Both the position numbers and the translations under genes were made by a program. The notes beneath the pieces are model-generated. The model was not told the origin of the DNA. It saw only the letters and a program-made list of their open reading frames with translations, and made no database searches. Shown in pieces: positions 1-64,000 of a stretch of 64,000 nucleotides of DNA. The stretch covers positions 1 to 64,000 of the forward strand of contig NZ_CCRF01000044.1 in assembly GCF_000751775.1 (NCBI RefSeq), in the 5' to 3' direction. The first letter of the stretch is position 1. Each line of letters starts with the position of its first letter. This DNA is from Caldibacillus thermoamylovorans. GTDB taxonomy: Bacteria > Bacillota > Bacilli > Bacillales > Caldibacillaceae.

Positions 1-2
1 AA

Positions 3-1685
3 AAATCAGTTGAATTTACGGAAGGCATTCAAACTGCTGGAAATGGAACAAAAAATTTAACTAATGGTGCAGGAAAACTTTCAGGTGGAATTGGTCAATT
101 GAATGATGCCGGGAGTCAACTGTTATCTGCATCAAAAGATTTAAAAGCAGGGACAGATGCATTATACGATGGAATTAATTCAGCAAGTACAGGAATTTCA
201 ACAATCAATGGAAAATTACCTGAATTGATTGAAGGAACCGACAAAGTCAAGAATGGGATTACAAGTGTTCAGGCACAACTACCGAATCAATTGGCAAGTG
301 GCTTGAGCAGTCAATTGCCGGCTCTTGTCAAACAATCGAGTATCGCTTCCGCAGATGAGATGGCAAATCAATTGGCAGACTTTATCATTCAATATCAACA
401 ACAACAATTGGCCGCACTGCAACCATTGATTCAACAACTCCCGCCCGAACAAAGAGAACAGTTGGCTGGATCCGTTGATCGAACAGCATTAGTGAACCAA
501 CTTAAGCAACAAATTATTGCCGGAATTAACAATAACAGTAGTTCAACAAATACGAATGAACTTACCGGGCAATTGGCTGCTCAAATTAAGGCGTCAACAG
601 ATCCGGTATTTAATCAGCTAACTGCCGGTCTTCAACAAGTACAGGAAGGTCAAAAAGCATTACAAACCGGTATTAGCCAGCTGGATCAAGGTTCACAGCA
701 GCTAAAACAAGGTGCTTTACAATTAAGCAATGGCCAAAATCAATATTTATCAAGTTTTGGTTTATTTACGCAAAAATTAGGTGAAGCCAAAGCAGGTGCT
801 GATCAATTAGCTTCAGGTGCCAATCAATTGAATGCCGGCATGGGTCAATTAGTTGATGGCTCCGGTCAATTAAGTTCTGGTGCAGGTCAATTGGCAGAAG
901 GTTCCGTTCAACTTGCTGACGGTACAAATCAATTGCAAGCCGGTACCGATGAGTTGAATAAAAAATTAAGTGAAGCTGCTGATGAAGCAAGTTCACTGCA
1001 TGCCAATGATAAAACGTATGATATGATGGCAAGCCCTGCAGAAGTTGACTCGGCGCATATCAATAAAGTACCGAATTACGGTACTGGTTTTGCACCATAT
1101 TTTATATCATTAGGTTTATTTGTCGGTGCATTATTGTTAACCATTATTTTTCCATTGGTTGACTCGGCAGGAATTCCAAAAAATGGTTGGAGTTGGTTTG
1201 TAAGTAAATTGGCAGTAATGGTAACGATAGGAGTCATTCAATCGTTATTCATTGCAACGCTCGTTTTGTATGTCTTGGATATTGATGTACAAAATGTTCC
1301 GCTATTTTACTTATTTACGATTTTTACCAGTTTAACGTTTATAACACTAATTCAATTCTTAGTTACTTTGGGAGGCAATCCGGGACGTTTCATTGCAATT
1401 TTGATTTTGATTTTACAGTTAACATCAAGTGCAGGTACATTCCCGTTAGAAGTAATACCGAAAGCTGTCCAATTCTTTAATCCGCTTTTACCGATGACTT
1501 ACAGTGTGAAAGGATTTAAAGCAGTCATTTCAAGCGGAGATTACAGCTTTATGTGGCAAAATGCCGGTATTTTAGCGATATATATTATTGGTTCGATGTT
1601 AATTTCACTCGGCTATTTTATCTGGAAATTTAATCAAAAATACAAAAACAATGAAGCCGAACATCATCACAGCTTAGCAGTTTAA
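3..1685 (+). CDS. YhgE/Pip family membrane protein (5' end outside window)
   Basis: This is the C-terminal 560 residues of a larger protein. The frame is open from the first bases, so the internal TTG at 99 is not a start. Up to about position 1010 it encodes a polar, repetitive stalk of roughly 11-residue units of the form QLxxGxxQLxxG (for example GANQLNAGMGQL). From about 1080 onward come five to six hydrophobic segments of an ABC-2-type membrane domain, then a short His-rich tail. This order is typical of the YhgE/Pip (phage infection protein) family. Relatives act as phage receptors (Lactococcus Pip, Bacillus YueB) and sit in type VII secretion loci, but the role here cannot be told because the upstream genes are not visible. 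A strong terminator follows. Confidence 0.85.
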   Translation, partial: KSVEFTEGIQTAGNGTKNLTNGAGKLSGGIGQLNDAGSQLLSASKDLKAGTDALYDGINSASTGISTINGKLPELIEGTDKVKNGITSVQAQLPNQLASGLSSQLPALVKQSSIASADEMANQLADFIIQYQQQQLAALQPLIQQLPPEQREQLAGSVDRTALVNQLKQQIIAGINNNSSSTNTNELTGQLAAQIKASTDPVFNQLTAGLQQVQEGQKALQTGISQLDQGSQQLKQGALQLSNGQNQYLSSFGLFTQKLGEAKAGADQLASGANQLNAGMGQLVDGSGQLSSGAGQLAEGSVQLADGTNQLQAGTDELNKKLSEAADEASSLHANDKTYDMMASPAEVDSAHINKVPNYGTGFAPYFISLGLFVGALLLTIIFPLVDSAGIPKNGWSWFVSKLAVMVTIGVIQSLFIATLVLYVLDIDVQNVPLFYLFTIFTSLTFITLIQFLVTLGGNPGRFIAILILILQLTSSAGTFPLEVIPKAVQFFNPLLPMTYSVKGFKAVISSGDYSFMWQNAGILAIYIIGSMLISLGYFIWKFNQKYKNNEAEHHHSLAV

Positions 1686-1694
1686 TAGAAAATA

Positions 1695-1746
1695 AAGGTC
1701 TTTCCATAAGAGAACAATATTTGTTCTTAAAGGAAAGGCCTTTTTT
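1695..1746 (+). terminator. Intrinsic terminator after the YhgE/Pip gene
   Basis: An inverted repeat (AAGGTCTTTCC ... GGAAAGGCC, with the inner arms GAACAA/TTGTTC also pairing) is followed directly by TTTTTT. It begins about ten bases after the stop codon of the YhgE/Pip gene. Confidence 0.85.
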
Positions 1747-2008
1747 GATACAAGACCGTTAAAGCTAATGGAGAAACACTGATATTCAGCTCTATAAAAA
1801 ATGATATATCAATTGAAGCGAGTGCTAATTGTTTAAACACTCATCGACAGAGAAACTAAAATAAGTCCAATCGGCTTTATTACACAAAATGAAGATGAAA
1901 CAAACCCAAACCGTCCAAAAGACACTCCTCGACGCCCTTCATTGAAATCTACCGTTCTATCGTTTTTTATCTATATTTTATACTTTCGCTATACTGAAAA
2001 AAGCTGTA

Positions 2009-2812
2009 TTAGACCAGCCTTTCAATCGAAATATTTTCGGTTCGTTTTAATGCAATCCATGTACGACCGTCATGTATTTGGATTGAAACCGGTTGTTGAA
2101 AGAATGCGGACAAATTTGTTTCCGTCAAAATTTCATCTGTTTGACCGGAAGCGATAACTTCTCCACTTCGTAACAAAAGAGTGTGTGTAAATACGGGCAA
2201 AATTTCTTCTACATGATGCGTAACATAAATGAGCGTCGGTCCCCCAGGTTCATTTGCTATTTTTTCAATAAATCTTAGAAATTGTTCCCTTGCTATTATA
2301 TCCAATGCGGTACAAGGTTCATCCAAAATTAATAGCTCAGGGGATGCCATCAATGCCCGTGCAATTAGAACCCTTTGCTGTTCACCTTGAGATAATGACT
2401 CATAGTTCTGATTCATAAATTTTTCACAAGCTAATAATTTCATTAAATAATGGGCTTTTTCTATATCGTTTTCCTGTACCGTGTCATACAACCCAATCGA
2501 TCCGAATTTCCCGCTTAATACAATGGATAATACCGAATCACTTGGCCGAAATCGCTGTTGAATGGAAGAACTAACCCAGCCGATTTTCTTTCGTAATTCC
2601 GGGATATTTGTTTGCCCAAAAGTTTGATCCAGTACACGGACACGCCCCTCTGTTGGCCAAAGGTATCCGTTAATAATTTTTAATAAAGTTGTTTTTCCCG
2701 AACCGTTTAAACCTAAGATACTCCAATGTTCCCCTCGAGTAACTGCCCAAGAAACATTTTTTAAAATTGTTTTTCCTTCTCTTTTAAGCGAAATGTTTTC
2801 CAGTGAAATCAA
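2009..2812 (-). CDS. ABC transporter ATP-binding protein (YlmA-like)
   Basis: A stand-alone ABC ATPase of 267 residues. Visible motifs are Walker A GLNGSGKT (residues 34-41), signature LSQGEQQR, Walker B LLILDEP and a THH switch histidine. There is no permease or binding protein next to it, so the substrate is unknown. Lone ATPases of this type (Bacillus YlmA, distantly like ModF or the iron-chelate import ATPases) are common in Bacillaceae. The ATG start is preceded by AGGGGGA at good spacing. A TATAAT-like -10 lies upstream around 2880 on the same strand. Family confidence is high, transport role low. Confidence 0.85.
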   Translation of the reverse strand: MISLENISLKREGKTILKNVSWAVTRGEHWSILGLNGSGKTTLLKIINGYLWPTEGRVRVLDQTFGQTNIPELRKKIGWVSSSIQQRFRPSDSVLSIVLSGKFGSIGLYDTVQENDIEKAHYLMKLLACEKFMNQNYESLSQGEQQRVLIARALMASPELLILDEPCTALDIIAREQFLRFIEKIANEPGGPTLIYVTHHVEEILPVFTHTLLLRSGEVIASGQTDEILTETNLSAFFQQPVSIQIHDGRTWIALKRTENISIERLV

Positions 2813-3207
2813 TCGTAGTTCCCCCTGACATTTTTTGAAAATGGAAAATAGCAGAACTTATTTGTTTTGAATGTAAATAATTATAACAGAAAAATCGGGC
2901 GATAAGGCAATGGGAGATCCTTCGTTTTTGATTTTTTCACATTGGGCTCTCTAAGTTCTGAAATCATATTTCAACATAGTTGGAAAGATTAAATGACTAT
3001 TTTTCTATGTATCTTTAAAAATTGGGAAGTCAAGCATAATAACAAGTAATTTGGCTTTCCAAAAATGGCAAGAAATCCTACAATAGGAATAGTTGGACCA
3101 CTCAATCGACCAACAACCGGATAATGAAAATAATGAAACAAAGAAACGAATGAACTGTTTTTCTTGGAGAATTTTAGGGGATTATATTTATCCGAGGGGG
3201 AAATGAC
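2813..3207. other. Intergenic region, divergent promoters expected
   Basis: 395 bases between two divergent genes. I see no convincing ORF, RNA gene or long repeat. It is AT-rich and should hold the promoters of both neighbours; only a TATAAT on the minus strand near 2880-2885 stands out, without a clear -35 partner. Confidence 0.4.
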
Positions 3208-4278
3208 ATGTGGAATAATACAGAAGTAACCAAAAAACTATCAATCAAATTTCCGATTATACAAGCAGGAATGGCCGGGGGGATCACGACTCCTGAACTT
3301 GTTGCCGCTGTATCAAATGCTGGTGGTCTTGGGATGATCGGGGCGGGTTATATGACTCCGGAAGAATTAGAGTCGAATATTCAAAAAGTAAGGGACTTGA
3401 CTTCTAAATCCTTTGGTGTCAATCTGTTTGTCCCTGAAAAACCTGATGTCTTACAGGAGGAAATTGAAAGTGCAAATCAGCTGCTGGAACCTATCCGGCA
3501 AATGTTAGGAATCGAAAAAAAGAATGATGTTCCGCAAATCGATACCGCTGTTTTTGATGAACAGATTCAAATCGTCTTAAAATATGAAGTACCTGTTTGC
3601 AGTTTTACGTTTGGCATTCCTCAGAGAGAAATTATTGATAAATTAAACAATAACGGCATTATCACAATTGGAACAGCCACAACAGTCAAAGAAGCAATAA
3701 TGAATGAAGCGGCTGGAATGAATATGATTGTGGTCCAAGGTAGTGAAGCCGGGGGACACAGGGGTAGTTTTGCAGAATCCTTTGACCATTCAATGATCGG
3801 AACAATGGCGCTTATTCCGCAAGTGGCGGATCAGGTTTCTATTCCTATTATTGCAGCCGGCGGTATCACGGATGGCAGAGGAGTTTTAGCTTCTCTAGTA
3901 TTGGGAGCGAAAGCAGTTCAAATGGGGACAGCCTTTGTTACCTGTAAAGAAAGTGGAGCAAATGAACTGCATAAAAAAGCAATATTAAACGCTACCGAAG
4001 AACAGGCAGTCATCACTAGGGCATTCAGTGGTAAGCCAGCCAGGGGATTGAACAATGCGTTTATCAAAAAAATGAAAGAGCACGAGACTACTTTGCCAGC
4101 CTATCCAATTCAAAACATACTTACACAAGATATCCGGTCAGAAGCCGTAAAACAGAAAAATAAAGAGTTTATGGCGCTTTGGTGCGGACAAAATCCTCGA
4201 TTAAGCAAAAATTTGCATGCTGCTGAATTAATTGAAATGATAACAAATCAAGTAGAGACCATTATAAATAAATTTTAA
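3208..4278 (+). CDS. Nitronate monooxygenase (2-nitropropane dioxygenase family)
   Basis: A 356-residue FMN-dependent TIM-barrel enzyme expected to oxidise toxic alkyl nitronates (for example propionate-3-nitronate) to carbonyl compounds and nitrite. The N-terminus has the family signature PIIQAGMAGGITTPELVAAV and the middle has the QGSEAGGHRG motif with the conserved histidine. A glycine-rich phosphate-binding segment follows (AAGGITDGRG ... GAKAVQMGTAF). Length matches Bacillus YrpB-type proteins (about 347 residues). FabK-type enoyl-ACP reductases share the fold, but the GGHRG context favours nitronate monooxygenase. The start is set by GAGGGGGAAATGAC just upstream of ATG. The gene appears monocistronic. 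Confidence 0.88.
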   Translation: MWNNTEVTKKLSIKFPIIQAGMAGGITTPELVAAVSNAGGLGMIGAGYMTPEELESNIQKVRDLTSKSFGVNLFVPEKPDVLQEEIESANQLLEPIRQMLGIEKKNDVPQIDTAVFDEQIQIVLKYEVPVCSFTFGIPQREIIDKLNNNGIITIGTATTVKEAIMNEAAGMNMIVVQGSEAGGHRGSFAESFDHSMIGTMALIPQVADQVSIPIIAAGGITDGRGVLASLVLGAKAVQMGTAFVTCKESGANELHKKAILNATEEQAVITRAFSGKPARGLNNAFIKKMKEHETTLPAYPIQNILTQDIRSEAVKQKNKEFMALWCGQNPRLSKNLHAAELIEMITNQVETIINKF

Positions 4279-4417
4279 TTAATAAATGGGTGATTATGGA
4301 AGCGGGATGGGTATTCAATTATGTAATATTATATGGTAAGATTTCAAAAACAAATAACAGTATACTTTTCCCTTTAAACCGATCATGCATCCCATCATAT
4401 ATATAAGGTAAACGAAT

Positions 4418-5515
4418 ATGGGAGTCGAATTCATTGGAAAAGGGATTGAAGGCTGGGGAGAAATGGTATCCGGTACAAAAACCCGTACGGTAGTAGCCGG
4501 TGCCTATGAAATAGCTGATAGAATTATTGGACGCAATCCTTTAGAAATTGAAAAAATTTGGCAAGAACTTTATCGGGTATTTTTCAGAGGCGGCCCAATT
4601 AACATGACGATTATTTCCGGTATTGAAATGGCGCTCTGGGATATTAAAGGAAAATACTACAATGCACCAATTTATGAGTTACTTGGCGGATCTGCCAGAG
4701 ATAGAATTAAAGTATATTCGTGGATCGGCGGGGATCGCCCGGCTGATGTAGTAAAAGATGCACAAGATCGTGTGACCCGAGGCTTTGACTCCATTAAAAT
4801 GAATGCAACTGAAGAATTACACTATATTGATTCTTTTAAAAAAATTGATGCAGTTGTAGAAAGAGTCGCTTCTTTAAGAGATACATTTGGAAACGACTTA
4901 AATATCGGTGTCGACTTCCATGGTCGTGTTCATAAACCAATGGCAAAAATTTTGGCAAAAGAATTGGAACCATATCGCCCGATGTTTCTGGAAGAAGTTG
5001 TTCTACCTGAGAACGAAGAAGGTTTTGTCGAAGTGGCAAAACATGTATCCACTCCGCTTGCAACCGGTGAGAGATTATATACACGCTGGGGCTTCAAAAA
5101 TATCCTAAACAGCGGTGTTATTGATATTATTCAACCTGATGTTGCCTTAGCGGGCGGTATTTTAGAAACTAGAAAAATTATTGCGATGGCCGAAGCGTAT
5201 GATATTGCCGCAGCACCCCATGCACCATATGGCCCAATTTCATTAGCTGCCACTTTACAAATAGATGTTTGCAGCCCGAACGTATTCATTCAAGAACAAT
5301 CACTGGGAATTCATTACAATAAAGGCTTTGACTTGCTCGACTTTGTAAAGAACAAAGAGATTTTCCAATACAAAGATGGTTATGTTGATATCCCGACAAA
5401 ACCAGGTTTGGGACTTGAAATTGATGAAGACAAGGTAAAAGAAGTATCTGCTGAAGGTCTTTATTGGACAAATCCTAACTGGAAAAACTACGATGGTACA
5501 AAAGCTGAGTGGTAA
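4418..5515 (+). CDS. D-galactonate dehydratase-like enolase-superfamily protein, N-terminally shortened
   Basis: A 365-residue protein of the mandelate racemase/muconate lactonizing branch, closest in appearance to DgoD (galactonate to 2-keto-3-deoxygalactonate, Mg-dependent). The barrel carries the expected acids and bases: VDFHGR, a FLEE segment, TGERL, the Asp of IIQPD, and APHAPYGP near the C-terminus. Family members normally start with about 20 more residues forming the first strand of the capping domain. Here the protein begins only just before GIEGWGE, and an in-frame TAA lies nine bases before the ATG, so the missing part cannot be supplied. The ribosome site is weak (AAGG). No sugar-acid kinase or aldolase genes lie nearby. 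It may be a decaying gene or make an altered enzyme. Confidence 0.75.
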   Translation: MGVEFIGKGIEGWGEMVSGTKTRTVVAGAYEIADRIIGRNPLEIEKIWQELYRVFFRGGPINMTIISGIEMALWDIKGKYYNAPIYELLGGSARDRIKVYSWIGGDRPADVVKDAQDRVTRGFDSIKMNATEELHYIDSFKKIDAVVERVASLRDTFGNDLNIGVDFHGRVHKPMAKILAKELEPYRPMFLEEVVLPENEEGFVEVAKHVSTPLATGERLYTRWGFKNILNSGVIDIIQPDVALAGGILETRKIIAMAEAYDIAAAPHAPYGPISLAATLQIDVCSPNVFIQEQSLGIHYNKGFDLLDFVKNKEIFQYKDGYVDIPTKPGLGLEIDEDKVKEVSAEGLYWTNPNWKNYDGTKAEW

Positions 5516-5555
5516 GCTCATTTAGGCCTAGAAAAATGATAAAAAGAATTTGAGA

Positions 5556-5587
5556 GAAAACGAATCCAATAAGGGTTCGTTTTCTTT
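5556..5587 (+). terminator. Terminator after the galactonate dehydratase-like gene
   Basis: A perfect 12-bp stem GAAAACGAATCC / GGGTTCGTTTTC, allowing one G-T pair, around a five-base loop, followed by TTT. The T-run merges with the start of dispersed repeat family A. Confidence 0.8.
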
Positions 5588-5744
5588 AGCTAATAGGAAA
5601 GTATAAATTTTTCAATTTCTACTTTCCTAACGCATAAGTGCACTGAAAGACTTCGGTAGCATTACCTCGCAAGCGAAAATGTTTTTTCGCTGAACTACGG
5701 CTCTGCCATCGCCTTAAGGCTCGGCAGTCGCCGAGTTTTCTTTA
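5586..5744 (+). repeat. Dispersed repeat family A, copy 1
   Basis: One of four copies of a roughly 159-bp element starting TTAGCTAATAGGAAAGTA and ending GCCGAGTTTTCTTTA. It holds three potential hairpins: GGAAAGTA/TACTTTCC, AGCGAAAA/TTTTTCGCT, and CTCGGC-AGTC-GCCGAG, the last followed by TTTTCTTT like an intrinsic terminator. It sits directly on the T-run of the preceding terminator. Confidence 0.85.
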
Positions 5745-5822
5745 TAAGTTCAATTTTTGCTCAATATTTTTCCGTAAAACTTATCTCAATTCATTATAAT
5801 GAATCTTAGGAGGTGTTAATGG

Positions 5823-6002
5823 ATGAAGGTAAATTATCCGCTAAAAAGTTCTGCTGCAAATATAAAAGAAATAAAGGAAATCTTAAAACCATTTGGTGGG
5901 AGATGTGCCAAAATTGTAGATAGCACACTTGAATATCAAATAAAAGAAGAAAAGCAAGAAGAAGCGTATCGTATGTTAAAAGATAAAGGGTATATCGATT
6001 AA
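5823..6002 (+). CDS. Small hypothetical protein, 59 residues
   Basis: A short ORF with an excellent ribosome binding site (AGGAGG, nine bases before ATG). It encodes a charged 59-residue protein that starts MKVNYPLKSSA, has a Lys/Glu-rich middle (IKEIKEIL, IKEEKQEEAYRM) and ends KDKGYID. I do not recognise the family. Its composition suggests a small cytosolic alpha/beta protein, with no signal peptide or membrane segment. The stop codon is part of a hairpin that probably ends the transcript. An overlapping ATG four bases upstream opens a shorter, less plausible frame. Confidence 0.6.
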   Translation: MKVNYPLKSSAANIKEIKEILKPFGGRCAKIVDSTLEYQIKEEKQEEAYRMLKDKGYID

Positions 6003-6031
6003 AATCAGGAACAATGTTCCTGATTTTAATC
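6000..6031. terminator. Bidirectional terminator-like hairpin
   Basis: The inverted repeat TAAAATCAGGAACA / TGTTCCTGATTTTA has a 14-bp stem. It lies between the convergent 59-residue ORF and the NAD(P)-binding gene. The T-run is part of the stem (ATTTTAAT), so termination could work both ways. Confidence 0.6.
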
Positions 6032-6093
6032 CAGTATAAGCGAACAATGCAATATTTTCCAAGTTTTTGAGTAGGATGCTCTCTTTTTCACAG

Positions 6094-6741
6094 CTACAAA
6101 TTTTTTAAAGCTTCTTCAATCGTTGTATCTCCTGATATAATATCAAATGAACGGCGGAACGTGCTGTCTTCGTTTAAAACAGCGACTACTGTTTTGGCTA
6201 CATCTTCTCGGGGGATTGCCCCTCTTTGGAGATTTTCCGCAAGCTGTACCTTCCCTGTACCCGGTTCGTTGAGCAATGCACCCGGGCGTACAATTGTATA
6301 ATTCAACGAACTTGAAACGAGCATTCGGTCTGCATAGTGTTTGGCAACCATATAGGGTTTAATTGGACTGTCTATCCAACTTTCCCGGTTATGCGCTTGG
6401 ATGGCACTGACCATTACATAACGATTTGCTCCAACTTTTTCTGCCGCTTCCATCGATTTTACCGCACCATCCAAGTCAACAAGCAATGTTTTATCCGGAC
6501 CTGTTTTACTGCCGGAACCCGCTGAGAAAATAACAGCATCGCAGCCTTCCATTGCCTTTGCAAGATCATCCACATTGCTTTCTAAATTGGCTACGACGGA
6601 ATCCACCCCTGATTGTTTAAAGGTTTCAGCCTGCTGTTCATTACGCACCATTGCCTTTATTGAATGTTCATTGCTCATCTGCAATAAATTTACGATATGT
6701 CTGCCCACTTGACCGTTGGCACCGATTAAAAATACTTTCAT
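6094..6741 (-). CDS. NAD(P)H-binding atypical SDR protein (YhfK-like)
   Basis: A 215-residue Rossmann-fold protein with an N-terminal dinucleotide motif MKVFLIGANGQVGRHI. It has an SDR-like YMVAKHYAD segment in which Tyr and Lys keep the YxxxK spacing, then IVRPGAL. The size and motifs match Bacillus YhfK and other NAD(P)-binding proteins of the atypical short-chain reductase type (NmrA/flavin-reductase-like). The substrate is unknown. The ATG start has GGTTGGAG upstream. It stands alone between a convergent small gene and an empty stretch, so context adds nothing. Confidence 0.82.
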   Translation of the reverse strand: MKVFLIGANGQVGRHIVNLLQMSNEHSIKAMVRNEQQAETFKQSGVDSVVANLESNVDDLAKAMEGCDAVIFSAGSGSKTGPDKTLLVDLDGAVKSMEAAEKVGANRYVMVSAIQAHNRESWIDSPIKPYMVAKHYADRMLVSSSLNYTIVRPGALLNEPGTGKVQLAENLQRGAIPREDVAKTVVAVLNEDSTFRRSFDIISGDTTIEEALKNL

Positions 6742-7029
6742 TCATATCTCCAACCTTTCAATAGAGTATAGGCACTTATATTATTTCAAAAGTTGATACC
6801 CATAATCAATCATGAGGCTTTATTCCGTCAAGCAGCAGCAAAATCCTCACAAGTTTTTAATATTTCACAAAATTAGGGTGGCAAAAAGACTTCCTTTTTA
6901 TTCCTCATTTAAGCAATAGAGGCAGAAAGATGTATTTAATTATTTCACTTGCTTCGTTCTAGGCCGACTGATTCCACTTCTTATTTTCATCCGGTTAGTT
7001 ATCTACCTAATTTTTTTTGACATTTTTTC

Positions 7030-7188
7030 TTAGCTAATAGGAAAGTATAAATTTTTGAATTTCTACTTTCCTAACGCATAAGTGCACTGAAAGACTTCGG
7101 TAGCATTACCTCGCAAGCGAAAATGTTTTTTCGCTGAACTACGGCTCTGCACTCACCTAAAGGCTCGGCAGTCGCCGAGTTTTCTTTA
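7030..7188 (+). repeat. Dispersed repeat family A, copy 2
   Basis: Nearly identical to copy 1 over its full length; differences lie mainly in the segment after CTCTGC. It again follows a T-rich stretch (ACATTTTTTC). Its right end overlaps the 3' end of the minus-strand membrane gene and supplies that gene's last codons and stop. Confidence 0.85.
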
Positions 7189-7465
7189 AAAAACTTAAAG
7201 CAATATTCACTACATTTATGATTACAACTGCGATGAATAAATAAAAACTAATTTCGTCTCCTGCATTTCCAGTTTCATCTGCAATCATACCGGATTGAAA
7301 TAGTGTAATTCCCGATAAGATAATTGCAAATATTGAGAATGTGACAATATAAAAAGTAATTATTAGATTATGTACTGATTTTTTCTTTATAATAACTGTA
7401 AGCATTATTATAATGGAAAATAAGAGAATAACATAAAAGATTGGTCTTAAATGTTCAATAACCAT
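7157..7465 (-). CDS. Small membrane protein with repeat-encoded C-terminus
   Basis: A 102-residue protein with three hydrophobic segments (about residues 9-26, 34-55 and 73-92). The start is taken at 7465 because GGGGGG lies seven bases upstream; a GTG 18 bases earlier lies before that site. The family is not recognised. The last ten codons or so (KKTRRLPSL and stop) are read from the antisense strand of repeat family A copy 2. The original 3' end has therefore been replaced, or the gene was truncated when the repeat arrived. Confidence 0.6.
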   Translation of the reverse strand: MVIEHLRPIFYVILLFSIIIMLTVIIKKKSVHNLIITFYIVTFSIFAIILSGITLFQSGMIADETGNAGDEISFYLFIAVVIINVVNIALSFLKKTRRLPSL

Positions 7466-7483
7466 AAAATTCCCCCCTGGCAC

Positions 7484-8228
7484 ATTTTATATAATTATAC
7501 GATATAAAATGAATGTTTGCATTTGTTTTTATCTTTCTATCTAGTACAAAAAATTAATAGAGATATAAAACTATCCTAACCATTTCATAGATGGTTTTAA
7601 ATATGACAACCTAAAAAGTTTATATGAAGTAGTGGCGAAATTTTCATTCAATGTAGATAATACACATGAGATCTAGTATAATATAGAAAGATTTCCATTG
7701 ATTAGTAGATATCTTAAAGAAATAAGTAGGTAAATTGGAATATCATGTAAAAATCAAAAATGCTTTTATGTACCTCAAACAACTGGTAGGAAGAGAAATC
7801 GTCCCTGAAGATTAAGACAATAAAAATAGTACAAAGGTGCTTAAAAATAACAGAAAATTCCCTAATAATAGCCCAAATCTGTAACGTTAAATTTAGAAAG
7901 AATATGAAATGCAAAGAGATTTTCAAATTATCCTAAGGAGGATACCGGTGCCAAATGTGTATAATGAGGTGAGCCGATGGTTATAAGAAAGCGACGATGA
8001 ACCTGTCCGAGGCTACTAAAAAAGTGTAAATAGATCAAAAAGGCGACGATGAACTTGTCTGCGGCCACTGAAAGAGTGCAATACTTTCCAGACAACAAAA
8101 CTAGTCTTTGTTGTTGATAGTGATTTAGCCTAATATATTGCACATGCGTTATTCAGTGGCTTCAGCCTATCCCCACACCACTTCCATTAACCAATCTTTA
8201 ATCTATCATCACGAGTTTTGCGAATTTT
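7484..8228. other. Long gap with two degenerate 52-bp units
   Basis: About 740 bases without a supportable gene; the minus-strand ORFs here lack ribosome sites and look like random low-complexity coding. From 7991 and 8043 a unit beginning GCGACGATGAACCTGTC is repeated with period 52, ending in ACTAAAAAAGTG and ACTGAAAGAGTG. The unit resembles the hairpins at 9668 and 12063 (repeat family C). Confidence 0.5.
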
Positions 8229-9557
8229 TCAAGCTGTGTTTGTATGCCCGGTGTTCGGTAATATTTTGCCGGCAATACTCCCTAAGACGAATCCAATCCC
8301 GCCAATGGTAATCCAGCCAAATCCGTCCGTTTGCAATGGAATCCATAATAAATATGGGTTAAATTCACCATTAAATATGGTCGAATTGATTATTTCCAAC
8401 AAGCTAAATAATCCGACCATGATTATCGTTATCACGTAAACCGGCCGGGAATAGGAAGGTAGCCACGAATGTAAAATACCTAAAATCATTAAGGTAATCG
8501 CAATCGGATATAAAAATCCGAGAATCGGTACGGATACTTTCAAAATTTGTGATAAACCGAGATTTGCGACAACACCGCTTGCCACACATAAAAGCAAAAC
8601 CCATTGAATGTAAGATATTTTTGAAAACACAGTTGTAAAATATTGCGCGCATGATGTAACTAACCCGATACAAACACTTAAACAAGCGACAGAAAATAGT
8701 ATAGCTAATAGAACTGTTCCACCATTCCCTAACAATTGAGTCATTACGATTGATAATACGACGGCTCCATGATCAACTGTTCCCGGAAACAACGCTTTTG
8801 CACCCAAGTAAGCTATGATAATATAACAAATGGATAAAAGGACACCGGAAATAAGTCCGAACGAAATTAAATATTTTATTTGCAAGGAACGATTTGTAAT
8901 TTTTTTGACAGTAAAAAGGTTTGTAAAAATAATTCCGTAAATAAATGCACAAAGTCCATCCATCGTTTGGTAACCATCCAAAAATCCTCTTATTACCGGA
9001 TTTTCTTTGTAAGGAGAGACAGCATTTTTCAATGGTACTGCGTCCATAAATAAAGATTTGACAAAGACGGTAAAAATTAATATGAGTAAAATCGGGGTTA
9101 ATATTTTCCCTACACGATCAACCAGTTTTGACGGTGATTTGGCAAACCAAAAAACGATGCTGAAAAAAATAATGGTAAAAACCAATAGTCCTACAGATGC
9201 TGCGGCACCAGTATGAGGTAAAAAAGGTTTGATCCCCATTTCATAAGCAAGACTTCCTGCACGTGGAATCGCTAATCCCGGTCCAATCGCTAAATAGATT
9301 GCCAATGGAAAAAGAAAGGCAAAGGTTGAATGAACTCTATTTGCTAAAATATCAGACGTTCCGGCATTGGCTATTGCAATAAACCCTAATATGGCTAACC
9401 CGGCATCAGAAATAATAAAACCGGTGACTGCTTGCCAAACGTTGTCACCCGCCGCATTTCCCAAATAGGCGGGAAATATTAAATTTCCTGCGCCAAAAAG
9501 CATTGAAAACAATGTAAAACCGAAAAATAGTATTTCCTTTTTTGTTAATTGCTTCAA
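8229..9557 (-). CDS. brnQ: Branched-chain amino acid transporter BrnQ
   Basis: A 442-residue LIVCS-family carrier with 12 predicted membrane segments, expected to import Leu, Ile and Val with Na+ or H+. The N-terminus (KQLTKKEILFFGFTLFSMLF then GAGNLIFP) is the family hallmark. The start is placed at TTG 9557 because GAGGTGG lies five bases upstream; longer frames from 9608 add 17 atypical residues. No T-box or leucine-responsive leader is visible upstream. The gene appears monocistronic. Confidence 0.9.
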   Translation of the reverse strand: MKQLTKKEILFFGFTLFSMLFGAGNLIFPAYLGNAAGDNVWQAVTGFIISDAGLAILGFIAIANAGTSDILANRVHSTFAFLFPLAIYLAIGPGLAIPRAGSLAYEMGIKPFLPHTGAAASVGLLVFTIIFFSIVFWFAKSPSKLVDRVGKILTPILLILIFTVFVKSLFMDAVPLKNAVSPYKENPVIRGFLDGYQTMDGLCAFIYGIIFTNLFTVKKITNRSLQIKYLISFGLISGVLLSICYIIIAYLGAKALFPGTVDHGAVVLSIVMTQLLGNGGTVLLAILFSVACLSVCIGLVTSCAQYFTTVFSKISYIQWVLLLCVASGVVANLGLSQILKVSVPILGFLYPIAITLMILGILHSWLPSYSRPVYVITIIMVGLFSLLEIINSTIFNGEFNPYLLWIPLQTDGFGWITIGGIGFVLGSIAGKILPNTGHTNTA

Positions 9558-9661
9558 ACAGTCCACCTCAAACAAAATATTATACAAAAATAATATTAAT
9601 TTTACCAAATCCCCTTCCGGATTTCAAAGGGACATCCTTGGACAACTTCATTTGGGTCATT

Positions 9662-9690
9662 AAAAAAGGGACAATGAACATGTCCCTTAA
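9662..9690 (-). terminator. Terminator of the chemoreceptor gene (repeat family C hairpin)
   Basis: On the minus strand AAGGGACA / TGTCCCTT forms an 8-bp stem with a seven-base loop, followed by TTTTTTA. It begins at the stop codon of the chemoreceptor. The arms match the family C core (GGGAC-ATGAAC-TGTCCC) seen at 12063. Confidence 0.8.
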
Positions 9691-11378
9691 ATTTTAAATT
9701 TTTCAATGAGCGATTGTAACGCTTCAGCCATTTTTGTTAGCGAGTTTGCTGCTGATGTGATTTCTTCCATTGATGCCAATTGTTCCTCTGTAGCGGAAGA
9801 AACTGCCATTGTTTGAGCAGAAGATGATTCGGATATTTGAGTAATCATTTTCATTGATTGTACAATTTGTTCCGAACTTGCGGCCATTTGTTGAACAGCT
9901 GATGATACTTCTTGAATTTGGACAGTAACATTATTAATCGAGCGCTCAATTTGTGCAAAGGAATTTCCGGCAGTGTTCACAACCTCAATTCCCGACAATA
10001 CTTCCCCTTTTGCAGCATCCATTGATTGAACGGTTAAATTAGTTTCTTCCTGAATTGTAGATATTAATTGGTAAATTTGCTTTGCTGATTGTGCAGATTG
10101 TTCTGCCAGTTTCCGCACTTCTTCAGCAACGACAGCAAACCCACGGCCGTGCTCACCGGCTCTCGCTGCCTCAATCGCAGCATTTAATGCCAACAAATTT
10201 GTTTGAGAAGCAATATCGGTAATTACCGCAATGATTTGATTTATTTCTTTTGAACGTTCTCCCAGTTCACCAACTACTTTAGATAATCCATCTACGGTTT
10301 GATTAATTGTATGCATCTGCCTTACAGCTGTTTTTAATAAACGACCTCCCTCAGACGCTTTTTCTGATGCATCCATCGCACTGGAGGAAACAATTTGAGC
10401 ATTATTTGCAATTTGTTGAATTCCAACAGACATTTCGTTAATGGTTTGTGAAGTTTCTTCCACATTTTGCACTTGTTTATCCATCCCGGCGGCAACTTCC
10501 TGCGTAGATTCCGCTACATGTTCAACTGCTTTGCTCGTTTGTTCTGCACTGGCTGTTAGTTCTTCCGCCGATGCAGCCACTTGTTCAGCATTTTTTTCGA
10601 CTTTTTTTATCATTTCACGGAGACTTTTCGCCATTTGATTAAACGAATTTGCTAAATCGCCAATTTCATCCCGGTTTTTTACCTCAATATTTTCTACAGT
10701 GAGATCCCCTGATGCAATTTTTTTAGCAGATTGTGCTACGATTTTTACCGGCTTTGAAATAATGCGCCCCATATAGATGGCAATGAAAATACCAGATAAC
10801 ATAGCAATGAAACCTAAAATCAGCATTAATTGAATGATAAATTTTACTTCAGCAGTAGTATCATTATTTCCTTTGTCTAATAATTTTTGTTGATAATCTG
10901 TAAATTCTTCTATCTTTTTATCGAAATTTTCCATTATCTTTCGGCCTTCTGTAGATATCAGAGTCGTATATTCATCGGTTTTATTTTGTTCTTTTAGTTG
11001 AAATACCTTTTTACTGAATTGATAATATTCATCTTCAATTTGATTTAACTCACTTAAAAATTTCTTTGCTTTTTTGTGAGTAATGACATCACTCAAACTT
11101 TTACTCGTATTTAAATAACTTTCATGTGCCTTTTTAAAATTGTTTAAGGAAGTTTCATCTCCTAAAAGTAAATAACCGCGTAAACTAGACTGCTCTTTTT
11201 TTATTTGTATGTCCAAACTTTTTATCATAATGAGCTTGTTCGCTTTATCATTAATTAAGTCTGTATAATTTTTATCAACGGTATTGATTTGATAATAACT
11301 AACTCCTACTGTTATTCCTAATAAAAATAAAACCGCAAAAAATCCAGCAAACAGTTTTTTTCCAATTGTCATCTTCAT
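9687..11378 (-). CDS. Methyl-accepting chemotaxis protein (YvaQ-like)
   Basis: A 563-residue transmembrane chemoreceptor. An N-terminal membrane helix is followed by a helical extracellular domain of about 150 residues, a second helix near 185-205, then HAMP. The cytoplasmic signalling coiled coil contains the hairpin tip with [13 protein letters not shown] and the [20 protein letters not shown] core that binds CheA/CheW. The sensor segment resembles a four-helix (4HB/CHASE3) domain, so the ligand is unknown. The start is placed at 11378, where AAAGGA has nine-base spacing; the TTG at 11384 is too close. No other chemotaxis genes are nearby. Confidence 0.9.
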
Positions 11379-12108
11379 TTTCAATTATCCTTTCTAAGTT
11401 GTATTTTAGTATGATTACAAGTTTTAGATAATTTTTTTCGGAGGTGATGATAACGATTCGAATGCATTTTTTCAATGAACTAAATAAATAGCAACATTTA
11501 TAAGGAATTCAAGATGGATACTCAAATGAATCAAGTTTTTGCAGCTACGTGTATGAAGAAACAAGAATTTTCCTAAACCAATGTGTAATGAAATAGAATC
11601 ATGAAAAAATTGACCAGTATAGTACCAATTTTCCCCTGTGAAAAATTATTTCCCTTTATGAAACTATTATATATTGAATAGAAAAATTTTACTATGATTC
11701 TTTAAATTCCTCTTCTTGACAAATTTTCTTGCTTAAACTTTTTACGGTTTAGAAAGAAGACAGGGTTTGTTAAAGTATTTTACTAGAAAAAAATACTAAA
11801 AAATAGATGACATGTTCACCAGAATAACGATATTATAATAAAAGCCAACTAAAGATAATGATTTTGAGACCGTATTTAATTTCCCGCTTGGCAGGATTAA
11901 CCATGAAGACTCTTATATTACTAGGTTTCATTTTGGCTAATAATCGTTATAATAATTTTATAGGTTCTAGTTTAAGGTGAAGTAGTAAATAATAAACTCT
12001 TTCAATCATATATAAAATGCAAATATCGTCAAGCACTTATAGAGAAGCACGCAAAAATCAATGGGACGATCAACCTGTTCCCATCTCACTCGGAGGATAA
12101 TTGAAAAT
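11379..12108. other. Gap of about 700 bases without a recognised gene
   Basis: AT-rich and unstructured to the eye. A tiny frame after CGGAGGTGATG near 11447 has no spacing for initiation. Around 12061-12094 lies ATGGGA-N12-TCCCAT, a hairpin of repeat family C, just before the ribosome site of the PAP2 gene. No RNA gene is recognised. Confidence 0.4.
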
Positions 12109-12765
12109 ATGAAAAGCTTTATTAAAACATATAAACACTTCTTTTGGACACTGTTATTATTACCGCTGTTATTTTGGTTTAAATATTTGGAGGCTACGAA
12201 TATACCAAAATTCATAATCTATAGCCCGCTGGATGACTTAATTCCTTTTATCCCCATTTTTGTCATTCCGTATTTACTGTGGTTTTTTTATGTAGCTTTT
12301 GGGTTAATTTATACCGGACTTCATTCCAAAAAAGATTTTTATCGTATGCTTACTTTTATGGGTATTGCTATGGCCTTTTCTTATACGATTTATGCGATTT
12401 TTCCGCATGGTCAAAATTTAAGACCGGTCATTACCGGGAGTGATCCGTTTTCACTGCTTATAAAACATATTTATGAAACCGATACGTCAACGAATGTATG
12501 TCCAAGTCTCCATGTAATCAATTCCATTGCGACACATTCCGCGCTTCGACACTCGGAGGCATTTTCAAAAATAAAATACGGGAAACTCGCATCCGGATTA
12601 ATGCTTGTATTCATCTGTATGTCAACGGTATTAATCAAACAACATTCAATTATTGATGTTGCAGCAGGCTTGGTTACTGGTTTAGTATTATATATGTTTA
12701 TATACGTAATACCCGAGTTGAAAGAAAGAAAGTCCTATAAAAAAGATTTTTCTCCCTTTATGTAA
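12109..12765 (+). CDS. PAP2-family membrane phosphatase
   Basis: A 218-residue protein with about five to six membrane segments. The phosphatase motifs are CPSLHV (in the place of PSGH) and, about 50 residues later, KQHSIIDVAAG with the catalytic His and Asp. The PSLHV form is typical of the PAP2_3 subgroup, which includes inositol-phosphorylceramide synthase-like proteins, so the substrate is probably a lipid phosphate. The start at 12109 is chosen because CGGAGGA lies about 11 bases upstream; an earlier ATG at 12061 lies inside a hairpin and precedes this site. The SNF2 gene follows 56 bases later. Confidence 0.8.
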   Translation: MKSFIKTYKHFFWTLLLLPLLFWFKYLEATNIPKFIIYSPLDDLIPFIPIFVIPYLLWFFYVAFGLIYTGLHSKKDFYRMLTFMGIAMAFSYTIYAIFPHGQNLRPVITGSDPFSLLIKHIYETDTSTNVCPSLHVINSIATHSALRHSEAFSKIKYGKLASGLMLVFICMSTVLIKQHSIIDVAAGLVTGLVLYMFIYVIPELKERKSYKKDFSPFM

Positions 12766-12821
12766 AGAGTGCCTAATGTTTAGAGAGGTATATATGAAAC
12801 TAATTTTTAGGTGGGATGTTT

Positions 12822-15800
12822 ATGAATATTGACCAGCTAACGAAAAGTGAAATTAAAAGGATGTTCACAACTACAACCTATCAACGTGGGTTAAAATATT
12901 ATAAATCCGGACGTGTCAGAAATCTATATTATGATCCGATTAATTATAAATGGTCGGCAGAGGTGAGAGGAACACATACCTATGAAGTGGAAATAGTAGA
13001 TGATGATGGGATTAGCTATAATTGTGATTGCCCTGCTTTTTCTGAATATTGGGGTCCTTGTAAACATATTGCTGCTGTATTATTAAAAATACATGAAAGT
13101 AAAAAACGTGCCAATATCCCTGCAAAAATCAAATCATTATCTGATCTAAATAGGAGCAGTGAACAAGACAGACAAGCTCAATATATGAAGGAATTAACGA
13201 ATTCATTCATTCAAACAATTTCCACCTTTTCACTGAATTTTGACCAAACCGTACAAAAAAATCGCAAACCATTGATGGTAGACTGGATTATTGAGGTGAA
13301 GAAAGGCTCGTACCGATTACCAAAAACTTTAGCGGTTGAAATGAAAGTCGGGTTAAACCGAACTTATGTAGTAAAAAAAATAAAAGAGTTTTTAAAAGCT
13401 GTGGATCAAAAAGTCCAATATTCTTTTACTGCCAAGTACTCTTATGATCCGATAGAACAAATGTTTACAGAACAAGATCAGGAAATTATCGATCTATTAA
13501 TAGAAGCAATCAAATACGATGAACTCTATAAAGAAATATATGACCCTTACGATCAATCTTCCTATTCACGGGAAGAACGCAGTATTTCAATTCCGCCCAT
13601 GCTCATCGACCAATTATTAGCAAAATTTGAAGGCCGGACGATTCATTTTCAAAAAGACAAACATGTATATAATCAAATAAAAGTCATTTCTAATCAGCAC
13701 CCATTATCCTTGAAATTGGATAAAGGAGTTGACAATGGGTTTCAATTGGATTTGAGTCAACTGTTATCCTGGGAATTTTGGGATTTTTATGGATATATCT
13801 CAAAGAAAAACTATTTTTATAAAATTTCTCCGGAACAAGAAAAAATAATAGAAGAATTGAAAAATATGATTTCCAGGATGCGTACACCTATCCTTCCCAT
13901 TGCCGATGATCAAATTGAACCGTTTGTTTCTCAAGTTGTTCCGGTTATTGAAAAGACAAGCAAACTGAAAATTACGGATCATGTGGCAAGCCAAATTGTC
14001 AAATTACCATTGCATGCGAAAATGTATGTGGACCGAATCGATAATATATTAACCATTTCGATTGAGTTTTGTTATGGGAAGCACAAAATCGATCCGTTTG
14101 TAGTAAATTCTGACCGGACAAATGGGCCAATCATTATGCGGCAAACCGGAAAAGAAGAGGAAATAATGGACATTATTGAATCTGCGTCTTTGAAATATAA
14201 TCGAGCCGGATTATATGTTGAAGGGGAAGAAGGAATTTTTGAATTTTTATATGAAACATTGCCCCAGCTTGAAGAAAAAATGGAGATTTACTTAACACAG
14301 GCGGTAAAATCATTGTTATTACCGGAAAAAAGTACACCAACCGTGAATATTGATGTGAATTCAACCGAAAACTGGTTAGAAGTTGGTTTCGATATGGAAG
14401 ATGTAAATCGCCAAGAGATTGAGCATATTTTGCAATCGGTCGTGGAAAAGAAACGGTATTATCGCTTAAACAATGGAGCATTCGTCAACTTGCAATCGGA
14501 GGAATTTCAAACCGTTCAGCAAATTGTTCATGAATTTCAAATAAATCCGCGCCAGCTTCAAGATGAAACAATACCACTGCCTATTTTCCGCGGCATTCAA
14601 CTTGATGAAATGTTGCAAAACGATTTAGGGAGCGGGGCAAAATATGGAAATCAGTTTCGGCGTTTGTTGCATCATCTGAAACACCCGGAAGATCTTGATT
14701 TTTCTGTGCCAGATACACTACTGGCAGATTTACGTGACTATCAATATAATGGGTTTCAATGGATGAAGACACTGGCTGGTTTTAAACTTGGCGGTATTTT
14801 AGCCGATGAAATGGGGCTCGGTAAAACAGTACAAGCAATTGCCCTTATTTTATCATCTTTTTCAGAAAGTGAGTCGACCAAACCGGCTTTGATTGTTGCT
14901 CCTGCTTCTCTCGTTTATAATTGGAAAAATGAATTTCAAAAATTTGCGCCGATATTGGATGTTGCAGTAGTTATCGGTTTACCGCAAGAACGACAGGACA
15001 TTTTGCAAAATGATCATTTACCACAAGTCCTAATTACATCTTATCCAACACTAAGACAAGATATTGATAAATACTTGGAAAATCAATTTAGTACATTTAT
15101 TTTAGATGAAGCACAATCAATCAAAAACCATACAACGAAAACAGCAAAAGCGGTTCGGCAAATCAATGCAGAAACTTGTTTTGCTTTAACCGGTACACCA
15201 ATTGAAAATTCCGTTGATGAACTTTGGTCGATTTTTCAAAGAGTCATTCCGAACTTTTTCCCGCCATTAACAAGATTTCGCCGAATCGAGCCTGAAAAAA
15301 TTGCTAAGATGATTCGTCCATTCTTATTAAGAAGGGTGAAAAAGGATGTTTTAAAAGAGTTGCCGGATAAAATAGAGTCAATCAATTATTCAGATTTAAC
15401 CAAGCCACAAAAGGAATTGTATCTTGCTTATCTTGAAAGAATCCGAACGGAAGCGGCTGAATCAATCCAGAAAAATGGCTTTGAAAGGAGTAAAATTAAG
15501 ATTTTAGCCGGATTAACAAGATTGCGACAAATTTGCTGTCATCCGTCTTTATTTGTTGATAATTACCAAGGTGATTCCGGTAAGCTTGATCAGTTGATGG
15601 AAATGATTGAAAATGGAAGAGAAAATGGCAGGAGAATGCTTGTTTTTTCTCAATTTACTAGTATGTTAGCGATTATTCGGGAACGATTGGAACAAGCAGG
15701 TGTCAAGTTCTTTTATTTAGATGGTCAAACGAAACCGAAAGAGCGCGTAGATATGGTTGACTGTTTCAATGCAGGGGAAGGCGATGTTTTTCTAATTTCT

Positions 15801-16088
15801 TTAAAAGCTGGAAATACCGGATTGAATTTAACCGGTGCCGATACGGTTATATTATATGATTTATGGTGGAACCCGGCTGTTGAAGACCAGGCAGCAGGAA
15901 GGGCGCATCGAATCGGACAAAAGCGGGTTGTGCAAGTGATCCGTTTAATCACCCAAGGAACCATTGAGGAAAAAATGTATGAGTTGCAGCAAAATAAAAA
16001 GGAATTAATTGATACCGTCATTCAAGCCGGAGAAGAAGGCATTGCCAAATTAACAGAAGAGGATATTAAAGAAATTCTAAACTTATAG
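12822..16088 (+). CDS. SWIM zinc-finger SNF2-family helicase
   Basis: A 1088-residue DNA-dependent ATPase. An N-terminal SWIM zinc finger (CDCPAFSEYWGPCKH, about residues 69-83) is followed by a long SNF2-associated region. The helicase core begins near residue 630: Walker A DEMGLGKT, DEAQ box, a TGTPIEN motif III, then a C-terminal lobe with FLISLKAGNTGLNLTGA and the DQAAGRAHRIGQ motif VI. This is the standard architecture of bacterial SWIM-SNF2 proteins in Firmicutes. Their exact job is unclear; they are thought to remodel protein-DNA or polymerase complexes. Start 12822 gives proper spacing to AGGTGGG, whereas the ATG at 12816 is too close. A terminator follows the gene. Confidence 0.9.
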   Translation: MNIDQLTKSEIKRMFTTTTYQRGLKYYKSGRVRNLYYDPINYKWSAEVRGTHTYEVEIVDDDGISYNCDCPAFSEYWGPCKHIAAVLLKIHESKKRANIPAKIKSLSDLNRSSEQDRQAQYMKELTNSFIQTISTFSLNFDQTVQKNRKPLMVDWIIEVKKGSYRLPKTLAVEMKVGLNRTYVVKKIKEFLKAVDQKVQYSFTAKYSYDPIEQMFTEQDQEIIDLLIEAIKYDELYKEIYDPYDQSSYSREERSISIPPMLIDQLLAKFEGRTIHFQKDKHVYNQIKVISNQHPLSLKLDKGVDNGFQLDLSQLLSWEFWDFYGYISKKNYFYKISPEQEKIIEELKNMISRMRTPILPIADDQIEPFVSQVVPVIEKTSKLKITDHVASQIVKLPLHAKMYVDRIDNILTISIEFCYGKHKIDPFVVNSDRTNGPIIMRQTGKEEEIMDIIESASLKYNRAGLYVEGEEGIFEFLYETLPQLEEKMEIYLTQAVKSLLLPEKSTPTVNIDVNSTENWLEVGFDMEDVNRQEIEHILQSVVEKKRYYRLNNGAFVNLQSEEFQTVQQIVHEFQINPRQLQDETIPLPIFRGIQLDEMLQNDLGSGAKYGNQFRRLLHHLKHPEDLDFSVPDTLLADLRDYQYNGFQWMKTLAGFKLGGILADEMGLGKTVQAIALILSSFSESESTKPALIVAPASLVYNWKNEFQKFAPILDVAVVIGLPQERQDILQNDHLPQVLITSYPTLRQDIDKYLENQFSTFILDEAQSIKNHTTKTAKAVRQINAETCFALTGTPIENSVDELWSIFQRVIPNFFPPLTRFRRIEPEKIAKMIRPFLLRRVKKDVLKELPDKIESINYSDLTKPQKELYLAYLERIRTEAAESIQKNGFERSKIKILAGLTRLRQICCHPSLFVDNYQGDSGKLDQLMEMIENGRENGRRMLVFSQFTSMLAIIRERLEQAGVKFFYLDGQTKPKERVDMVDCFNAGEGDVFLISLKAGNTGLNLTGADTVILYDLWWNPAVEDQAAGRAHRIGQKRVVQVIRLITQGTIEEKMYELQQNKKELIDTVIQAGEEGIAKLTEEDIKEILNL

Positions 16089-16109
16089 AGCACAGAGCAA
16101 AAATAAACA

Positions 16110-16144
16110 AACCACCTCACAACTAAAGTGAAGTGGTTTTATTT
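16110..16144. terminator. Terminator after the SNF2 gene
   Basis: Stem AAACCACCTCAC / GTGAAGTGGTTTT with a short loop, followed by TTTATTT. It lies between convergent genes and may serve both. Confidence 0.75.
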
Positions 16145-16229
16145 ATGAAACAGGGTTTTCATAAGAAAGATCTCACATTTAACACACTAAAACCGTGCTC
16201 TTCTAATTTTTTGTATAGCACTTTTTCAG

Positions 16230-16637
16230 TCAATTTTGTTTTAACTTGAAGATTTCCAACTCATTTTTGGTTGTTTTTTGATAAGTGAAGTCAACAGTAG
16301 TCTTGATATCGGACATCTCTTCCTTTATATAGTTAATTTCTCCGTGCAGCTTATGAACATCAGTGGAAATGGCATCCAATTTAGCATCCGTTTCTTCTTG
16401 CCGGTGTATGACCGCTTTTAATAATTGTGTATTTTCATTTACCTGAGATTTAATGGTTTGGGCTTCACCTTTGATTGTTTGCATATCGCCTTTTAGGGTT
16501 TGGACTTCATCTTTAATTGTTTGCATATCGCCTTTTAGGGTTTGGACTTCGCCTTTGATTGTTTGCATTTCTTCTTTGATTGGTTTTAATGCTTCCTGAA
16601 TGATTGATTCTAGCATTGTTTTTAATTCGTTATTCAC
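16230..16637 (-). CDS. Tandem-heptad coiled-coil protein
   Basis: A 135-residue protein that is almost entirely coiled coil. Residues about 18-65 consist of 7-residue units alternating MQTIKGE and VQTLKGD. At DNA level this is a 42-bp tandem repeat (16478-16560) that is almost identical between units. A non-repetitive tail (LHGEINYIKEEMSDIKTTVDF, then YQKTTKNELEIFKLKQN) follows. The GTG start has AAGGG six bases upstream. No function is known to me. A decayed relative of the tail region lies at about 39700-39905, and another repeat coiled-coil gene at 40094. The perfect repeats suggest copy number varies between strains. Confidence 0.7.
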   Translation of the reverse strand: MNNELKTMLESIIQEALKPIKEEMQTIKGEVQTLKGDMQTIKDEVQTLKGDMQTIKGEAQTIKSQVNENTQLLKAVIHRQEETDAKLDAISTDVHKLHGEINYIKEEMSDIKTTVDFTYQKTTKNELEIFKLKQN

Positions 16638-16731
16638 TTCATTCCCTTCCCCTTTTCATAATAATTCCTCAAAAATGAAGGAACGGCATCCAGTAAACTG
16701 AAAACCGCTCAATACCCACGTCTTTATTATA

Positions 16732-16805
16732 TCGGGAAAACAGGATTCGAACCTGCGACCCCTAGCACCCCATGCTAGTGCTCTACCAAGCTGAGCTATT
16801 TCCCG
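16732..16805 (-). tRNA. tRNA-Pro (GGG)
   Basis: A 74-base cloverleaf with acceptor CGGGAAA/TTTCCCG and discriminator A. The D-arm is AGCTCAGCTTGGTAGAGC, the anticodon stem CTAGC/GCTAG has loop ATGGGGT (anticodon GGG), and the T-arm contains GGTTCGAATCC. The 3' CCA is not encoded. It is isolated, not in a tRNA cluster. Confidence 0.93.
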
Positions 16806-16954
16806 GTTTTTCATTTTTCCAAAAGTACTGCTGACTAATACTTATTATATAAAAAACGAACAATATATTCAATAAAAATTAAAGAAATGCAGTTCAACTC
16901 GATTTAGGTATAATTGAAATAGATGGATGATTCATAAAAGAAGGGGATGTTCAT

Positions 16955-17107
16955 ATGAGGGAATTAATCGGAGAATGCGTGTCTTGTGGTAAATATGTTT
17001 ATTGTGAAAATGGGTTTTTCAATGGGGTTCACGAGGGTGGAAAATTATATTGTACTCGTTGTGGTCATGATTTAAAACAACAGGAAGACTGTAAAAATAA
17101 TAGCTGA
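16955..17107 (+). CDS. Small zinc-ribbon protein, 50 residues
   Basis: A short ORF starting ATG, eight bases after AAGGGGATG-type ribosome binding sequence. It encodes a 50-residue protein with cysteines in two pairs: CVSCGKYVYC near residues 8-17 and CTRCGHD near 33-39. This would make a small zinc ribbon. The family is not recognised, and no partner gene is evident. The arrangement of cysteines and the good ribosome site make it more likely real than chance. Confidence 0.6.
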   Translation: MRELIGECVSCGKYVYCENGFFNGVHEGGKLYCTRCGHDLKQQEDCKNNS

Positions 17108-17264
17108 AAAACTTTTACAAACGATCAGAATTGAGCCTTGAATAAGAGGCAATTTCCTTATGAATTATGCAATATCTCGCCAAGGTGGTGTAATTTGAAT
17201 AGAAAGTGGAAAAATAGCCAAAATATTGGTCAATAGAGATAAATTCTATAAAAGGATGATTCCA

Positions 17265-17827
17265 TTGGATATTCGTATCGAACAATTCGATAAAATCGTA
17301 AAAATGATCGAAGGTGCACAAGCGGCACTTAATAAATACTTTTTTGATTATCGTATTTTTACTACTTTTGAATATTGGCTGATGATCTTCTTTCTTATTG
17401 CACCACTTGTACTTCTCTATTTTAAAATTGACAAAAGCAAACTATTTGAAATTTGTTTTTACGGATATAATATTCATGTTCTTTTCGGATATATCGATTT
17501 ATATGGAAGAAATCTTGGATATTGGAATTATCCTTTCCCCGTCTTTCCGCCAATACCCGGTTTATCATTAGATACCAGCTTAGTCCCGGTAACATTCATG
17601 CTTGTTTACCAATGGACAATCAAACGCAAAAAAATTATTACATCTACAGTTTACTGACTGCGGTAATCTTTTCCTTCCTTTTCAAACCGGTTCTCGTTCG
17701 GATGGGTTTATTTAAACTGTATCAAGAAATTAATTTTATCCATCTTTTTATCAGTTATGTAATTGTTGTCTTTGTAGCAAAGTGGATGATGGATTTATTT
17801 TTATGGATAAGGAGGAAATACGCTTGA
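17265..17827 (+). pseudogene. CBO0543-family membrane protein, frameshifted
   Basis: Two overlapping frames together give one continuous membrane protein of about 187 residues. The first frame runs from TTG 17265 (AAAGGA eight bases upstream) through helices ending PVTFMLVYQWTIKRKK and stops at 17657. The second continues NYYIYSLLTAVIFSFLFKPV in the frame shifted by one base and ends at 17827. The join lies in a run of seven A at about 17628-17634; eight A would restore the frame. The assembled product resembles the CBO0543 family of Bacillaceae and Clostridia (5-6 helices, unknown function). It may be a true lesion, slippage-dependent expression or a sequencing error. Confidence 0.75.
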
Positions 17828-17828
17828 A

Positions 17829-17870
17829 ACCATCAGTGGGACAAAAGATTTCCCACTGATGGAAGTTTTA
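17829..17870 (+). repeat. Dispersed hairpin, repeat family B
   Basis: CATCAGTGGGA / TCCCACTGATG with a short loop, followed by GAAGTTTTACC. It matches the hairpin-plus-GGAAGTTTCACTTTA modules at 49152-49356 and 49799-49999. It lies just after the stop of the frameshifted membrane gene and may act as its transcript end. Confidence 0.7.
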
Positions 17871-17923
17871 CCGACATAACCATTTATTAAGGAATGGTTT
17901 TATCAGCCCTCACAAGAACCATT

Positions 17924-19741
17924 TTATTCAATTAATTTCTTCTCGATTTCCTCGATTTCTACTCGAATTTTTTTGACTTCAGCCAGTCTGCTTTCTTCTT
18001 GAGCCGGATCTACATTTTCATCTGTCATTAATTGTGTGTATCGGAGTTGTAATTTTTCAAGCTTATTCATCATTAGCTGAACCGGGTTTGAAAATGTTTG
18101 ATGCTTTTCCCATTCATGGTAACTACCGGGATAATAATCAACTTTCCCCTTTTTAATATACGCCACTTTATTGGCTACTTTCCTTAAAAGGTACGGATCA
18201 TGGGCAACAAGTACAATTGAACCCGGGTAGACGATAAGAGCATTTTCAATCGTTTCTCGGGTTGGTATGTCGAAATAATTGGTCGGTTCATCCAGTACAA
18301 GTAAGTTGGCATTGGAAAAATACAGTTTTACAAAGGCAACCCGGCATTTTTCTCCCATACTTAATGTGCTGATTTTTTTAAAAACATCTTCGCGACGGAA
18401 CAAGAAACACGCCAAAATCGTTCGAGCATCCGCTTGAGTAATATTCGGTATCATCAAAATTTCATCTAAAATAGAGTTTTCAAAATTTAAATTTTCCAGC
18501 TCTTGAAAGAAATAGCCAATCTTTAACTGCGGATTTCTTCTCACTTGGCCACAATCGGGTTCTAAAATACCTGCCATTAGTTGCAACAATGTGGTTTTCC
18601 CGCTTCCATTCGGGCCAACAACCGCCAATCGATCTCTCCAATTTAACTCCAAATAAACATTGGAAAAAATCGGCATTGTGCTATAGGAAAATGTCACATT
18701 AATCAGCTCAAGCATTTTTCTTCCGCCAAAATCATCAGATACAAAATTGGTTGAAATCGTTTTGGTCAGTTCCGGTTTATCAATTTTTTCCTTTTCCAAT
18801 CTTTCCAATACTTTTTCTTTTGCTTTCATTTTGGTCGCTTGTTTAGCCGCCTTCTTTTGTGCATACGGATCACGTACACTTGCACCTGCATTTGCTTTAT
18901 CATACCATTGTTTGTATTGGGTAATCGTTTCTAGCAGTTTTTTACGTTCCTGCTCCTGTTTTTCATACAACTTTTGCATGGTTTTGTATTCATGTTCTTT
19001 TTGCTGCTTATATGAGAAATAACCACCTGAGTATTTTTTTGTCCCACTTTTGGTCAGCTCATAGGTTGATGTGGCGACGTGGTCGATAAATTCCCGTTCA
19101 TGGGAAATGAATAACACACTTCCTTTGAAATTTAAAAGCCAATCTTCAAGCCAGTGGATCGACTCGATGTCCAGATGATTCGTCGGTTCATCAAGAATGA
19201 TTAATTTCGGTGATTGTAACAGGACTCTCGCTAGCTTCACCCGTGTTTTTTGTCCGCCACTTAAATTTGCATAGGGAAGATACCAAAGTGGTTCCGGGAT
19301 GCCAAGTTGTTTTAACGTTTTTTCTACATTCATCTCCCAATCGTAACCATGGACGTCTAAATACTTTTGCAGCCGTTTGTTATATTCTTCAATCACCTGT
19401 AAGTCTTCCGGTTGTTCAGCAAGTAGTTGACTGTAGTGTGTCAGTTCGTTTTTGATAACTGCATTCGGATGGTTTGCAATGACGAAATCCATGACCGTTC
19501 CATTATCCCTCTGATTTTCTTGCACCATGTAGCCAATTTCTTTTTTATTTACGCCGTATTGGACATGCCCGGACTGAGCCGGGAGCCTTCCCAAAAGGAC
19601 CTTGATGAGTGTTGTTTTCCCGATGCCGTTTTCACCGATCAGTGCAATTCGTTCTTGTTCTTTTATTTCAATGGAGACATTTTCAAATAATTTTTGTCCG
19701 GCAATTTCAACGGCCAGATTATTTGCCTTTAGTAAAAACAT
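17924..19741 (-). CDS. ABC-F ATPase, antibiotic-resistance type (VmlR-like)
   Basis: A 605-residue soluble protein with two ABC domains and no membrane part. Domain 1 has Walker A GENGIGKT (about 37-44), signature LSGGQKTR and LIILDEPTNHLD. A charged interdomain linker (about residues 240-335, rich in Lys/Gln) is followed by domain 2 with GPNGSGKT, a degenerate signature LSMGEKCR and LLVLDEPTNYFD. A coiled-coil C-terminal extension ends the protein. Such proteins bind the ribosomal E site and dislodge antibiotics; the closest named relative is probably Bacillus VmlR (lincosamide/streptogramin A/pleuromutilin protection), but housekeeping ABC-F proteins cannot be excluded. The start ATG follows AGGGGGAAT. 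An attenuator-like leader precedes it. Confidence 0.85.
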   Translation of the reverse strand: MFLLKANNLAVEIAGQKLFENVSIEIKEQERIALIGENGIGKTTLIKVLLGRLPAQSGHVQYGVNKKEIGYMVQENQRDNGTVMDFVIANHPNAVIKNELTHYSQLLAEQPEDLQVIEEYNKRLQKYLDVHGYDWEMNVEKTLKQLGIPEPLWYLPYANLSGGQKTRVKLARVLLQSPKLIILDEPTNHLDIESIHWLEDWLLNFKGSVLFISHEREFIDHVATSTYELTKSGTKKYSGGYFSYKQQKEHEYKTMQKLYEKQEQERKKLLETITQYKQWYDKANAGASVRDPYAQKKAAKQATKMKAKEKVLERLEKEKIDKPELTKTISTNFVSDDFGGRKMLELINVTFSYSTMPIFSNVYLELNWRDRLAVVGPNGSGKTTLLQLMAGILEPDCGQVRRNPQLKIGYFFQELENLNFENSILDEILMIPNITQADARTILACFLFRREDVFKKISTLSMGEKCRVAFVKLYFSNANLLVLDEPTNYFDIPTRETIENALIVYPGSIVLVAHDPYLLRKVANKVAYIKKGKVDYYPGSYHEWEKHQTFSNPVQLMMNKLEKLQLRYTQLMTDENVDPAQEESRLAEVKKIRVEIEEIEKKLIE

Positions 19742-19768
19742 ACAGATTCCCCCTATATTTTGCCAAAC

Positions 19769-19960
19769 AAAAAAGGCACGAGGAACCTCGCGTCTAAAAT
19801 GGACAAACCGAAGAAACCGGAATAGACCGGTTGAATATAAAAGTTTCCGAACGATTAGACATCAAATTAGACACAGGAATCCCGTTCTTTGCTGAATGGC
19901 AAAGTAAATTTTGCATATAAAATTAGTTGTGCAAAAAAGAAACGGAATGATCCATTGTGT
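19769..19960 (-). promoter_or_regulatory. Attenuator-like leader of the ABC-F gene
   Basis: On the minus strand a GC-rich hairpin (GCGAGG-TT-CCTCGT) followed by GCCTTTTTTG lies at 19769-19794, about 28 bases before the ABC-F start, so it is placed to stop transcription before the gene. Upstream there is a competing stem AACCGG/CCGGTT and a ten-codon ORF at 19923-19955 (MDHSVSFLHN). GGAGG lies 15 bases before its ATG, which is longer than ideal. A TATAAT element lies further upstream, near 20000. Known resistance ABC-F genes use ribosome-mediated attenuation with such parts; here it is inferred. Confidence 0.6.
19923..19955 (-). CDS. Possible leader peptide MDHSVSFLHN
   Basis: A ten-codon frame in the ABC-F leader, between the promoter region and the attenuator hairpin. 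GGAGG precedes it by 15 bases, so initiation would be inefficient. The support is position, not sequence similarity. Confidence 0.4.
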   Translation of the reverse strand: MDHSVSFLHN

Positions 19961-20133
19961 TAATTTTGATGCCTCCTTTTACTTAGTTAATATTATTATA
20001 CACTAAATTTTCAAGACATACGACAAAAATATGTGAAATAATGGAATTTTATTGTGAAATAATTTCAACTCTCTCATTGATGGAAGTTTCACATATACGA
20101 AAGCAATTTTGCACTAATTTGGACTATCTCGTT

Positions 20134-20424
20134 TTAAAATATTTTATTGATTTCTTTTAACCTGTATTTTGAATTTCCATTTTCTCCAAGTAAAACGCTC
20201 TGAATATTATAAGTGATTGCACTGTTAATGAATTTTTGTGCTTCATTTTTATCGGGAAGCATCTTTAGTAAAGCAAGGATATTTTTGATTTCATCGTCAA
20301 TGCTAACGGTAATTAAATAATCTTGTACAGTTAAGTAGTAATTTTTATACATAATTTTTTCAAAAGGATCAATGCCAAATTGATCATAAACGACTGTTGC
20401 TAATTGATAATAGTAGTCGTTCAT
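20134..20424 (-). CDS. Hypothetical protein, 96 residues
   Basis: A soluble, mostly helical 96-residue protein (starts MNDYYYQLATVVYDQFGIDP). It is not recognised. The reading is well supported by AAGGAGGTAATGTGA directly before ATG. It has acidic and Tyr-rich N-terminal and Lys/Ile-rich C-terminal parts, with no signal peptide or motif. It sits alone between the ABC-F leader and the sporulation lipoprotein. Confidence 0.65.
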   Translation of the reverse strand: MNDYYYQLATVVYDQFGIDPFEKIMYKNYYLTVQDYLITVSIDDEIKNILALLKMLPDKNEAQKFINSAITYNIQSVLLGENGNSKYRLKEINKIF

Positions 20425-20595
20425 TCACATTACCTCCTTGTGCCATCTCACCGTTAGGAACTCGGCAGATTAATTTATGGATTTGTAACAACAGATTTTT
20501 CGAAAATAATGATTACCTTCATTATTAACCAAAAATTCACATACCATGCCATCACAATAACGATTATTTTCCAGCAAATTTGCATTTTCTCCCTC

Positions 20596-20624
20596 GAATA
20601 GATTTTCATGAACAAGACATGATA
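20596..20624 (+). promoter_or_regulatory. Sigma-G-type promoter of the YhcN/YlaJ lipoprotein gene
   Basis: GAATA, 17 bases, CATGATA: both boxes fit the forespore sigma-G consensus (GHATR and CATNHTA) with correct spacing, about 30 bases before the start codon. Members of this lipoprotein family are forespore-expressed in Bacillus. Confidence 0.7.
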
Positions 20625-20654
20625 TAGACGAGAACCAGAGAAGGAGTGAAGAAA

Positions 20655-21692
20655 ATGAAAATGAAATGGTTCATAACAGGTGTTGCAGTTGCTTCTTTAT
20701 GTCTTACAGGGTGTACAAACAATGACAATGCCGGCGACAATAACGATAATGGTACTCAATTTACCCAAAATACACGCAATAACAATAATGCAAGACCAAT
20801 GAATGTGAAAAATAATACCCGTAACAATCAAAATGTAAAGACATCAAGAGCTGCTGAACGTGAAGTAGAGAAGTTGAAAGAAGTGGAAGATGCGCATGTT
20901 CTCATTACCAACAATAACGCTTATGTTGCGGTTAGACTTTCCAAAAATAATCGTGGAAATACCAATAATCAAGGAACGACAAATGTAAATTTTGACAATA
21001 ATGGAAACGCAACTCGCAATGGGGCATTAGATGGTGATGGAAATACATTTATGGAAAACGGGAGAGTAAATCCGGACAACAATAACAATAATACAGATGA
21101 TGGCACTATTAATGGAAATGATGATGCAGGAAATAAAAATGACAGAACTCAGACTGGACGAAATGCTGGTACATTTGCCGGTGACAATAATAGACAAAAT
21201 ACCGGTATCGGGTTCAATGGAAATAGAACAGGTCAAAATTTAGGTACAGGAACCGGCGGCAATTCTACCGGGCAAGATGTTGGTCCAGCCAATAATACGG
21301 GTCAAAATGGTGGTACAGGGATCGGTGGAAATAGAGCCGGTCAAAATGTAGGTACAGGGATCGGTGGAAATACGACCGGACAAAATATGGGCACACAAAA
21401 TGGGGAAACAACGAATCGAAATGGAGCAAATAACAATGCAAACAATACCGCTCAATATAGTCCGGTATCCAATGCATTTGAACAAAAAATTGCCGATGCT
21501 GTTCGCCGGGCAGATGACCGAATTTCCCGTGTGTATGTTTCTGCAAATCCTGATTTCTATGATCGTGTAAATACGTTTGCAAATGATATGCGCACGAATA
21601 ATAATAATAATGATGGTTTGTTTGACAGATTCAATGATATTGTCGATGACTTCTTCGGCACGGCCAATAATGACAGAACAAATACTCGATAA
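20655..21692 (+). CDS. YhcN/YlaJ-family sporulation lipoprotein with Asn/Gly repeat insert
   Basis: A 345-residue spore lipoprotein. The signal peptide ends in the lipobox LTGC near residue 20. The YhcN/YlaJ domain is present in two halves: AEREVEKLKEVEDAHVLITN then NNAYVAVRL at about residues 73-100, and FEQKIADAVRRADDRISRVY then VSANPDFYDRV at about 275-315. Between them lie roughly 170 residues rich in Asn, Gly, Thr and Gln. Part of this (about 21230-21400) is a 14-residue repeat of the form GxGGNxxGQNxGT. Ordinary family members lack or have only a short linker here. The ATG at 20655 has AAGGAG eight bases upstream; the GTG at 20646 overlaps that site. Confidence 0.85.
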   Translation: MKMKWFITGVAVASLCLTGCTNNDNAGDNNDNGTQFTQNTRNNNNARPMNVKNNTRNNQNVKTSRAAEREVEKLKEVEDAHVLITNNNAYVAVRLSKNNRGNTNNQGTTNVNFDNNGNATRNGALDGDGNTFMENGRVNPDNNNNNTDDGTINGNDDAGNKNDRTQTGRNAGTFAGDNNRQNTGIGFNGNRTGQNLGTGTGGNSTGQDVGPANNTGQNGGTGIGGNRAGQNVGTGIGGNTTGQNMGTQNGETTNRNGANNNANNTAQYSPVSNAFEQKIADAVRRADDRISRVYVSANPDFYDRVNTFANDMRTNNNNNDGLFDRFNDIVDDFFGTANNDRTNTR

Positions 21693-21714
21693 ATCAATAA
21701 TGAGGGAATGAAAT

Positions 21715-21858
21715 ATGAGAAAAAAAGACCAATTTTTAGCCGGAAACAAAATTACGAAAGACAATCAAATTTTTGGTACACCGAATAGTAAAGCAAGGGA
21801 CGGAACTGGAAACTCACCAAATGATGATATCGGTCAGAAAAAAGGCCAGCGATTGTAA
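21715..21858 (+). CDS. Small hypothetical protein, 47 residues
   Basis: A small hydrophilic protein starting MRKKDQFLAGNKITK and ending DIGQKKGQRL, 22 bases after the sporulation lipoprotein and with its own GAGGGAAT ribosome site. It has no Cys or aromatic cluster. Position and composition would fit a minor spore protein in the same transcript, but I do not recognise the family. A strong hairpin follows. Confidence 0.6.
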   Translation: MRKKDQFLAGNKITKDNQIFGTPNSKARDGTGNSPNDDIGQKKGQRL

Positions 21859-21870
21859 CAAATTTGATAA

Positions 21871-21901
21871 ATTAGAGCTTGGGTATGTACCCGAGCTCTA
21901 A
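21871..21901 (+). terminator. Hairpin ending the lipoprotein transcript
   Basis: A 14-bp inverted repeat TTAGAGCTTGGGTA / TACCCGAGCTCTAA with one mismatch and a two-base loop. There is no long T-run, but a second stem (CGACGAG/CTCGTCG at about 21914-21934) follows. Confidence 0.55.
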
Positions 21902-22044
21902 CTTATATTTGGCGACGAGATCAATTCTCGTCGTCGTATTATGTTTACGGGGAAATTGGATTATTCCATTTAGCTCTACCTAAAATTGATGGATTTAACG
22001 CGCCTATGTCACTAATGCCGATTAATCCTAGCGTAATGTCCAGA

Positions 22045-22239
22045 TCAGCAATGATATTTTGCAATTGAAACATGTTTGTTCTTTGCTTGCAAATAAATTA
22101 AAGAAAGTACTGGTGCTTCACTATACTCAAATGGGATCGGAACAATGTCACCCTTTTTAATCAGATAATCCTGCCTCACCCAAAAATCGGTATAAATTCC
22201 AATGGCTAAGTCGTTAGCAATGATATTTTTAATGACATC
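22045..22239 (-). pseudogene. Fragment of a LysR-type regulator
   Basis: A minus-strand frame without start encodes about 64 residues that read like the end of a LysR substrate-binding domain. A VIKNIIANDLAIGIYTDFWV stretch is followed by KKGDIVPIPF and a tail LIYLQAKNKHVSIAKY, then TGA. The DNA-binding domain and most of the effector domain are gone. It probably marks a deleted gene beside the alcohol dehydrogenase locus. Confidence 0.55.
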
Positions 22240-22454
22240 ATTATTATTTGAATATTTTCAGGAGTAGATTAATCGAAAAACTGCTTTAGAGGCGGATACC
22301 TATATGTTGTCGGCCTTTTTCTTTTTTAATTATTATTGATTTATAAAAAGATAGGAGAGAATCTTTGAATTAGTTATATTGTCTATGTCCAGAATCTCTG
22401 TTCTTTTTTACAGTCTTACTCCCGGACGCGTGGACCAATTATTTGTCACTGATA

Positions 22455-22468
22455 GCCGTAATTACGGC
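22455..22468. promoter_or_regulatory. Palindrome upstream of the sigma-54 promoter
   Basis: GCCGTAATTACGGC is a perfect 14-bp palindrome about 130 bases before the -24 box. The distance suits an upstream activator site for an NtrC-type regulator; the assignment is inference. Confidence 0.4.
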
Positions 22469-22598
22469 GGAAAGTGCCAATTTTTCGGCTCTAGGCATAC
22501 CAATTCTTGATCGCTAACAAGTACAGTACTGGCTTTGAATATAGAAATCCAGCTAACAAACGCAAGCGAAAAATAATAGGGGGAAAGCGCCTCCATAA

Positions 22599-22615
22599 TT
22601 GGCACGTTTTTTGCA
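22599..22615 (+). promoter_or_regulatory. Sigma-54 (SigL) promoter of the adh-aldh operon
   Basis: TTGGCACGTTTTTTGCA matches the -24/-12 consensus (TGGCAC-N5-TTGCA) exactly, about 42 bases before the start codon. A GGGGAAAGCGCCTCCA stretch just upstream is a loose match to a CcpA cre site. A sigma-54 activator gene is encoded 2.8 kb downstream on the other strand. Confidence 0.85.
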
Positions 22616-22656
22616 AATTAAATAGTGAATGTTAAATTTTGAGGGGAGAGGTAGAA

Positions 22657-23688
22657 ATGGATTCAAAAAATTTAATGAAAGCTGCAGTTGTCAATGAGTT
22701 CAAACAAGAATTGGAAATCAAGGAGGTACCGGTGCCGGAACTGGAATATGGGGAAATTCTGGTGAAAATTAAAGCATGCGGCGTTTGTCACACCGATTTG
22801 CATGCGGCACACGGTGATTGGCCGGTCAAACCAAAGTTACCGTTAATTCCCGGTCACGAAGGTGTTGGAATTGTAGAAAAAGTTGGTGAAGGGGTTACTT
22901 CCATTAAAGTGGGGGACCGAGTTGGAATTCCTTGGCTGTATTCAGCTTGCGGTGAATGTGAATATTGTTTAACAGGTAGAGAAACTTTATGTCCAAATCA
23001 ATTAAATGCAGGTTATTCTGTTGACGGCGGCTATGCAGAATATTGTAAAGCACCGGCTAATTATGTCGTTAAAGTTCCGGAAAATTTAAGTTTTGAAGAA
23101 GTTGCACCGATCTTTTGCGCAGGGGTAACCACTTATAAGGCATTAAAAGTATCTGAAGCAAAGCCAGGGGACTGGGTAGCGATTTATGGAATTGGCGGTC
23201 TTGGTCATGTTGCCCTGCAATATGCGAAAGCAATGGGGTTCAATGTCATTGCCGTTGATATTCAAGATGATAAATTAGAGTTGGCAAAAGAATTGGGTGC
23301 GGATTTAACCGTCAATGGTATGAAGACAGATCCGGTTCAGACAATCAAAGATCAAGTTGGCGGCGTACAAGCAGCTGTTAGTGTTGCGGTTACGAAAAAA
23401 GCATTCGAGCAAGCTTATCATTCGGTAAAAAGAGGCGGAACATTAGTTGTTGTTGGTCTTCCTAATGACGAACTGCCAATTCCGATTTTTGACACGGTAT
23501 TAAACGGGGTTACGGTAAAAGGTTCTATTGTGGGAACGAGAAAAGATTTACAAGAATCTCTTGAATTTGCGGCACAAGGAAAAGTACGGACAAATATTGA
23601 AGTGCAGCCACTTGATAATATAAATGAAGTATTTAAACGGATGGAAGATGGAAAAATTAATGGACGTGTTGTATTAAGTATTTCATAA
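22657..23688 (+). CDS. Zinc-dependent alcohol dehydrogenase (AdhP/AdhT type)
   Basis: A 343-residue medium-chain dehydrogenase oxidising primary alcohols such as ethanol with NAD+. Visible are the catalytic zinc Cys in CGVCHTD (Cys44), the GHE motif (PGHEGVG), the structural zinc cluster CGECEYC...C, and the cofactor motif [17 protein letters not shown]. Length equals that of AdhA/AdhT enzymes of Geobacillus. The start at 22657 is set by AGAGGTAGAA; upstream codons overlap that site. It is the first gene after the sigma-54 promoter and is followed after 58 bases by an aldehyde dehydrogenase, giving alcohol to aldehyde to acid in one transcript. Confidence 0.92.
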
Positions 23689-23706
23689 TATTTTGAAAGC
23701 GTTAAC

Positions 23707-23727
23707 ACTGGGGGTTATTCCCCCGGT
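23707..23727 (+). other. Intercistronic hairpin between adh and aldh
   Basis: CTGGGGG-TTATT-CCCCCGG in the 58-base gap, with no T-run. It is more likely an mRNA processing or stability element than a terminator. Confidence 0.5.
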
Positions 23728-23746
23728 AAAAAGGGGAGGGAATAGA

Positions 23747-25240
23747 ATGCAAAATGTAAATACAAAAGGAGTAAAACTATCTCCTAGATTAGAACAATTT
23801 TTAAAATCAGAGAAAAAGCTTTATATAAATGGAGAATGGGTGAATAGTCAATCCGGAAAAACTTTTGAAACCGTAAATCCAGCGACAGGAGAAAGGTTGG
23901 CAAATGTTACCGAGGCCGGTCCGGAAGATATCGATTTAGCGGTTAGAGCTGCAAGGGAGGCATTCGATCGTGGTCCTTGGTCAAGAATGGGAACTGCTGA
24001 AAGAAGCCGCTTAATTTATAAACTGGCTGATTTAATGGAAGACCATAAACAAGAGTTGGCACAGTTAGAAACTTTGGATAACGGAAAGCCTATTCGTGAA
24101 ACGTTGAACGCCGATGTTCCATTAGCAATTGAACATTTTCGCTATTATGCCGGCTGGGCAACGAAAATTGTCGGGCAAACCATTCCGGTACAGGGGAATT
24201 ATTTCAACTATACCCGACATGAAGCTGTGGGTGTTGTCGGTCAAATTATTCCGTGGAACTTCCCGTTACTTATGGCTGCATGGAAGCTTGGTGCCGCTTT
24301 AGCAACCGGTTGTACTGTTGTCTTGAAACCCGCTGAGCAAACTCCATTATCGGCTATTTATTTAGCCAAACTAATCGATGAAGCTGGATTTCCTAAAGGC
24401 GTCGTTAATGTAGTACCGGGCTTCGGGGAAACAGCAGGTGCACCACTTGTCGAACATCCGTTAGTCGATAAAGTTGCCTTTACCGGATCAACGGCTGTCG
24501 GGAAAATGATCATGCGAAAAGCCAGTGAAACATTAAAACGCGTCACGTTGGAACTGGGCGGGAAATCACCGAATATTGTCTTGCCTGATGCTGACTTATC
24601 AAAGGCAGTTCCGGGTGCGTTAATGGGTATTATGTTTAATCAAGGGCAAGTATGTTGTGCCGGTAGTCGTTTATATGTTCAAAAAGGTTTATACGATAAT
24701 GTGGTAAGTGATTTAGTAAGTTTGACAAAAGACATTCAACAAGGAAACGGCTTGCTGGAGGATACAACGATGGGGCCGCTTGTATCCAGTGAGCAACAAA
24801 AACGGGTGAAAGGATATATTGATAAAGGGGTTGAAGAAGGAGCAGAACTGTTAAGCGGTGGGAATATCCCTTATAGTCAAGGTTATTTCGTTGCACCGAC
24901 AATTTTTGCCGACGTAAACCATTCTATGACCATTGCGAAAGAAGAAATTTTTGGTCCTGTTGTCGCAGCCATGCCCTTCTCCGATATAGATGATCTGATT
25001 GAAAAAGCGAATGACTCTCACTACGGGCTTGCTGCTGGGGTTTGGACGCAAGATATTAAAAAGGCTCATTATATTGCACATCGCTTAGATGCAGGTACGG
25101 TTTGGGTCAATTGTTATAATGTCTTTGATGCGGCAAGTCCTTTTGGCGGTTATAAACAATCCGGAATCGGCCGGGAAATGGGAAGCTATGCGTTAAACAA
25201 TTATACAGAAGTGAAGAGTGTCTGGATTAATATGGAATAA
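23747..25240 (+). CDS. NAD-dependent aldehyde dehydrogenase
   Basis: A 497-residue ALDH-superfamily enzyme converting acetaldehyde or similar aldehydes to acids. It has the PWNFPLLM cofactor segment, FTGSTAVG (glycine motif), catalytic general base in LELGGKSPNIV and nucleophile Cys in FNQGQVCCAGSR (about residue 302). The EEIFGPV and PFGGYKQSG motifs follow. Length matches the DhaS/AldA group. ATG at 23747 follows GGGGAGGGAATAG. Its place directly behind the zinc alcohol dehydrogenase, without a promoter of its own in the gap, makes it the second step of the same sigma-54-controlled pathway. Confidence 0.92.
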   Translation: MQNVNTKGVKLSPRLEQFLKSEKKLYINGEWVNSQSGKTFETVNPATGERLANVTEAGPEDIDLAVRAAREAFDRGPWSRMGTAERSRLIYKLADLMEDHKQELAQLETLDNGKPIRETLNADVPLAIEHFRYYAGWATKIVGQTIPVQGNYFNYTRHEAVGVVGQIIPWNFPLLMAAWKLGAALATGCTVVLKPAEQTPLSAIYLAKLIDEAGFPKGVVNVVPGFGETAGAPLVEHPLVDKVAFTGSTAVGKMIMRKASETLKRVTLELGGKSPNIVLPDADLSKAVPGALMGIMFNQGQVCCAGSRLYVQKGLYDNVVSDLVSLTKDIQQGNGLLEDTTMGPLVSSEQQKRVKGYIDKGVEEGAELLSGGNIPYSQGYFVAPTIFADVNHSMTIAKEEIFGPVVAAMPFSDIDDLIEKANDSHYGLAAGVWTQDIKKAHYIAHRLDAGTVWVNCYNVFDAASPFGGYKQSGIGREMGSYALNNYTEVKSVWINME

Positions 25241-25254
25241 AGTGAATTATTATC

Positions 25255-25323
25255 AGGGGATCTTCAACCTAGGTGAGTTGCACCAATCGGACGCATGCAG
25301 GTAGCCGGTCCCCTATTTTTCTT
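25255..25323 (+). terminator. Terminator of the adh-aldh operon
   Basis: AGGGGATC and GGTCCCCT pair across a structured 45-base loop, followed by ATTTTTCTTCTTT. Confidence 0.6.
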
Positions 25324-25402
25324 CTTTGTAAACTTGTTACTACTCGTTAAGGTGGAATAAATCAGATCGTTCTCAGAACCTGATTGTATACTTTGTCAGA
25401 AT

Positions 25403-25432
25403 AGGTTTCAAGATTTGGATGTCTTGAAACCT
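25403..25432. terminator. Hairpin between convergent operons
   Basis: AGGTTTCAAGA / TCTTGAAACCT is a perfect 11-bp stem with an eight-base loop, just beyond the 3' end of the response regulator gene. The T-content after it is modest on either strand. Confidence 0.55.
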
Positions 25433-25451
25433 GTTCGTGTTTTTAGTGCTG

Positions 25452-26891
25452 TCATTTTTCATTAAGTAAGTAGCGTAATTTTCTCATTGTAATTTGCAGT
25501 CTTTTTGCCGCTTCTTTTCGATTTCCTTCAACATCTTTAAGCGTTTTCATGATAAAGGCTTTCCCCACATATGCTTCTAGATCCTTGACCTGGTCGAGAA
25601 TCTCTTCTAAACTTATTTCTTCTTTTTGATTAAAAACTGTGAGAACTTGATTTGTCCAACGATGAAGATAACTTTCAAGTTCGCTTTCTTCACTTTTTTT
25701 ACTTATTGTTCTTCCTATATTCGGGTGTGAAGAGATAGCAAAATAGGATATCGGCAAGTCACCAGGTGTAATAACGGCTTGATTTGAATCGGTTAAAGCT
25801 ACAACTCTTGTAACAAAATTGGCTAACTCACGAATATTTCCGGGCCAATCATACCTTTGCAAATAGGCCAGAGCATCATCTGAAAAAGTAATATTTGAAT
25901 TAGGAAAGCGTTGTAATAGGTGTTCGATTAGGTACGGAATATCCTCTTTTCGCTCACGAAGCGGTGGGATTGTTAAATGAACGACATTTAATCGATAATA
26001 CAAATCTTCTCTAAATTTTTTGTTTTTCACGGCTTCTTGGAGGTCTTCATTCGTTGCTGCAATGAGTCTCGTATTTGTCCGGAAAATTTTATCGCTTCCA
26101 ACAGGCATAAATTCTCGTGTTTCCAACACCCGTAACAATTTTACCTGAATTGAACGAGACGCTTCTGCAATTTCATCAAGAAACAATGTACCTTGACTGG
26201 CGATGGAAAATAATCCTTTCCGTTGTTGAGTCGCTCCGGTAAAGGCTCCCTTTTCGTGACCGAACAACTCACTTTCTAATAGTGATTCGGGAATGGCACC
26301 GCAATTGACCCCGATAAAAGACTCTTGGCTTCTTGGGCTTGCATGATGAATAAATCTGGATAAAACTTCCTTGCCTGTGCCTGTTTCCCCTTCAATTAAC
26401 ACATTCACATTTTTTTGAGCCACCTTGTAAGCTGTTTTCAGTAGTTGCTCCATTTTTTCACTTTTGCCGGTAATAAAGCCGATTTCATGGGCGATGCTTT
26501 TTATAGTTTCGTGTGCAGTTTTATCATTATCTTCCAGTAAGCTGTCTATTTGTTTTTCCAATAAGTCAATATCATCAAATGGTTTTTCAATATAATCAGA
26601 AGCACCGAATTTTATTGCTTCCACAGCTGTTTTTATCGTGCTGTACCCGGTCATAATAATGGCCTTACAGCGAGGTTGGAACTTTTTTAGTTGTTGTAAA
26701 AGGGTTAGACCATCCACATCAGGTAATTTTAAATCAATCATCGCGGCATGAAATTTTTGTAAGGAAAAATTAATTGAAAAAAACTCTTTTCCACTATTTA
26801 CAACTTGTACCCGATATCCTTTCGCGGTAAAAAGGCGGGACAAAAAATTACCAATCTCGATTTCATCATCGATAATTAATAAATTGATCAC
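25452..26891 (-). CDS. NtrC-family sigma-54-activating response regulator
   Basis: A 479-residue response regulator. The receiver domain has the acidic pair DDE near residues 8-10 and phosphoacceptor Asp53 (MIDLKLPDVDG). A central AAA+ domain carries Walker A GETGTGKE (about 168) and the sigma-54-contacting GAFTGA loop (about 214). A C-terminal Fis-type helix-turn-helix ends the protein (GNRKEAAKRLQITMRKLRYL). It therefore opens sigma-54 promoters when phosphorylated, and the adh promoter 2.8 kb away is the only one I see in the window. GTG start overlaps the kinase stop by four bases, so the two are translationally coupled. Confidence 0.92.
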   Translation of the reverse strand: MINLLIIDDEIEIGNFLSRLFTAKGYRVQVVNSGKEFFSINFSLQKFHAAMIDLKLPDVDGLTLLQQLKKFQPRCKAIIMTGYSTIKTAVEAIKFGASDYIEKPFDDIDLLEKQIDSLLEDNDKTAHETIKSIAHEIGFITGKSEKMEQLLKTAYKVAQKNVNVLIEGETGTGKEVLSRFIHHASPRSQESFIGVNCGAIPESLLESELFGHEKGAFTGATQQRKGLFSIASQGTLFLDEIAEASRSIQVKLLRVLETREFMPVGSDKIFRTNTRLIAATNEDLQEAVKNKKFREDLYYRLNVVHLTIPPLRERKEDIPYLIEHLLQRFPNSNITFSDDALAYLQRYDWPGNIRELANFVTRVVALTDSNQAVITPGDLPISYFAISSHPNIGRTISKKSEESELESYLHRWTNQVLTVFNQKEEISLEEILDQVKDLEAYVGKAFIMKTLKDVEGNRKEAAKRLQITMRKLRYLLNEK

Positions 26892-28531
26892 ATTTTCACC
26901 TCAGTTCCTTGAGAAGATTGAACAGGTAATTTTAGTGTGAAAGTACTTCCTTTATTCAGTTGACTAATCACATCGATGAAGCCGCCGTGTTTTTTGGCAA
27001 TTCCTAAACTAACCGATAATCCTAACCCGGTTCCGCTTTTTTTCGTTGTATGAAACGGGTGGAAAATGTTCGATATCCGTTCTTCTTCAATTCCGATTCC
27101 ATTATCTTTAACAGTTAAATGAAGTTCGTTATGCTGATAAGAGGTTTTAATTGTTATTGCCTTTTCTTGTCGTGATGTTTGTTCCAAGGCATCTTTCGCA
27201 TTTAATAGTAAATTGATGATGATTTGTTCAATCTGAGTCCGGCTGCCCTCAATTAAAGGTAAATCCGGTTGTAAATGAATATGAAATTGAATTTGATTTT
27301 TTTCAAATTGATATTTTACTAGATTTAGTACTTGACTGACCGCTTCATTTAAAGATACAGGTTCAAAAATATACTCGTCCTGTCTTGAAAAAGTTAGAAG
27401 ACTTTTAATGATTTGCTTGCAGCGATCACCGCATTTTTTTATATCGTAAAGGAGAGAAAAGACCGGATCTTCTTTTGAAAAATCTCTCAATAACAACTGG
27501 GAATTTCCTAAAATGGCTGTTAACGGGCTGTTCAGTTCATGGGCAATCCCTGCAGCCATTTCGCCAATCGCAGCCAATTTTCCGGAATGAATCAACTGTG
27601 CTTCCATTTTTCTTTTTCCTGTTACATCTTTGATATAAGCAATAACACCGTATAAATTATTTTCTTTATTATGAATCGGATAGCTATATACTTCACAGAT
27701 TGTTTGATCCGGGTAATTTAATTCCAAATAACCGGCTTTTTGAGCGTTAAATGTATCGATAATTAATTGTTTCAATGATGGTTCATTTATTAAAAGGTTC
27801 GTTTTTTTCCGAATTTGATAAAAATCATTTGCCGCGTCATTATATTGTAAAATATGTAAATCTTTATCAAACACAATGATCATATCATCAACTGCTTTAA
27901 ATGTGTCTTCCCATTGTTGTTTCGCATGTAAAACTTCACCGTATAATTGAACGTTTTCAATGGTTATCGCCAAATGATCGGTCAGTTGTTCAAGAAAGGA
28001 CAGTTCATCTTCGTTCCAAATGGTTTGATCCGTACGCCCCATACACAAGACGCCGATTTTTTTATTTTTACTGTAGATGGGAAGTACTAAAATCGTTTGT
28101 AAATGAAGTGCTGCTAAATGTTTTTTTTCATAGAAATGAATGGGTGAGCCGACTAATTCCTGTAAAATTATTTTTCTTTCATTTAACGCAGTCCAATAAA
28201 GAGAATTATGTTCAAAAATGGTCGAACCGATTTTTACACAGCGGCTGTCTTTAGGGTAAACATTGACGAGAACAAGTTTGTTGTTTTGTAGTAAAGATAT
28301 GCTGATATGGTCAAAATCGATGAGCATCTGCAATTTATCAATCATATTTGATAAGATATTGTCTAACGGCATATCAACTTTTATACTTTTCATTATTTCG
28401 TTCATGATTTCTAATTGTAAATTTTTCTTTTCCAATTGTTCGACCGTTTTCTTTAGCTCCGTGTAGTAATTTTTTTTAGAAGATTTTATTCCTGTTAACT
28501 GGGCAATCATTTCTTGTTTTTCTTCAAGCAT
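26888..28531 (-). CDS. Soluble GAF-PAS sensor histidine kinase
   Basis: A 547-residue kinase without membrane segments, so it senses an intracellular signal. Order: short coiled coil (1-45), GAF domain (about 50-200), PAS domain (about 207-320), HisKA with GIAHELNSPL (phospho-His about 331), and HATPase with NLLLNAKDAL (N box), DNGIGI (G1), TTKKSGTGLGLS (G2). It lies 14 bases behind the iron-type alcohol dehydrogenase with its ribosome site (AAGGCGGTGA) overlapping that stop codon, and overlaps the response regulator by four bases. Partnership with that regulator is near certain. The ligand is unknown but an alcohol, aldehyde or redox state is the natural guess. Confidence 0.9.
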   Translation of the reverse strand: MLEEKQEMIAQLTGIKSSKKNYYTELKKTVEQLEKKNLQLEIMNEIMKSIKVDMPLDNILSNMIDKLQMLIDFDHISISLLQNNKLVLVNVYPKDSRCVKIGSTIFEHNSLYWTALNERKIILQELVGSPIHFYEKKHLAALHLQTILVLPIYSKNKKIGVLCMGRTDQTIWNEDELSFLEQLTDHLAITIENVQLYGEVLHAKQQWEDTFKAVDDMIIVFDKDLHILQYNDAANDFYQIRKKTNLLINEPSLKQLIIDTFNAQKAGYLELNYPDQTICEVYSYPIHNKENNLYGVIAYIKDVTGKRKMEAQLIHSGKLAAIGEMAAGIAHELNSPLTAILGNSQLLLRDFSKEDPVFSLLYDIKKCGDRCKQIIKSLLTFSRQDEYIFEPVSLNEAVSQVLNLVKYQFEKNQIQFHIHLQPDLPLIEGSRTQIEQIIINLLLNAKDALEQTSRQEKAITIKTSYQHNELHLTVKDNGIGIEEERISNIFHPFHTTKKSGTGLGLSVSLGIAKKHGGFIDVISQLNKGSTFTLKLPVQSSQGTEVKM

Positions 28532-28545
28532 AATCGTTCACCGCC

Positions 28546-29694
28546 TTATAAGATGTTTTCCAACAATGTTTTCACTTGAATAAAATCCATATCGCGAGGA
28601 TTTGTAATCATACAAGCATCTTCTAGTGCGGTTTGACTAATCAGGTTGATCTCATCTTCAGTTATGCCAATATTCCTTAACCTTTTCGGAATTCCAATAT
28701 CCTCTGATAATTGATTGACAAATGCAACGGCTCGATTTCCTGCCTCACGCTGTGTTAACCCCCTTGTGTCAATGCCCATGATTTCAGCGATCTCTGTAAA
28801 ACGTTTCGGCACGGCAATAAAGTTAAAATCCATAATATGCGGCAAAAGGATGGCATTGATTTCCCCATGCGGAAGTGGAAATCGGCCACCAATGGCGTGT
28901 GATATGGCATGAGCAGCACCTAAAATCGCATTGGAAAAAGCAAGTCCGGCTTGTAAACTAGCCATAGCCATGGCCTCTTTTGCTTCCATATTCGTTTTTG
29001 AGGCGACGGATGGGCGTAAATAATTTGCGACAAGGTAAAGTGCATTTTTAGCTTGCACATCGGTTAATGGTGTCGCGGCAATACTGACATAAGCTTCAAT
29101 CGCATGTGTCAGCACATCCATTCCCGTTGAGGCAGTTAATGCACTATCCTTTGTCATTAAAGTAAAAGGGTCGATGATGGCAATATCAGGTACTAACGTT
29201 TTCGATACAATGGTCATTTTTCTTTTTCGCTCGGAATCAACGATAATGGAAAACTGTGAAACCTCTGAACCCGAACCGGCCGTTGTCATAACCATGACCA
29301 TGGGAGGGAGCGGTTTTTCAATTTTATCAATTCCCTCATAATCACTAATTTTTCCACTGTTTGTCGCCAGTATTGCGATTGCTTTCGCTACATCTAAGAC
29401 ACTGCCGCCACCGATTCCGATAATGGCGTCACACTCATTTTCCCGAAAAACAGACACACCTTTCACAACTTCAGTATCTTTGGGATTCGTTGTTATGTCT
29501 GTAAAAGTGGCATAAGGTAAATGACTGTCTTTACATATTTGAATAATTTTTTCCAGCCAACCGGCGTTCGCTACCCCTAAATCACTGACAATAAGTACTT
29601 TTTTGGCTCCTAAACGAAGGCACGCTTCACCGACTTGGCTTATTGCATTAGAACCGAAAATGATTTCAGGTGTTACAAATTTTTTAATATGCAT
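28546..29694 (-). CDS. Iron-type (group III) alcohol dehydrogenase
   Basis: A 382-residue Fe-ADH. The NAD-binding GIGGGSVLDVAKA motif is near residues 93-105, followed by TTAGSGSEVS. The metal ligands are visible as DVLTHAIEAY (Asp/His) and later AHAISHAIGG and LPHGEINAILLP (His ligands). It is the first gene of a three-gene operon with the histidine kinase and the sigma-54 activator. Start 29694 follows GGGTGGTATTT. The fixed linkage of an alcohol dehydrogenase to a two-component system recalls the ErcA/ErcS' arrangement of pseudomonads, in which the dehydrogenase-like protein affects ethanol-oxidation control. It could act as enzyme, signal generator or both. Confidence 0.9.
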   Translation of the reverse strand: MHIKKFVTPEIIFGSNAISQVGEACLRLGAKKVLIVSDLGVANAGWLEKIIQICKDSHLPYATFTDITTNPKDTEVVKGVSVFRENECDAIIGIGGGSVLDVAKAIAILATNSGKISDYEGIDKIEKPLPPMVMVMTTAGSGSEVSQFSIIVDSERKRKMTIVSKTLVPDIAIIDPFTLMTKDSALTASTGMDVLTHAIEAYVSIAATPLTDVQAKNALYLVANYLRPSVASKTNMEAKEAMAMASLQAGLAFSNAILGAAHAISHAIGGRFPLPHGEINAILLPHIMDFNFIAVPKRFTEIAEIMGIDTRGLTQREAGNRAVAFVNQLSEDIGIPKRLRNIGITEDEINLISQTALEDACMITNPRDMDFIQVKTLLENIL

Positions 29695-29820
29695 AAATAC
29701 CACCCTATTAGAATTTTTATCAAAATATTTTTAAAAGAATTTCGATTTTAAGGAGATTAGTATAATCCTGTTTTTGAAAGAGCCTTCATTTCCGGTTAGG
29801 ATTCATGTGATCTTATAGAA

Positions 29821-29850
29821 AGTATATCTTCTGACTTGTTTTAAAGTCAA
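29821..29850 (-). promoter_or_regulatory. Sigma-A promoter of the Fe-ADH/kinase/regulator operon
   Basis: On the minus strand TTGACT, 18 bases, TATACT, about 125 bases before the Fe-ADH start. Unlike the facing operon there is no sigma-54 box here, so the sensor operon appears to have a housekeeping promoter. Confidence 0.6.
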
Positions 29851-29983
29851 CAATATTAGAAATATGAAATTTTGCAGGTTTTTCGAATATGAAAATTCTC
29901 TGCTTTAGCGGTAGGAGTTGTTAAAAACGGGGTACATATAGCTGTCTATAAAAAGGAGAGAGAACTTGATTATAAGAACTAGC

Positions 29984-30016
29984 TGAAAAAGCGGACAACA
30001 AATGTATCGTCCGCTA
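29984..30016 (-). terminator. Terminator of the RraA-family gene
   Basis: Minus strand AGCGGAC / GTCCGCT stem with a 12-base loop followed by TTTTT, ten bases after the RraA stop codon. Confidence 0.8.
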
Positions 30017-30025
30017 TTTTCCGGG

Positions 30026-30640
30026 TTAACTAAAAAGATCTTCTAAATATTTTCTTGCAGAAGCTTCATCTTGCAATGCCGAGGCTTCTCGTTGTTCATC
30101 CTTCTTTAACTTGGCTAAAGCTTTTTCTAAAACTTTCTCGGCATCTGCTTGAGGGATTACAACGACACCATCTGCATCACCGACAATAATGTCACCGGGG
30201 GTAATGGATACGCCGCCACAGGAAATCGGAACATTTATTTCCCCAGCGCCATTCTTAAAACTTGCCGCTACAGTTGTCCCTTTAGAAAACACGGGAAAGT
30301 TAAGGGAACGGACACCGATTAAATCCCGAATAACACCGTCAACGATAATACCGGCAATGCCAAGTTTTTGCGCCAAACTCACAACAAAATCTCCGGCAAC
30401 TGCCCGATAAGATTCCCCTTTTGCATCTACAACGAGGACATCTCCGGGTGAAGCTTCCTTGATTGCTTTCAAAACCATTGTGTTGTCCCCGGCCGGAATC
30501 TTTACAGTAAATGCCCGGCCAGCAACTTTATATGAATCTTGCAATGGTTTAATGGATGGATCCAAATTATTCATGCCATTTAATGCATCAGAAATACAGG
30601 TGGTCGGTAGATCATAAAATTGTTTCATCCATTTTTCCAA
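30026..30640 (-). CDS. RraA-family protein (HMG/oxaloacetate aldolase-like)
   Basis: A 204-residue protein of the RraA/HMG aldolase fold. The GDFVVSLAQKLGIAGIIVDG segment with following VIRD carries the Arg-Asp pair that binds substrate and metal. GDADGVVVIP near residue 155 is the family C-terminal signature. Possible activities are 4-hydroxy-4-methyl-2-oxoglutarate aldolase or oxaloacetate decarboxylase; RNase E regulation is not expected in Bacillaceae. The TTG start has AGGAGG nine bases upstream. It is transcribed in the same direction as the Fe-ADH operon further along but has its own terminator, so no functional link is shown. Confidence 0.82.
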   Translation of the reverse strand: MEKWMKQFYDLPTTCISDALNGMNNLDPSIKPLQDSYKVAGRAFTVKIPAGDNTMVLKAIKEASPGDVLVVDAKGESYRAVAGDFVVSLAQKLGIAGIIVDGVIRDLIGVRSLNFPVFSKGTTVAASFKNGAGEINVPISCGGVSITPGDIIVGDADGVVVIPQADAEKVLEKALAKLKKDEQREASALQDEASARKYLEDLFS

Positions 30641-30901
30641 TTTTGGTAACCTCCTAATTATTTAATCCTATATTACTATTATAAATTTACATGAAAAATA
30701 ATGAAAATTAAAATAGAAAAAAATTATAAAAGAAGATAAGCAAAAGAAATGGTTTTGAATATGATGTATCCAAAAAATTGTTGCCTTTTAGGTACATACC
30801 TAGCCATAAAAAAAACCTTTGCATACCTTGTAATTGAATAGCTTAGGTTGATTCATTATTTTAATAATGAATGGCCTATAAAATAAGAGGAGGATGCGTA
30901 T

Positions 30902-31156
30902 ATGCATAATGAAATCAGTTCCCCTTATATAAATGGGGGAGAAGAAAGAATCTTTGGGAGACCATTTGGTTACGGCAGACCATTTTGGTCGGGTAGACCG
31001 TTTTGGTATGGCAGACCTTTCGGATATGGCTTTGGCGGTCCGTTTCTTGGCGGTGTTTTAGGTGGCCTTCTGGGTAGTACACTGGTAGCACCATTTACTT
31101 TTGGTTCCCCTTATCCCTTTGGATACGGTGGGTATCCATTTTATCCGTATTGGTAA
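30902..31156 (+). CDS. Gly/Phe/Tyr-rich small protein, possibly spore-coat related
   Basis: An 84-residue low-complexity protein. After a short polar head (MHNEISSPYINGGEE) it has four or five near-repeats of GRPFxYGRPF, a Gly/Leu stretch (GGVLGGLLGST) and an aromatic tail (YPFGYGGYPFYPYW). GAGGAGGATG precedes the ATG at good spacing, so it is translated. Such Gly-Tyr-rich proteins often belong to spore coats or extracellular matrices in Bacillus, but no family is recognised. The Arg-Pro-Phe repeats are unusual and could self-assemble. Confidence 0.7.
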   Translation: MHNEISSPYINGGEERIFGRPFGYGRPFWSGRPFWYGRPFGYGFGGPFLGGVLGGLLGSTLVAPFTFGSPYPFGYGGYPFYPYW

Positions 31157-31284
31157 TTTCAAAACTCGGATATATAAATGAACGACGGAAATGGCAGAGT
31201 GGGCTTGTCCAAAAAGGCTAATGCATGCCTATTGGCAGCCCTTGTTTAAGGATAGTATCTTCTGGGGAAGGTAAATTGTTCGGG

Positions 31285-31584
31285 CTATCGCTGTCCATTC
31301 TTAGCCTGATTTTTTTGCTTCTTTTGATAGGTTAACCAAGCGGTTTTTAATGAAGCATATAAACCAATTGCCGCAGAACCATAAAAGCCACCCATAAAGA
31401 TTCCTGCCCACAAATCTTTTCGATGACTAATAAAAATTGAAATCAAATAACCCAACACGGTAGCAATAGTAGGAAAATATTTCCTCGGGATGGGAAAAAC
31501 TTTAAATAGTTGAGTTAGAAGGACAATTGATGGAACTGCAATCACGCCATCCCAAAAATTTGTATGTATCTCTGGAAAGTTCAT
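31285..31584 (-). CDS. Small membrane protein, holin-like
   Basis: A 99-residue protein with two to three membrane helices (about residues 12-30, 38-53 and 60-82) and a very basic tail (KKQKNQAKNGQR). This topology and charge pattern resemble phage holins and holin-like proteins common in Bacillus chromosomes, but there is no endolysin next to it; the wall hydrolase at 32073 is divergent. ATG is preceded by AAAGGAACG. Function not assigned. Confidence 0.6.
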   Translation of the reverse strand: MNFPEIHTNFWDGVIAVPSIVLLTQLFKVFPIPRKYFPTIATVLGYLISIFISHRKDLWAGIFMGGFYGSAAIGLYASLKTAWLTYQKKQKNQAKNGQR

Positions 31585-32072
31585 AAAACCGTTCCTTTCT
31601 TATTTGCCTAAAAATAGTATTGGAAAAAGTTGAGTAACTATACTTGTAAAAATATTTAAAAAAGAAATTTTGGAGAAATTTTGAGAAATACGTTGCTTAC
31701 AAAAATACATATTTTTTTCATTTTAGAAGGATATGGAGTTTTTAAATAAATATTTATAAATACTGAAAGTCTGAAGTTAAAAATTGCCAAAAACAGGTTT
31801 TTAATAATTTGGTATCCAACAGGTTTTACAAAAAATTTCTCATTAAATATAGGACATTAGTTTTATAGAAAATTGATTGGTATAAATGAATAAACAATTA
31901 ATTTTAAATTTATAATGTTTATGTCGACATATAGTACTTACTCCTCATTTATATTACAAAACATTAACAAAGTCCTATAAATCTACCAAATTTCTACAAT
32001 TATAGGTATAATAATAATAGGATCTAAAGACTAATGAGAAATGGCCGATATAAAGAAAAAGGGGGGTATCCA
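31585..32072. promoter_or_regulatory. Promoter region of the wall hydrolase with a WalR-like box
   Basis: About 490 AT-rich bases. At 31953-31969 the minus strand reads TGTTAATGTTTTGTAAT, an exact fit to the WalR consensus (TGTWAH-N5-TGTWAH). A TATAAT lies at about 32008, 60 bases before the start codon. WalR activates LytE/CwlO-type wall hydrolases in Bacillus subtilis. Nothing else is seen in this stretch. Confidence 0.55.
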
Positions 32073-33347
32073 TTGAGTAATAAAAAAGTAATCATGTCAG
32101 TAACAGCAAGTGCAGCAATTGCCTCTGCTCTACTTGGTGCTAATGAAACAGAAGCAGCAACTTATAAAGTCCAACGCGGGGATTCTTTATGGGCAATTGC
32201 ACAAAAGTATAATGTTAGTGTGACTCAGTTGAAAAGTTTGAATCAATTAACATCTGATGTCATCTATCCAAACCAAGTTTTGGAAACAGGGAGTAGCGAA
32301 ACTAGTCAAACTACTCCATCAAGTTCTACGAATCAACCGGTTTCAACAGCAGCAAGTACATACACGGTCAAGAGTGGCGACACCTTGAGTAAAATTGCTT
32401 TACAACATAACATTTCGTTAAAAGACTTAATGGCATGGAACAATTTAACTTCTTCATTAATTTATCCTGGGAATGTACTTGTCGTGAGCGGTCAGGGACA
32501 ATCGTCAAGTTCCAGTAATCAGAATCAGAATTCCGCACCACCATCCAATCAAAATCCAGGTACACAAGGTGGCTCCACAATCACTTATACGATTAAAAGC
32601 GGCGATACCTTAAGCGGCATTGCTTTTAAATATAAAGTTTCCGTCCAAGATTTAATGGCATGGAATAATTTAACGACCACCTTAATTTTCCCGGGTAATA
32701 CTTTAACTGTCAAAAATGCTCAAACATCAACGGATACAAGTTCAAATTCAACTTCTAATTCGAATCAAAATGGCTCGGCTTCTTCGGATTATACCGTTCA
32801 AGCAGGGGACTCTTTATGGAAAATTGCAAGTAAATTTGGAGTTAGTGTCGCTAATTTAAAGAGCTGGAATAATTTGAGCTCTGATGTGATTTATGTAGGT
32901 CAAAAATTAACCATTCAAGGTTCAGCGGGATCTGGTGTTTCCAATAATTCCGGAAGTAACACATCTACTAATACCAATGGCAGTTATAATGTTAATACGC
33001 TAGTCAGCGTAGCAAAAAGTTTACTCGGAATCCCTTATGTATGGGGTGGCACTACGCCAAGCGGTTTTGATTGCAGTGGCTTTATTTATTATGTTTATAA
33101 ACAATCCGGTAAAGATATTAAGCGTTATTCGAGTGAAGGATATTTTGATCGTTCGTATTATGTAAACAATCCGGAAGTTGGCGATCTTGTATTCTTTAAA
33201 AATACATATAAAGCCGGCATTTCTCACTTGGGCATATATTTGGGGAACAATCAATTTATTAATGCAGGTTCCGACGGCGTGGAAATTGCTAGTCTAGACA
33301 ATCCTTATTGGAAACGCCACTTTGACAGTTTTAAGAGATTTTATTAA
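32073..33347 (+). CDS. LysM-NlpC/P60 peptidoglycan endopeptidase (LytE/CwlS-like)
   Basis: A secreted 424-residue D,L-endopeptidase that cuts peptide stems between D-Glu and meso-diaminopimelate. A signal peptide ends at NETEA. Four LysM wall-binding repeats (each starting YxVxxGDxL) are separated by Ser/Asn/Gln linkers, followed by the NlpC/P60 domain with catalytic Cys in FDCSGF and His in ISHLGIYLG. Four LysM modules and the length match CwlS (YojL) of Bacillus subtilis; LytE has three. TTG at 32073 is the start, with AAGGGGGG upstream; the earlier ATG at 32034 precedes that site. Expected role is cell separation, probably under WalR. Confidence 0.9.
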
Positions 33348-33381
33348 TATCTTTCCTTTCAAAATAATAAAATCAGTAAAG

Positions 33382-33413
33382 AGACCTCATTTCTTTTTAA
33401 AATGAGGTCTTTC
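33382..33413 (+). terminator. Terminator of the wall hydrolase gene
   Basis: AGACCTCATTT / AAATGAGGTCT stem with a CTTTTTA loop, followed by TTCG. Confidence 0.8.
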
Positions 33414-33507
33414 GCTGTAGCGGGAATTTAAATGAGGGTAGTTAGTCACATCCGTGTTTGAAGGAAAATGAGGTGGAGGCTAAACTTAACTGGAGTGTTT
33501 TATGATG

Positions 33508-34077
33508 TTATCCCCACATTTTCATTAAGTCATTTGTTACTAAAATTTCAATTTCTCCGCTACCTGAATAAATCGATTTCACTTTAGCCAAAATCCGTTT
33601 ACTCAAGGCGATTTTTGGTCTTAATTCCTCAACAATTTGTTCCGGTAACCAGCCAACGATATTTCCATTACGATTATAGACAGCAATGCCATTAAAACTT
33701 TTTTCGCTATCTTCTATTATTTCATCGATAATATAGAGCTGCTCATTTATTTTTAAATTAGTGATTGGATCATCAGCATTATTCGAGGGTTTTAATAATT
33801 TGAAGGTCGTATTTATATATGGCTCGGTAAGATTCCAACCGCAATGATTACAAATCTTAATTAAGTTGTTTTTATTAACGTAACTATACTTCTTACAACG
33901 TGGACAAGTCATAAACGTAAAATTTTCCTTATTATTCGTTTGATAATGTTTATGCGTGGAAGAATTGGGTTGGCTGGTTGACGGTCCATGTCGACTTTTC
34001 TTTTGATCGTACAATAGTATGCTAACAAAAATGATTAACATAGTTATAAAAGTAGTAATCCACATCATGGTTCTCAC
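33508..34077 (-). CDS. Membrane-anchored zinc-ribbon protein with HIRAN-like domain
   Basis: A 189-residue protein. One N-terminal membrane helix (about residues 5-24) is followed by a polar linker, then a zinc ribbon (CPRCKKYSYV ... CNHCGW, about 58-80). The C-terminal domain (about 100-185) reads like HIRAN: GIAVYNRNGNIVGWLPEQI, then ILAKVKSI and GEIEILV. HIRAN domains bind DNA ends or stalled forks and usually sit on SNF2 enzymes; a membrane-tethered version is unusual. AAGGAGGTGAGAACC precedes ATG. The neighbouring genes give no hint. The HIRAN call rests on pattern only. Confidence 0.6.
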   Translation of the reverse strand: MRTMMWITTFITMLIIFVSILLYDQKKSRHGPSTSQPNSSTHKHYQTNNKENFTFMTCPRCKKYSYVNKNNLIKICNHCGWNLTEPYINTTFKLLKPSNNADDPITNLKINEQLYIIDEIIEDSEKSFNGIAVYNRNGNIVGWLPEQIVEELRPKIALSKRILAKVKSIYSGSGEIEILVTNDLMKMWG

Positions 34078-34130
34078 CTCCTTATATGCAATTTATAAAA
34101 AATTATTTCCCTAAAAATGTGAACTTGTAG

Positions 34131-34146
34131 GGGGAAGCGCTTCCAT
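34131..34146 (-). promoter_or_regulatory. Possible CcpA cre site
   Basis: On the minus strand ATGGAAGCGCTTCCCC matches 14 of 16 positions of the cre consensus WTGNAANCGNWNNCAW, with a palindromic GGAAGCGCTTCC core. It lies 55 bases before the HIRAN-like gene and about 250 before the YneR-like gene. Confidence 0.4.
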
Positions 34147-34395
34147 TTCTATTATTATTATATCATATATTAACGTAAATTTGTATCGGTTAACCTAAAA
34201 ATAAAGGGGACTTACCAAGCATTTAATTAGGTAAAAATTACATAACACTTATTAATTAAATTCACAAATTATCCAAAAATCAAGATTGCCGCGAAAAACT
34301 TTTACTGATATACTAAGAGCAAGAAATGTTTGTGAAATATTTCACAATTAGTGTTTTCTAGAATGACAGCCCAATTTTATGATGAGGTGATGATC

Positions 34396-34686
34396 ATGCA
34401 AATTACAATGTCTGAAAAAGTTTTCAATTGGTACAAAGAAGAGTTATCCTTAAATCAGGGAGATTTTGTACGTTTTTATATTCGTTACGGCGGTTTTAAT
34501 TCTTTTATTAGCGGCTTTTCACTGGGAATGGATAAAGATATACCTGAACGTTCCAATATTCAACTGGAAAAGGACGGTGTTATTTTCTTTATTGAGGATG
34601 AGGATATTTGGTATTTTGATGATAAAGATTTAGTTATTGAATTTAACGAAAAATTAGGAGAGCCGGAATTTCGACAAGCAGTGTAA
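34396..34686 (+). CDS. HesB/YneR-family protein
   Basis: A 96-residue protein with the YneR-type HesB-like fold: FVRFYIRYGG followed by FSLGMDKD. It lacks the cysteines used by IscA/SufA for Fe-S binding, as is usual for this subgroup (Bacillus YneR is about 95 residues). The function is unknown. The start is taken at 34396, where GAGGTG has a six-base spacer; the longer frame from 34351 adds residues before that site. A terminator follows at 34817. Confidence 0.8.
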   Translation: MQITMSEKVFNWYKEELSLNQGDFVRFYIRYGGFNSFISGFSLGMDKDIPERSNIQLEKDGVIFFIEDEDIWYFDDKDLVIEFNEKLGEPEFRQAV

Positions 34687-34816
34687 AATATATGGATTAA
34701 ATCAGACCGGCGTGGCATAAGAAAATCTATAAATCCAATCGTATTCCTCTGGATTTTCATTTCTCCAGCTTTTCCTAATGAAAACATTCCTCCAAAGGTT
34801 AGTATATCTGACCAAT

Positions 34817-34842
34817 CCACCTTTCAGACAGGTGGTTTTTTT
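34817..34842 (+). terminator. Terminator adjoining repeat A copy 3
   Basis: CCACCT / AGGTGG stem followed by seven T. The T-run is continuous with the left end of dispersed repeat A. Confidence 0.8.
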
Positions 34843-35056
34843 AGCTAATAGGAAAGTAAAAATTTTTCAATTTCTACTTTCCTAACGCATAAGTGCACAA
34901 GGAAAGCTTCGCGGGAATACATCGCAGCCGAAAAAATTTTATATTTTTTCGGTGACTAGAGAAGCTTCGGTAGCATTACCTCGCAAGCGAAAAAATTTTT
35001 TTTGCTGACTACGAATTTGCCCTCACCTAAAGGATCGGACACCCAAGTTTTCCTTA
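34841..35056 (+). repeat. Dispersed repeat family A, copy 3 (expanded)
   Basis: It starts like the other copies (TTAGCTAATAGGAAAGTA) but is about 57 bp longer. The central hairpin module occurs twice: GGAAAGCTTCGCGGGAATAC then CGCAGCCGAAAAAAT/ATTTTTTCGG, and again GCTTCGGTAGCATTACC then CGCAAGCGAAAA. The right-hand terminator-like stem has decayed (GGATCGGACACCCAAG). Confidence 0.8.
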
Positions 35057-35201
35057 TACACCTGAAAATAATTATGTACTTACTTCTATTATGTAAATAG
35101 TCATAGTATGATAAAACTAATGAATCTAGCCCATAGTTAAACATAAACGCCAATTCTATCGTATAATCTAACGTAATGTGGAAATAAAAGGAGAATTCAT
35201 T

Positions 35202-36572
35202 ATGCAAGGGGTAACCAAACAGAATATTATTGTCACGTCCTTAATTATTGCTACTTTCTTAACAGCCATTGAAGGGACAATTGTTAGTACTGCTATGCCG
35301 AAAATTGTTGAGGATTTAGGCGGGAGCAGCTTATATACTTGGGTCATCTCTGTTTATTTATTGGCCACGGTCATCAGTACACCTATTTTTGGAAAATTAG
35401 CCGATCTATATGGTCGGAAAATTATGTTTCAAATTGGAGTTGTCATTTTTTTACTTGGATCTACTTCATCCGGTCTGTCACAAACTATGGAACAACTTGT
35501 TATTTTTAGGTTGATCCAAGGAATTGGTGCAGGTGCGCTGGCCACTATTCCAATGACGATTATTGGGGATGTTTTTTCATTTGAACAACGGGCAAAAATT
35601 CAAGGATGGATCAGTAGTGTATGGGGCATTTCAGGGGTCATTGGTCCAATTGTCGGCGGTTTTATCGTGGATGCAATTTCTTGGCATTGGATTTTCTTCA
35701 TGAACTTACCGTTTGGAATCATTTCTTTAATTCTTTTACAACAAGCGCTCCATGAACAATTATCAAAGAAAAAACAAATAATTGATTATGCTGGAATTAT
35801 TACTTTTACAATCAGTATGACGGCTTTTTTGTTGGCCCTTAACATCGTAAAAGTAGAAAAACAAATGACAACGAATTTATTTTTTTGGTTGCTCATTTCG
35901 CTCGTTTTCATGTGTCTATTTCTTTTTATTGAGGCAAAAGGAAAAGAACCGATGCTGCCACTTTCTTTATTTAAAAACAGATTTATCACAGTTTCCAATA
36001 TTGCCTCATTTTTTATTGGCTTTATTTTAGTAACGGTCACCTTTTATATTCCTTTATGGGTGCAAGGGGTAAGCGGGTTAAACGCCACTTTATCCGGAAT
36101 CGCTATGTTGCCGATGTCCATCACATGGATGATTGGTGCGATGATAACCGGCAAACTTTTTGAAAAAATAACGGTAGCTTCTATAGCGATTATTGGGAGC
36201 ACCATGATTATTTTTGCTTGTATCGGTCTTGTATTCTTTCAAGCAAATACAATAATTCCTTGGATGATGGTGACAACAGGAATTTTAGGCATTGGTTTCG
36301 GCCTGTCCAGTACGCTTTATACAGTTGTCGTTCAATCAGCAGTAGAGTGGAATTTTCGTGGTGCAGCGATGGGTACCATTAATTTAATGCGGAATCTTGG
36401 TCAAACGATTGGAATTGCCGTATCCGGTTTATGGTTAGGTGAAGAATTACATGGTAGTCAATTAGCGGAAAGTTTACATCATGTCTTTTTCTTTTTAGTT
36501 ATACTCGCAATATTGACATTCTTATTTGCAATGATGTTAATTGGTAGAAAACTAAAACAAACAACACATTAA
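35202..36572 (+). CDS. MFS multidrug exporter, DHA2 (EmrB/QacA) type
   Basis: A 456-residue transporter with about 14 membrane segments. The DHA2 signature motif C-like stretch WGISGVIGPIVGGFIVD, the motif A GKLADLYGRK between helices 2 and 3, and a conserved acidic residue in helix 1 (TAIEGTIVSTAMP) are visible. Relatives such as Bmr3, Mdr and YusP export drugs or dyes by proton antiport; the substrate here is unknown. ATG 35202 follows AAAAGGAGAATTCATT; earlier frame codons precede the ribosome site. No regulator gene lies next to it. Confidence 0.87.
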   Translation: MQGVTKQNIIVTSLIIATFLTAIEGTIVSTAMPKIVEDLGGSSLYTWVISVYLLATVISTPIFGKLADLYGRKIMFQIGVVIFLLGSTSSGLSQTMEQLVIFRLIQGIGAGALATIPMTIIGDVFSFEQRAKIQGWISSVWGISGVIGPIVGGFIVDAISWHWIFFMNLPFGIISLILLQQALHEQLSKKKQIIDYAGIITFTISMTAFLLALNIVKVEKQMTTNLFFWLLISLVFMCLFLFIEAKGKEPMLPLSLFKNRFITVSNIASFFIGFILVTVTFYIPLWVQGVSGLNATLSGIAMLPMSITWMIGAMITGKLFEKITVASIAIIGSTMIIFACIGLVFFQANTIIPWMMVTTGILGIGFGLSSTLYTVVVQSAVEWNFRGAAMGTINLMRNLGQTIGIAVSGLWLGEELHGSQLAESLHHVFFFLVILAILTFLFAMMLIGRKLKQTTH

Positions 36573-36785
36573 TCACCGACATGCTTAAAACGATTGGAGA
36601 CTTTTTTACATTTATAGACGAGTGAAGGAGTTAAACATAAACATGCTTGAAGAGATTGATTTTAACATCCGGGACATAAAGGCGAATAAATGAAATTTGT
36701 TTGAAGAGATTGCAAAAAATGGCGTTCGGGGAAGGAGTAATTTAACTTTTTACGGCAAGTCAGGAACTCCTGTTTTCGGGCCAGC

Positions 36786-36822
36786 TAAAAAACACTGCCC
36801 CATTCATACCGGATGGGGCAGG
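36786..36822 (-). terminator. Terminator of the KOW-protein gene
   Basis: Minus strand CTGCCCCAT / ATGGGGCAG stem followed by TGTTTTTTAG. Confidence 0.85.
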
Positions 36823-36831
36823 TAGAATTAA

Positions 36832-37053
36832 TTATTTCACCTGTTTATAGTTTTTATGATTGACAACCGTTTTAACTGGCTCGCCTGTTTTTGGATTTAT
36901 TCCAAGCTGGATAATGACAGAGTTCTCTTTAACAATCAGAACTTCTCCTTTTTTTCCTTTATAACGTCCTCTCTTAACTTCAACCATGTCTCCTTCCTTT
37001 GCCTTTTTCCGTTTTCCTTCAAGATTCCCCTTTGTTACCGTTTCTTGTTCCAT
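36832..37053 (-). CDS. YkvS-like DUF2187 (KOW-motif) protein
   Basis: A 73-residue basic protein whose core, GDMVEVKRGRYKGKKGEVLI, is a KOW motif as found in RNA- or ribosome-binding proteins. The tail NPKTGEPVKTVVNHKNYK matches the DUF2187 family of Bacillaceae (YkvS is about 60 residues). Its function is unknown, probably nucleic-acid binding. The start ATG is preceded by GTGAGGGAAT. It is monocistronic with a strong terminator. Confidence 0.8.
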   Translation of the reverse strand: MEQETVTKGNLEGKRKKAKEGDMVEVKRGRYKGKKGEVLIVKENSVIIQLGINPKTGEPVKTVVNHKNYKQVK

Positions 37054-37304
37054 TTTATTCCCTCACTTTTGCAGATTCTAAGGCTAGTGGCTATTTATTA
37101 ATATGACCAAACATTGGATAGTTCATGATAAGTTCATCGGATTAAAAAAGCACTAACATGAAAATTTTCCATGATAACATGAAATAGGGTGTAAGTATTT
37201 CAATGGTTCTGCCGGTGGTAAGGATGTCAAGGCGGAGATGAGTATAGAACGTGGAACTACTATTTCAACTCAAAATAAAAATTTAAGAAAAAGTAAATTA
37301 GGTA

Positions 37305-37334
37305 TTGAATTAGAACTAATGTTTGGTATATAAT
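37305..37334 (+). promoter_or_regulatory. Sigma-A promoter of the WYL-like gene
   Basis: TTGAAT, 18 bases, TATAAT, ending 27 bases before the ATG of the WYL-like gene. Confidence 0.6.
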
Positions 37335-37361
37335 AAGAACAAAGGTTCGTTGTGGGGTGAT

Positions 37362-37583
37362 ATGATGAGAACTTTACTTTTGAATGCTGCAAAAAGCGGA
37401 GAAAGACTTGAAATGATTTACCTTTCCGAAAAAAATATCATAACACATAGAATTATTACAGTTAGAAGAATTGGAGAAGAACATTTCCAAGCTTATTGCT
37501 ATACAAAAAGACAAATTCGTACTTTTAAAATAAAAAACGTGCTATCAATTGTTCCATTAAGAAGTCGAAAACGGGCAAATTAG
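37362..37583 (+). CDS. Stand-alone WYL-like domain protein
   Basis: A 73-residue protein consisting of one beta-rich domain: RLEMIYLSEKNIITHRIITV, then FQAYCYTKRQIRTFKIKNVL. This is the layout of WYL ligand-binding domains, which normally follow a helix-turn-helix; here the DNA-binding part is absent. Short free-standing versions are known in Bacillus. GTGGGGTGAT precedes two adjacent ATG codons (37362 and 37365); either could be used. No partner is evident. Confidence 0.6.
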   Translation: MMRTLLLNAAKSGERLEMIYLSEKNIITHRIITVRRIGEEHFQAYCYTKRQIRTFKIKNVLSIVPLRSRKRAN

Positions 37584-37750
37584 TTGGAAATTAAGGGCTT
37601 AAGATCCAGACGCACAAGCATGTTGGGAAGAACAGGGAATGTTTCGAGAACTCAATCTGCTATATCCAGTGGCTGTCCAATTATGTTAACGGTAGAATTA
37701 AGTTGTAGCTTTTTTAATAAAATTGGATTAGAAAAGGAGACTTAATAGTT

Positions 37751-38773
37751 TTGAATGGAAACTGTATTAAATTTTATCAATTCGGTCATCCAAAAGATGT
37801 GTTAAGAGTTGAGTCTAAAAAGATTGAACCACCTAGAGAAAAAGAAGTACTTGTTCGAATGTTGGCTCGCCCTATCAATCCTTCTGATCTAATACCAATT
37901 AGAGGGGCATATTCACATCGGATTTCTTTACCGAATATTCCCGGTTATGAAGGTGTTGGTATTGTAGAAGAAGTAGGTCCTTTTGTTTCTAAAAGTCTTA
38001 TTGGAAAACGTGTTTTGCCTTTACGTGGGGAAGGGACTTGGCAAGAGCTTGTTAAGACAACAGCAGAGTTTGCAGTACCCGTACCGGATTCCATTGATGA
38101 TTTCACGGCAGCACAATTGTATATTAATCCAATTACAGCATGGGTGATTTGTACGGAAGTTTTGAAATTAAGGCCCAATGATGTTTTACTCGTAAATGCT
38201 TGTGGATCTTCAATTGGTCATATTTTTGTACAATTATCAAAACTTTTAGGCTTTCAAATAATTGCAGTCACTCGAAATAAAAAATATACAGAAGACTTGC
38301 TTCATTTTGGCGCGTCATATGTTATAGACACTTCTGCTTTTCCACTTTATGAAACCGTTATGGAATTAACAAATGGAATGGGTGCGGATGCTGCGATTGA
38401 TTCCGTGGGAGGTTCATCCGGAGACGAATTGGCATTAAGTGTTCGCCCAAATGGGAAATTTATTACTATTGGTCTTTTATCAGGGAAACAAGTAAACTGG
38501 GCGGATATTGTAAATAAAGCAAAAGTGAATGCGAATATTTTTCATTTGCGGAATTGGAATCAAAACGTCTCGGTTGAGAAATGGCAGGAATCTTTTTATC
38601 ATCTAATAGGTCTCGTCACTGATAAAAAGTTATCATTGAAAGGGGGAGATTCAAAGTATGATCTGTTGGAAGTAAAAAAAGCGATTGATGTTGTTGAATC
38701 TTCTAAAATAACGAAAGGAAAAGTTTTTTTAACCAGTCATTGGGATAATACCTCTTTGATTAGCATCCAATAA
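37751..38773 (+). CDS. Zinc-independent MDR oxidoreductase (quinone/enoyl reductase-like)
   Basis: A 340-residue medium-chain reductase without zinc-binding cysteines. The N-terminal part (ARPINPSDLIPIRGAY, PNIPGYEGVGIVEEVG) and the cofactor segment NACGSSIGHIFVQLSKLLG resemble mitochondrial-type trans-2-enoyl-CoA reductase and NADPH:quinone reductases. The substrate cannot be told from sequence alone. The gene starts at TTG 37751 with AGGAG 11 bases upstream. No operon partner is seen. Confidence 0.8.
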   Translation: MNGNCIKFYQFGHPKDVLRVESKKIEPPREKEVLVRMLARPINPSDLIPIRGAYSHRISLPNIPGYEGVGIVEEVGPFVSKSLIGKRVLPLRGEGTWQELVKTTAEFAVPVPDSIDDFTAAQLYINPITAWVICTEVLKLRPNDVLLVNACGSSIGHIFVQLSKLLGFQIIAVTRNKKYTEDLLHFGASYVIDTSAFPLYETVMELTNGMGADAAIDSVGGSSGDELALSVRPNGKFITIGLLSGKQVNWADIVNKAKVNANIFHLRNWNQNVSVEKWQESFYHLIGLVTDKKLSLKGGDSKYDLLEVKKAIDVVESSKITKGKVFLTSHWDNTSLISIQ

Positions 38774-38912
38774 GCTTTTAAAAAAAAATTTACAAAAAAT
38801 AGGTATTAACCGCATGTAGTGAAACAAAAAATTATACTCTGTTCACCATTTTCCTCTTTTCATATTTATTAGGCTCGCAACATAAAGTACTTTATGGAAG
38901 GAGGGACCGAAG

Positions 38913-39550
38913 ATGGAGCGAAAATTGCCGAATTTTTCATCAGCCAATTTTTTAAAACGCATTTCCTTGATACAGTGAACTTTTATGCACCACGATGTAT
39001 AGACAAAGTTTTCGGGGGGTATATCAACTGCTTTCTTGATGACGGAACAATTTGTGATTATGAAACGAAACAGCTTGTCGGTCAAGCAAGATTTGTATTT
39101 ATTTTCAGTGTGGCATCGCTATTGAAGCCTGATCAAGCGTACAGGAAACTGGCGGAGCACGGCATTTCATTCTTGCAGAGTCACCAACGCGATCACAAGC
39201 ATGGCGGGTATTATTGGAAATTGAAAGGACGGTCCGTATCTAATTCAGCGAAAAGAGCATATGGTCATGCCTTTGTTTTGTTAGCCGCAGCGATGGCAAC
39301 CAAGGCAGGCATATCATCCGCTGTTCCTATGATTGCTGATACATTTGATATATTAGAACGCTATTTTTGGAGGGAAAAAGAGGGGCTTTATCTTGATGAA
39401 ATCTCAGCCGACTGGTCCGAAATATCTCCTTATCGCGGACAGAATGCCAATATGCATCTATGTGAAGCGATGATGACGGCATATGAAGCAACCGGGAACA
39501 AGCGTTATTTTGAGAGGCTATACAAAGTATATTTGAATTTTCATTTATGA
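38913..39550 (+). pseudogene. AGE-family sugar epimerase, frameshifted and truncated
   Basis: Remnant of an N-acylglucosamine/cellobiose 2-epimerase-type (alpha/alpha)6 barrel. The ATG at 38913, after GGAAGGAGGG, gives a natural N-terminus (MERKLPNFSSANFLK), but that frame ends at once. The rest (THFLDTVNFYAPRCIDKVFG, GGYINCFLDDG) is in the frame one base away, so a base has been lost in the A-run near 38957. The body runs to QNANMHLCEAMMTAYEATGN and stops at 39550, around 210 residues; full enzymes have about 390-420, so the C-terminal half with catalytic histidines is missing. It is very probably inactive. Confidence 0.75.
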
Positions 39551-39699
39551 TGGACTTTGATTTTGACAAATGTTATACAATTACAAAAAGCATTTGGGAA
39601 GAACTAGATCTTGATGAAAAAAAATACATAGAATGAAGATGAATTTATCAAGGGACTAAAATTTTTTCTCAGTCCCTTAAAACTGCTTTTTAATTGGAA

Positions 39700-39905
39700 T
39701 GTTGTACATTTTTTTGGATAATCTAATTTCTAATTGAATTTTGTTGCTTTTTGACAGTTGAAAATATAGTATCCTCGAGATCGGATATTTCTTCCCTTAC
39801 GAAATTAAGTTCTTCATAAAGTTTATGAACGTTATGGAAAGGGCAACCGCTTTAGCGCCGGTTTCATCTTGACCACGAATCGAATAGCCAGTATGATGGG
39901 GGTTG
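39700..39905 (-). pseudogene. Decayed copy of the coiled-coil gene at 16230
   Basis: The plus strand here (ATCGGATATTTCTTCCCTTA ... AAGTTTATGAACGTT) aligns base by base with 16309-16360 (ATCGGACATCTCTTCCTTTA ... CAGCTTATGAACATC). Similarity extends on both sides, from the C-terminal codons to past the CGGTTTCATCTTG segment. The frame is broken, and no start or repeat part remains. It lies next to an intact gene of the same general kind (40094). Confidence 0.65.
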
Positions 39906-40093
39906 TTTCTGTCAGTTGTACTTGCATGAGTTTTGTGTTTATTTTTTTCTTCATTTTGGTCAACACTTTTTCTTCAATGTGCTAATTCTATTTAGGAATC
40001 TTCTAACTTCGTTTATATATCCTTCATTATCATTTGTTCAATTGCCTTATACTTGTTTTCTTTATTGTTTTTGTTATAGTTTTTATTGGTTTT

Positions 40094-40555
40094 TTATCCG
40101 ATTGAGTTCCAGTTCTTGTTGTGCGGTTTTTTGAAAGGTAGGGCAATATCTGATTCGAGACGGTTAAGAGTATCTTTAAAACGTTGCGTCATCTCTTCAC
40201 GTGTCCCTTGTTGCCCGGTCTGGATGACTTTAAGTGATGTTTTTGTTTCTGTGCGGAATTCTTTCAGTTCAATTTCAATACCGTTCACTTGTTTAACCAA
40301 ATCTTTTTGTCCAGCTTCAAAATGGGTAAATTTTCTTACCAAATCTTTTTGTCCAGCTTCAAAATGGGTAAATTGTCTTACTAAATCTTTTTGTCCGGTT
40401 TCAAGATCGCCGAAGCGTTGTTCAAGGCCATTAAAGCGTTGTTCAAGACCACTGAATCGTTGTTCAAAGCCACTGAGTCGTTGTTCAAGACCACCAATTC
40501 GGTTATTCATATTTTTTAACTCTTCAAATATTTGTTCAAGTAATTTCTCGCTCAA
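40094..40555 (-). CDS. Tandem-repeat coiled-coil protein, second type
   Basis: A 153-residue coiled-coil protein with two repeat arrays. Residues about 21-50 hold five 7-residue units of the form LEQRFxG (21-bp DNA repeat, about 40400-40500). Residues about 52-90 hold three 14-residue units of the form ETGQKDLVRQFTHF (42-bp repeat, about 40300-40400). The tail is KVIQTGQQGTREEMTQRFKD. The TTG start has AAGGGG nine bases upstream. No function is known to me. It shares design, not sequence, with the gene at 16230, and the near-identical repeats suggest variable length. Confidence 0.7.
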   Translation of the reverse strand: MSEKLLEQIFEELKNMNNRIGGLEQRLSGFEQRFSGLEQRFNGLEQRFGDLETGQKDLVRQFTHFEAGQKDLVRKFTHFEAGQKDLVKQVNGIEIELKEFRTETKTSLKVIQTGQQGTREEMTQRFKDTLNRLESDIALPFKKPHNKNWNSIG

Positions 40556-40725
40556 TTATATCATCCCCTTCCTCAATTTTACCAATTCATCCCCGTATAG
40601 TTCTTCATCTTCCACTAAAAACATTTTTTTCAATTTGTTCAGTTTTAATTACTTGCAGATAAAAGGAACAACAGTTCGTGTTTTTATTATAACAAGGTTA
40701 ATTGAAAATTGCAACTAAAAAATTC

Positions 40726-41202
40726 AAAAATAATGGCATGCATCATTCATTAAAATAAGGTACTCTTCAGTACATTATACAATAAATAATCGTGCGGAGG
40801 TGGGGGAGAATTAGTAGCAACCAAAAAATTAATGTAGGGATTAGTTGACCCGAATCAAAATTACAATCGATACTGTTAAATTATGGAAATTAGTTAAAAG
40901 TGTTATTGTAAACATTCTTTTCTTTCATTACACCAACAAGAAGGGGTTCGTCACCAAAAAGAGCATTGTTTTAAAAAAACAGTATTTAGAGTATTTTCTG
41001 CCATGTGATACACATAATATTTACAATAGAATAGGTTTTTTCTTCCTTTAAAAGTTTGTGATTAGCACCCAAAAAGACTTATGGAAAGATTTACGCCAAG
41101 TACAGTTATAGCTATATTTATCAATACACAATTTATTGTAATTTAGCGATAGTCTTTTTGGAAAGGGCTTTTTGGGTGGTAACTAGGTACTGAAGACCTA
41201 GT
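40726..41202. other. Gap with a small inverted-repeat element (41062-41183)
   Basis: No supportable gene. The stretch 41062-41183 is bounded by TTAGCACCCAAAAAG and its inverted counterpart CTTTTTGGGTGGTAA (14 of 15 positions). A second inner pair is AAAAAGACT/AGTCTTTTT. It could be a MITE-like element of about 122 bp; no clear target duplication is visible. Confidence 0.45.
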
Positions 41203-41709
41203 TTAGTCATAATTTATAATTCCTTTTAAAAAATCTATCTTTTTAAAATCCTTATTATTGTTTTTGTCTGTTCGATAGCTATCTTTAGATGAAGACTCGT
41301 AAACACATAAATATTGCTTGGGATTTAGTAAATAAAATTTTACATCCTCTCTTTGATGTATTTCTAATTCCTCTAGTTGGATTCCTGCAAATTCTGGTAA
41401 GGTGTCAATGATACCAAACTCTACCGATAAACCATCTTTAGAGAATTCATGTTCATGTAAATCAATTAATCTATATCCCATGGATGTCATTACGTTCATT
41501 ATTTCATCCCATTTAAAAATAGACAATTCAGGTGGTACTTCCCATCCCCTTTTATCACCAGGTACGTGAATATCTAAATCTTGTGATTCCCACCAGCTTT
41601 TTCCTGTTATAACTTCTAAACCAACTGATCCCATTAACATTGGAATAATATCAAGATCATTTAGTTTTCTTGCAATATTTATAAACTCATTAAACTTATA
41701 GTTATTCAT
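41203..41709 (-). CDS. Nucleotidyltransferase-fold protein
   Basis: A 168-residue protein with the minimal nucleotidyltransferase pattern: MGSVGLEVITGKSWW and then DLDIHV, giving the Gly-Ser and Asp-x-Asp parts of the active site, and a third acid possible in VEFGIID. Such proteins occur as MNT-type antitoxins, aminoglycoside transferase-like enzymes or orphans. No HEPN toxin partner lies beside it. GGAGGAAGAAACAA precedes ATG. Assignment is by motif only. Confidence 0.6.
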   Translation of the reverse strand: MNNYKFNEFINIARKLNDLDIIPMLMGSVGLEVITGKSWWESQDLDIHVPGDKRGWEVPPELSIFKWDEIMNVMTSMGYRLIDLHEHEFSKDGLSVEFGIIDTLPEFAGIQLEELEIHQREDVKFYLLNPKQYLCVYESSSKDSYRTDKNNNKDFKKIDFLKGIINYD

Positions 41710-41938
41710 TTGTTTCTTCCTCCATTTATCAATATTCCCAAAAATATATGAACAATTGGATTGTATTTTAACATATTTCTCCTATGGAAACTTTTTTATT
41801 TTTTGTTTACTTTTCAAGGAATGTACATTCTTATTTTTCAAGCAATGAATTTGGTAAAGTTTTTTTGTAAATAGTGAGGATAAAAAATAAGTTTATTATG
41901 CTTTTTTGCAAAAATTTTTTTAAGATGGAAGATATACA

Positions 41939-41968
41939 TTGAAAAATGCAATATATATATTATATAAT
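41939..41968 (+). promoter_or_regulatory. Sigma-A promoter of the XRE regulator gene
   Basis: TTGAAA, 18 bases of alternating AT, TATAAT, about 40 bases before the TTG start. The AT palindromes around the -10 could be an autoregulatory operator. Confidence 0.65.
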
Positions 41969-42006
41969 GGAATATATAAATTACATAGATGGGAGGGTTT
42001 TAATTT

Positions 42007-42225
42007 TTGAAAAACAATCTCAAAGTAGCCCGTGTTCAAGTCAACCTCACGCAACAACAATTAGCTGAAAAGGTAGGTGTTACCCGTCAAACAATTAGCT
42101 TGATTGAAAAAGGAAAATATAATCCAACACTAAAATTGTGTCTAGAAATTTGTTATGCGGTTAATAAAACTTTAGATGAAATATTTTGGATAGAAAGGGA
42201 AAGTGATAAAATTGCAAAAAATTAG
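42007..42225 (+). CDS. XRE-family helix-turn-helix regulator
   Basis: A 72-residue Cro/CI-type DNA-binding protein. The helix-turn-helix is LTQQQLAEKVGVTRQTISLI with EKGKYNPTLKLCLEI after it. This is the short YozG-type form found paired with a membrane protein in Bacillaceae. TTG start with GGGAGGG nine bases upstream. It overlaps the next gene by 23 bases, so the two are cotranscribed. Confidence 0.88.
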   Translation: MKNNLKVARVQVNLTQQQLAEKVGVTRQTISLIEKGKYNPTLKLCLEICYAVNKTLDEIFWIERESDKIAKN

Positions 42226-42646
42226 AGATGAACGTTTAAAAATGAAAAACCTGCAAAATATACGGACTGCATATATTCTTCAAACAATTGGAATCCTCGG
42301 TATTTTGGCATATGATTGGATAACAAAAGGAATAGAGGGAATGACCAAAAATCCATTATGGTTTGTATTTATTCTTACAGCTGTAATATCGGCATTTTTA
42401 TCGTTGGATATTAGTGTAGCACATGAAGATTCGGAAAAGTCGCCTAACAAAGGGTTAATCGTCTCACTTGCCGTTTTAGTACTAATTAGCTTTTGTATTG
42501 GCTATTTGAACACTTTAGGTGAAGAACTTAATCTTAAAAATGGGTTTATTTTAGGGGGGGTTGTTTTTATTTGTGGACTCATTCCCATTCTATACATTTA
42601 TTATTTAAGAAAAAAAAGCAACGATGAACATTCAGATGAAGAATAA
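42203..42646 (+). CDS. Membrane protein paired with the XRE regulator
   Basis: A 147-residue protein with four membrane helices (about residues 24-42, 50-68, 84-102 and 112-134) and a basic start and acidic end. It starts inside the XRE gene (GTG 42203 after AAAGGGAAA, or TTG 42212). XRE plus small multi-helix membrane protein is a frequent pair in Firmicutes, in which the membrane partner may sequester the regulator or act as an immunity-like protein; the function is not established. Confidence 0.7.
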   Translation: MIKLQKIRDERLKMKNLQNIRTAYILQTIGILGILAYDWITKGIEGMTKNPLWFVFILTAVISAFLSLDISVAHEDSEKSPNKGLIVSLAVLVLISFCIGYLNTLGEELNLKNGFILGGVVFICGLIPILYIYYLRKKSNDEHSDEE

Positions 42647-42892
42647 TACAACTGTTCGATATATTTGTTGCAAAGAGTAGCTTTAGGTGGAAGCGAAAGT
42701 TCTCTTCAAATCGTATATTAATCAAGTCACAAATAAAAAATGGAGTTCGAAAGTTTTGGAGTTCGTAATCTGTTTTTTAGTTATTTATTTTTCTTAAATT
42801 GCAATATTAAATGCAACGCTTTTTGAAATACTTGTTAAACCGTGTTAGATTAAGGATCTAAGCTTTGTTTAGTGTTACTGGGACTATTAAAT

Positions 42893-43006
42893 GGGCAACT
42901 TTACATGGAGGGGCAGGCATGATAGCCTTGTAGGCACAGTCAGCTCCCTATCAGCTGGCTTCCTGGCTGGGAATCATGCCTGCTGGAGGCTCCATGTCAA
43001 GTTGCT
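42893..43006. other. Long hairpin in the non-coding end of the IS30 element
   Basis: Arms GCAACTTTACATGGAG ... GGCAGGCATGAT and ATCATGCCTGC ... CTCCATGTCAAGTTGC pair over most of 114 bases, with an inner AGCTCCCTATCAGCTGG-type stem. It could protect the transposase from read-through or act in transposition. Confidence 0.65.
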
Positions 43007-43022
43007 AAAGCCGTTATTCAGA

Positions 43023-44072
43023 TTATAAAGAAGCCAAACGGGAAAGTTCTTCCTGGAAACATTCTTCTGGAGTCTTATAACCCAGAATCCTCCGAGGTAG
43101 GCTGTTACACCAGTTTTCTGCATAGGTAATGGTCACATCGGATACAGAAGAAATGGCTTTTCCTTTTGGAATAAAACGTCGAATGAGACCGTTATGTCTC
43201 TCGTTTGTCCCTCTTTCACTAGAGCAATAGGGATGTGTGAAATAAACGGTTGTCTTCTCATCTTGGACGGATAGGCTTAGCTCCGCAAATTCAGAACCAT
43301 TATCTGAGGTAATGGTTTTCAAAATTTGATGAAATGAAGTGCCATATTTATGGCGCAGTTGTTTGATAATGGTATTGATAGCTTGGCTGTTCTTACCGTC
43401 AGCTCTGAATATGAGTTCTTTACGAGTTTTACGTTCTGTTAGCGTAAGGAGAACTTCATCCTTTTTGTCTTTTTTGCCAATGACGGTATCGATTTCCCAG
43501 TGTCCAAATTCTTGCCGTTGTTCAACTTCTGCTGGTCGTTCTTCAATACTTTGGCCAAGGATACGCTTATTTTTACGTATTCGTTTGGTCTTGGTATTAC
43601 GTCTCAACTTCATTGGTAAATCGATATTTTTAACAGCGATTAGCCCTTTATCAATGTAGTTATAAATCGTTTTTGTACAAACAATCTGCTCACCGTAAGT
43701 AGAATGAAGTTTGGCGTGTCCACAAGCCGCATCAGGAGACCAGTCGTCATCTAAGATTTTCTTTTCAACAAATTGAATAAAATCAATGGCTGAATCTAGT
43801 TTTAACTTGGCACCACATGCTTTGCGGTTATTCTCGTATCGTATTTGAGCGGTTTCTGGAAAATAGGCTTTATAGTAGGTCCTGTCTGATTTCATTTGTT
43901 GAACCATCCCACGTTTCAACTCACGACAGACGGTGCTTTTATGGCAACCAATGACATCCGCTATTTCTTGTAAAGATTTACCTTCGTTGTGTAGAGCCGC
44001 CATTTGACCACGATCAAAGGCAGTTAGATGTTTAAAAGTGCGTTTATTTGTGGTAGACTTAGTTTGAACCAT
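43023..44072 (-). CDS. IS30-family transposase
   Basis: A 349-residue DDE transposase, apparently intact. The N-terminal helix-turn-helix is seen in IADVIGCHKSTVCRELKRG. The catalytic triad is recognisable as Asp in HWEIDTVIGKK, Asp in TSDNGSEF and Glu in ERGTNERHNGLIRRF, the last being the IS30 signature. The start is placed at 44072 after GGAGGGTTATCT. Length is normal for the family (about 320-350). The reading frame has no lesion, so the element may still be mobile. Confidence 0.92.
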   Translation of the reverse strand: MVQTKSTTNKRTFKHLTAFDRGQMAALHNEGKSLQEIADVIGCHKSTVCRELKRGMVQQMKSDRTYYKAYFPETAQIRYENNRKACGAKLKLDSAIDFIQFVEKKILDDDWSPDAACGHAKLHSTYGEQIVCTKTIYNYIDKGLIAVKNIDLPMKLRRNTKTKRIRKNKRILGQSIEERPAEVEQRQEFGHWEIDTVIGKKDKKDEVLLTLTERKTRKELIFRADGKNSQAINTIIKQLRHKYGTSFHQILKTITSDNGSEFAELSLSVQDEKTTVYFTHPYCSSERGTNERHNGLIRRFIPKGKAISSVSDVTITYAENWCNSLPRRILGYKTPEECFQEELSRLASL

Positions 44073-44440
44073 AGATAACCCTCCATATGATTGTGTTTTA
44101 AACGACCACTTAATCATAACACGGATTTATCTATGGTTTTTCTTTTTTTTACCGTTGCATTTAATTTTACAACTAACCGTTATTTATTTTTTGCCATTAA
44201 CAGGATTGTGGATGAAAAATCAACGGCTTTTTTGTTACATTTTGGGTTTTATTGGAAAAAAGGATTTTTGATAAAAGGGGGAAGTTACGTTGATTTTTTG
44301 GTACAAGAATAGGTGTATGTCAAAGAACAACGGTATAGGGAGAAAAAATTACTGGAAGATGAATGGCATATTTCTTTGTCTTTTCAAACTTTTTTGGTCT
44401 ACCACATTATCAATCATATCCAAGAAAAATGTAATTGAAG

Positions 44441-44485
44441 TAGTGATCCCGACTCGGTTCGAACCAGCGACCCCCACCCTGTCAA
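44441..44485 (-). repeat. Duplicated 3' half of tRNA-Val (att-like)
   Basis: 45 bases identical, except for one, to 44702-44746, which covers the 3' half of tRNA-Val from anticodon loop to discriminator. Integrases of genomic islands use exactly this part of tRNA genes as attachment site. Only about 215 bases lie between the copies, so it is a scar. These contain GGTGAAATGCGGGTGAAAATG-like direct repeats on the minus strand that resemble integrase arm sites. Confidence 0.75.
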
Positions 44486-44704
44486 TGAAAGCTCTTAAGT
44501 TGGATGTATTCCAAAATATTTTGAAGAACCATTATTTGTCGGTTATTCTAATCAACTATTTCCGATGTAGAACGGGGTATTTCAGGTTTTCCGAGACATT
44601 TTCACCCGCATTTCACCCTAACTTTAGAAAAATGCATAAGAAAGGCAGGAAGGAAGATAAACAAAAAAGACATAAACCCTAATGGAATATGCCTTTTGCT
44701 TTAG

Positions 44705-44777
44705 TGATCCCGACTGGGTTCGAACCAGCGACCCCCACCCTGTCAAGGTGGTGCTCTCCCAGCTGAGCTACGGAATC
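44705..44777 (-). tRNA. tRNA-Val (GAC)
   Basis: A 73-base cloverleaf with acceptor GATTCCG/CGGGATC (one G-U) and discriminator A. The D-arm is AGCTCAGCTGGGAGAGC, the anticodon stem CCACC/GGTGG has loop TTGACAG (anticodon GAC), and the T-arm contains GGTTCGAACCC. CCA is not encoded. Confidence 0.93.
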
Positions 44778-45021
44778 ATAATTTTTCTGTCAATCACATT
44801 AAATAATATAATGGAAACAAATAAAAAAGTCAAGGATGTTTTGTTAACTTTTTTTAGTGGAAACATTTTTATCTTGGGGAGAATGGCAGTTTTGAAAGCC
44901 TTATTCGTATGAATTTTCCATTTTCTTATATGGTTGGAAAGATGCCTTTGATGAAGAGAAGGGGAGGGCGCACCTTTGATGAAAACAATCTATTCAACAA
45001 AAGGAGAAAGTTTGAGAGGCA

Positions 45022-45052
45022 GGTGTCCGAGTAGTCATTTTATTCGGACACC
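45022..45052. other. Hairpin after the ger operon
   Basis: GGTGTCCGA / TCGGACACC with a 13-base loop, 40 bases beyond the last ger gene. No T-run on the ger strand, so it is a weak terminator candidate. Confidence 0.4.
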
Positions 45053-45090
45053 ACCAAGAAAATTATGTTTGAAATGAAAAAAGCTTACCT

Positions 45091-46215
45091 TTACCCTTCC
45101 TTCATGGTTTTACTCATATTCTTTTCCTTTTTACGATTCTTCAAAAAGGCAATTACCAGCAAAATGACGGGTATTCCTATTTGAAATGGAATGTGTATGT
45201 GAGGGGGAACAAATTTAAGTCCCTCATTAATATGTTCTTGGTAATTACTTGCGATCGTTTGTGACAAAAACAACACGATTAAACCAAATGGATAGACAAT
45301 TTTTTTATGATCTTTCAAATGAAATAGATCGGTAGTCGCTATAACAGCTACATAAAAAAAAATAACGATCTTAAAAAACGCTCCAATAAAGGCAGCAAAG
45401 ATGAAAAAGATATCAAGACGCTCGATAAAGTTTCCAATACTAATATATTGAATCGTTGATAAAAGCGGAAATTGAGTGTTTTCAAATAAAGGAACTGAAA
45501 GGACAGCTACGTTAATTGCCGCCGTTATACTCAAATTTATACCGCTAAGTAAAATTGCAAAGGAACCTAAAAAGCGACCGTTTTTTGAATAATTCAAATA
45601 AGGGAAAAGGTATGTGAAAGCAATCATTTCACCAAATGGAACAAATGCAGTTTCTAAGATGACCACTCTCAATATTGTCCCCCAGTTATTCCTAAGAACA
45701 GGTTTTAAATTTTCCAATTCAATTAAACCTGAAACAAGAATTAGGATCAATCCGGTGATTGCAAATAAATACATTAGGGCAAAATTAATTTCCGCAGTTC
45801 GAGCAATCACCTCAATCCCTTTTTTTACGGCGAAAACACAAAGGATAATCATAATCGCATTAACGATAAAAAGTGGTGTCTGCGTATAGGCTACTGCAAC
45901 TAATAGTTCTCCAAAATCACGAGTGACTCTGGCACATATATAAGTAAAATAAATAATGTAAAAATAGCCGAGGATGCTTCCAAGAAATTTACCAACAATT
46001 TTTTTGGAATAAGAAGAAGGAAGTTCATTCGGATAATAGGTGTAAATTTTGTAATTCACATGGTAGAAAAGAATACCGATCAATGATCCGAGTAAAATGG
46101 AAAACCATGTATTTTGTTTTGCATTACTACCCAATGAGATGACAAGTGACGTCCCCATTTCAAAAAGTAAAATCATAACAAAAAATTGATAGCTGCTCAG
46201 TTTTGCGTTTTCCAT
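45091..46215 (-). CDS. GerAB/GerKB-type germinant receptor permease subunit
   Basis: A 374-residue inner-membrane protein with ten predicted helices of the amino acid permease (APC) fold. It forms the B subunit of a spore germinant receptor, thought to bind the germinant. It starts only two bases after the C-subunit stop, so it is the third gene of the A-C-B operon. B and C order as in gerK rather than gerA. The N-terminus SYQFFVMILLFEMGTSLVI is typical. It cannot be said which nutrient is recognised. Confidence 0.9.
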   Translation of the reverse strand: MENAKLSSYQFFVMILLFEMGTSLVISLGSNAKQNTWFSILLGSLIGILFYHVNYKIYTYYPNELPSSYSKKIVGKFLGSILGYFYIIYFTYICARVTRDFGELLVAVAYTQTPLFIVNAIMIILCVFAVKKGIEVIARTAEINFALMYLFAITGLILILVSGLIELENLKPVLRNNWGTILRVVILETAFVPFGEMIAFTYLFPYLNYSKNGRFLGSFAILLSGINLSITAAINVAVLSVPLFENTQFPLLSTIQYISIGNFIERLDIFFIFAAFIGAFFKIVIFFYVAVIATTDLFHLKDHKKIVYPFGLIVLFLSQTIASNYQEHINEGLKFVPPHIHIPFQIGIPVILLVIAFLKNRKKEKNMSKTMKEG

Positions 46216-46217
46216 GT

Positions 46218-47432
46218 TTAGTCATTCCCTTTATGCTCATATAAAAATGGTTTTGAAATTAAATACGTTCTCCTTATGAAGGCATTGACTTCTACCTTTA
46301 CCTCTAAATTTGGGAAAATCTCCTCATTCCAGACATCTTCAACTTTTTTCCAATAATCCTCATCAACGTGGCTTATTTTTTCTCCAAATCCGAATACATC
46401 GGCTTTATGTTTTTGAGCAAATTGGATAGAGTTTTCTATTTCTCTCTTAATTTCTTTTCTCAATGCATTTTGTACTTTAATCAGTTCTTCGGCTTTTGAA
46501 AGGTCTAGAAATGTGTCAGCTTCTGTAATACCTCCTTCCGCATCAATATGGACGGTAATATGAGGTTTGTTGTTCTTCACATTTGCCGAAACTTTAGATT
46601 TAGAAAGATTAATGGTTATGCCAAATGCATCCTTCTTATCTTTCCAGTCAACAGCCATAACTGTTGATTGAATATTGTTTAGTATCCAATTAATCCCTCT
46701 GGCAGTTTTTCCCTCCGCCCATGTGATTAATTTGTCTCCTTTAAAAATGCCTATTCCATCAGCATTTAGCGGGGCTAATGGTCGGGAAGATTGAATATTT
46801 GCATCTTGCTTTCCCTTTTCTTTGTCTCCTTTAAGGACAAATCCGCTAACCACTGCTTGCTTACTTTTTGAATAAATGGTTGGAACAAGTTCGCCAACAG
46901 TAAGATGGATATCTTCTCCCCATCGACTTTCAGAAAATTGGAGCGTCTTATCAATTTTATTTGCCGGAATTTGATCAAGTGGTGTCAATGTTTTTAAAAT
47001 TTGTTCTGCTGTTGAATCTTTGGCTATTACTATAGTAGCTGTAGGACGAAAATCCGGGTTCCTAATGGAAATGTCGAGTATGTCAGTTAAGCCATCTCTT
47101 GCAACTTCCTCACCAATCATTAACACATTGGTATGGGCAAAATATAACTGTCTGGAAACATGCTGGGAGGCCGCTCTGGCAGCTTCTAACAAATTATCTC
47201 CTTCGCTTTCATAAATCGTAATGGCAGGACCTGATAATCCGCTTGTTTGTTGGTTGCCGGCTATGTTTTTTGGATTGACAAATTGGAACGTCATATTATA
47301 GCGTTTATCTTGCCCGTAATCAATTCCGACTGCAGCGATAATTCCGATATCTGTTAACTCACGGTGATTCCAACAGCCGGCCAGCAATATAGTTATGCAT
47401 ATAAAAGCAAATAAGTTTAAACGTTTTGTCAT
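46218..47432 (-). CDS. GerAC/GerKC-type germinant receptor lipoprotein
   Basis: A 404-residue lipoprotein. The signal peptide ends with LLAGC (Cys20), followed by WNHRELTDIGIIAAVGIDYG, the hallmark of Ger(x)C. The C-terminal domain (about 220-400) carries KREIENSIQFAQKHKADVFG, with the conserved DVFGFGE stretch. It is the C subunit on the outer face of the spore inner membrane. It starts eight bases after the A-subunit stop and ends two before the B start. Confidence 0.92.
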   Translation of the reverse strand: MTKRLNLFAFICITILLAGCWNHRELTDIGIIAAVGIDYGQDKRYNMTFQFVNPKNIAGNQQTSGLSGPAITIYESEGDNLLEAARAASQHVSRQLYFAHTNVLMIGEEVARDGLTDILDISIRNPDFRPTATIVIAKDSTAEQILKTLTPLDQIPANKIDKTLQFSESRWGEDIHLTVGELVPTIYSKSKQAVVSGFVLKGDKEKGKQDANIQSSRPLAPLNADGIGIFKGDKLITWAEGKTARGINWILNNIQSTVMAVDWKDKKDAFGITINLSKSKVSANVKNNKPHITVHIDAEGGITEADTFLDLSKAEELIKVQNALRKEIKREIENSIQFAQKHKADVFGFGEKISHVDEDYWKKVEDVWNEEIFPNLEVKVEVNAFIRRTYLISKPFLYEHKGND

Positions 47433-47440
47433 TCTCTCAC

Positions 47441-49054
47441 CTACGATCCGTTATCTTCTGGTGGACGGGGTTGTTGGTTATCTCCTTGGCGAATAATATT
47501 TTTTTGACTAATTAGTTTTGGACGGGATTTCATTTTCCAAAGCGGGATACGAATGATTGTATCGCCCATATTTTTAATCATAAGAGGTGCTAATGGTTCC
47601 ATATAAGGGACGCCAAAAGAACGTAAACTACATAAATGCAATGTCATCATCATGAGTCCCGTGATAATCCCGTAAAATCCCATTACCGCTGCTAAAGTCA
47701 TTAATCCAAAGCGAATAACACGGGTTGATATTGCCATTGAAAATGAAGGTGTTGCAAAATTGGCGATGGCTGTTATGGATACCACAATAACCATCGCAGG
47801 AGAAACAATTCCTGCCTGAATTGCCGCCTGACCGATAACGAGAGCGCCGACAATGGAAACAGCTTGACCGACCGCTTTTGGTAATCGTACTCCTGCTTCT
47901 CGTAAAATTTCAAAAGTTGTTTCCATTAACAAAGCTTCAACATAGGCTGGGAAGGGAACCGCTTCGCGCTGAGCGGCAATAGCTATAATTAGTAAGGTTG
48001 GAATCATTTCCTGATGATATGTTGTAACTGCCACATATGTTGCGGGTCCGACAATGGATATAAAAAAAATTAACACACGTAAAAAGCGAAGACCTGTACT
48101 AATATCAAAGCGGGCATAATAATCATCTGCAGCTTGAAAAAATTCAATAAACAATGCCGGTACAGTCAGCACAAATGGCGAACCGTTTACGATAATCGCT
48201 ATTTTCCCTTCCATTAAATTCGCTGCAACGATATCCGGTCTTTCCGTATGATAGACTGTCGGAAATATTGTATAGGTTTTTTCTTCAATCAGTTGCTCTA
48301 TAAAGCCGGAATCCGGTACTTGGTCGATATCAATTCGTTTTAGTCGTTTCCTTACCTCTTTCACAATCTTTTCGTTGGCAATGCCTTTCATATACATAAC
48401 GTTGATATCTGTTTTCGTTACTTTACCGATTTGAAAGGACTCAATCCATAAATTGGGATTTTTAATCCGTGAACGTATTAGTGATGTATTTGTCCTCATG
48501 GATTCCGTAAATGCTTCTTTCGGACCGCGAAGGGATACTTCATTTTTCGACTCCGAGACTGCTCTTTTTTCTCCACCTCTTGTGCTGGTTGATAGTGCTT
48601 TTTCTACACCATCAATAAAGATAATGGTTTCTCCTGATAATAATTTTCCAAATAAATCGTTCCAATCATATACGGAAGTGACATTCGTAATAGGAAGTAA
48701 TTTTTTTTCAAGATAATCGAAGCTTTTTTCAATAGAAACAGCTTCTTGTAACGAATAATCATTCAGTAACGTATGGATAATCGATTCATTTACGGTTTTG
48801 TCATCAATCAATCCGTCAACCATAACCAAGGCAGCTTTAATAGGTGGATCATCCGCTAAATCAATTTGCCTAATAATAATATCTGCACTATTTCCGGTTG
48901 TATTAAGGATAGTTTGTAAGTTTTTACTTAAATCGTTATTTAAAAATCGGCTAGAAATATCGCTTGCTTGTCCACTCGTATCTTTTGTGGCCGGTTGATT
49001 CTTTTTCTTCTTTTTTTTGGGTTTTGCAAATAATTTTGAGACGAGACCCATCAC
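47441..49054 (-). CDS. GerAA/GerKA-type germinant receptor subunit
   Basis: A 537-residue subunit. A basic Lys-rich start (PKKKKKK) and a soluble N-terminal domain (about 40-290, with SGETIIFIDGVEKAL and VTSVYDWNDLF) are followed by five to six helices. The helices include PFPAYVEALLMETTFEILRE and the conserved RLPKAVGQAVSIVGALVIGQ segment. A subunits form an oligomeric ion channel that opens on germinant binding. AGGAGGTAACTT precedes GTG 49054 (spacing six) and ATG 49051 (spacing nine); either start is possible. First gene of the A-C-B operon. Confidence 0.92.
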   Translation of the reverse strand: MMGLVSKLFAKPKKKKKKNQPATKDTSGQASDISSRFLNNDLSKNLQTILNTTGNSADIIIRQIDLADDPPIKAALVMVDGLIDDKTVNESIIHTLLNDYSLQEAVSIEKSFDYLEKKLLPITNVTSVYDWNDLFGKLLSGETIIFIDGVEKALSTSTRGGEKRAVSESKNEVSLRGPKEAFTESMRTNTSLIRSRIKNPNLWIESFQIGKVTKTDINVMYMKGIANEKIVKEVRKRLKRIDIDQVPDSGFIEQLIEEKTYTIFPTVYHTERPDIVAANLMEGKIAIIVNGSPFVLTVPALFIEFFQAADDYYARFDISTGLRFLRVLIFFISIVGPATYVAVTTYHQEMIPTLLIIAIAAQREAVPFPAYVEALLMETTFEILREAGVRLPKAVGQAVSIVGALVIGQAAIQAGIVSPAMVIVVSITAIANFATPSFSMAISTRVIRFGLMTLAAVMGFYGIITGLMMMTLHLCSLRSFGVPYMEPLAPLMIKNMGDTIIRIPLWKMKSRPKLISQKNIIRQGDNQQPRPPEDNGS

Positions 49055-49151
49055 AAGTTACCTCCTAGATGACAGGACGTTTTATGATTGCGTTTATCCA
49101 GTAACAGCCCCACCATAGACTGGGTTTACAAAGAAGATGATTGCTCAATTG

Positions 49152-49356
49152 CTACAACTAACCATCAGTTGGGATGAAGAAATTCGCCACTTCTCGAAGT
49201 TTCACTTTATCCCGCACAAACGGTCACTAATCTTCCTGCTAAGGCTTAATAAATCAAGGATGTAAAGGAGGAGGATAAGTGTCCGTAAGTGCCCGATTGG
49301 TTCAACTAACCAGCAGTGGGGATGAAGAACCCCCACTGCTGGAAGTTTCACTTTAT
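49152..49356 (+). repeat. Repeat family B, long copy 1
   Basis: About 205 bp matching 49799-49999 in order: a first hairpin ending GAAGTTTCACTTTATCCCGC, a middle part with TAATCTTCCT ... GAGGATAAGTG inverted arms, CCCGATTGGTTCAACTAA, and a second hairpin CCAGCAGTGGGG/CCCCCACTGCTGG followed by AAGTTTCACTTTA. It lies between the ger operon and the 86-residue ORF. Confidence 0.75.
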
Positions 49357-49489
49357 TATTTGTAAAAATTGGATGATTATGCAAAAAATATTTTAATGTT
49401 GGCGTTTTGCTGCATCTTAAGTGTAGGATAAATTGCGAAAAGAGAGGAATGATAAATCATAAATGCATTCTTAATCGGTTGGTGATGAA

Positions 49490-49750
49490 ATGAAAGAATT
49501 AGGTATCGTTTTATTTATTTTTATTTCACTTATTATTTTATCGATAGGTATAGATTTTTTTTTAACGAAGGGTGATTTGCATGAAATAATCATAACTGCT
49601 GTAAATCCTTTTCGCGTTATGGATATTCCCGAAATGGTTATTATGATTTTGTTTATTCTACGATATTTTCTCGAAAAAGCAGTAGAGTTGTGGAAAAAGA
49701 TTAAAAAATATGGGGTAGACGTCGGTAAAGTGAATCGGGAAGGGAACTAG
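49490..49750 (+). CDS. Small membrane protein, 86 residues
   Basis: A protein with two hydrophobic helices (about residues 4-26 and 49-67) and a Lys-rich C-terminal tail (ELWKKIKKYGVDVGKV). It resembles no family that I recognise. GGTTGGTGATGAA precedes the ATG. It sits alone, divergent from ger and flanked on both sides by family B repeats, so it may have moved or been duplicated with them. Confidence 0.6.
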   Translation: MKELGIVLFIFISLIILSIGIDFFLTKGDLHEIIITAVNPFRVMDIPEMVIMILFILRYFLEKAVELWKKIKKYGVDVGKVNREGN

Positions 49751-49798
49751 TTGCCTTCTCGATTTTGGCTTCAAGTACAATGACTTATTTTCATCTCG

Positions 49799-49999
49799 TT
49801 ACAGCCACAACCAATAAGTAGTGGGGATAAAGCCAAACTGCTGGAAGTTTCACTTTATCCCGCACAAATGGGCAATAATCTTCCTCCTGTAGAATAATAA
49901 GCGAAATCAAGATGTAAAAGAGGAAGATAAGTGCCCGATTGGTTCAACTAAATCAGTGGGGATGAAGAAAATCCCCACATCCGGAAGTTTCACTTTATC
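49799..49999 (+). repeat. Repeat family B, long copy 2
   Basis: Second long copy, about 200 bp. The middle arms GGGCAATAATCTTCCTC / GAGGAAGATAAGTGCCC pair well. The right end (TTTCACTTTATC) runs into the nuclease gene and supplies its stop codon at 49995-49997. Confidence 0.75.
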
Positions 50000-50825
50000 T
50001 TTGTGATTTTCGGTAACCTGCGTTCACAGCTTCCTGTTCCGTACAAAACAATTCCTCGGCTTTTGTTATGTCATAATATTGGCCGCCGGGTACATGATAG
50101 ATTTTTTCACTTTTTGAGTTAATATTTCCTTTGATTGGATTTTGACAATCTATATTTGTATTAGTTGAAGATTGATTTTCCCCGGTTTCCTCTTGAATAA
50201 TATACCCATTATCAGTGACATAATCTTCAATCGACCAGATGCCAAGTTTTGCTTCTTGTGCTTTTTTCTGAATCGCATAAAATTCATCAACATAGCGAGT
50301 ATTTGGCGGAAATACAGCCACTCTTGCCAAGCCTTTTTCTAATAATAATTCATTAAACATTTTACCATCGATATAGACATAGGCTAAAATTCGACCGTAC
50401 TGATCCCGTTCTTGGACATCCAGTTCCACTTGTACATTTTTTCCTGCTAGCATTTCTTTTGTAAATGCCGAAGCTTCAGGTCCAAATGGTTGGACCGGTT
50501 TTGTCGGATGTTTTGTTTCGGGTGTGTCGACAAGAACGAGACGAACCCGTTCTTCCTTTCCGTTTTCAAATTGAATATCCATTGTATCGCCATCGACAAC
50601 ATTCATTACGTTCCCATTAAAACGGTTAACCTGGCTATTATCTACCGAGTCATTTTCAGCACTTTCTGGAGCTTCTTGACTCGGATTTTGTTGATCTTCC
50701 TCAATTGCCGTTGTTCCAATATCTGAATTTTGATCAGGTTTTGTAGTCGAGTCTCGGCTGGTGTTCTCTTCTGCACATCCGGCTAATAAGAAGAAGGTGA
50801 GGAAGACCAGAATAATTTTTTTCAT
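49995..50825 (-). CDS. Staphylococcal-nuclease-like lipoprotein (thermonuclease family)
   Basis: A 276-residue exported nuclease. The signal peptide with lipobox LLAGC (about residue 17) is followed by an acidic, low-complexity linker. The SNase domain (about 73-205) has VVDGDTMDIQF, RLVLVDTPETKHP, the catalytic Arg/Glu set near VELDVQERDQYGRILAYVY, and LLLEKGLARV. A C-terminal YHVPGGQYYDIT...FCTEQEAVNAGYR module is the small Cys-containing domain often attached to such nucleases. Start 50825 has AAGGAG upstream; the first ATG of the frame lies inside that site. The end overlaps a family B repeat. Expected role is extracellular DNA/RNA breakdown at the membrane surface. Confidence 0.88.
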   Translation of the reverse strand: MKKIILVFLTFFLLAGCAEENTSRDSTTKPDQNSDIGTTAIEEDQQNPSQEAPESAENDSVDNSQVNRFNGNVMNVVDGDTMDIQFENGKEERVRLVLVDTPETKHPTKPVQPFGPEASAFTKEMLAGKNVQVELDVQERDQYGRILAYVYIDGKMFNELLLEKGLARVAVFPPNTRYVDEFYAIQKKAQEAKLGIWSIEDYVTDNGYIIQEETGENQSSTNTNIDCQNPIKGNINSKSEKIYHVPGGQYYDITKAEELFCTEQEAVNAGYRKSQR

Positions 50826-50972
50826 GTTAAAAAACTCCTTCATATTCTTTCCTTAACATATAATAACATAAAAATCCCCATTGCATTCTTGTGCTTTCAA
50901 CGGTAATATTTTTTTGTATGAAAATTTTTGTTACGTGAAGAAAAAGTTTTTAGATAGGAAGGAATTATACAA

Positions 50973-52547
50973 ATGGAAAATTTTATAGATGAAGTGAAAT
51001 CGCGGCGGACGTTTGCTATTATTTCCCACCCGGACGCCGGAAAAACAACGTTGACGGAAAAACTACTTTTATTCGGTGGTGCCATACGGGCGGCAGGGAC
51101 AGTAAAAGGAAAGAAGACAGGTAAGTATGCAACAAGTGACTGGATGGAAATTGAAAAACAACGGGGAATTTCCGTTACATCCAGTGTTATGCAATTTGAT
51201 TATCATGGTTTTCGCGTTAATATTTTGGATACCCCCGGGCATGAAGATTTCAGTGAAGATACGTATCGAACCTTGACAGCTGTCGATAGTGCTGTTATGG
51301 TTATCGATTCTGCGAAAGGGATTGAGCCGCAAACCATTAAGCTTTTTAAAGTATGTAAAATGCGGGGAATTCCGATTTTTACTTTTATTAACAAATTAGA
51401 CAGGGTCGGAAAAATGCCGCTGGAATTGATTGCTGAGCTGGAAGAAGTTCTCGAAATTGATGCATATCCAATGAATTGGCCGATCGGAATGGGAAAAGAA
51501 TTTCTCGGGATTTATGATCGCTTTTATAACCGGATTGAGCAATTTCGGGTTGAAGAAAATGATCGCTTTTTGCCGTTAAATGAAGAGGGTGAATTGGCTG
51601 TCGAACATCAATTACAACAATCAGGTTTATACGAACAAGTATTGGAAGAAATTGAGTTGCTGAATGAAGCAGGAAATGAATTTTCAGAGGAAAAAATATT
51701 AAATGGAACTTTAACACCGGTATTTTTCGGCAGTGCGCTGACAACTTTTGGTGTACAAACCTTTTTAGAAACTTATTTGAAATTTGCTCCCGAACCGCAG
51801 GCAAGACCTTCTGATATCGGCCCTATTGATCCTTTAAAAGAAAGTTTTTCGGGATTTGTTTTTAAAATTCAAGCGAATATGAATCCGGCACACCGCGATC
51901 GCATTGCCTTTGTCCGGGTTTGTTCCGGAAAATTTGAACGTGGTATGACCGTAACACTGGCACGAACAGGAAAAACGTTGAAATTATCCCAATCTACGCA
52001 ATTTTTGGCTGATGACCGTAGTACGGTAGATGAAGCGGTAAGCGGCGATATTATCGGTTTGTATGATACAGGGATATTTCAAATTGGCGATACGATTTTG
52101 GAAGGAAAACCAATTTTTCATTTCAATCCGTTACCGCAATTTACACCGGAATTATTTGTTCGGGTTACAGCCAAAAATGTCATGAAGCAAAAGCAATTTC
52201 ATAAAGGGATTCATCAACTAGTTCAAGAGGGAGCCATCCAATTATTTAAAACAAAATATGAAGAATATATTCTTGGCGCAGTAGGGCAATTACAATTTGA
52301 AGTGTTCGAACATCGAATGAAAAATGAATACCATGTCGATGTGAACATGGAACATATTGGTTCGAAAGTTGTTCGTTGGATTGAAGGCGATACGGTTGAT
52401 GAAAGACTGAACAGTTCTCGAAGTATGCTGGTGAAGGATCGTTATGATCGAAATGTGTTTTTATTTGAAAATGATTTCGCTCTTCGCTGGTTCCAAGATA
52501 AGAACCCGGACGTGAAGTTATATAACCCGATGGATGATGAAAAATAA
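50973..52547 (+). CDS. prfC: Peptide chain release factor 3
   Basis: A 524-residue translational GTPase that recycles RF1/RF2. G1 motif [12 protein letters not shown] (about residues 17-28), [12 protein letters not shown] (switch I/G2), [14 protein letters not shown] (G3), NKLDR (G4) and an RF3-specific C-terminal domain. Length matches RF3 (about 527). AGGAAGGAATTATACAA precedes ATG. It is divergent from the nuclease gene. Many Bacillus species lack prfC or keep it variably, so its presence is informative but not unusual. Confidence 0.95.
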
Positions 52548-52746
52548 GGGTTCGGTAGACGACAAAAAGCAGCAGTTATTTTTCGCTTGTAACTATTTAC
52601 AATATGTTGGACGTAGTATGGTAATAGTGAATTTTTATTTAAATGAAAAAATTGTTGCTATCTAACAAAAATCAATTTATAATAAAAACATAAATATCCT
52701 TATTCACATTGTAATTAAGAGTGAAAAACATATATACTCTTTCTTG

Positions 52747-52892
52747 TAAAGGGGAGTAGCGTAAAGGGGAAATCCTGAAACAAAGTCGTCATTTCGTAGC
52801 GTAAATGCTTCCGGCTTTGTTGGCATATAAAAGTGCTACGCAAGACCTTTGCTGACTTTTACTTATAAGTTAAAGTTGGCAAAGGTCTTTTT
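52747..52892 (+). ncRNA. yybP-ykoY (manganese) riboswitch with terminator
   Basis: The conserved aptamer blocks are present in order: AAAGGGGAGTAGC, AAGTCGTC, CCGGCTTTGTTGGCA, and GCTACGCAAGACCTTTGC. The last block is the 5' arm of a terminator (AGACCTTTGC / GCAAAGGTCT then TTTT, 52843-52892) with an inner stem ACTTTTACTT/AAGTTAAAGT. High Mn2+ is expected to favour the antiterminated form and turn on the TerC gene 67 bases downstream. This is a known class, sensing Mn2+ in Bacillus. Confidence 0.92.
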
Positions 52893-52958
52893 ATGTTTCC
52901 AAATCTTTTTTTACAGAAAAAAACGATGAAGGTACAAAATATGGATGGAGGGGATTCA

Positions 52959-53762
52959 ATGGATATTTCAATTTTATTAGAATATGGTTGGGTTTTATTG
53001 GTACTGATTGGCTTAGAAGGAATTTTGGCAGCAGATAATGCAGTGGTTATGGCTGTTATGGTGAAACATTTACCCGATAAACAACAGAAACGGGCCTTGT
53101 TTTACGGTTTGCTGGGTGCTTTTGTTTTTCGCTTTGCCACATTGTTTTTAATCTCTTTTCTCGTTGACGTATGGCAAGTTCAAGCAATCGGTGCGCTTTA
53201 CTTGTTATACATTATGATTCATCACTATATCAAAAAGCGAAAAGAAACCGATAAAGTGAAAGTAACTGCGGGAAATAAACAAAGCGGATTCTGGGCAACC
53301 GTCGCAAAAGTAGAATTGGCAGATATTGCCTTTGCGATCGACTCCATGCTTGCTGCCGTTGCATTGGCGGTAACATTGCGGCCGGTTGGTGACTTTACTA
53401 TCGGCGGGATCAATGGCGGTCAATTTATGGTTATGTTCATGGGCGGACTGATTGGTCTCATCATTATTCGATTTGCTGCAACATGGTTTGTTAAATTACT
53501 CAATCAGTACCCGACTCTTGAGGATGCCGCATTCCTCATCGTTGGTTGGGTAGGTGTGAAATTGGCTGTCCATACGTTGGCGCATCCGGGTGTAGCGATA
53601 ATAGACGAACATTTTCCGGAATCAGGCCTATGGAAAACGATCTTCTGGGTTGTCTTGCTTGGGATAGCTGTCGGCGGTTATTTCATTTCTAAGAAAAAAG
53701 GATCTGTGGCACAAGAAGTGGAGAAACGTAAAACAGAAAAACCTCAACCGAAAGCCGAATAA
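52959..53762 (+). CDS. TerC-family manganese exporter (YkoY/MeeY-like)
   Basis: A 267-residue membrane protein of seven to eight helices. TerC hallmarks: GLEGILAADNAVVMAVM near residues 18-34 and VELADIAFAIDSMLAAVAL near 125-143, with the paired acidic residues that bind metal. In Bacillus subtilis YkoY (MeeY) and YceF (MeeF) export Mn2+ and support metalation of secreted proteins. The upstream yybP-ykoY riboswitch supports the same job. The start at 52959 is fixed by GGAGGGGATTCA; upstream frame codons precede that site. A terminator follows. Confidence 0.9.
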   Translation: MDISILLEYGWVLLVLIGLEGILAADNAVVMAVMVKHLPDKQQKRALFYGLLGAFVFRFATLFLISFLVDVWQVQAIGALYLLYIMIHHYIKKRKETDKVKVTAGNKQSGFWATVAKVELADIAFAIDSMLAAVALAVTLRPVGDFTIGGINGGQFMVMFMGGLIGLIIIRFAATWFVKLLNQYPTLEDAAFLIVGWVGVKLAVHTLAHPGVAIIDEHFPESGLWKTIFWVVLLGIAVGGYFISKKKGSVAQEVEKRKTEKPQPKAE

Positions 53763-53847
53763 TTGCGTACTTTTTTGAAAACAAAAGAATCAGCTTTTGT
53801 TACCATGAATAGGTAAACAGTAGCTACTGATAACATATGAACAAATT

Positions 53848-53887
53848 GAAAGGCCCATCCGTTTATTGAATGGGCCTTTCTTTTTTT
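53848..53887. terminator. Terminator between terC and sasp
   Basis: GAAAGGCCCAT / ATGGGCCTTTC stem followed by TTTTTTT on the plus strand, ending the TerC transcript. It also lies just behind the convergent SASP gene. Confidence 0.88.
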
Positions 53888-53894
53888 CCAAGTT

Positions 53895-54092
53895 TTATTC
53901 ATTTTTGTTAGAAAGTTGTGATTGTGCTTGCTGGACGAGACGTTTCGTGATTTCACCGCCAACAGATCCGTTTGCACGTGATACAGTATTTGCGCCAAGT
54001 TGAACTCCAAACTCTTCAGCAATTTCATATTTTACCTGGTCGAGAAATTGCTGAACACCAGGTACTAATAATTTATTTGAGGAACGAGCCAT
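53895..54092 (-). CDS. Alpha/beta-type small acid-soluble spore protein
   Basis: A 65-residue DNA-coating protein of the forespore. It has the standard N-terminus [12 protein letters not shown], the GPR protease cleavage region [12 protein letters not shown] and the DNA-binding [11 protein letters not shown] part. ATG 54092 follows AAGGTGG; the GTG codons at 54104 and 54101 overlap that site. The minus strand carries CATACTA at 54124-54130, a sigma-G -10 box, though the -35 is unclear. Confidence 0.95.
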
Positions 54093-54162
54093 GTTATTCA
54101 CCACCTTTTTTCCGATTTATTTTTAGTATGGATCGGTTAAGTGGGAACATTTATGGCAAGTT

Positions 54163-54191
54163 TTGACTACCATTCTTAAGTTAGATAAAAT
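54163..54191 (+). promoter_or_regulatory. Sigma-A promoter of the ktr gene
   Basis: TTGACT, 17 bases, TAAAAT, about 75 bases before the start codon. Confidence 0.65.
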
Positions 54192-54265
54192 AAGGTGATA
54201 CATACTGTTTTAAACTGTATAGTTTCCATTATGAACAATAGTTTTTACTTGAAAGGGACTTTTAA

Positions 54266-55615
54266 ATGCGGGAAAAATTTCAAACTTTAATGAACAACTT
54301 ACGACCTGCCCAAATGATTGTCGGCTATTATATCATCGTCGTTATCATTTCCACACTGTTATTGTGTTTACCGGTGGCTATTAAGAACCATGCACACTGG
54401 ACGTTTATGGATGCCCTTTTTACGGCTGTCAGTGCTGTAAGTGTAACCGGATTGACTACGGTAAATTTTGCCGAGACGTTTACAACCACCGGACTTTTTA
54501 TCCTTATTTTTATTTTACAAATTGGCGGTGTCGGTATCATGGCTTTAGGCACCTTTTTCTGGATCGTATTAGGGAAAAAAATCGGGCTAAGGGAACGGCG
54601 ATTAATCATGACCGACCAGAACCAAATGAATCTATCCGGACTCGTCCGCTTGTTGAAGCAACTGCTTGTCGTCTTTATTATGATTGAATTAATGGGTGCA
54701 CTTATATTAGGAACATACTATTTGAATTATTACCCAACTTGGCAGGAAGCATACTTGCATGGATTATTTTCTTCGGTCACGGCTACAACGAATGCTGGAT
54801 TTGATATTACCGGATCTTCATTAATTCCTTTTGCCAACGATTATTTTGTTCAATTTATCCATATGGTTTTAATTACTTTAGGTGCCATTGGATTTCCGGT
54901 TTTAATCGAAGTTGTGAATTACTTTAAAAAGAGGAAAGAGACCTTTCATTTTACTTTGTATACAAAAATCGCAACACTTATGTATTTAATCTTGGTTCTA
55001 TTCGGGGGTCTCGGCTTTTTATTGTTTGAGTGGAATCATTTTTTACATGATAAAATCTGGCATGAATCATTGTTTTATGCGTTTTTTCAATCGGTATCAA
55101 CAAGAAGCGGTGGGCTTGTAACACTTGACCTTACGGATTTGTCGGATGCCACTTTAATGTTATTGAGTTGTTTAATGTTTATTGGTGCTTCTCCCAGTTC
55201 GGTTGGTGGCGGTATTCGTACAACGACGTTTGCCATCATTATTTTATTTCTTTATCATTATTCCCGAGGAAATCAAGCAATAAAAATATTTAAAAGGGAA
55301 ATTCATGAAGGGGATGTTGTAAAAGCTTTTGTTGTATCCATTTTTGCTGTAATGGTTTGCTTTGGTTCAGTTGTCTTATTATGCTTTACTGAAGATGTTC
55401 CGGTAATCACCCTAATATTTGAAGTTTGTTCGGCTTTTGGAACTTCCGGTATGTCGCTAGGGATTACCGCTGAGTTATCGAACATTGGAAAAATTATCAT
55501 TATGTTGCTTATGTTTATTGGTCGTGTCGGTATTTTGACATTTTTATTAATGATTGGTGGGAAGGAGAAAAAAGAAAATTTCCATTATCCGAAAGAACGG
55601 GTGATTATTGGCTGA
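54266..55615 (+). CDS. Ktr-type potassium uptake protein (KtrB/KtrD)
   Basis: A 449-residue TrkH/KtrB-family K+ channel-like subunit with four membrane-pore-membrane repeats. The pore-loop filter segments are visible: SAVSVTGLTT, ATTNAGFD, STRSGGLVT and SAFGTSGMSL, each with the conserved Gly. KtrB proteins work with a cytosolic KtrA/KtrC gating ring, whose gene is not in the window. A lone gene, as here, fits KtrD, but the sequence alone cannot separate it from KtrB. ATG is preceded by AAAGGGACTTTTAA. Confidence 0.9.
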   Translation: MREKFQTLMNNLRPAQMIVGYYIIVVIISTLLLCLPVAIKNHAHWTFMDALFTAVSAVSVTGLTTVNFAETFTTTGLFILIFILQIGGVGIMALGTFFWIVLGKKIGLRERRLIMTDQNQMNLSGLVRLLKQLLVVFIMIELMGALILGTYYLNYYPTWQEAYLHGLFSSVTATTNAGFDITGSSLIPFANDYFVQFIHMVLITLGAIGFPVLIEVVNYFKKRKETFHFTLYTKIATLMYLILVLFGGLGFLLFEWNHFLHDKIWHESLFYAFFQSVSTRSGGLVTLDLTDLSDATLMLLSCLMFIGASPSSVGGGIRTTTFAIIILFLYHYSRGNQAIKIFKREIHEGDVVKAFVVSIFAVMVCFGSVVLLCFTEDVPVITLIFEVCSAFGTSGMSLGITAELSNIGKIIIMLLMFIGRVGILTFLLMIGGKEKKENFHYPKERVIIG

Positions 55616-55723
55616 TTTAATCGTGTGACTGATAAATACCGGTTCCATTAGACCATGAAATTTATGGCTGGATGTAGACGTGTGACCGAGTATATGAAAA
55701 TAGATAGGCGCTTGGAGGATATC

Positions 55724-56563
55724 ATGCTACTTCTATTATTATTAATTTTACTGTTCGTTTGTCAATTTTTTTTAAGGACAAAAAAGGGGATACTCTTGGG
55801 ATTTAGTCTTCTCCTCGTAGTCTTTTCGCTTTTTCTAATAAATTTTGTCAAGGATGGAAAATTTGAGTATATTGCTAATGCAATTGGAATCAACAATAGT
55901 CAAAATCAAAGAGAAGAGGAAGTATTGAATGAGTTTTCCATTGTAAAAATAAAGGGATCAGTCATTATTGATGCACCTTTGATTAAGCAATACCCGGAAC
56001 TTCCAAGAGGATGTGAAGTAACAAGTTTGGCTATGTTGCTTCAATTTGCCGGTGAAAATGTTGATAAAATGACGCTGGCGAATGAGGTGAAAAAGGATCC
56101 GACCCCTTATTCCGTCTCAGGAGGAAAGGTGTATTTCGGAAATCCACATGATGGTTTTGTTGGCGATATGTATAACTTACAAAATCCGGGTCTCGGTGTT
56201 TTTCATGAGCCGATCCGAGAGTTGGCGGAACAGTATTTACCGGGGAGAATTATCGATATGACCGGTTCCGACTTTGAAAAATTAAAGATTCCGTTATCCG
56301 CAGAACAACCGGTTTGGGTCATTATAAATACCGCTTATCAAAAAATTTCCGAGGATCTGTTTCAAACATGGGAAACGCCATCAGGTGCGGTAAAGGTGAC
56401 GAGTAAAGAGCATTCCGTCTTAGTCACAGGATATGATGATCAATTTATTTATTTTAATGATCCATTGACAGGGATTAAAAATAAAACAGCACCCATCCAA
56501 GATTTCAAAGAGGCATGGGTGCAAATGGGAAGTCAGGCAATAACCATATTACCGTTTGAATAA
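55724..56563 (+). CDS. C39-like (peptidase_C39_2) membrane protein
   Basis: A 279-residue protein. Two N-terminal membrane helices (about residues 1-18 and 22-41) are followed by a papain-like domain. This has catalytic Cys in PRGCEVTSLAMLL (about residue 97), His in KEHSVLVTGYD and Asp in YFNDPLTG. Related proteins in Bacillus are uncharacterised exported peptidases. The start at 55724 is chosen for TTGGAGGATATC; the earlier frame start is upstream of that site. The terminator at 56615 is shared with asnB. Confidence 0.8.
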   Translation: MLLLLLLILLFVCQFFLRTKKGILLGFSLLLVVFSLFLINFVKDGKFEYIANAIGINNSQNQREEEVLNEFSIVKIKGSVIIDAPLIKQYPELPRGCEVTSLAMLLQFAGENVDKMTLANEVKKDPTPYSVSGGKVYFGNPHDGFVGDMYNLQNPGLGVFHEPIRELAEQYLPGRIIDMTGSDFEKLKIPLSAEQPVWVIINTAYQKISEDLFQTWETPSGAVKVTSKEHSVLVTGYDDQFIYFNDPLTGIKNKTAPIQDFKEAWVQMGSQAITILPFE

Positions 56564-56614
56564 GTATTTGAAAAAAGAACATGTGAATTAACTTTCCTAT
56601 GCTTTATCTATCCA

Positions 56615-56660
56615 AAAAGGCAGTAACAAGATGGATGATTCCTGTTACTGCCTTGTCTTT
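56615..56660. terminator. Bidirectional terminator between C39-like gene and asnB
   Basis: AAGGCAGTAACA / TGTTACTGCCTT stem. Plus strand continues TGTCTTTTG; minus strand continues TTTTTGG. Confidence 0.85.
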
Positions 56661-56671
56661 TGTCGTGGACA

Positions 56672-58573
56672 TTAATTCGCTTTTACCGGACTTTTTTCAC
56701 GTAAGACTTCCTGTTCAAAGGAATATTTTTTTTCAATATAAATTTGGTGCCAAAGCATAAACATTAAAACAGTCCAGATTTTCCGGCTGTAATCGCCTTT
56801 TCCCGCACAATGGGCATCCAGTAAATCGAGCACATACTTTTTGTTAATTAAATGATCTGTATCACTTTCCTTAATTAAATTTTTTGCCCAATCGTTCATT
56901 TCATTTTTTAACCAATGGCGGATTGGAACAGGAAAGCCAAGTTTTTTTCGATCTAAGACATGGTCAGGAACAATCCCTTCAACTGCCTTCCGTAAAATAT
57001 ATTTTGTTGTTCCGTTGGCTGTTTTTAAGCTTGATGGGATTCTTGAAGCGACCTCAAAAACAGCTTTATCCATAAATGGGACGCGTAATTCCAATGAATG
57101 GGCCATCGTCGTTTTATCCGCTTTTAACAAAATATCGCCGCGAAGCCATGTATGGATATCAATATGTTGCATTCGTTCTACCGGGTCGTTACCTTTATTT
57201 TCTTCATATAAAGGGCGTGTGATATCAAGATAATTAATATTTGGATTGTACACATTGAGCAGACTCCGCTTTTCTTTTTCAGTGAACATTTTTGCATTAC
57301 CGATATACCGATCTTCCATCGGTGTTACACCGCGTTCAATAAAGCTCTTCCCACGCATCCCCTCAGGCATGATTTGTGCAATTAATTTTAAAAATGATTT
57401 TAAAAATCCGGGCATTCGGTTAAACACCCTCAGCGATTGTGGCTCACGGTATATATTATAACCCCCGAACAATTCATCAGAACCTTCTCCGGAAAGGACA
57501 ACAGTCACATATTTACTTGCTTCCCTGGCGACAAAATAAAGCGGTACACAAGCCGGGTCTGCTAACGGGTCATCCATATGCCACATAATTTTCGGTAACT
57601 CTTTCATATATTCTTCCGGTGTAATAACATAGCTAATATTTTCAACACCGATTTTTTCCGCCGTTTCTTTTGCTACATCGATTTCACTGTACCCTTCCCG
57701 TTCAAAGCCAACCGAGAATGTTTGGATGGATGGGTGAAATTCCTTTGCGATGGAAGCGATGATTGACGAGTCAATCCCACCGGAAAGGAAGGAACCGACC
57801 GGAACATCGCTTCTCATGTGTAAACGGACCGAATCATATAATACTTCACGTATTTCTTTGATCCATTCATCCTCCGATTTATGTACCGGGTGGAATGAAG
57901 CATGCCAGTATTGTTTCATATCGATCGGTTCGCCAATTTTTTTTGTAAAATAATGGCCGGGTTCCAGTTTTTTTATCCCGTCATGCATGGAGAGTGGTTC
58001 CGGTACGAATTGATAAGTGAAATAATGTTGCAATGCTTCAAAATTTAATACATCATTTTCAAGTGCCATTAGAATACTTTTCTTTTCAGAACCGAAAAAC
58101 ATCCGGTCACCGTCCAAACAATAGAAAAACGGTTTAATTCCAAACGGATCTCTTGCACCAAATAATGTTTTTTCTTGTTTATCCCATATGACAAATGAAA
58201 ACATGCCGCGAAGTTTTTTTACGGCCTTTTCTTTCTCCAGACTGTATAGAGCAATCACCACTTCAGTATCTGTTTCTGTTTCAAAAGAGAGTCCTTGCTT
58301 AATTAAATCATCTCTAATTTCAATATAGTTGTAAACTTCGCCGTTAAAAATAATCCAGTATCGCTCATTTTCATAGGAGAGCGGCTGGTGTCCATTATCG
58401 AGATCTATGATACTTAATCGCCGAAACCCGAATTGAACATGTTCATCATAAAAGAAACCTTCATCATTGGGACCGCGATGGGTAATGATATCGTTCATTT
58501 TTTTAAACTGATTGATTTGTTCGTTGCTGTAACTCTGTGCCTCTTCATGGACACAGCCAATAAAACCACACAT
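56672..58573 (-). CDS. asnB: Asparagine synthetase (glutamine-hydrolysing)
   Basis: A 633-residue enzyme making asparagine from aspartate, ATP and glutamine. The processed N-terminal Cys of the glutaminase domain is Cys2 (MCGFIG), followed by HRGPNDEG and NGEVYNY. The synthetase domain has the PP-loop SGGIDSS (about residue 255) and GEGSDELFGGY. Length equals Bacillus AsnB (632), while AsnH and AsnO are 747 and 614. The start at 58573 gives Cys2 and has AGGTGA eight bases upstream; the 58594 frame start does not. Confidence 0.9.
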   Translation of the reverse strand: MCGFIGCVHEEAQSYSNEQINQFKKMNDIITHRGPNDEGFFYDEHVQFGFRRLSIIDLDNGHQPLSYENERYWIIFNGEVYNYIEIRDDLIKQGLSFETETDTEVVIALYSLEKEKAVKKLRGMFSFVIWDKQEKTLFGARDPFGIKPFFYCLDGDRMFFGSEKKSILMALENDVLNFEALQHYFTYQFVPEPLSMHDGIKKLEPGHYFTKKIGEPIDMKQYWHASFHPVHKSEDEWIKEIREVLYDSVRLHMRSDVPVGSFLSGGIDSSIIASIAKEFHPSIQTFSVGFEREGYSEIDVAKETAEKIGVENISYVITPEEYMKELPKIMWHMDDPLADPACVPLYFVAREASKYVTVVLSGEGSDELFGGYNIYREPQSLRVFNRMPGFLKSFLKLIAQIMPEGMRGKSFIERGVTPMEDRYIGNAKMFTEKEKRSLLNVYNPNINYLDITRPLYEENKGNDPVERMQHIDIHTWLRGDILLKADKTTMAHSLELRVPFMDKAVFEVASRIPSSLKTANGTTKYILRKAVEGIVPDHVLDRKKLGFPVPIRHWLKNEMNDWAKNLIKESDTDHLINKKYVLDLLDAHCAGKGDYSRKIWTVLMFMLWHQIYIEKKYSFEQEVLREKSPVKAN

Positions 58574-58788
58574 AACAAATTTCACCTGCTTCAAAAAGAT
58601 TTACATCATTGATTAGATGGATTAACCAAAGTTCACTAAAAAATCCACTCCCTTATACTAGCATAAATCTTTTTTGCTTGCTAGGTATGATTACCACTAT
58701 TACTCGTGTGTCAAACACTCACTTGAAGATTTTAGTCAATGAGAAAGCAGCATAGAAGAGTAAGCTGCATGTATTCCTTATAAATCAA

Positions 58789-59811
58789 CTATGAAAATAA
58801 TCTTCTGTTAAATTGTTTAAACAAGGAAAACCAATTTGCTAATTTAAATTCAATAATCGGTTGGGTCAGGACACGCACGAATTTACTCGACAACAGTAAA
58901 GTCAAACTGAGAGCGAAAACTGCTAAAATCCAAACGGAATGATTTTTAGCAATCCACTTTTCCCAATTTGAACCACGAAAATATTTAATAATAAAACCGT
59001 GTAATAAATAGATATACAACGTGTATTTTCCAATTTTTGTAAAGAAATAATGCTGTCTTGGAACGAATGCCCAAAAGCTAAATAAGGTAATTAAACTGAC
59101 TCCATAAATGAACAGTCTTTGCAACCATGCGAAAGTCATATCTGTCTCAAAATGATTGTATGGCTTAGAACCGAATAACCATTCAAAATCCATTAAAGGA
59201 AACAGATAGAAAAGGACAAACACCGAAGTTATAATAATAGTAGCAGAACTTATAGCGACTTTCGATTTTAACCAATAAAAATGTTTCCGTTTTAAATAAT
59301 AACCGAGCAGAAAGAACGGGAAGAAGACAAAAGTTCTGGAAAGGCTCAAATACTCATCAATAAAATCAATATATCCAATCAAAATTCCAATGATTATAGA
59401 AAGGATAAACCCAAAAGGCTGATTCATTTTTGCAAATAATAGCAATAACAAATGCCAGCAAAATAAACTAACTAAAAACCATAAAGACCATTCAGGATTA
59501 AATATATTAATGGATAAGCTTTTCTCACTAAGTAAGAAATAATAGTATACCGAATAAATAATTTGAAAAATCAAGTATGGAACGAGCAATTTTTTGACTA
59601 ATTTCGTGAAATATCCTTTTTCAAAATATCCTTTGGCAAAATAGCCGGATACCAATATAAAAGCCGGCATGTGAAAGGAATAGATTGTTTTATACAGGGC
59701 ATATAAAATTTCATTATCTTCAATATAGGAACGAATTAAATGGCCAAACACAACAAAGAAAATTAACAGGAACTTTCCATTATCAAAATAATAATCACGC
59801 TGTTTACTCAA
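58789..59811 (-). CDS. Acyltransferase-3 family membrane protein
   Basis: A 340-residue protein with about ten membrane helices of the OafA/WecH-like acyltransferase family. The N-terminus (FDNGKFLLIFFVVFGHLIRS) carries the conserved His, and FHMPAFILVSGYFAKGYF the usual second motif. Such enzymes transfer acetyl or other acyl groups to surface polysaccharides or secondary metabolites. TTG start with AGGAGG eight bases upstream. No polysaccharide gene is adjacent. Confidence 0.82.
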   Translation of the reverse strand: MSKQRDYYFDNGKFLLIFFVVFGHLIRSYIEDNEILYALYKTIYSFHMPAFILVSGYFAKGYFEKGYFTKLVKKLLVPYLIFQIIYSVYYYFLLSEKSLSINIFNPEWSLWFLVSLFCWHLLLLLFAKMNQPFGFILSIIIGILIGYIDFIDEYLSLSRTFVFFPFFLLGYYLKRKHFYWLKSKVAISSATIIITSVFVLFYLFPLMDFEWLFGSKPYNHFETDMTFAWLQRLFIYGVSLITLFSFWAFVPRQHYFFTKIGKYTLYIYLLHGFIIKYFRGSNWEKWIAKNHSVWILAVFALSLTLLLSSKFVRVLTQPIIEFKLANWFSLFKQFNRRLFS

Positions 59812-60148
59812 TGGAAAAACCTCCTATTTTTATTTTAATAACTGTTCTTGAGGCGGTTTAAGAAATAACTAATAATATATTATACATTCATTATTTGCCG
59901 ATATAAATTATAAGTAGGTTACTATTTCTATAAAATTCAATCCTGCTTGTAAAAGGAATTTAACATTCTATATTGTCTGGAAATATAGTGACACTAAATT
60001 AATGGGGATGTAATCTCAATAAATAAGGTGAAAAGGGAATATTTTGTCTATTTTTGCCGATTCTCTTTACATTATGTAATAATTTTGGTTAAATGTCATA
60101 GGAACAAAATTTTATTGGATGAGAGGATAAAGTAGGAGGATTACAAAA
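59812..60148. other. Intergenic region, nothing recognised
   Basis: 337 AT-rich bases between divergent genes. I see no ORF, hairpin or repeat that I can support; promoters for both sides are expected. Confidence 0.4.
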
Positions 60149-60388
60149 GTGGATGAAGAAATGACCAAAAGAGAAATGGAAGAACAGATTAAGAAAAAAC
60201 GTGAACAAATGATTGAAATAGCTAAACAATATGGCTTTACCAATGAAAAGACGTTAAAGTCTAGCCAAGAACTAGACAATTTACTAAATAAATATCAACG
60301 TTTTTTTCGAATTCCTAAGATCAGGGAGTACCCCACCGCTAGTTTTAGTATAAATGCCCACCCTGATCTTTCTTCCCTAACAGCATAG
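60149..60388 (+). CDS. Spo0E-family aspartyl-phosphate phosphatase
   Basis: A 79-residue two-helix protein. The family motif SQELD is at residues 39-43, after the helix KKKREQMIEIAKQYG. Proteins of this family dephosphorylate Spo0A-P and so delay sporulation. GTG start with AGGAGG nine bases upstream. The C-terminal extension (about residues 55-79) is not conserved in the family. Whether its target is Spo0A is inference from the family. Confidence 0.87.
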   Translation: MDEEMTKREMEEQIKKKREQMIEIAKQYGFTNEKTLKSSQELDNLLNKYQRFFRIPKIREYPTASFSINAHPDLSSLTA

Positions 60389-60501
60389 GAAGAACGGAAA
60401 TTAATTCATAACAACTCCATTCTCTCGACTAGCGGGTGTTTTCATAAATACCCTATATTCTGGGACATTAGCATGATTGACAAAAAAAGGGGATTCTTCA
60501 T

Positions 60502-60542
60502 AAAAAAGGTATGGAATCAATAACGATTCCATACCTTTTTTT
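60502..60542. terminator. Terminator of clpE
   Basis: AAAAAAGGTATGGAATC / GATTCCATACCTTTTTT stem with six-base loop, at the clpE stop codon. T-runs on both strands. Confidence 0.92.
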
Positions 60543-62682
60543 ACTCAGCATTTATAACGATTTTGCCATTTTCAAGTGTTGCCTTCAAATGGTGTACGTC
60601 CGGTTCATCGAGAATGAAATCGGCAATTTTATCTTCCAATTGCTCTTGAATGGTCCGACGTAATGGCCGTGCACCGAAAGAAGGGTTGTAGCCAAGGTCA
60701 ACCAGTTTTTCTTTCACTTCCTGACTAACAGTAATTGTTTTATTATCTTCTTTTAATTGATTTACAACTTCAGCTAACATTAAATCGACAATTTGTAACA
60801 AATCTTCTTTTGATAATGAATGGAATCGAACAATGGAATCAAACCGATTTAGAAATTCCGGTTTGAAGTAATCACGTAATTGTTCAACTACTGATGATTC
60901 ATCCGTTTGATCGGATATACCGAAACCGACGCGAATATCCTTTATATGTTGACCTGCATTACTTGTCATAATAATAACCGTGTTATTAAAGCTTACGGTT
61001 CTACCTTGGCTGTCTGTTAAACGCCCGTCATCCAAAATTTGCAGGAACATGTGTAAAACATCCGGATGTGCTTTTTCGATTTCATCCAATAATATTAAGC
61101 TATACGGATTTCTCCGGACTTTTTCCGTTAATTGACCTGCTTCTTCATGACCAACATAGCCAGGCGGTGAACCGATTAATTTAGAGACGCTGTGTTTTTC
61201 CATATATTCACTCATGTCCAAGCGAATCATTGCGTCTTTTGTACCAAATAATTCTTCGGCAAGGGTTTTGGCCAATTCAGTTTTCCCAACACCGGTAGGA
61301 CCGATAAAGAGGAACGAACCGATTGGACGGTTTTTTGCTTTTAATCCGGCCCGACTGCGGCGAATGGCTTTAGCTACTTGACGAACCGCATCGGCCTGAC
61401 CAATTACTTTTGCAGCTAAGTTTTCTTCAATATGTTTTAATTTTTGTTGTTCATCGGCTTGGATTTTGCCAACCGGGATACCGGTTTTTTCCTCAACAAT
61501 TTGTTGAATCAAATCAACATTGATAATTGGTGTAGCTGCATCTTTTGCTTGGCTGCCCTGATTTTCCAGTGTTTGTTCTTCATCACGTAATTTTGCAGCC
61601 AGTTCATAGTTTTCAGCTTGTAGGGCTTGTTGTTTTTCTTCGGCAATTTGTTTTAAGCGTTCTTCAATATAAGCCGGTGTTAATGTTTTTGATTCGAGAT
61701 TCAATTTAGAACCGGCTTCGTCAAGTAAGTCAATCGCTTTGTCCGGTAAGTAGCGGTCTTGAATATAGCGATGAGACAAGTTGACACAAGCACGAACGGC
61801 TTCGTCAGAGTATTTTACTTGATGATATTCTTCATACTTCGGTTTCAATCCCATCAATATTGTAATTGTTTCATCGACTGAAGGTTCATGAACTTGAACC
61901 GGTTGAAAACGCCGTTCCAAAGCTGCATCTTTTTCAATTTGACGATACTCTTTCAAGGTTGTTGCACCAATTAATTGCAGTTCACCTCTGGAAAGAGCTG
62001 GTTTTAAAATATTTCCTGCATCCATGGAACCTTCCGCAGAACCGGCACCGACAATCAAATGAATTTCGTCGATAAACAGAATCACTTCCGGTCGATTTTG
62101 TACTTCGGCAATTAATTGTTTCATTCGTTCTTCAAATTGTCCGCGTATACCGGTGTTGGCAACGAGGGATGCGACATCGAGCAGGTAAACTTGTTTTCCC
62201 CGAAGTTTCATCGGAACATCGCCTGCAACAATTTTTAAGGCTAAACCTTCTACAACTGCTGTTTTACCAACGCCAGGTTCTCCGATTAACACCGGGTTAT
62301 TTTTGTTACGACGGTTCAAAATTTCAATTACTTTTTTAATTTCTTCATCCCGACCAATAACCGGGTCAATTTTGCCATTTTCTGCCTCAAGATTTAAGTT
62401 TTTTCCATATTGATCAAGGAAGCCACCACGACCGCCGGATGTTTGCCGAGTTAGCGTTTTTACCCCATTTTGACCATCAATTGGGCTGCCAAACGGAACA
62501 AAACCTCCAAACATTTGTGAAAACGGGTTTGCATTTCCCATGAAATTTTTCAAAGAAGAATTTAATTTTTCTTGTTCCTCTTGATAGCATTTTTGACATA
62601 AAGCATATTCAGTTTGTTTTCCATTTACGTAAAATTGTAAATGAATGTTTGCCTCATTTTTATGACATTTTTGACATAACAT
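60541..62682 (-). CDS. clpE: ATP-dependent Clp protease ATPase subunit ClpE
   Basis: A 713-residue Hsp100 chaperone that feeds unfolded proteins to ClpP. The diagnostic N-terminal zinc finger uses Cys3, 6, 29 and 32. Two AAA+ modules have GEPGVGKTA and GPTGVGKTE, with a UVR-type linker (about residues 335-370) between them. Length fits ClpE (699 in Bacillus subtilis). ATG follows AAGGAGGTTTGCACG. Transcription is expected from the CtsR-controlled promoter at 62937-62965, giving a leader of about 240 bases that contains a whole copy of repeat A. Confidence 0.95.
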
Positions 62683-62721
62683 CGTGCAAACCTCCTTACT
62701 AAAAGAATTATCTATTTTTAT

Positions 62722-62880
62722 TTAGCTAATAGGAAAGTATAAATTTTTCAATTTCTACTTTCCTAACGCATAAGTGCACTGAAAGACTTCGGTAGCATTA
62801 CCTCGCAAGCGAAAATGTTTTTTCGCTGAACTACGGCTCTGCTCTCACCTAAAGGCTCGGCAGTCGCCGAGTTTTCTTTA
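62722..62880 (+). repeat. Dispersed repeat family A, copy 4, in the clpE leader
   Basis: Nearly identical to copies 1 and 2. It lies between the CtsR-controlled promoter and the clpE start codon, in the orientation opposite to clpE, so the clpE mRNA carries its reverse complement. Confidence 0.88.
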
Positions 62881-62909
62881 TGAAGTATATAACCTGTCAG
62901 TTGTTTGAC

Positions 62910-62965
62910 TTTGACTATCCTTGACCTTCTGACTATATTATACTTTGACCATCTTTGACTTTCAA
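62910..62965 (-). promoter_or_regulatory. Sigma-A promoter of clpE with two CtsR operators
   Basis: On the minus strand TTGAAA (62960-62965), 17 bases, TATAAT (62937-62942). The CtsR heptad repeat AGTCAAA-GAT-GGTCAAA fills the spacer (62944-62960). A second operator GGTCAAG-GAT-AGTCAAA (62910-62926) lies just downstream of the -10, and a further TTTGACT abuts it. Several CtsR boxes are also known for Bacillus subtilis clpE. Confidence 0.92.
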
Positions 62966-63125
62966 GTATTTTGCCATAAAAATTTTAAATAAACAGTGAA
63001 AAGTTTGTATCGTTCTTTCTTGTCAGATACAAGTACTTCGATGGATGAAATACCTATTTGTGAAATATTTCGTACCGTTCTTTCCTTGTCCTCCTTGGCA
63101 TAAGATGAAGGGAGGGGGGAGTTTG

Positions 63126-64000
63126 GTGAGTTGGAAAAAGTCTTTTCAATTGGCCTTTATCTATGTAGGAACGATTGTTGGGGCAGGATTTGCAACCGGT
63201 AAAGAAATTGTTGAGTTCTTCTCCCAATATGGTTTTATGGGTTTGATTGGTATCTGTATTTCCGGCCTTTGTTTTATCGGTTTTGGTGTAAAAATCATGT
63301 TATTGGCGATCGAATTGCAGGCGAGGAGTTTTCAACAATTAAATGTACATATTTTTGGACCATATTTCGCACCGGTGATTAATCTTATCATGTTTGTCAT
63401 GTTAGTAGGGGTAACATCTGTCATGTTAAGCGGGGCGGGAAGTGTGTTTCAGGAACAATTGCATTTACCTAAAATGGCTGGAATCCTTATTACCATCATT
63501 TTTACGTTAATTGTACTTTTGATTGGGACAAGGGGGCTGGTTTGGGTTAATACGCTTGTCGTTCCTGTTTTAATATTATTTAGTTTTCTGTTAGCGTATC
63601 TTGCTTTCCATTTACCTGACTTTATGGGAAATGTTGCAAAAGGATTTCATTTTACATGGGGGGCAATTATTGATAGTTTTGCTTATGCTGCATTTAATAT
63701 TTCCTTGGCAACAGCTGTACTTGTACCGGCTGCCACCGAAATCGGTGATAAGAAGACTGTGAAAAGGGGGGGAGTGATCGGTGGACTAGCCTTGACATTG
63801 ATTTTGATCTCAAGTCACGTCACCCTGGTTCAGCTTCCATCTTTAACCGAATTTCAAATTCCAATGGCTGTCATGGTGAACACCCTGGCCACATCATTCC
63901 ATTTCCTATTTATCATTGTCATTTACGGGGAGATTTTTACATCGGTTGTCGGCAATTTATATGGTTTAGAGCGGTTTGTGAAAAGGAAAATACCGGGGAA
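63126..64000 (+). CDS. YkvI-like membrane transporter (3' end outside window)
   Basis: The first 291 residues of a membrane protein that runs off the right edge; the frame is open throughout. Eight or nine hydrophobic segments are present, starting LAFIYVGTIVGAGFATGKEI, the glycine-rich start helix of APC-fold transporters related to Bacillus YkvI and more distantly to BrnQ or spore-germination permeases. GTG at 63126 follows GGGAGGGGGGAG. The substrate is unknown. It is divergent from clpE. Confidence 0.8.
   Translation, partial: MSWKKSFQLAFIYVGTIVGAGFATGKEIVEFFSQYGFMGLIGICISGLCFIGFGVKIMLLAIELQARSFQQLNVHIFGPYFAPVINLIMFVMLVGVTSVMLSGAGSVFQEQLHLPKMAGILITIIFTLIVLLIGTRGLVWVNTLVVPVLILFSFLLAYLAFHLPDFMGNVAKGFHFTWGAIIDSFAYAAFNISLATAVLVPAATEIGDKKTVKRGGVIGGLALTLILISSHVTLVQLPSLTEFQIPMAVMVNTLATSFHFLFIIVIYGEIFTSVVGNLYGLERFVKRKIPG

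Follow-up and report, generated by a model that had tools for sequence, protein, structure and literature searches.

Among the described systems closest to the repeat analysed here are the BOX elements of Streptococcus pneumoniae, which the accessible portion of one account depicts as intergenic, high-copy sequences, non-coding in their basic form, with a head, a variable number of middle modules, a tail and predicted stem-loops, and for which terminal inverted repeats and target-site duplication are reported (PMC3049150). The same partial source describes SPRITE, a terminator-like repeat of S. pneumoniae that is enriched at gene ends and consists of a single long stem and a T-rich tract, without modules. 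The bcr1 or group A repeats, restricted to the Bacillus cereus group, are in the available text of three papers intergenic sequences of ~150 bp with features of mobility, a TTTA(T) end and no known enzyme (PMC6542083, PMC3446304, PMC3733652). REP and CGTC sequences are hairpin repeats, the CGTC class, like the present element, seemingly being without a dedicated transposase in the portion of the source at hand (PMC3733652), and bacterial-C group II introns are described, again in accessible excerpts, as entering immediately after rho-independent terminators (PMC8919778). Finally, a table of stem-loop families includes entries for short repeats from B. halodurans and B. anthracis, one of which could, going by the table entry alone within the available text, be a relative of the present element (PMC2267715).

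The window considered here, i.e. the whole 64,000-nucleotide stretch of Caldibacillus thermoamylovorans DNA that was analysed, holds four copies of a repeat that is about 105-215 bp long across the family. Compared by description, it shares with BOX the plan of a head, a variable number of middle modules and a tail, as well as predicted stem-loops, an intergenic location and a high copy number, but its ends are only loosely inverted, it shows no evident target-site duplication, has a T-tract as its left target, and ends in a terminator-like tail. Whereas SPRITE is non-modular and the bcr repeats are confined to one species group, the present repeat is modular, and its tail occurs in 56 of 116 sampled Bacillales genera. 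Unlike REP and CGTC repeats, it bears neither a GTAG nor a CGTC end tag and its presence does not track that of RAYT genes; unlike bacterial-C introns, it is short, carries no maturase gene, and has a T-tract as the constant part of its target. No earlier description of the repeat family was found in the literature searched, a coverage outside which many subscription papers, the main bcr1 papers included, fall. We consider it probable that the repeat is a non-autonomous modular element, inserted by an enzyme in one orientation 3' of a T-tract without duplication of the target, and that its old copies are decaying.

Modular anatomy and distribution of the repeat family

The first-pass annotation had placed four copies at 5586, 7030, 34841 and 62722, and blastn within the window recovers them at these places with matches far beyond chance. 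Its claim that copies 1, 2 and 4 are nearly identical over their full length (about 97% over 159 bp) also stands: relative to copy 1, copy 4 is 97.5% identical (E 5e-75) and copy 2 96.9% (E 2e-73). Including a TTA flank, these three copies span 5586-5744, 7030-7188 and 62722-62880, and copy 3 spans 34841-35056. The common ends were described correctly in part. On the right, AGTTTTCTTTA is nearly fixed, but copy 3 terminates in ACCCAAGTTTTCCTTA and not GCCGAGTTTTCTTTA; on the left, the initial TTA belongs to the flank, being TCA, TCG, TAA or TTT in other copies, and the element itself begins with GCTAAT. Similarly, of the three stems proposed, the terminator-like last one is found in most folded copies as a tail hairpin followed by TTTTCTTT, but copy 3 adds a second middle module. 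Coding capacity was assessed from a mechanical ORF list alone, and on that list copies 2 and 3 are touched by short ORFs.

All four copies lie on the forward strand. Copy 1 comprises a head hairpin with ACGCATAAGTGC (5589-5641), a middle module with the hairpin GCGAAAA..TTTTCGC (5642-5692), and a tail with a terminator-like hairpin and the end AGTTTTCTTTA (5693-5744). It follows a predicted host intrinsic terminator (CGAATCC..GGGTTCG) with the T-tract TTTTCTTTA at 5561-5588, its putative landing site, behind an ORF at 4418-5515, and is not among the copies that lack a hairpin in front. Copy 3 (34844-35056) is 213 bp long, with its head at 34844-34896, two middle modules at 34897-34954 and 34955-35007, and a diverged right end in the tail at 35008-35056. 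Its alignment to copy 1 is split into two segments (85% and 81%), and another predicted host terminator (CCACCT..AGGTGG) with its T-tract precedes it at 34817-34843. Copy 2 (7033-7188; head 7033-7085, middle 7086-7136, tail 7137-7188) and copy 4 (62725-62880; head 62725-62777, middle 62778-62828, tail 62829-62880) each follow a T-rich stretch without a terminator hairpin; copy 4 lies on the strand opposite a Clp-type ATPase ORF (60541-62682), 42 bp upstream of its start. Elsewhere in the window, positions 10075-10257, part of a 565-aa ORF, have many matches at 72-78% in a second species of the genus (G001), probably reflecting a paralogous gene family.

Across the family, a common head, formed by the hairpin TAGGAAAGTA..TACTTTCCTA and the ACGCATAAGTGC that follows it, is joined to zero, one or two middle modules, each a second hairpin unit, and to a tail that starts at AACTACGGCTCTG. 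By approximate length classes, the 54 hits above 60 bits in the genome of the window include 22 without a middle module, 24 with one and six with two, the remaining two being cut or otherwise composed. The ends of the element are, by inspection, only loosely inverted (TAGGAAAGT versus TAAAGAAAACT). The genome of the window also has a second head type (TACGTTAAGAAAGTATAAATTTCCAGC..), which carries the same tail, with a middle module at three loci (L379, L380, L382) and without one at most of the other loci fetched for comparison, which indicates that the modules can be exchanged. Some copies in other genera have as their head another hairpin whose arms match (TCAGAAAGT..ACTTTCTGA; GCAGATAAGAAAGT..ACTTTCTTATCTGC). 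Of 181 elements scanned for a head hairpin, 120 contain a hairpin of -6 kcal/mol or better, which in some cases is not the head. Three Cytobacillus loci (L101, L114, L120) hold longer composites in which the head and the tail are separated by extra types of module (GACGGACAGGA.., GCGAATGCCACAGGA..). At three further loci (L004, L025, L036), TAAGAAAG(TATA), resembling the start of the second head type, occurs within 15 bp to the right of the copy; from its sequence this may be a decayed tandem copy.

Far more than four copies exist. In the genome of the window (3.7 Mb in 106 contigs), blast gave 63 matches, many of them copy fragments, and R1, a covariance model based on an alignment of 19 one-module copies from two species, gave at least 82 matches at E <= 1e-3 with 150 of 2,565 candidates scored. 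The second species of the genus (G001) has at least 150 R1 matches, and five of eight genomes of the family have no match to the full model. Among 299 genomes drawn from the order Bacillales, the full model matches 17 and the tail model R2 matches 108; per-genome counts are lower bounds once they reach 10 (full model, 299 genomes), 19 (tail model) or 150 (own family). The exact tail occurs, among the matches listed, in Cytobacillus, Scopulibacillus, Ectobacillus, Neobacillus, Gracilibacillus, Evansella, Pseudalkalibacillus and Chengkuizengella. Three Ectobacillus and Pseudalkalibacillus loci (L102, L121, L146) show three to five detected tails per 8 kb, some of them probably spurious. Of 232 head matches, 37 have no tail within 450 bp; those listed resemble degenerate copies, and three have a tail farther on. 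The loci fetched, 2.3 Mb in all, revealed no longer relative with coding capacity, and a search of phages gave no match.

We also weighed whether the repeat is a bcr1-type (group A) repeat of the B. cereus group that has spread more widely than thought. The two are of similar size, and bcr1 has a TTTAT motif in the accessible part of its description (PMC6542083). The present element has a nearly fixed TTTA at its right end, with T as the next base in 59% of the copies detected, and on its left a T-tract followed by A or G. However, bcr1 is described in the same partial source as residing on B. cereus-group plasmids (PMC6542083), whereas two members of the present family, searched against 72,556 plasmids, matched no Bacillus record and only a single one, named Arthrobacter citreus, by the tail alone. 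By this indirect comparison a bcr1 identity appears quite unlikely.

Oriented position behind T-tracts

Among 53 copies from the genus, the left flank shows T at six successive positions (frequencies 0.70-0.89), then A (0.62) or G (0.25), then the GCTAAT of the element. At least five T in the six left-flank positions are found in 38 of these 53 copies, versus 5,074 of 150,634 intergenic 6-mers (3.4%). For a wider survey, strict-motif detection yielded 182 elements, window copy 3 excluded, a set that includes one core at L105 two times and a handful of detections (e.g. at L119) that look spurious. Two lay too close to a locus end, leaving 180 scored copies, of which 127 come from other genera, mostly from stretches picked by an exact tail match (at least 112 stretches).

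Of the 180 copies, 112 have a hairpin of -8 kcal/mol or better in front of them, versus 39 of 360 T-rich intergenic control positions (360 of 585 positions folded, all in other genera). The direction of the upstream gene separates the two features of the flank. The T-tract is present in 88 of 92 copies co-directional with that gene and in 33 of 35 otherwise, whereas the hairpin is present in 73 of 92 and only nine of 35, respectively. A terminator hairpin as a required target was therefore rejected, since it drops away where the upstream gene is reversed while the T-tract stays. We read these flanking sequences as suggesting that T-tracts are the target and that terminators are their chief source; 14 of the 180 copies have no T-tract by the criterion used. 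Every intrinsic terminator finishes with a T-tract and lies at a gene end, where insertion is tolerated, which would account for most copies lying behind terminators.

Orientation was further assessed on the largest contig of the second species (G001:C14), where 67 of 77 copies, those among the matches listed, follow the replichore, versus 752 of 1,644 intergenic T-tracts and 268 of 327 genes. The replichore switch was set at 2.1 Mb after the copies had been viewed, though a reversal in the sign of the GC skew also falls between 1.94 and 2.22 Mb. Because fewer than half of the intergenic T-tracts follow the replichore, T-tract supply does not explain the bias; genes follow it almost as strongly as the copies do, so orientation may reflect transcription or selection. 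With neighbours scored for 31 of the 77 copies, four run the wrong way, three of which follow the upstream gene.

In the mechanism that we propose, an enzyme acting in trans would place the element immediately 3' of a T-tract (about TTTTTT[A/G]|) and in a single orientation, and insertion would leave no target-site duplication. The hairpin and T-tract at the end of the element itself would constitute a new landing site, so that tandem copies can form. One such tandem was observed in Scopulibacillus (L118), where two copies lie head to tail, the second starting exactly after the TTTTCTTTA of the first.

Empty sites, decay and the question of an RNA function

Two insertions could be dated against uninterrupted sites in sister species, both in a genus other than that of the window, whose own sister species is too diverged for this comparison, which the first-pass annotation had proposed. 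In one genome (G230, from a genus represented by 13 species), an element lies between the terminator of a purine riboswitch (68.8 bits) and the following gene (L096:1426-1692), a position directly behind the riboswitch terminator at which it adds a second terminator-like hairpin. The site is uninterrupted in eight sister species and holds a remnant in a ninth (G028), the more diverged G300, G295 and G207 having been left out of the alignment, and no base is duplicated at the junction. The short remnant in G028 (ACTTTCAAT..AACGAGGTTTCTTTA; L257, around 2150) lies at the same riboswitch terminator, and this site was thus probably hit twice or has lost a copy. The second insertion (G252) is absent from nine sisters and shows no evident duplication, the bases to the right of the junction having diverged between species. 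The suggestion that the repeat is a MITE without classical terminal repeats, or a bcr-type repeat, therefore holds in kind, in that there are empty sites, dozens of copies, a wide spread among genera and some two-sided stem changes, and neither outcome that the first-pass annotation had named as refuting came about. A target-site duplication, as expected of a classical MITE of a DDE transposon, is not evident at either of the two insertions. With no duplication seen and a fixed orientation, an ordinary DDE transposase is a poor candidate.

Shared copies bear on a different reading, in which the repeat is a conserved small-RNA or 3'-UTR module kept as a transcribed terminator, stabiliser or sRNA. 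The tail hairpin is strong and followed by a T-run, and copies often lie co-directionally behind genes. Some stem changes are two-sided: among 19 one-module copies, 20 cells are changed on both sides versus 8.7 in shuffled alignments (none of 500 shuffles as high), and among 53 diverse tails there are 30 such cells versus 11.9 (0 of 500), the structures tested being derived from the very alignments on which they were scored. Most of the remaining measures of covariation are weak. In the one-module copies, seven pairs show two-sided change versus 4.7 in shuffles (reached by 37 of 500), further pair types number 21 versus 20.2 (211 of 500), and the RNAalifold covariation term of 0.16 is unfavourable. 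In the diverse tails, four pairs show two-sided change versus 2.6 (52 of 500) and further types number 15 versus 11.4 (1 of 500). The head stem is nearly invariant within the genus. An Rfam search of the window at gathering score returned two tRNAs only and no family for the repeat copies, and among five loci searched against Rfam at E <= 1 the sole hit above gathering score was the purine riboswitch adjoining the element at L096.

The history of shared copies weighs further against a conserved RNA. At a site common to five species, the element is 38-80% identical over all columns and the 200-bp flanks, which are partly coding, 85-98.5%; at a site common to three species, the corresponding values are 70-81% and 95.5-98.5%. 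Structure is not kept in the shared copies at these two loci, and several old shared copies no longer have a terminator stem. The proposal that the whole RNA structure is under selection, or that the repeat is a small-RNA module, is thus not supported. Since shared old copies outpace their flanks in decay, recent spread is the likelier reason why copies 1, 2 and 4 are nearly identical. As far as these alignments indicate, the pattern is more that of a decaying parasite than of an RNA under conservation, and we regard the RNA-module reading as highly improbable.

Candidate movers and implications

For a non-autonomous element inserted behind T-tracts, the mover was sought among Y1 transposases, REP-associated tyrosine transposases (RAYT) and group II reverse transcriptases, each of which is absent or broken in some high-copy genomes. 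The latter are 38 genomes with at least 10 matches, counted by eye, in the 299-genome tail search. RAYT (NF047646) is missing from 12 of these 38 and from the genome of the window; its presence in 26 of 38, versus 186 of 299 overall, shows no association with the element, and it was rejected as a general mover. The second species of the genus (G001) encodes a single intact RAYT (L088:1465-2061; NF047646, 83.4 bits) that adjoins a DDE-transposase-like ORF. Beside it there is no head or middle motif and one weak tail-like match. Y1 and reverse transcriptases were searched for in 13 chosen genomes, comprising the 12 without RAYT and G001. Y1 has no match in four of them (G066, G130, G230, G233) and survives in the genome of the window as a fragment of 47 positions with a stop, and was likewise set aside as a general mover. 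Around the Y1 loci L088-L090, head and middle motifs were absent apart from one weak head-like match in L090.

These results bear on the view that a Y1 transposase or a RAYT mobilises the repeat, which would then be a miniature derivative of an IS200/IS605-type element or a REP-like sequence. Like such derivatives (PATEs), the element has hairpins near both ends, enters 3' of a short fixed target in a fixed orientation, and leaves no evident duplication. The preferred T-tract lies on the strand read along the fork, and one genome rich in copies holds the intact RAYT described above. Against this, no related Y1 element with the same ends was found, the genome of the window having several near-identical copies yet only the stopped Y1 fragment, and G230, host of one of the dated insertions, has no Y1 match. 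Together with the distribution and surroundings of RAYT, these points make such an origin unlikely.

Reverse transcriptase domains (RVT_1) are present in all 13 chosen genomes, a set without a low-copy baseline. Fourteen loci were fetched and six proteins classified. Three of the six, from G230, G182 and G252, proved to be group II maturases, whereas that of G292 and the two in the genome of the window (L334:112-1710, L335:1230-2783) are of defence types, the latter two matching the PADLOC models RT_UG30 (718 bits) and Drt8 (539 bits). A group II reverse transcriptase was for this reason rejected as a general mover. A recombinase-like ORF adjoins the first of the two loci (L334). The maturases, and the niche of bacterial-C introns behind terminators, lend something to the idea of a retro-element-like spread through a group II intron reverse transcriptase with bacterial-C targeting. 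However, the defence-type enzymes, the lack of a baseline for the RVT_1 count, and a target whose constant part is the T-tract and not the hairpin all tell against it, and the ends of the element presumably differ from those of group II introns. We judge this route very unlikely.

Returning to enzymatic insertion 3' of a T-tract, our best guess is that the mover would be either a site-specific recombinase or an enzyme that recognises the terminal hairpins in single-stranded DNA. More tentatively, the repeat may belong to an undescribed superfamily that extends across the order Bacillales, modular and terminator-ended, landing behind T-tracts, chiefly the U-tracts of terminators, without duplication through an unrecognised transposase, and making a new landing site with each insertion; we hold this broader reading to be plausible, if somewhat short of even. 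For small intergenic repeats of Gram-positive bacteria such as BOX and bcr1, the accessible portions of the literature covered report no proven mover. The present family is spread widely enough to be studied by comparative genomics, its boundaries are exact, its target is defined and empty sites are available, and the mover of such repeats thereby becomes directly testable. The element can land between a riboswitch and its gene, as at L096, and these findings show that a parasite can settle behind terminators, adding a second.
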